Assembly: GCA_002494215.1 (NCBI GenBank)
Contig: DLBF01000082.1
Coordinates: 1 to 13,955 of the forward strand
Direction: 5' to 3'
Length of the DNA stretch: 13,955 nucleotides
From: Prevotellaceae bacterium UBA7028
GTDB lineage: Bacteria; Bacteroidota; Bacteroidia; Bacteroidales; Bacteroidaceae
Below, in pieces: positions 1-13,955 of the stretch. A program made the position numbers and the translations under genes. Positions within the stretch are counted from its first letter, which is position 1; the number at the start of each line of letters is the position of its first letter. A model generated the notes under the pieces. That model was not told the DNA's origin, searched no databases, and saw only the letters and a program-made list of their open reading frames with translations.

Positions 1-384
1 GTTGATGACTTCCAGCTCGGGGATGCTTTCTACATTAAAGTATTGAATCCCTGCTTTCAGTCCCAATTCGATTTCCCAGTCGCTTTTTCCCACACCAGCG
101 AAAACTATTTCTGAGGCAGGGAAGCCAGCGTCCAGACATGCCTGAATCTCACCGCCGCTTACGCAGTCGGCTCCGAAACCAGCCTTTGTGATGTGGCTCA
201 GCACCTTGGGTGTTGTGCATGCCTTCACAGCATAGTGCAGATGATAGCCCTCGTGCTTGTCTGTCTCGTTCTTTATTGCCTGCAGCGTCTGGTCGAGCAA
301 CTCCGTGTCATAGTAGTAGAAGGGAGTTCTTATCTTGCCGAACTTCTCTACCAACGATGTGTTATCCTTTAATAACCTTTTCAT
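1..384 (-). CDS. lysA: Diaminopimelate decarboxylase, N-terminal 128 codons (runs off the left edge)
   Basis: The last step of lysine synthesis: decarboxylation of meso-diaminopimelate to L-lysine, a cytoplasmic PLP enzyme of the alanine racemase-like fold III. The ATG at 384 begins MKRLLKDNTS. The PLP-lysine motif HYAVKA is visible with the lysine at residue 54, followed by DCVSGGEI and the FAGVGKSDWEI segment, all typical of the TIM-barrel domain of this family. Only the N-terminal third is inside the window; the substrate-binding C-terminal domain is missing because of the window edge, not because of truncation. It lies 102 bp downstream of lysC on the same strand, so the first and last enzymes of the lysine branch are adjacent and probably co-transcribed. 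Related ornithine/arginine decarboxylases share the fold, but the lysC neighbour supports lysA. Confidence 0.93.
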   Translation of the reverse strand, partial: MKRLLKDNTSLVEKFGKIRTPFYYYDTELLDQTLQAIKNETDKHEGYHLHYAVKACTTPKVLSHITKAGFGADCVSGGEIQACLDAGFPASEIVFAGVGKSDWEIELGLKAGIQYFNVESIPELEVIN

Positions 385-486
385 TATGGTCCATAATTAT
401 TTTTTTAATTCAAAATTCAAAATTGGGCTTTCCCCTTTGGGGGAGCGGGGAGAGGGGCCTTATTTTTCTCTTTTCTCTTTTAATTT
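385..486. other. lysC-lysA intergenic spacer made of repeat modules
   Basis: This 102-bp gap contains AT-rich direct repeats (AATTCAAAATTCAAAATT near 408-425), a GC-rich stretch (CCCCTTTGGGGGAGCGGGG, about 432-450) that can fold on itself, and one copy of the T-rich repeat against the lysC stop. I see no TAnnTTTG promoter for lysA here, so lysA probably reads through from lysC. Confidence 0.6.
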
Positions 487-493
487 TTAATTC
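462..493 (-). repeat. AT-rich dispersed repeat, copy A (3' end of lysC)
   Basis: On the gene-sense (minus) strand it reads AATTAAAAATTAAAAGAG followed by AAAAGAGAAAAAT, with two copies of the 7-bp unit AAAAGAG. The TAA stop of lysC (489-487) and its last Asn codon lie inside the repeat. It matches copy C inside hisH over about 32 bp with one clear substitution. Confidence 0.85.
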
Positions 494-1809
494 TGATTAA
501 AAAGGGTTTCACTTAATGCTTGCAGCGTGCGTTTTTTGTCTTCAGACTTAACCAGGAACGAGATGTTGTGGTTCGAACCTCCGTAGCTGATCATGCGAAC
601 GGGGATGTCCTTCAGCGCCTCGCAGGCCTTAGCCTCGAAACCAACGTTGTTAGAATCCAGGTCACCAACTACGCAGACGATGGTCATGTCATAGTCAACA
701 TTTACGGTACCGTACTTCTTCAGTTCGTCCAGGATATCTCCCAGTCGGCTTGAGTTGTCAATGGTAACTGATACGCCTACTTCGCTTGTGCAGATCATAT
801 CTACGCTGGTCTTGTAGGTCTCGAAGATTTCGAAAACCTTACGCAGGAAACCATAGGCCAGAAGCATACGGCTGCTGGTAATCTGAATGCAGATGTTGTT
901 GTCGCGTGCAGCTACAGCCTTTATCTTGCCTTTCTGGAATTCATTATTAATAATAGTACCTGGAGCCTCGGGAGCCATTGTGTTCAGCAAGCGAACGGGA
1001 ACGCCGGCAAATTTGGCGGGCTGGATGCAGGTGGGGTGCAGAATCTTGGCACCGAAGTAAGCCAACTCGGCAGCTTCCTCGAAGTGCAGCTGGCGAACGG
1101 GTTCTGTATGCTCTACGATACGTGGGTCGTTGTTGTGCATACCATCGATGTCCGTCCAGATCTGAATCTCCTCAGCCTGGATGGCAGCACCTATCAGGCA
1201 GGCTGTATAGTCAGAGCCGCCACGAAGCAGGTTGTCTATCTCGCCGTAGGCATTGCGGCAGATAAAGCCCTGTGTGATATAGATCTCATAGCCGTCGTTA
1301 TCCTTCAGTATCTGATTGCTCTTTTCCTTAATATAAAGGAAGTCGGGCTCAGCGTTCTTGTCTGTTCTTACCATATCCAGGGCATTCAGCAGGATGGCCT
1401 TCACACCGCATTCCTTCAGGTAGTTTGTTACCATATTGGTGCTGATGATTTCTCCCTGTGCCAGGACAACCTTCTCCTCGAACGAGGTGAAGTGAACCTT
1501 GGTAAACGAGCGCAGGTAGTTGAACTCATCACGTATGAAGGTTTCTGTCTCCTGCTTGTATTCGTCGGTCTTATAAAGATCCTTTACGTGCTGCAGGTAT
1601 TTCTCCTCCAGTCTGTTGATAAGCGTATTGGCACCTTCGGGGTTCTTCTTGTACAGGTAGTCTGAGATTTCTACCAATGTATTTGTCGTGCCTGACATTG
1701 CTGACAATACGACCAACTTTGTTTCTCCGTCTGCTGTTACCAGTTTCGAGACTTCTTGCATTCTTTGTGGCGTACCTACGGATGTACCGCCAAATTTCAG
1801 TACTTTCAT
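487..1809 (-). CDS. lysC: Aspartate kinase, monofunctional, with C-terminal ACT domains
   Basis: Phosphorylates L-aspartate to beta-aspartyl phosphate, the first committed step toward lysine/diaminopimelate, threonine and methionine. The 440-residue product starts with MKVLKFGGTSVG, the nucleotide-binding motif of amino acid kinases. LRGGSDYTACLIGAA near residue 195 and FGAKILHPTCIQPA near 255 are further family signatures. From about residue 300 the sequence is regulatory ACT-type, usual for feedback control by lysine or threonine; the actual effector cannot be read from the sequence. No homoserine dehydrogenase domain follows, so this is not a ThrA-type fusion. Its start lies 13 nt past the ftsE-like stop and lysA follows, consistent with one transcript. 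The final Asn and stop codon are supplied by dispersed repeat copy A. Confidence 0.95.
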   Translation of the reverse strand: MKVLKFGGTSVGTPQRMQEVSKLVTADGETKLVVLSAMSGTTNTLVEISDYLYKKNPEGANTLINRLEEKYLQHVKDLYKTDEYKQETETFIRDEFNYLRSFTKVHFTSFEEKVVLAQGEIISTNMVTNYLKECGVKAILLNALDMVRTDKNAEPDFLYIKEKSNQILKDNDGYEIYITQGFICRNAYGEIDNLLRGGSDYTACLIGAAIQAEEIQIWTDIDGMHNNDPRIVEHTEPVRQLHFEEAAELAYFGAKILHPTCIQPAKFAGVPVRLLNTMAPEAPGTIINNEFQKGKIKAVAARDNNICIQITSSRMLLAYGFLRKVFEIFETYKTSVDMICTSEVGVSVTIDNSSRLGDILDELKKYGTVNVDYDMTIVCVVGDLDSNNVGFEAKACEALKDIPVRMISYGGSNHNISFLVKSEDKKRTLQALSETLFNQN

Positions 1810-1822
1810 CTTAGTATATGGT

Positions 1823-2482
1823 TTATTTTATTAGTTCGTTGTTCTGGCATTTGTAAACTGTACCGGGGAAGTCGTCAATCCATTGCCAGTTGTGTGTGCT
1901 CATGATGACGGCTGTATGGTTCTGACGGCGTATCTCATCCAGCAGTGCCAGTATCATCTCGCCGTTTTCCATGTCCAGGTTTCCTGTTGGCTCGTCGGCC
2001 AGTATAACCTTGGGGTTGTTCAGTAGGGCACGTGCTATGCAGACGCGCTGTTGCTCTCCTCCACTCAGTTCAAAGACAAAGTTGTCCATCTTGTCTTCCA
2101 TCCTCACCTGCTTCAGCACTTCCAGGATTTTCTCCTCCCTTTCTGCTTTCTTTTTCCATCCTGTGGCTTTCAGCAGGAAGTTCAGGTTCTCAAAGACAGT
2201 ACGGTCTGTCAGCAACTGGAAGTCCTGAAAGACGATGCCCATCTGGCGGCGTAGTGCTGGCTGCTGCGAAGTCTTGAACTTCAGCATGTTGTATCCCAGT
2301 ACGTTAGCCTCTTCGCCTTGGCAGGGCACTTCTGCATAGAAGGACTTCAGTAACGACGATTTGCCACTACCTACCTGTCCTATCAGGTAAACCATTTCAC
2401 CTTCTTCCACGCTGATGTTAACATTACGTAGCACCTGATGTTCGCCTTGGCAGATGTTAATGTTCTTGTAGCTTAAAATCAT
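1823..2482 (-). CDS. ftsE: FtsE-type ABC transporter ATP-binding protein
   Basis: A 219-residue single-domain ABC ATPase of the FtsE/LolD/MacB group. Visible motifs: Walker [10 protein letters not shown] (35-43), Q-loop VFQDFQLL (84-91), signature LSGGEQQR (139-146), Walker B with D163-E164 in [10 protein letters not shown], and the switch histidine H197 in STHN. All catalytic residues are present. The length and the ADEPTGNLD motif fit FtsE, which with FtsX controls peptidoglycan hydrolases at the septum; no ftsX gene is next to it here, so a LolD-like export ATPase remains possible. It sits 13 nt upstream of lysC and 144 bp downstream of hisIE. That gap holds repeats and no obvious promoter, so it may be expressed by read-through from the his genes. 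Confidence 0.82.
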
Positions 2483-2538
2483 TTTAGTTTACCGTTTAAA
2501 GACCCACCCCCGACCCCTCCCGTGATGGAGGAGAGGTT

Positions 2539-2550
2539 TAGCGGTTAGCG
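2539..2550 (-). repeat. CGCTAACCGCTA module
   Basis: Reads CGCTAACCGCTA on the minus strand. The same unit occurs on the plus strand at 5483-5503, 5546-5560 and 10693-10708, always close to a copy of the AT-rich repeat. Confidence 0.7.
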
Positions 2551-2566
2551 AATAATTTTGATTTTT

Positions 2567-2619
2567 GAATTTATCAAATTTGAATTGAGAATTAATTTTT
2601 CTCTTTTAATTTTTAATTC
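2567..2619 (-). repeat. AT-rich dispersed repeat, copy B, long form (3' of hisIE)
   Basis: Starts 7 nt after the hisIE stop. It has one AAAAGAG unit where most copies have two. It shares the extension GAATTTATCAA...AATTGAGAATTAA (plus-strand reading) with copy E at 7227, so these two copies define a longer element of about 55-60 bp. Within the extension a TCAAATTTGA palindrome is present. Confidence 0.8.
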
Positions 2620-2626
2620 ATAATTA

Positions 2627-3241
2627 TCAATGTTTCTTCCACCCGGGGTTATGACGCTCGGCCAGTTCGGCAGCCATGTCCTCTATGCGCAGGCCTTTGC
2701 TGGTAAGCAGCACAATCAGGTGATAAAGCATGTCAGAGCCCTCGTAGATAAGGCGGTCGTTAGTTCCGTTTGTAGCCTCAATTACCAGCTCCAATGCCTC
2801 TTCACCCACCTTCTGAGCCATGCGGTTCAAGCCATCCTTAAAGAGGCTGGTGGTGTAGCTGCCCTCAGGCATCTCCTCGTGGCGCTTCTCGATGAAGTCG
2901 CTCAGCTCGGAGAGGAAGAGTAGGGGATTCTTCTCGTTCTTCTCGCCCCAGCAGGTATCTGTTCCTGTGTGGCAGGTAGGACCGTCGGGATGAACAGTAA
3001 TCAATAATGTATCCTGATCGCAGTCGTTCTTAATATCAACTACGTGCAGGAAGTTGTTGCTGGTCTCGCCCTTTGTCCACAGGCATTGTCTCGAGCGGCT
3101 GTAGAAAGTTACCAGTCCTGTCTCCTTTGTCTTGTTAAAGGCTTCTTGGTTCATGTAACCTAGCATCAGTACGTTCTTTGTATCTGCATCCTGAATGATG
3201 GCGGGAACCAGTCCGCCGCATTTCTCAAAATCTATCTTCAT
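2627..3241 (-). CDS. hisIE: Bifunctional phosphoribosyl-AMP cyclohydrolase / phosphoribosyl-ATP pyrophosphatase
   Basis: Catalyses steps 2 and 3 of histidine synthesis: PR-ATP to PR-AMP (HisE part), then ring opening to ProFAR (HisI part). The 204-residue protein starts at the ATG at 3241 ([10 protein letters not shown]); the frame is open further upstream, but the earlier ATG would lie deep within hisF and lacks family similarity. The N-terminal HisI domain (about 1-105) has the metal-binding pattern [15 protein letters not shown] and [11 protein letters not shown]. The C-terminal HisE domain (about 110-204) has the [13 protein letters not shown] and [12 protein letters not shown] helices. 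Its start overlaps the hisF stop in an ATGA, which implies translational coupling. AT-rich repeat copy B begins a few bases past its stop. Confidence 0.95.
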
Positions 3242-3993
3242 AATCTTACGTTTATCTTTTCTGCTCTTAAATATTCTTTCAGTTCGGGTATCCCTATCTC
3301 GCCAAAGTGGAATACGCTGGCTGCCAGTGCGGCATCTGCGTGTCCTATGGCAAAGGCATCGCGGAAGTGCTCCATGCATCCTGCTCCGCCGCTGGCTATC
3401 ACGGGGATGGTCAGCTCTTCGGCCAAGCGGGCCAGAGCTTCGTTGGCAAAGCCTGCTTTCACGCCGTCGTGGTTCATGCTGGTAAACAGAATCTCGCCGG
3501 CGCCTCTCTCGTTGGCCTCACGTGCCCACTCAAACAGACCGCGCTCCGTAGGGATTCGTCCTCCGTTCAGGTAGCAAGTCCATCCGTTCTCGTCCAGACG
3601 TGCATCTATGGCTACTACGCAAACCTGGCTGCCAAAGTTATAGGCTATTTCGTCTATCAGCTTGGGGTTACGAAGGGCAGCACTGTTTATGCTCACCTTA
3701 TCTGCTCCTGCCGACAGCATCTTATCTACATCTTTCAGTTCGCTGATTCCTCCTCCAACAGTAAAGGGGATGCTTACCTCGGCAGCCACGCGCTGCACCA
3801 TCTCGGTAAAGGTCTTTCGTCCCTCGTGGCTGGCTGTGATATCCAGGAATACCAGTTCGTCTGCTCCCTGTTCGCTATAGGCGCGTCCCAATGCTACAGG
3901 GTCGCCAGCTTGTCTCAGGTTTACGAAGTTGGTTCCTTTTACGGTTTGTCCGTCCTTAACGTCCAGGCAGGGTATGATTCGTTTTGCTAACAT
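3238..3993 (-). CDS. hisF: Imidazole glycerol phosphate synthase, cyclase subunit
   Basis: With HisH it converts PRFAR plus ammonia into imidazole glycerol phosphate and AICAR. The 251-residue (beta/alpha)8 barrel has the catalytic aspartates expected for HisF: D11 in [12 protein letters not shown] and the Asp in [13 protein letters not shown], close to residue 130. Phosphate-binding GGG and SGG motifs ([15 protein letters not shown]) mark the two half-barrels. [10 protein letters not shown] is another family hallmark. It overlaps hisA by 7 bp upstream and hisIE by 4 bp downstream, so it is in the middle of the coupled his set. Nothing is out of the ordinary in length or motifs. Confidence 0.97.
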
Positions 3994-4715
3994 GTTTGGG
4001 GGTACTTTTTTATCAGTTCTTTCAGGTCTATGCGACCCTCGTAAATGGCTTTGCCGAATACTACGGCAGGGATGCCAGCTTCCTCCAGCGCCACTATGTC
4101 CTCTATGCAGCTAACGCCGCCGCTGGCGATAAGGTGGCAGTTGGGGTGAGCCTTCATAACTCGCTTGTATAGGTCAACGGCAGTTCCCTGCAACATGCCG
4201 TCTCTGCTAATCTCTGTGCAGAGCACGTTGCGTGTGCCCGCTTTCATATATCGGGTCAGGAAGTCGGTCAGTTCCACGTCGCTGTCTTCCAGCCATCCGT
4301 TTATGCTAACCTTGCCATTGCGCACGTCGGCGCCTAAGATTAGATGCTCGGCACCATATTTCTGTAGCCATTCTAGATATAGCTCGGGATTTGTAACGGC
4401 TATGCTGCCTGCTGTTACTAATGTTGCTCCAGCATCGTAGGCCTTCTTCAGGTCGTCTTCTGTCTTCACACCGCCTCCGAAATCCACCGTCAGGTTTGTT
4501 GCCTGGGTGATAGCCTTCAGGGTGGCGTCATTCACCACATGCTTGCTCTTGGCGCCGTCCAAGTCCACCACATGCAGGCGCTTGAATCCCAGCTGCTCAA
4601 ATTCTTTGGCCATACTTACGGGGTCACCGTACTCCTTCTTGGTGGAGTAGTCACCCTTGGTAAGTCGGACACATTTTCCGCCTATTATGTCTATGGCAGG
4701 AATCAGTTCTATCAT
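3987..4715 (-). CDS. hisA: ProFAR isomerase (1-(5-phosphoribosyl)-5-[(5-phosphoribosylamino)methylideneamino]imidazole-4-carboxamide isomerase)
   Basis: Amadori isomerase of step 4 of histidine synthesis, making PRFAR from ProFAR. The 242-residue barrel begins [18 protein letters not shown] with the catalytic Asp at residue 9, and has the second half-barrel Asp in [17 protein letters not shown]. The phosphate-binding segments are VDFGGGVKT and IASGGVS. It is homologous to HisF, but the [13 protein letters not shown] start and GDY segment distinguish HisA. The start codon overlaps the hisH stop by 4 bp (ATGA) and the end overlaps hisF by 7 bp. Confidence 0.97.
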
Positions 4716-5347
4716 AGTTCCAGAAAATTCTTTATGATACGTTCGCCCACGCTTCCACTTTTCTCGGGGTGGAACTGTGTGGCATAGAAGTTATCCTTGT
4801 GCAAGGCTGCACTATAGGGTAGGATGTAGTCGGTAATTGCAATGGTGTTTTCGCATACAGGAACATAGAAGCTGTGTACGAAATACACAAACTCGCCCTC
4901 CGAAAATCCCTTAAACAGACCACTCTCTACGAGTGATAATTTTTCTCTTTTCTCTTTTAATTTTTCATTCTGAGCAAAGCTCAACTGGTTCCATCCCATG
5001 TGAGGCACCTTGTCCTCATGCTTCTGAGGCTGGAAACGCAGCACATCCACATCGAAGATACCCAGGCAATCCGTGTCGCCCTCTTCGCTGTGGCGGCACA
5101 TCAACTGCTGACCTATGCAGATGCCCAAGATGGGATTCTTCAGGTCGCGGATTACCTTGTCCAGGTTATGTTCCTTTAGGTAGCGCATGGCATTGCTTGC
5201 CTCGCCTTGTCCAGGGAATAGTACTTTGTCTGCTTTCTGTAGCTCTTCAGAATTGTCTGTCAGAACGGGTGTTACCCCCAGTCTCTGAAGGGCGTGGATT
5301 ACGGAATATATGTTTCCTGCGTTGTATTTTACTACTGCAACTTTCAT
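4712..5347 (-). CDS. hisH: Imidazole glycerol phosphate synthase, glutamine amidotransferase subunit, with a repeat-derived insertion
   Basis: Class I glutamine amidotransferase that supplies ammonia to HisF. The start at 5347 (MKVAVVKYNAGN) fits the family; an upstream in-frame ATG at 5398 would lie before the promoter. The catalytic triad is complete: C77 in GICIGQQL, H193 and E195 in QFHPEKSG. The product has 211 residues. About 15 residues from N127 to V140, rich in Lys/Glu (NEKLKEKREKLSL), lie between HMGWNQL and GLFKGF, where from memory HisH proteins of Bacteroides have a short turn. The DNA coding for this insertion is AT-rich repeat copy C. The frame stays open because the TAA found at this position in copy A is GAA here. 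It is the first gene of the coupled hisH-hisA-hisF-hisIE set. Confidence 0.95.
   Translation of the reverse strand: MKVAVVKYNAGNIYSVIHALQRLGVTPVLTDNSEELQKADKVLFPGQGEASNAMRYLKEHNLDKVIRDLKNPILGICIGQQLMCRHSEEGDTDCLGIFDVDVLRFQPQKHEDKVPHMGWNQLSFAQNEKLKEKREKLSLVESGLFKGFSEGEFVYFVHSFYVPVCENTIAITDYILPYSAALHKDNFYATQFHPEKSGSVGERIIKNFLEL
4938..4970 (-). repeat. AT-rich dispersed repeat, copy C, inside the hisH coding sequence
   Basis: Nearly identical to copy A (T-rich on the plus strand, two AAAAGAG units on the sense strand). It lies in frame in hisH with CAG AAT before it, exactly as in lysC. Plus-strand base 4966 is c where copy A has a, turning TAA into GAA at hisH codon 128. Confidence 0.9.
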
Positions 5348-5368
5348 CTTTTTACGCTTTTCGGCCTG

Positions 5369-5399
5369 CAAAGGTACGAAAAAGTGGGTGGAATACAAA
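5369..5399 (-). promoter_or_regulatory. Promoter of the hisHAF-IE set
   Basis: On the minus strand, TACCTTTG at 5376-5369 matches the Bacteroidetes -7 box TAnnTTTG. TTTG at 5399-5396 matches the -33 box, with a 19-bp spacer. The start site should fall near 5362, leaving a leader of about 15 nt before the hisH ATG at 5347. There is no room for an attenuator. Confidence 0.85.
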
Positions 5400-5603
5400 G
5401 AAAAACAAGTTTTTTCTTTTATTCCCGAGTGTAAGTACCTTGTTTCGATATCTCGAAATCACGATATCTCGAAATCACGATAAACCGCTAACCGCTAACC
5501 GCTCAACAGTGTCTGATGTAAGATGTCTGATGTCTGATGTTCGTTAACCGCTAACCGCTCAACAGTAAACTTAACTTTTCTCTTTTCTCTTTTAATTTTT
5601 AAT
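5400..5603. repeat. Repeat cluster between the ModF-like gene and hisH
   Basis: This gap of about 200 bp has no gene and is almost wholly repeats. In order: a 16-bp direct repeat CGATATCTCGAAATCA twice (5446-5461, 5462-5477) plus the first 5 bases of a third; a CGCTAACC array ending in CTCAACAGT (5483-5510); TCTGATGT three times with a related AAGATGT (about 5512-5540); a second copy of AACCGCTAACCGCTCAACAG (5546-5565), matching 5490-5509 exactly; and AT-rich copy D (5575-5603). Confidence 0.8.
5575..5603 (-). repeat. AT-rich dispersed repeat, copy D (3' of the ModF-like gene)
   Basis: Two AAAAGAG units. It begins 12 nt after the stop codon of the ModF-like gene, directly beyond the hairpin at 5604-5632, and keeps the same orientation to the gene as the other copies. 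Confidence 0.8.
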
Positions 5604-5632
5604 TTAAGAAAAACGCTAATCGTTTTTCTTAA
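5604..5632 (-). terminator. Perfect 12-bp inverted repeat over the stop codon of the ModF-like gene
   Basis: Arms TTAAGAAAAACG (5604-5615) and CGTTTTTCTTAA (5621-5632) are exact reverse complements around a 5-nt loop that contains the TAG stop (5618-5616). On the transcript it is followed by A-rich repeat RNA, not a U-run, so it is not a standard intrinsic terminator. It may be a 3'-end stabilising or terminating hairpin. Confidence 0.5.
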
Positions 5633-7148
5633 GAAATATGCTATGATCTATGCACTTCGGGAACTCCTGCTTGTAATGTGTAACCATCACTAAAGTCTTG
5701 TGTGGACGCTGGCAGAAGGTGTCTATGATGTCCTTTACCAGGACACGGTGTTTCAGGTCGAGGCCATGCAGAGGCTCGTCCAGAATCAGCAGTTCGGGGT
5801 CTTTTACAAAGGCGCGTGCCAACAGGCACAGGCGTTGTTCGCCGCTACTCAGTTTCAGGAACGTACGGTCTGCCAGTTCCTTTATCCCGAAGATGTTCAT
5901 CCAATCCAGGCAGATTTGTTTTTGCTCGGGGCGTGGACGGGTATAGAGGCCTACCGAATCGTGTAGTCCGCTGGCCACGATGTCTATGGCAGGCAGGTCT
6001 TTCAGGTAGGCGCGGTGCATCTCGGGGCTCACATAGCCGATGTGTTTTTTTATCTGCCAGATGCTCTCGCCCGTTCCCCTGCGGTGTCCGAACAGCTCTA
6101 TGTCGCAGGCGTATGCTTGTGGATTGTCGGCACAAACCAGACTAAGCAGGGTACTCTTTCCTGCGCCGTTCTCGCCGCTCATGGCCCATTTCTCGCCCTC
6201 GCAAACCGTCCAGTTCAGGTCCTTCAGGATGGTGCGTGCGCCATATCGGATACTTACGTTGTTGAACTTCAGAATCTCCTGACCGTCTTGCGGATAGAAG
6301 TCCTCTTTTTTTAAATCCTTGTGTGGCAGTTGCAGAATCCAGTTTCGCTTCTCTTCTGCGAGTCCATCGTAGGTCTTCTGTTCCAGTTGCCGTTGGTATT
6401 CCCCAAGGGTAATCTTAGGCAGAATGCGAAGGCCCTCTATGGGTATAACGTGTGATATAAAGCTTGGGATGTCATCAACCTTGCTAAGTACCAGAATGAT
6501 TAACAGATATGTTTCTCTCGAAAGTTGTTCCAAGAGGTCGCGCAGCTGGTCGCGTGTCTCAGCGTCCAAGCCAATGAACGGATTGTCCATAATCAGCACG
6601 CGAGGGCCTGTTCCCAGCGCTTTCATCAGCTGGAACTTACGCAACTCACCACTGCTCAGCGTAATAATATATTTGTCCATCAGGCTGTCCAGATGGAACA
6701 TCTCTGTCAGTTTATTTCGCAGCGCGTTCCTTTGCTCTTGTGCAGCTTTCTTCTCTTCGTCGCTTAGTCCGCGACCTATATTCTCATCGGCCTGTCGGAA
6801 AGCCTCCTGCAAAAGCTGTCCTGCAGTCGGAGTGTTCTCGTCTATGTCGTGCTGGTTCCAACGTTGCTGGTAGTAATAGGCACCGTCCGATTCCCCGTAC
6901 GAGTCGCGGAAGGTGATGTACTTCAGGTTCTCGCTCACCATTTTCAGTGGGCTGGGGGAGAAGTCGTATTTCACCTCATTCATCAGCAGCGGGAAGTGCC
7001 CGGTCAGTACCTCTATCAGTCGGCTCTTGCCGGCTGCATTATCACCAACGATGGCTATTTGTTCGCCTTGCTGAATCTCTATGTTTATGGGTTCTGCCAT
7101 TCTCCAGTCCGGATGGCGTGTTATCCCGTTATCTACTTTTATTATCAT
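5616..7148 (-). CDS. ModF-like protein with two ABC ATPase domains
   Basis: A soluble 510-residue protein with two ABC ATPase domains and no membrane segment, similar in layout to ModF/PhrA of E. coli, whose role is poorly defined. Domain 1: Walker A GDNAAGKS (35-42), signature LSSGE (164-168), and a Walker B region LIMDNPFIGLD with Asn189 where a catalytic Glu is usual; the switch histidine position (about 222) reads LVLSKVD with no His. Domain 2 (about 290-510): Walker A GENGAGKST (325-333), LSSGEQ (433-438), LLILDEP with D457-E458, and H491 in VTHY. So domain 2 looks active and domain 1 degenerate. No molybdate transporter genes are near. ABC-F translation factors are an alternative, but the typical linker and order do not fit well. 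It stands alone between two repeat-filled gaps. Confidence 0.8.
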   Translation of the reverse strand: MIIKVDNGITRHPDWRMAEPINIEIQQGEQIAIVGDNAAGKSRLIEVLTGHFPLLMNEVKYDFSPSPLKMVSENLKYITFRDSYGESDGAYYYQQRWNQHDIDENTPTAGQLLQEAFRQADENIGRGLSDEEKKAAQEQRNALRNKLTEMFHLDSLMDKYIITLSSGELRKFQLMKALGTGPRVLIMDNPFIGLDAETRDQLRDLLEQLSRETYLLIILVLSKVDDIPSFISHVIPIEGLRILPKITLGEYQRQLEQKTYDGLAEEKRNWILQLPHKDLKKEDFYPQDGQEILKFNNVSIRYGARTILKDLNWTVCEGEKWAMSGENGAGKSTLLSLVCADNPQAYACDIELFGHRRGTGESIWQIKKHIGYVSPEMHRAYLKDLPAIDIVASGLHDSVGLYTRPRPEQKQICLDWMNIFGIKELADRTFLKLSSGEQRLCLLARAFVKDPELLILDEPLHGLDLKHRVLVKDIIDTFCQRPHKTLVMVTHYKQEFPKCIDHSIFLKKND

Positions 7149-7226
7149 CTTTTTTAAATTAAGAATTAAGAGAGAAGAATTAAGAATTAGACCTTAGACA
7201 CTAGGCTTTAGGCCTTAGTTAATTTT
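7149..7226. other. ruvC-ModF-like spacer, repeats
   Basis: Contains ATTAAGAATTA twice (near 7159-7186, separated by AGAGAGAAG) and the run TTAGACCTTAGACACTAGG / TTTAGGCCTTAG, an imperfect tandem of CCTTAG-like units. No promoter box for the downstream gene was recognised. Confidence 0.5.
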
Positions 7227-7287
7227 GAATTTATCAATTTTTAATTGAGAATTAATTTTTCTCTTTTCTCTTTTAATTTTTAATTCA
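7227..7287 (-). repeat. AT-rich dispersed repeat, copy E, long form (3' end of ruvC)
   Basis: Shares the GAATTTATCAA...AATTGAGAATTAA extension with copy B, but has two AAAAGAG units where B has one. The last Asn codon and TAA stop of ruvC (7282-7280) lie within it. Confidence 0.85.
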
Positions 7288-7840
7288 GGCCTCTGGTCTT
7301 CTCTTTGTTCTTCGCCACAAAGTCTTTCCACGAGCGGTACTTCTTTTCTGTCTGTGGACGGTTCATTTGCAGATAGTGGCAATAGGCGGCTCCTAAGGCG
7401 TCTGTGGCGTCCAGGAACTTACCCAGTTCCTCCTTGTCCAGCTTAAGCATGCGTCGCAGCATGTCAGCCACCTGCTCCTTGCTGGCATTGCCGTTGCCCG
7501 TGATGGCCATTTTAATTTTCGTGGGAGCATATTCCGTTATCGGCACCTGCCTGTTTATGGCAGCAGCCATGGCCGTACCCTGTGCACGTCCCAGCTTCAG
7601 CATACTCTGCACGTTCTTGCCAAAGAAAGGAGCCTCTATGGCCATCTCGTCGGGCAAGTAAGACTCTATGATGCCGCTCACACGCTCGAAGATGTGTCCC
7701 AGCTTCAGGTAGTGGTCGGCATACTTACGCAGATCTATAACGCCCAGCGCCAGCATTTCCGTTGTGTGGTCCGTTACCTTCAGTACGCCATATCCCATGA
7801 TGTTGGTACCGGGGTCTATGCCAAGGATTATCTTTTCCAA
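7280..7840 (-). CDS. ruvC: Crossover junction endodeoxyribonuclease RuvC
   Basis: Resolves Holliday junctions together with RuvAB. I choose a TTG start at 7840, giving 186 residues beginning (M)EKIILGIDPGTN. The longer ATG-started frame (from 7951 or 7933) would run through the promoter box at 7869-7876 and add residues foreign to the family. The four acidic residues are present: D9 in GIDPGTN, E69 in AIEAPFFGKN, and the two Asp of DATDALGAAYCH. The usual length is about 170-190, which fits the TTG start. No ruvA or ruvB is adjacent. It is transcribed divergently from the DUF1573 gene. Its last Asn and stop come from repeat copy E. Confidence 0.92.
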   Translation of the reverse strand: MEKIILGIDPGTNIMGYGVLKVTDHTTEMLALGVIDLRKYADHYLKLGHIFERVSGIIESYLPDEMAIEAPFFGKNVQSMLKLGRAQGTAMAAAINRQVPITEYAPTKIKMAITGNGNASKEQVADMLRRMLKLDKEELGKFLDATDALGAAYCHYLQMNRPQTEKKYRSWKDFVAKNKEKTRGLN

Positions 7841-7868
7841 AATTGCTTTAAACCGTAAATTTAATGTG

Positions 7869-7876
7869 CAAAAGTA
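7869..7876 (-). promoter_or_regulatory. ruvC promoter -7 box
   Basis: TACTTTTG on the minus strand matches TAnnTTTG. The predicted start near 7862 leaves a leader of about 20 nt before the TTG codon at 7840. A -33 box is not clear. Confidence 0.7.
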
Positions 7877-7951
7877 CAAAATTATCTTAAAATATAAGGT
7901 AATAAGGTTACTTTTCTTGTATTCTTGCGTCATAATTTCAGGAAAACGCAT

Positions 7952-7959
7952 TATCTTTG
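7952..7959 (+). promoter_or_regulatory. Promoter -7 box of the DUF1573 gene
   Basis: TATCTTTG matches TAnnTTTG and lies 22 nt before the ATG at 7982. A possible -33 TTG lies at 7925-7927, with slightly long spacing. It is back to back with the ruvC promoter, about 75 bp apart. Confidence 0.75.
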
Positions 7960-7981
7960 CGGTGACAAAATATTCAGAAAG

Positions 7982-8419
7982 ATGAAAAAATTTTTGATTA
8001 TAGCCCTCTGTTTGATGTCTGCATCAATGGCAGGGGCACAAGTTCAGAAACAGAAAGTAACAACCAGCGAGGTTAAGGTAACTGGCGCTTCCAAGGCCGA
8101 GAACTATGCCGAGATAAAGTTCGACACGCTGCGTCACAACTTTGGCAAGTTCAGTCAGAAGGATCCCATCGTAAAGTGCAGCTTCCGTTTCAAGAATACC
8201 GGAACCGCCCCCTTGGTTATCCATCAGGCCTTTGCCAGCTGCGGCTGCACCGTTCCCACGTTTACCAAGGAACCCGTTAAGCCAGGCGAAACAGGCGTTA
8301 TAGATGTAACCTACAACGGAACAGACAAGTTCCCCGGTCGTTTCCAGAAGACCATAACTATTCGTTCCAATGCTGTGTCAGAAGTTACCAGACTTATAAT
8401 AGAAGGTGATATGGAGTAA
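7982..8419 (+). CDS. Secreted DUF1573 domain protein
   Basis: A 145-residue protein with a signal peptide: MKK, a hydrophobic core FLIIALCLMSASM, and a likely cleavage after AGA before QVQKQ. The mature part (about 45-145) is a DUF1573 domain, an Ig-like beta-sandwich common in Bacteroidetes: FDTLRHNFGKF, FRFKNTGTAPLVI, the conserved ASCGCT cysteine motif, and FPGRFQKTITIRSNA. The molecular role of the family is unknown; a periplasmic or surface location is expected. The start at 7982 is chosen because it sits just after the promoter and begins a signal peptide; the frame is open upstream through the promoter. A strong intrinsic terminator follows the stop, so it is a single-gene transcript. 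Confidence 0.88.
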   Translation: MKKFLIIALCLMSASMAGAQVQKQKVTTSEVKVTGASKAENYAEIKFDTLRHNFGKFSQKDPIVKCSFRFKNTGTAPLVIHQAFASCGCTVPTFTKEPVKPGETGVIDVTYNGTDKFPGRFQKTITIRSNAVSEVTRLIIEGDME

Positions 8420-8453
8420 TTTTCATTCCCTTGTGTTTATTGTGTGTGATTGT

Positions 8454-8490
8454 GAAGCATTCCCTGCATAAGGGGATGCTTCTTTTTTTT
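8454..8490 (+). terminator. Intrinsic terminator of the DUF1573 gene
   Basis: Stem GAAGCATTCCCT (8454-8465) pairs with AGGGGATGCTTC (8471-8482), 12 bp with one T-G wobble, around a 5-nt loop GCATA. It is followed directly by eight T (8483-8490), about 35 bp after the stop codon. Confidence 0.92.
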
Positions 8491-8540
8491 GTGTGTAAGT
8501 ATGAAAAAAGAGGGCTGGCAATTCTGTCAGTCCTCCTTTT

Positions 8541-8641
8541 GGTTTCAAGTTTCAGAGGTCTTCGACCTTGGTTTCAAGTTTCAGAGGTCTTCGACCTTGG
8601 TTTCAGGTTTCAGAGGTCTTCGACCTTGGTTTCAAGTTTCA
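8541..8641. repeat. 29-bp tandem repeat, about 3.5 units
   Basis: Units at 8541-8569, 8570-8598, 8599-8627 and a partial one at 8628-8641. The unit begins GGTTTCAAGTTTCAGAGG and ends TCTTCGACCTT. Unit 3 has one change (g for a at 8606). Each unit contains AGGTC-TTC-GACCT, a 5-bp inverted repeat able to form a small hairpin. 29 is not a multiple of 3, so copy-number change would shift any frame crossing it. Confidence 0.95.
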
Positions 8642-8747
8642 TCACGCCCTGATTCACACCGCTGCGCAGGGCAGCCCTCCTTGATAACCTTAGCCTGCGT
8701 CAGACTTCCGTACATCTCGGGCTTCATTACATAGCGATATTTGCCAT
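8610..8747 (-). pseudogene. Decayed 5' fragment of an HU/IHF-like DNA-binding protein gene
   Basis: The minus strand encodes pieces that join as KYRYVMKPEMYGSLTQAKV-IKE (about 8742-8678) and then, in another frame, AALRSGVNQGVM (about 8676-8642). From memory this resembles the start of a Bacteroidetes HU-like family (KxRYVMKPEMYG...ALRSGV). One base appears lost just after an ATG at 8747 (GCAAA for GCAAAA, plus-strand ttt at 8740-8742) and one G appears gained in ccc at 8675-8677. After GVM the coding similarity stops and the tandem repeat begins; that frame ends in a TGA at 8612-8610. The beta-arm, DNA-binding half is absent. An alternative reading, without the first frameshift, has a stop shortly upstream and no start codon, so it is broken either way. 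Confidence 0.6.
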
Positions 8748-8828
8748 GATCATTCTCGTCCCCATTGTAATTTCAAAACCTAAATGTCCTAAGTGGGTAA
8801 GTGCATAATTGCATAAGTTCGGGGGGGT

Positions 8829-8850
8829 AAGTGGTCTAATTTGACCACTT
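8829..8850. other. Perfect 8-bp hairpin
   Basis: AAGTGGTC (8829-8836) and GACCACTT (8843-8850) around a TAATTT loop, directly after a run of seven G (8821-8827). The plus strand continues TTAGG with no T-run. It could be a weak terminator for upstream read-through or an operator; it lies about 105 bp before the YhcH-family promoter box. Confidence 0.5.
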
Positions 8851-8954
8851 TTAGGTTTAATTGTGTGTAATAAGCAGGTGTCTTACGTTGGACATTTTTT
8901 CTCTTCATTAGCTGATTCGTAGACGGTTTTGTGGTTGTTGTACTGAATTTTATT

Positions 8955-8962
8955 TATCTTTG
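8955..8962 (+). promoter_or_regulatory. Promoter -7 box of the YhcH-family gene
   Basis: TATCTTTG matches TAnnTTTG. TTG triplets at 8935-8937 and 8938-8940 and TTTTG at 8927-8931 are candidates for the -33 box; 8935-8937 gives 17-bp spacing. The leader to the ATG at 9000 would be about 30 nt. Confidence 0.75.
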
Positions 8963-8999
8963 CAGGCGGAATAGTATATTAAATGATAACCATATAAAC

Positions 9000-9506
9000 A
9001 TGACAACATCAGAGATTAAAGTTTTATGGCGTGCACTGCCCTTGTCTGCGGACAACGATATGGATAAGTTGGACCGCCAGATTGAACTAAACCCTGCTGC
9101 ATGGGAGGCTGTGGCTGTATTTCTGAAAGAGAATGACCTGGATGCGCTGCCTATTGGACGCAATGAGATTGGCAATGGTGCCTTTGCCAATGTTGCTGAG
9201 TACGAGACGAAGTTGCAAAACGTATATGAACTGCATCGCAGATACATAGATGTGCAACTGCTGACACGTGGATGCGAGGCTGTCTTCGTAGCTGACAAGG
9301 AGCTTGCCAAGGAACCACAGGGCGAGTACAACGAAGAAGGTGATTATATACTATACGCAGAAGCAGATAATGCACGCCAGGTGGTGGTAAGCCCAATAAG
9401 TTACCAGGTGTTTTACCCCTCGGATGCCCATAAACCATGCATGGCGCTGGACGGATGTCCAGTGCCTGTTAGGAAGGTGTGCGTGAAGATTCCGTATTTG
9501 GCGTAG
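9000..9506 (+). CDS. YhcH/YjgK/YiaL (DUF386) family cupin protein
   Basis: A 168-residue cytoplasmic cupin-like protein. Family features: ELHRRYIDVQLLTRGCEAV (about 79-97), where His and aromatic residues precede the D-I/V-Q strand, then YILYAEADN and the C-terminal metal-site segment FYPSDAHKPCMA. Members include E. coli NanQ (sialic acid anomerase) and EbgC; most are linked to sugar or sugar-acid use. No sugar-use genes are near, so the substrate is unknown. The ATG at 9000 is chosen because it follows the promoter and gives the normal family length (about 150-170); upstream in-frame codons run through the promoter. It is a single-gene unit, converging on the zinc-ribbon gene with only 9 bp between stops. 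Confidence 0.87.
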   Translation: MTTSEIKVLWRALPLSADNDMDKLDRQIELNPAAWEAVAVFLKENDLDALPIGRNEIGNGAFANVAEYETKLQNVYELHRRYIDVQLLTRGCEAVFVADKELAKEPQGEYNEEGDYILYAEADNARQVVVSPISYQVFYPSDAHKPCMALDGCPVPVRKVCVKIPYLA

Positions 9507-9513
9507 GGCGATG

Positions 9514-9540
9514 GATTATCGGATGGACATCCGGATAATC
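9514..9540. terminator. Hairpin between and inside the converging 3' ends
   Basis: GATTATCGGATG (9514-9525) and CATCCGGATAATC (9528-9540) are near-perfect reverse complements with one extra base in the right arm. It begins 8 bp past the YhcH-family stop and spans the last codons and TAA stop of the zinc-ribbon gene. It can serve both transcripts, but no T-run follows on either side, so termination is only inferred. Confidence 0.5.
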
Positions 9541-10625
9541 TTATGCTCGGCATTCAGTAGGGCTGTGACCTGATAGGACTTGTTGCCTGGCTGGTTGGTG
9601 TCTGAGCGTGAAATGAGCTCCTGCAGGGTGAAGGTTACGGCATAGCCCGTAGTGCCATCGGTGATGGTTTGCTTGCGGACATCGAAGTCGTTGTCTATTG
9701 TATAGTGGAGTCCCATAACGTCGGACGCCATCTTGTTCTTGGCAAAGGCTACAATCTGATCGGGGTTTGCATCCTGCGTGCCGCAGAAGTTCTCCATCTT
9801 CTCAGGTATGGCATCTGCGATGAGGGCAACATCCTGCTTGCTCATGGCAACGGTGAAGAAATTCTCCAGCGCTCCTCTGATGATGGCTTTGTCCTGAGCG
9901 GTTATCTTCATCAGTCCCAGCTCGTTCTTCTTTGCTGAGGCCTCCTCTGCATACTTGCCGTTGGGATGGGTGTTCAGGTAGTTTACGATGGCCTCCTCTG
10001 TGTTGAGCTTCTTGGCATCGTTCCAATCGATGGAGTCTATCATATCCTCGCATTCGTGCAGCCTGCGTGAATAGGGGTGGGCACTCATGAACTTCTCTAT
10101 CTCGGAGCGAGAGACATTCTGCATCATCTTGTTCCACTCCTCAGTCTCGTCCAAAAGGACGTTCAGACGTTCCTTCACTTCCTGATAGTGTTCACTCTTG
10201 GGATACTTGGCGAGGAAGTCGTTGTAGTATTCGGGGTTGGAGGTGTTCTCGAGCATAGCATACTCGCGTTCCTCCCTGGCGATGTCGTTCCTGTAATCCA
10301 TGTAATACAATCCGCAGATGGTAATCAGGACTACCGTAGCAAAGGTTATCGAGAAGATAAGCGACTTGCGATTCTTGGCAGCAGGCTTCTCCTTGCTCTC
10401 TGCGGCCTCTTGCGTAGTCTGTTCCGGCTGAGGCTCGATTTTCTCTTCTGTCTCGACTGAGAGGGTGGCTCCGCAATAGGGACATTTCTCTTGCGTATTC
10501 AGACAATATTCGTTGCAGTTGGGACACTGCTTCAGGTTTCCTGCGATATTGATTCCGCAATGTGGACATGTGCCGGCCATTGTTGACACTCTTTCGCCAC
10601 ATTCAGGACATTTTATCATGCTCAT
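9516..10625 (-). CDS. Membrane-anchored double zinc-ribbon protein
   Basis: A 369-residue protein of unknown function. The N-terminus has two zinc ribbons: C6, C9, C20, C23 (CPECG...CPHCG) and C34, C37, C48, C51 (CPNCN...CPYCG), then a Glu/Pro/Lys-rich linker and one membrane helix at about 89-108 (LIFSITFATVVLITICGLYY). The zinc ribbons should be cytoplasmic and the C-terminal 260 residues extracytoplasmic. That part has short helical units with recurring FLAKYPKSEHYQE, FMSAHPYSRRLHE and YLNTHPNGKYAEE (about 138, 174, 218), resembling degenerate TPR-like repeats, then an NTF2-like-looking end domain. The start may be M1 or M3 (MSMIKCPECG); the choice does not alter the domains. It lies 97 bp after tilS. 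No promoter box was recognised. Confidence 0.8.
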   Translation of the reverse strand: MSMIKCPECGERVSTMAGTCPHCGINIAGNLKQCPNCNEYCLNTQEKCPYCGATLSVETEEKIEPQPEQTTQEAAESKEKPAAKNRKSLIFSITFATVVLITICGLYYMDYRNDIAREEREYAMLENTSNPEYYNDFLAKYPKSEHYQEVKERLNVLLDETEEWNKMMQNVSRSEIEKFMSAHPYSRRLHECEDMIDSIDWNDAKKLNTEEAIVNYLNTHPNGKYAEEASAKKNELGLMKITAQDKAIIRGALENFFTVAMSKQDVALIADAIPEKMENFCGTQDANPDQIVAFAKNKMASDVMGLHYTIDNDFDVRKQTITDGTTGYAVTFTLQELISRSDTNQPGNKSYQVTALLNAEHKIIRMSIR

Positions 10626-10722
10626 GATTTATAGTGTTTAAATGTTATTTTTATTGTTTTAACCGGACCGCTTCGCTACTCCGGGGTGGTATCGCTAACC
10701 GCTAACCGATAATTTTTCTCTT
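10626..10722. other. tilS-zinc ribbon gene spacer with repeat modules
   Basis: Contains a GC-rich segment CCGGACCGCTTCGCTACTCCGG (about 10663-10683) with CCGGA/TCCGG arms, a CGCTAACCGCTAACCG unit (10693-10708) and part of AT-rich copy F. The order CGCTAACC unit then AT-rich repeat is the same as at 5546-5603. Confidence 0.6.
10693..10708 (+). repeat. CGCTAACCGCTAACCG module
   Basis: Two CGCTAACC units, matching the arrays at 5483-5503 and 5546-5560, and abutting AT-rich copy F as at 5546-5603. Confidence 0.75.
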
Positions 10723-10739
10723 TTAATTTTTCTCTTTTA
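10709..10739 (-). repeat. AT-rich dispersed repeat, copy F (3' end of tilS)
   Basis: A variant with two AAAAGAG units separated by AAAAATT (plus strand: AATTTTTCTCTTTT then AATTTTTCTCTTTT). It codes for the last residues of TilS (KEKN) and its TAA stop (10725-10723). Confidence 0.8.
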
Positions 10740-11991
10740 TCTTAAACCTGACGATTCGTCGGGTTTTGTTGTCCACTCTGTATCTGTTGTCGGAGCGGTG
10801 GCCGACTACCCAGATGATGTCTTCTCCACATAGGGCGAGGAGTTGATGTTCTTTTTCAAAACGTGTTGCCTTTATGTCTGTGAGATAATCACTTATGAGT
10901 TTCTTTCCTTTCATGCCGAAGGGTACGAACCAATCACCTTCCTTGGCTATACGATAGGTGATGGGAGAGGTTAGTTTGTCCTTGTCGAAATAGGCTATCT
11001 GGGGCCCTGTTTCGGTGATGGACTCGACCTCCTCTTGGGTGATTTCTATCTCCTCGGGATGGCTGTCTCTCTCTTGTAGTATCAGCCTGTCTCTGTCCTT
11101 CAGCATCCTGTGCGAACGGCTCTCCCATATCTTGCCAGAGGTGCTGTCCAACGATTCGGAAATCTCCCTTAGTTGTGCGTTGGTGAACCCGTTGTCCTTC
11201 AACCACTCGTAGAGTAGGATGTCCGTCTTTCTGCTTCCTTGCAGCAGGGAGATGTTCATCTCGTTCTTGTTGACGAGAACCTTCTGCAGCTCCTCCTGCA
11301 CGGCTTTCTGGTAAAGGGGTAGGCTTTCTGTCATAATCGAACAGGTGTCGGAGAGCGTGCCGATGATGTTGGGGTTTATCTGTGCCAATAGGGGGAGCAC
11401 ATCCAGGCGAATCTTGTTCCTTGTTGCCTCCCGCTCGAGATTCGTGCTATCCGTTACATAGTCTTGGTTCATCTGAGCAAGGAAGGACATAATCTCGTCT
11501 CTGGTTACGCAGAGCAGGGGGCGAGCAACCTTGTTGCGCAGGGGATACATTCCTGCCAGTCCCCTAATGCCTGTTCCCCTAACGAGGTTCAGCAGCAGGG
11601 TTTCTGCCTGATCGTTCTTGTGATGAGCCACAGCAATGCACTGTGCGTGAGTTGCCGTCATCTCCTCGTGGAACCAGTCGTAACGGAGGTCACGGGCTGC
11701 CATCTCTATGCTGATGTTATGCTGACTGGCATATTCCCTGGTATTGAAGTGGCGTGTCAGCAGAGGGATGTCCCTTTGGCGGCAAAGTTCAGATACGAAC
11801 CTCTCGTCGCGATCGGATTCTTCGCCTCGGAGGTGGAAATTACAATGCAGCGCCTGAATCGTGTAGCCCAGTTGTTGTAAGACAATGAGCAAGGCAACGG
11901 AATCTGCCCCTCCGCTTACACCAACCAGCACCAGCTCTTGCTGGCTGAGGATTTGGTTTGACTGTATGTATTTCCTTACCTTCTCAATCAT
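10723..11991 (-). CDS. tilS: tRNA(Ile)-lysidine synthetase
   Basis: Essential enzyme that attaches lysine to C34 of the CAU-anticodon tRNA(Ile), so that it reads AUA codons. The 422-residue protein has the PP-loop VGVSGGADSVALL (ATP site SGGADS, 26-31), the HCNFHLRGEESDRDE segment, VAHHKNDQAETLLLNLVRGTGIRGL, and the middle and C-terminal domains of full-length TilS. The start ATG at 11991 overlaps the TPR gene stop by 4 bp (ATGA), implying coupled translation. The C-terminus RFKIKEKN is partly encoded by dispersed repeat copy F, so the final four or five residues are probably not conserved. Confidence 0.95.
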   Translation of the reverse strand: MIEKVRKYIQSNQILSQQELVLVGVSGGADSVALLIVLQQLGYTIQALHCNFHLRGEESDRDERFVSELCRQRDIPLLTRHFNTREYASQHNISIEMAARDLRYDWFHEEMTATHAQCIAVAHHKNDQAETLLLNLVRGTGIRGLAGMYPLRNKVARPLLCVTRDEIMSFLAQMNQDYVTDSTNLEREATRNKIRLDVLPLLAQINPNIIGTLSDTCSIMTESLPLYQKAVQEELQKVLVNKNEMNISLLQGSRKTDILLYEWLKDNGFTNAQLREISESLDSTSGKIWESRSHRMLKDRDRLILQERDSHPEEIEITQEEVESITETGPQIAYFDKDKLTSPITYRIAKEGDWFVPFGMKGKKLISDYLTDIKATRFEKEHQLLALCGEDIIWVVGHRSDNRYRVDNKTRRIVRFKIKEKN

Positions 11992-13667
11992 TTTATCTCG
12001 TTGATAACACCCTCTGCCAAGGTGTCGCCCAAGTCAATGGCTTTTTGCAGGTATTTCTTGGCCTCTGCCTTATTGCCCTTCTGGTTGTAGCAGACTCCGA
12101 CAATCCTGTAGGGGTCGGCGAACTTCTCGTCCAGGGCAATAGCCTTCTTGCCATATTCGATGGCGTCGTCCATCTGTCCGACCCTGTAGTTCAGAGCAGC
12201 AGCCTCGGCATAATACAAAGGCTCCTTGGGCTCCAGCATGATGGTCTTCTCGATGTCGGAGAGTGCCTGAGAATACATTCTGGCCTTAATCTCCAATTGC
12301 TCTCTTCCGTAATAGAAATTGGCGTTCAGATTTCCTTTTGCCAATCGTTCGTACTCGTTCAGCCCTAAGACGGCATCCTTGTTTTTGCCAGCCTTAGCCA
12401 GCTCGTTGGCTCTTATCAGGATGGTGTTGGCAGCTGACGAAGGGTAGGGCGTGGGATAGCATGCCAGGGCGCTGTCCAAGAGCTCCAATACACCCTCTTC
12501 CTTATTCTGTACGATATTGCACTGGGCAGCATTCAGAAACATCTCGCCCGAGCGCAGGTTTGTCTTTGTCAGGTCGATGAACTTCTCCCTTGCCTCGTCG
12601 TAGCGTTTCAGCACGAACAGGCAGTTAGCCTCCTGCTCGATATAGATAGGTAAAGGATTAACGCTGTAGGCGTTACGGGTTTCTGCCAGCGCCTTCTCCA
12701 TATCCCAGTCGTTGTATTTGTTATACGCCTTGTTCAGGTTAATGGCGTAGATAGCCTTAGACTTCGAGAAATACACCTCGTCCTTCTTGATGCCCTCGGC
12801 ATTCAGGGCTTCCTCGTAAAGCTTGTCAGCCTCCTGATAGTTGGCAGCCTCAATCATCTTTTCTGCCTTCAGGATTCTGCCCGATGTGTTCTGGGGGTAT
12901 TTCTGGATGAAATCGTCCACACATGCCATGCTGGTTATGCTGTCCTTCTTATCCAGCAGATACAGATAAGTTAGGGCATCCTCCTCCGTTTCGGGCAGCG
13001 CCTTCTTGATGTAGATAGCCTTTAGGTCGTTGTTGCCAGCATCCATAGGCTTTATCTTCATGTCGGCAATGAATTTGCTGTCTATCACATAGGCATTCTT
13101 TCCCTCCTTGGCAGCCAGCTGCAGGAGGCCTAACATCTCGCCCTCCTCGTTTAGAACGGCGCTGTTCTTAAGACGCTCGTTCGAAGGTTTGCCTATGGTG
13201 TAGTAACTGTAGTTGTCCTTGAAGGTTTCCAGTTTGGCTATGGTGTCCTCTGTGCAGATGGCGTTCTTGCTGGCCTTGGCATAGGGCAGGATATAAACAA
13301 GGCTGCCAGCAGTTCCGGGTGTGGCGGCCTGCTGCAAGTATGTTATCTTGCTCTTCTTCTCCAAAGCGACCTGCATCTTTACCACATTGTACATGGCACT
13401 TGCGCCCAGAATCTCTTTGACGGGATATTCCTTGCCCGCGGCATCCACCACAACGGCACGTGTGGCATATTTCAGGGCATCGTATTCCGTAAGGATGGTA
13501 CCCTTGTCGTCAGCAAAGACGCCCTGTGTCTCTGTCATTTCGCCATTCTTGTTATAAACCATGATGGCTACCTGTGCACCTCTGACCTTCTTGAGCCACT
13601 TGGGGGACTGTGCCAGACATGGTATTATAAATAATGTATAGATGAGTAAAAGGATGTATTTCTTCAT
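11988..13667 (-). CDS. Secreted TPR protein with a probably inactive trypsin-like N-terminal domain
   Basis: A 559-residue exported protein: signal peptide MKKYILLLIYTLFIIPCLAQ with cleavage likely near residue 20. Residues about 30-200 look like an HtrA-type serine protease fold: TQGVFADDKGTILTEYDAL (47-65) aligns by eye with the strand holding the catalytic His, VDAAGKEYPVKEILGASAMYNVVKMQV (74-100) with the Asp strand, and NSAVLNEEGEMLGLL (168-182) with the GNSGGP loop. His is absent (EYDA), Asp is replaced by Asn94, and the GG of the Ser loop is lost. From about 225 there are TPR-like helical pairs, clearest at 440-555 (KAIALDEKFADPYRIVGVCY). It is coupled by ATGA overlaps to recN before it and tilS after it. 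Function unknown; the protease relation is inference. Confidence 0.8.
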   Translation of the reverse strand: MKKYILLLIYTLFIIPCLAQSPKWLKKVRGAQVAIMVYNKNGEMTETQGVFADDKGTILTEYDALKYATRAVVVDAAGKEYPVKEILGASAMYNVVKMQVALEKKSKITYLQQAATPGTAGSLVYILPYAKASKNAICTEDTIAKLETFKDNYSYYTIGKPSNERLKNSAVLNEEGEMLGLLQLAAKEGKNAYVIDSKFIADMKIKPMDAGNNDLKAIYIKKALPETEEDALTYLYLLDKKDSITSMACVDDFIQKYPQNTSGRILKAEKMIEAANYQEADKLYEEALNAEGIKKDEVYFSKSKAIYAINLNKAYNKYNDWDMEKALAETRNAYSVNPLPIYIEQEANCLFVLKRYDEAREKFIDLTKTNLRSGEMFLNAAQCNIVQNKEEGVLELLDSALACYPTPYPSSAANTILIRANELAKAGKNKDAVLGLNEYERLAKGNLNANFYYGREQLEIKARMYSQALSDIEKTIMLEPKEPLYYAEAAALNYRVGQMDDAIEYGKKAIALDEKFADPYRIVGVCYNQKGNKAEAKKYLQKAIDLGDTLAEGVINEIK

Positions 13668-13955
13668 TGTTTCAATAATTGTTTTGCGTTCAGGATGGCA
13701 GCCTCAGAGATTTCGTTGCCGCTGAGCATGTGAGCAATCTCGGTAACCCTCTCGTCGGGTGTCAGTTCTCTTATATGACTATATGTCTGTTCCTCTGTAT
13801 CTTCCTTGTAAACCCAGTAGTGTGTTGTGCCACACGAAGCAATCTGGGGCAGGTGCGTGATGGCAATTACCTGATGCTGGTCGTCTGCCGTCATCTCCCT
13901 CATCAGGTGCGCCATGGATGATGCAACCTTGCCGCTGACACCCGTGTCTATCTCG
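13664..13955 (-). CDS. recN: DNA repair protein RecN, C-terminal part (runs off the right edge)
   Basis: An SMC-like ATPase acting in double-strand break repair. The visible 96 codons carry the end of the C-terminal ATPase lobe: EIDTGVSGKVASSMAHLM, matching the RecN Walker B extension (DEIDTGVSG), then QVIAITHLPQIASCGTTHYWVYK with the switch-region His, and the closing TPDERVTEIAHMLSG segment and NAKQLL end. The frame is open to base 13955, so the N-terminal lobe and coiled coil lie beyond the window. Its TGA overlaps the ATG of the TPR gene. The apparent start at 13915 is only an internal Met. Confidence 0.95.
   Translation of the reverse strand, partial: EIDTGVSGKVASSMAHLMREMTADDQHQVIAITHLPQIASCGTTHYWVYKEDTEEQTYSHIRELTPDERVTEIAHMLSGNEISEAAILNAKQLLKQ

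Follow-up and report, generated by a model that had tools for sequence, protein, structure and literature searches.

Gene content and features of the window

The window, by which the whole stretch of 13,955 nucleotides that was analysed is meant, is a Bacteroidales chromosome stretch from a gut or rumen bacterium, and the relatives of its HisH protein are named as Bacteroidaceae/Prevotellaceae MAGs. The genes on its minus strand are lysC, an ABC gene, hisI(E), hisF, hisA, hisH, a gene for a second ABC protein, and ruvC; the names of the his genes other than hisH were assigned from position and from homology to the loci fetched for comparison. The start codon of hisH is the ATG at 5347 on the minus strand. 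The features are listed below, where L002 is a locus from a related genome.

3987..4715, minus strand: hisA, with a 4-base overlap with the hisH stop
4712..5347 (stop included), minus strand: hisH, imidazole glycerol phosphate synthase glutaminase subunit, 211 aa (TIGR01855 profile and ORF)
4919..4981, minus strand: expanded loop segment, hisH codons 123-143 SFAQNEKLKEKREKLSLVESG (comparison with L002)
4937..4972, minus strand: repeat module in hisH, codons 126-137 QNEKLKEKREKL, a period-7 array (sequence comparison)
460..495, minus strand: module copy at the lysC end, with the lysC stop TAA inside the module
2586..2621, minus strand: shorter intergenic copy, 75% identity to the reference copy
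5572..5607, minus strand: intergenic copy between hisH and the ABC gene that follows it in coordinate
7253..7288, minus strand: module copy at the ruvC end, with the ruvC stop TAA inside; its core is that of hisH
10710..10745, minus strand: rearranged intergenic copy, 75%
406..425, no strand assigned: period-7 array of a different unit, AATTCAA
5482..5505, no strand assigned: period-7 array, CGCTAAC unit
5521..5541, no strand assigned: period-7 array, ATGTCTG unit
10693..10712, no strand assigned: period-7 array, CGCTAAC unit

The hisH product

The product of hisH was placed with HisH, a class I glutamine amidotransferase, by its profile, its Cys-His-Glu residues, and its fold. In the profile search, TIGR01855 was matched at 194.9 bits against a cut-off of 105.4, and residues C77, H193, and E195, which we take to be the Cys-His-Glu triad, were invariant in 65 aligned HisH sequences. 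The predicted model, with a mean pLDDT of 89.9, shows the HisH fold and matches 4gud with a TM of 0.86/0.92. A helix at residues 125-132 and coil to residue 152 lie between strands at 118-123 and 153-156, so that the insert appears in the predicted structure as a short helix plus coil flanked by two strands; in the alignment to the Vibrio cholerae HisH (4gud), 14 window residues are unpaired at this loop. The frame is open through the insert and the gene is under purifying selection, with 50 synonymous and 8 nonsynonymous codon differences between the window and L002 when the insert is excluded. Judged from the sequence and the model, the window HisH looks functional, as had been proposed in the initial annotation, whose statements that the triad is kept and that hisH is coupled to hisA are in line with the invariant residues and the 4-base overlap.

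The repeat module

The initial annotation held that an intergenic repeat is read as coding sequence in hisH, and this was borne out, since the hisH module and the copy at the lysC end share 34 of 36 bases and are read in one and the same frame. The Lys/Glu-rich stretch of HisH is repeat-derived as claimed, but it spans codons 126-137 rather than 127-140, and to the one coding difference first recorded (TAA, the lysC stop, against GAA in hisH, at base 4966) a second has to be added in the last codon (base 4938). The repeat is the same as that at the gene ends; it is, however, a period-7 array and not simply AT-rich, being composed of mixed 7-base units in the order AATTAAA twice, AGAGAAA twice, and a final AATT. 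A search with the 28-base core, allowing up to 3 mismatches, gave 4 matches in the window against an expected 0.00, and none in 200 dinucleotide-preserving shuffles. The hisH core and the core at 7254-7281 are identical at 28 of 28 bases. For the window species, module copies were counted within 14 kb.

Eight period-7 arrays were found in the window, with at least three different units besides those of the module, and no arrays at periods 5, 6, 8, or 9. The window module contains no hairpin or palindrome, and its folding does not surpass that of shuffled sequence (z 1.07 and 0.60). No match to Rfam was found for the window and the four loci searched. With up to 3 mismatches, the module occurred at 9 places in 4 of 19 other genomes, and the exact module was found in none of the viral contigs; because the exact module is rare in other genomes, it would be a young, lineage-bound repeat type.

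Both the lysC and the ruvC stop codon (window 480-490 and 7280-7285) belong to module copies, and gene ends therefore absorb the module, as the HisH loop does. Another repeat, TTGGTTTCAAGTTTCAGAGGTCTTCGACC, of 29 bases, is present in three tandem copies in the spacer at 8539-8641.

The HisH loop in related genomes

HisH proteins were compared using the best 120 of 7,999 scored, and loci using the best 80 loci of related genomes listed, which together with the window gave 81 HisH sequences. Between the GWN motif and YFVH, the window has 34 residues and 58 of the 120 relatives listed have 19, so the window loop is about 15 residues longer, in agreement with the insert size first estimated. The peptide KLKEK[RG]EKL was present in 27 of the 120 listed proteins, all of them with 92% or higher identity to the window protein, which bears out the prediction that the insert would be confined to the window and its close relatives. 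The case that would have counted against it, the same insert in a distant HisH whose genome lacks the repeat, was sought and was absent from the 120 listed proteins and the 80 loci. The closest of the 80 fetched loci by HisH, HisA, and HisF (L002, 96% over 668 columns) is without the insert, and its counterpart of hisH codons 123-143 consists of six residues, ENPTSE.

The segment from GWN to YFVHS is 19 residues long in 37 of the 81 sequences and longer than 20 in 36, with a maximum of 57. Internal insertions in HisH fall nearly all within this loop: 374 residues are inserted after one core column, at which 33 of the 81 sequences have at least 4 inserted residues, and a further 31 and 31 at two other loop columns, the remainder being 54 at the C-terminus and one residue elsewhere. 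HisA has only C-terminal extensions and no internal insertions, and HisF has a weaker loop insertion site, which is occupied in 5 of 79 sequences. This second, weaker insertion loop of HisF follows AIDA[KR] in L023, L046, L029, L069, and L045; the HisF of L023 contains a tandem repeat of the seven residues SDTGIGN.

The HisH inserts comprise heptamer arrays (ACAATGG, AGCAAGG, AAAGTTG, ATCAATC, and others), GC-rich palindromic repeats (L061 and L027), the sequence found in the HisH of genome G012 (the G012 sequence), and a 75-base element (P0048, P0063, and P0098, and with a change P0052). No recognised repeat was matched in several other longer loops, such as those of L015, L019, L038, L068, L075, and L076.

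Insert turnover was followed on a tree of HisH minus the loop plus HisA and HisF (79 rows, quick LG+G4 search), with an insert scored as present when the segment was at least 23 residues. At least 17 changes in insert presence were required on this tree, and the repeats found in sister rows are unrelated to one another (L023/L046, L032/L074, and L009/L010/L058). The window and L002 were grouped with a support of 94. The empty L002 loop could be a loss after an older gain, because L001 and L004 carry short inserts as well, with a related start (SFxQNEELKPL). The initial annotation had concluded that the repeat can be tolerated within genes; this is supported, but too narrow, since unrelated repeats occupy the same loop in other species and the loop is therefore a recurrent site rather than the place of one event.

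Period-7 arrays in coding and noncoding DNA

Array densities were determined in 17 genomes picked for a HisH insert (16 of the 36 loci with segments over 20 residues, plus G051), and DNA was divided into coding and noncoding with a crude ORF map based on the longest ORFs of at least 90 aa. There were 82 period-7 arrays in 163 kb of noncoding DNA (50.2 per 100 kb) and 41 in 1,339 kb of coding DNA (3.1 per 100 kb), and noncoding arrays of other periods (4 to 12) amounted to 0 to 8.0 per 100 kb.

In the 81 hisH genes, 13 period-7 arrays from 11 loci were found under a loose criterion and 5 under a strict one, and all of them (13/13 and 5/5) lie in the loop; seven other periods gave 1 array in hisH under the loose criterion and 0 under the strict. 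The corresponding loose and strict counts for period 7 were 0 and 0 in hisF and 4 and 0 in hisA. Three hisA arrays seen at an intermediate criterion are at the 3' end (L023, L036, and L046). As the loops total 1,961 residues (5,883 bases), 5 strict arrays correspond to about 85 per 100 kb, and the loop is as dense in arrays as spacer DNA. The unit was open in the sense direction in 4 of the 5 long hisH arrays and in 57 of 164 noncoding array strands, a comparison based on few cases.

The idea that a larger supply of arrays leads to more HisH inserts was dropped. Local arrays were more numerous at loci with an insert than at loci without (54 in 489 kb vs 32 in 684 kb, Mann-Whitney p 0.003), but arrays of the control periods rose in the same comparison (25 vs 14), and independent tree pairs were unsupportive, 2.2 being in favour and 4.6 against, of 10.

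Comparison of inserts with noncoding DNA of the same genome

A matrix test set 17 inserts against noncoding samples drawn from the 17 genomes that carry them; its coding column, which was 0 for two genomes, was excluded from use. The mean rank of the own genome was 0.28 (expected 0.5; permutation p 0.0004), nine inserts being in the best 12% and four of the 17 (G001, G009, G016, and G018) below the middle. Counts of individual repeats across whole genomes agreed in part; array hits overlap and are not independent places, and the counts include the hisH copy of the own genome. Of 22 genomes, the top two for ACAATGG (62 and 49 hits; next 22; reversed-pattern control 0) are the two with ACAATGG in HisH. 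For AGCAAGG, the highest count was that of its own genome, G017 (79; next 35), and G002 had 35 AGCAAGG-type hits, yet its HisH is without an insert. The G012 sequence occurred in 3 of the 22 genomes, with 9 copies in G012 and 15 in its sister G017. The AAAGTTG search was excluded as evidence, its reversed-pattern control not being clean. Within single loci (16 kb per genome), the longest noncoding match reached at least 16 bases only for the window, L012, L023, and L032; a 17-base match in L061 is in DNA called coding by the ORF map.

The 75-base hairpin element

The 75-base element was traced from a peptide shared by some of the HisH inserts. It was matched in six-frame translation in 46 of 139 congeners and at the DNA level in at least 92 of 399 genomes of the family, a lower bound, as usually two candidates per genome were scored. 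With the structure written after the copies had been viewed, and 23 of 29 copies used, 96.4% of the pairs of its three hairpins are kept, and 32 cells were changed on both sides vs 9.6 in shuffles and no more than 9 in slid structures; the hairpins thus covary. The fold energy of the element is ordinary (z -0.52). Direct tandem copies were seen in L040 (15394-15545) and in L165 (near 1660).

In 19 of 32 copies of the element the two flanks share 6 or all 7 of 7 bases, and flank agreement is best at exactly 7 bases (0.72, vs 0.34 or less at 5, 6, 8, and 9), because the element sits inside period-7 arrays. Among copies with non-array flanks, 1 of 9 agreed at 5 or more of 7 bases, so target duplication was unsupported. 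The proposal that the arrays are target-duplication footprints of the element was dropped, since insertion into any period-7 array gives 7-base agreement.

Of eleven ORFs (150 aa or longer) that span copies of the element, nine were scanned with Pfam. Domains of the DHDPS family, glutamate synthase, Schlafen AlbA_2/RecG-like, two C_GCAxxG_C_C proteins, and CobD/CbiB were found around the element or on both sides of it, and those of sigma-70, ImpB/MucB, and FecR_C proteins on one side only. Conserved genes with in-frame copies, in either orientation, belong to L238, L241, L225, L370, L373, L374, and others.

Origin of the insert

The hisH stretch is probably an in-frame copy of a dispersed intergenic heptanucleotide module, kept as protein in a permissive loop that receives such inserts recurrently. 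Recombination or template switching may have taken place between repeat arrays, or repeat-bearing DNA may have been inserted; either way, the module would have been copied in frame from intergenic DNA into hisH, a direction that we infer. The permissive loop would be that bounded by the GWN motif and the YFVHS strand, in which related Bacteroidales appear to have gained, lost, and swapped different intergenic repeats, namely period-7 arrays of several units, GC-rich palindromic repeats, and the 75-base hairpin element. Selection would purge inserts that shift the frame, add a stop, or damage the fold, and would tolerate short, open, mostly polar ones, the insert itself being probably near-neutral.

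It is unlikely that the stretch arose locally, with Lys/Glu codons growing by replication slippage in a tolerant loop and the intergenic likeness reflecting convergence on simple 7-base units. Loop length does vary across many species, some loops are without a match to any known repeat, and heptanucleotide repeats of other organisms are described as slippage-prone in PMC4679880. However, the module shares the order and number of its units with separate intergenic copies, over 28 of 28 bases in one case, and two different units recurring in the same order and number at several places make independent slippage hard to credit. The non-tandem elements in the loop (the 75-base element and the G012 sequence) are beyond slippage, and the likeness of inserts to their own genomes (p 0.0004) argues against a local origin as well.

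Recruitment of the extra residues for a selected function, such as tuning HisH or its contact with HisF, is very improbable. The insert is fixed within the species, across 26 near-identical proteins, and includes the predicted helix at 125-132, but the inserts of sister species are unrelated in sequence and length, L002, the closest row on the tree, is without an insert, and within the species the insert is not more conserved than the rest of the protein (4 of 21 insert columns vary vs 12 of 190 elsewhere, Fisher p 0.06). An assembly artefact or a broken gene can be practically dismissed: the sources are mostly metagenome assemblies, in which repeats are prone to misassembly, but the same insert is found in the 27 listed proteins on many contigs (P0002 alone on 21, and P0003 on a 426 kb contig), and the frame is open and under purifying selection.

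Copying of intergenic repeats into hisH thus remains the preferred reading, and the HisH loop looks like a recurrent landing site at which spacer DNA is turned into protein. A broader proposal, to which we give about even chances, is that the loop is a standing entry port of Bacteroidales genomes, through which arrays and the nested 75-base element, having spread in spacers, enter repeatedly; their exchange between species would outpace the divergence of the enzyme, the loop recording the repeats active in each lineage. The loop, with one site, many independent inserts, and known empty relatives, offers a natural replicated experiment on the passage of noncoding repeats into protein, and in uncultured bacteria of the gut and rumen it could be read as a record of repeat activity. 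It also serves as a warning that low-complexity stretches rich in Lys/Glu or Gly/Asn in such proteins may stem from repeat DNA instead of reflecting conserved function.

Comparison with known systems

A literature search of a partial collection gave no report of HisH inserts or of the 75-base element. The STRR of cyanobacteria are heptanucleotide tandem repeats that are mainly intergenic and species-specific, and the repeats described here resemble them in both their seven-base tandem units and their preference for noncoding DNA. According to PMC4679880, the TAACTGA heptanucleotide repeats are likewise mainly intergenic and species-specific, the reading of an array is limited by stop codons, and coding insertion would usually be harmful. 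The present case differs from STRR and from TAACTGA in that several unit types occur per genome and an array is kept in the loop of a conserved enzyme.

MITEs/REP and ERIC/RU are small non-autonomous repeats, some of them fused in frame to genes, according to PMC2229807. The window module differs from MITEs in having no terminal inverted repeats, and the 75-base element in having no supported target duplication.

The Rickettsia palindromic elements (RPE; Ogata et al. 2000) are palindromes of 105-146 bp described in 19 genes, and are dispersed noncoding repeats that are also tolerated in frame in conserved protein genes, as given in the review PMC2229807. The window repeat is similar in being dispersed and mostly intergenic and in having a copy in frame within hisH, a conserved gene that appears from its sequence to be expressed; it differs in being a 36-base heptanucleotide array with no hairpin, rather than a palindrome with terminal inverted repeats. 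RPE are spread over 19 genes in that account, whereas here one loop of one enzyme has received many unrelated repeats. By description, the closest RPE analogue is the 75-base hairpin element, of which in-frame copies occur in several gene families; by this analogy it is the putative Bacteroidales counterpart of the Rickettsia coding repeats of PMC2229807, and it would carry the Rickettsia-type protein-coding repeat over to Bacteroidales. What is new is the heptanucleotide nature of the units and the acceptance of many unrelated repeats by one loop, and the nearest known kind is that of the Rickettsia protein-coding repeats.
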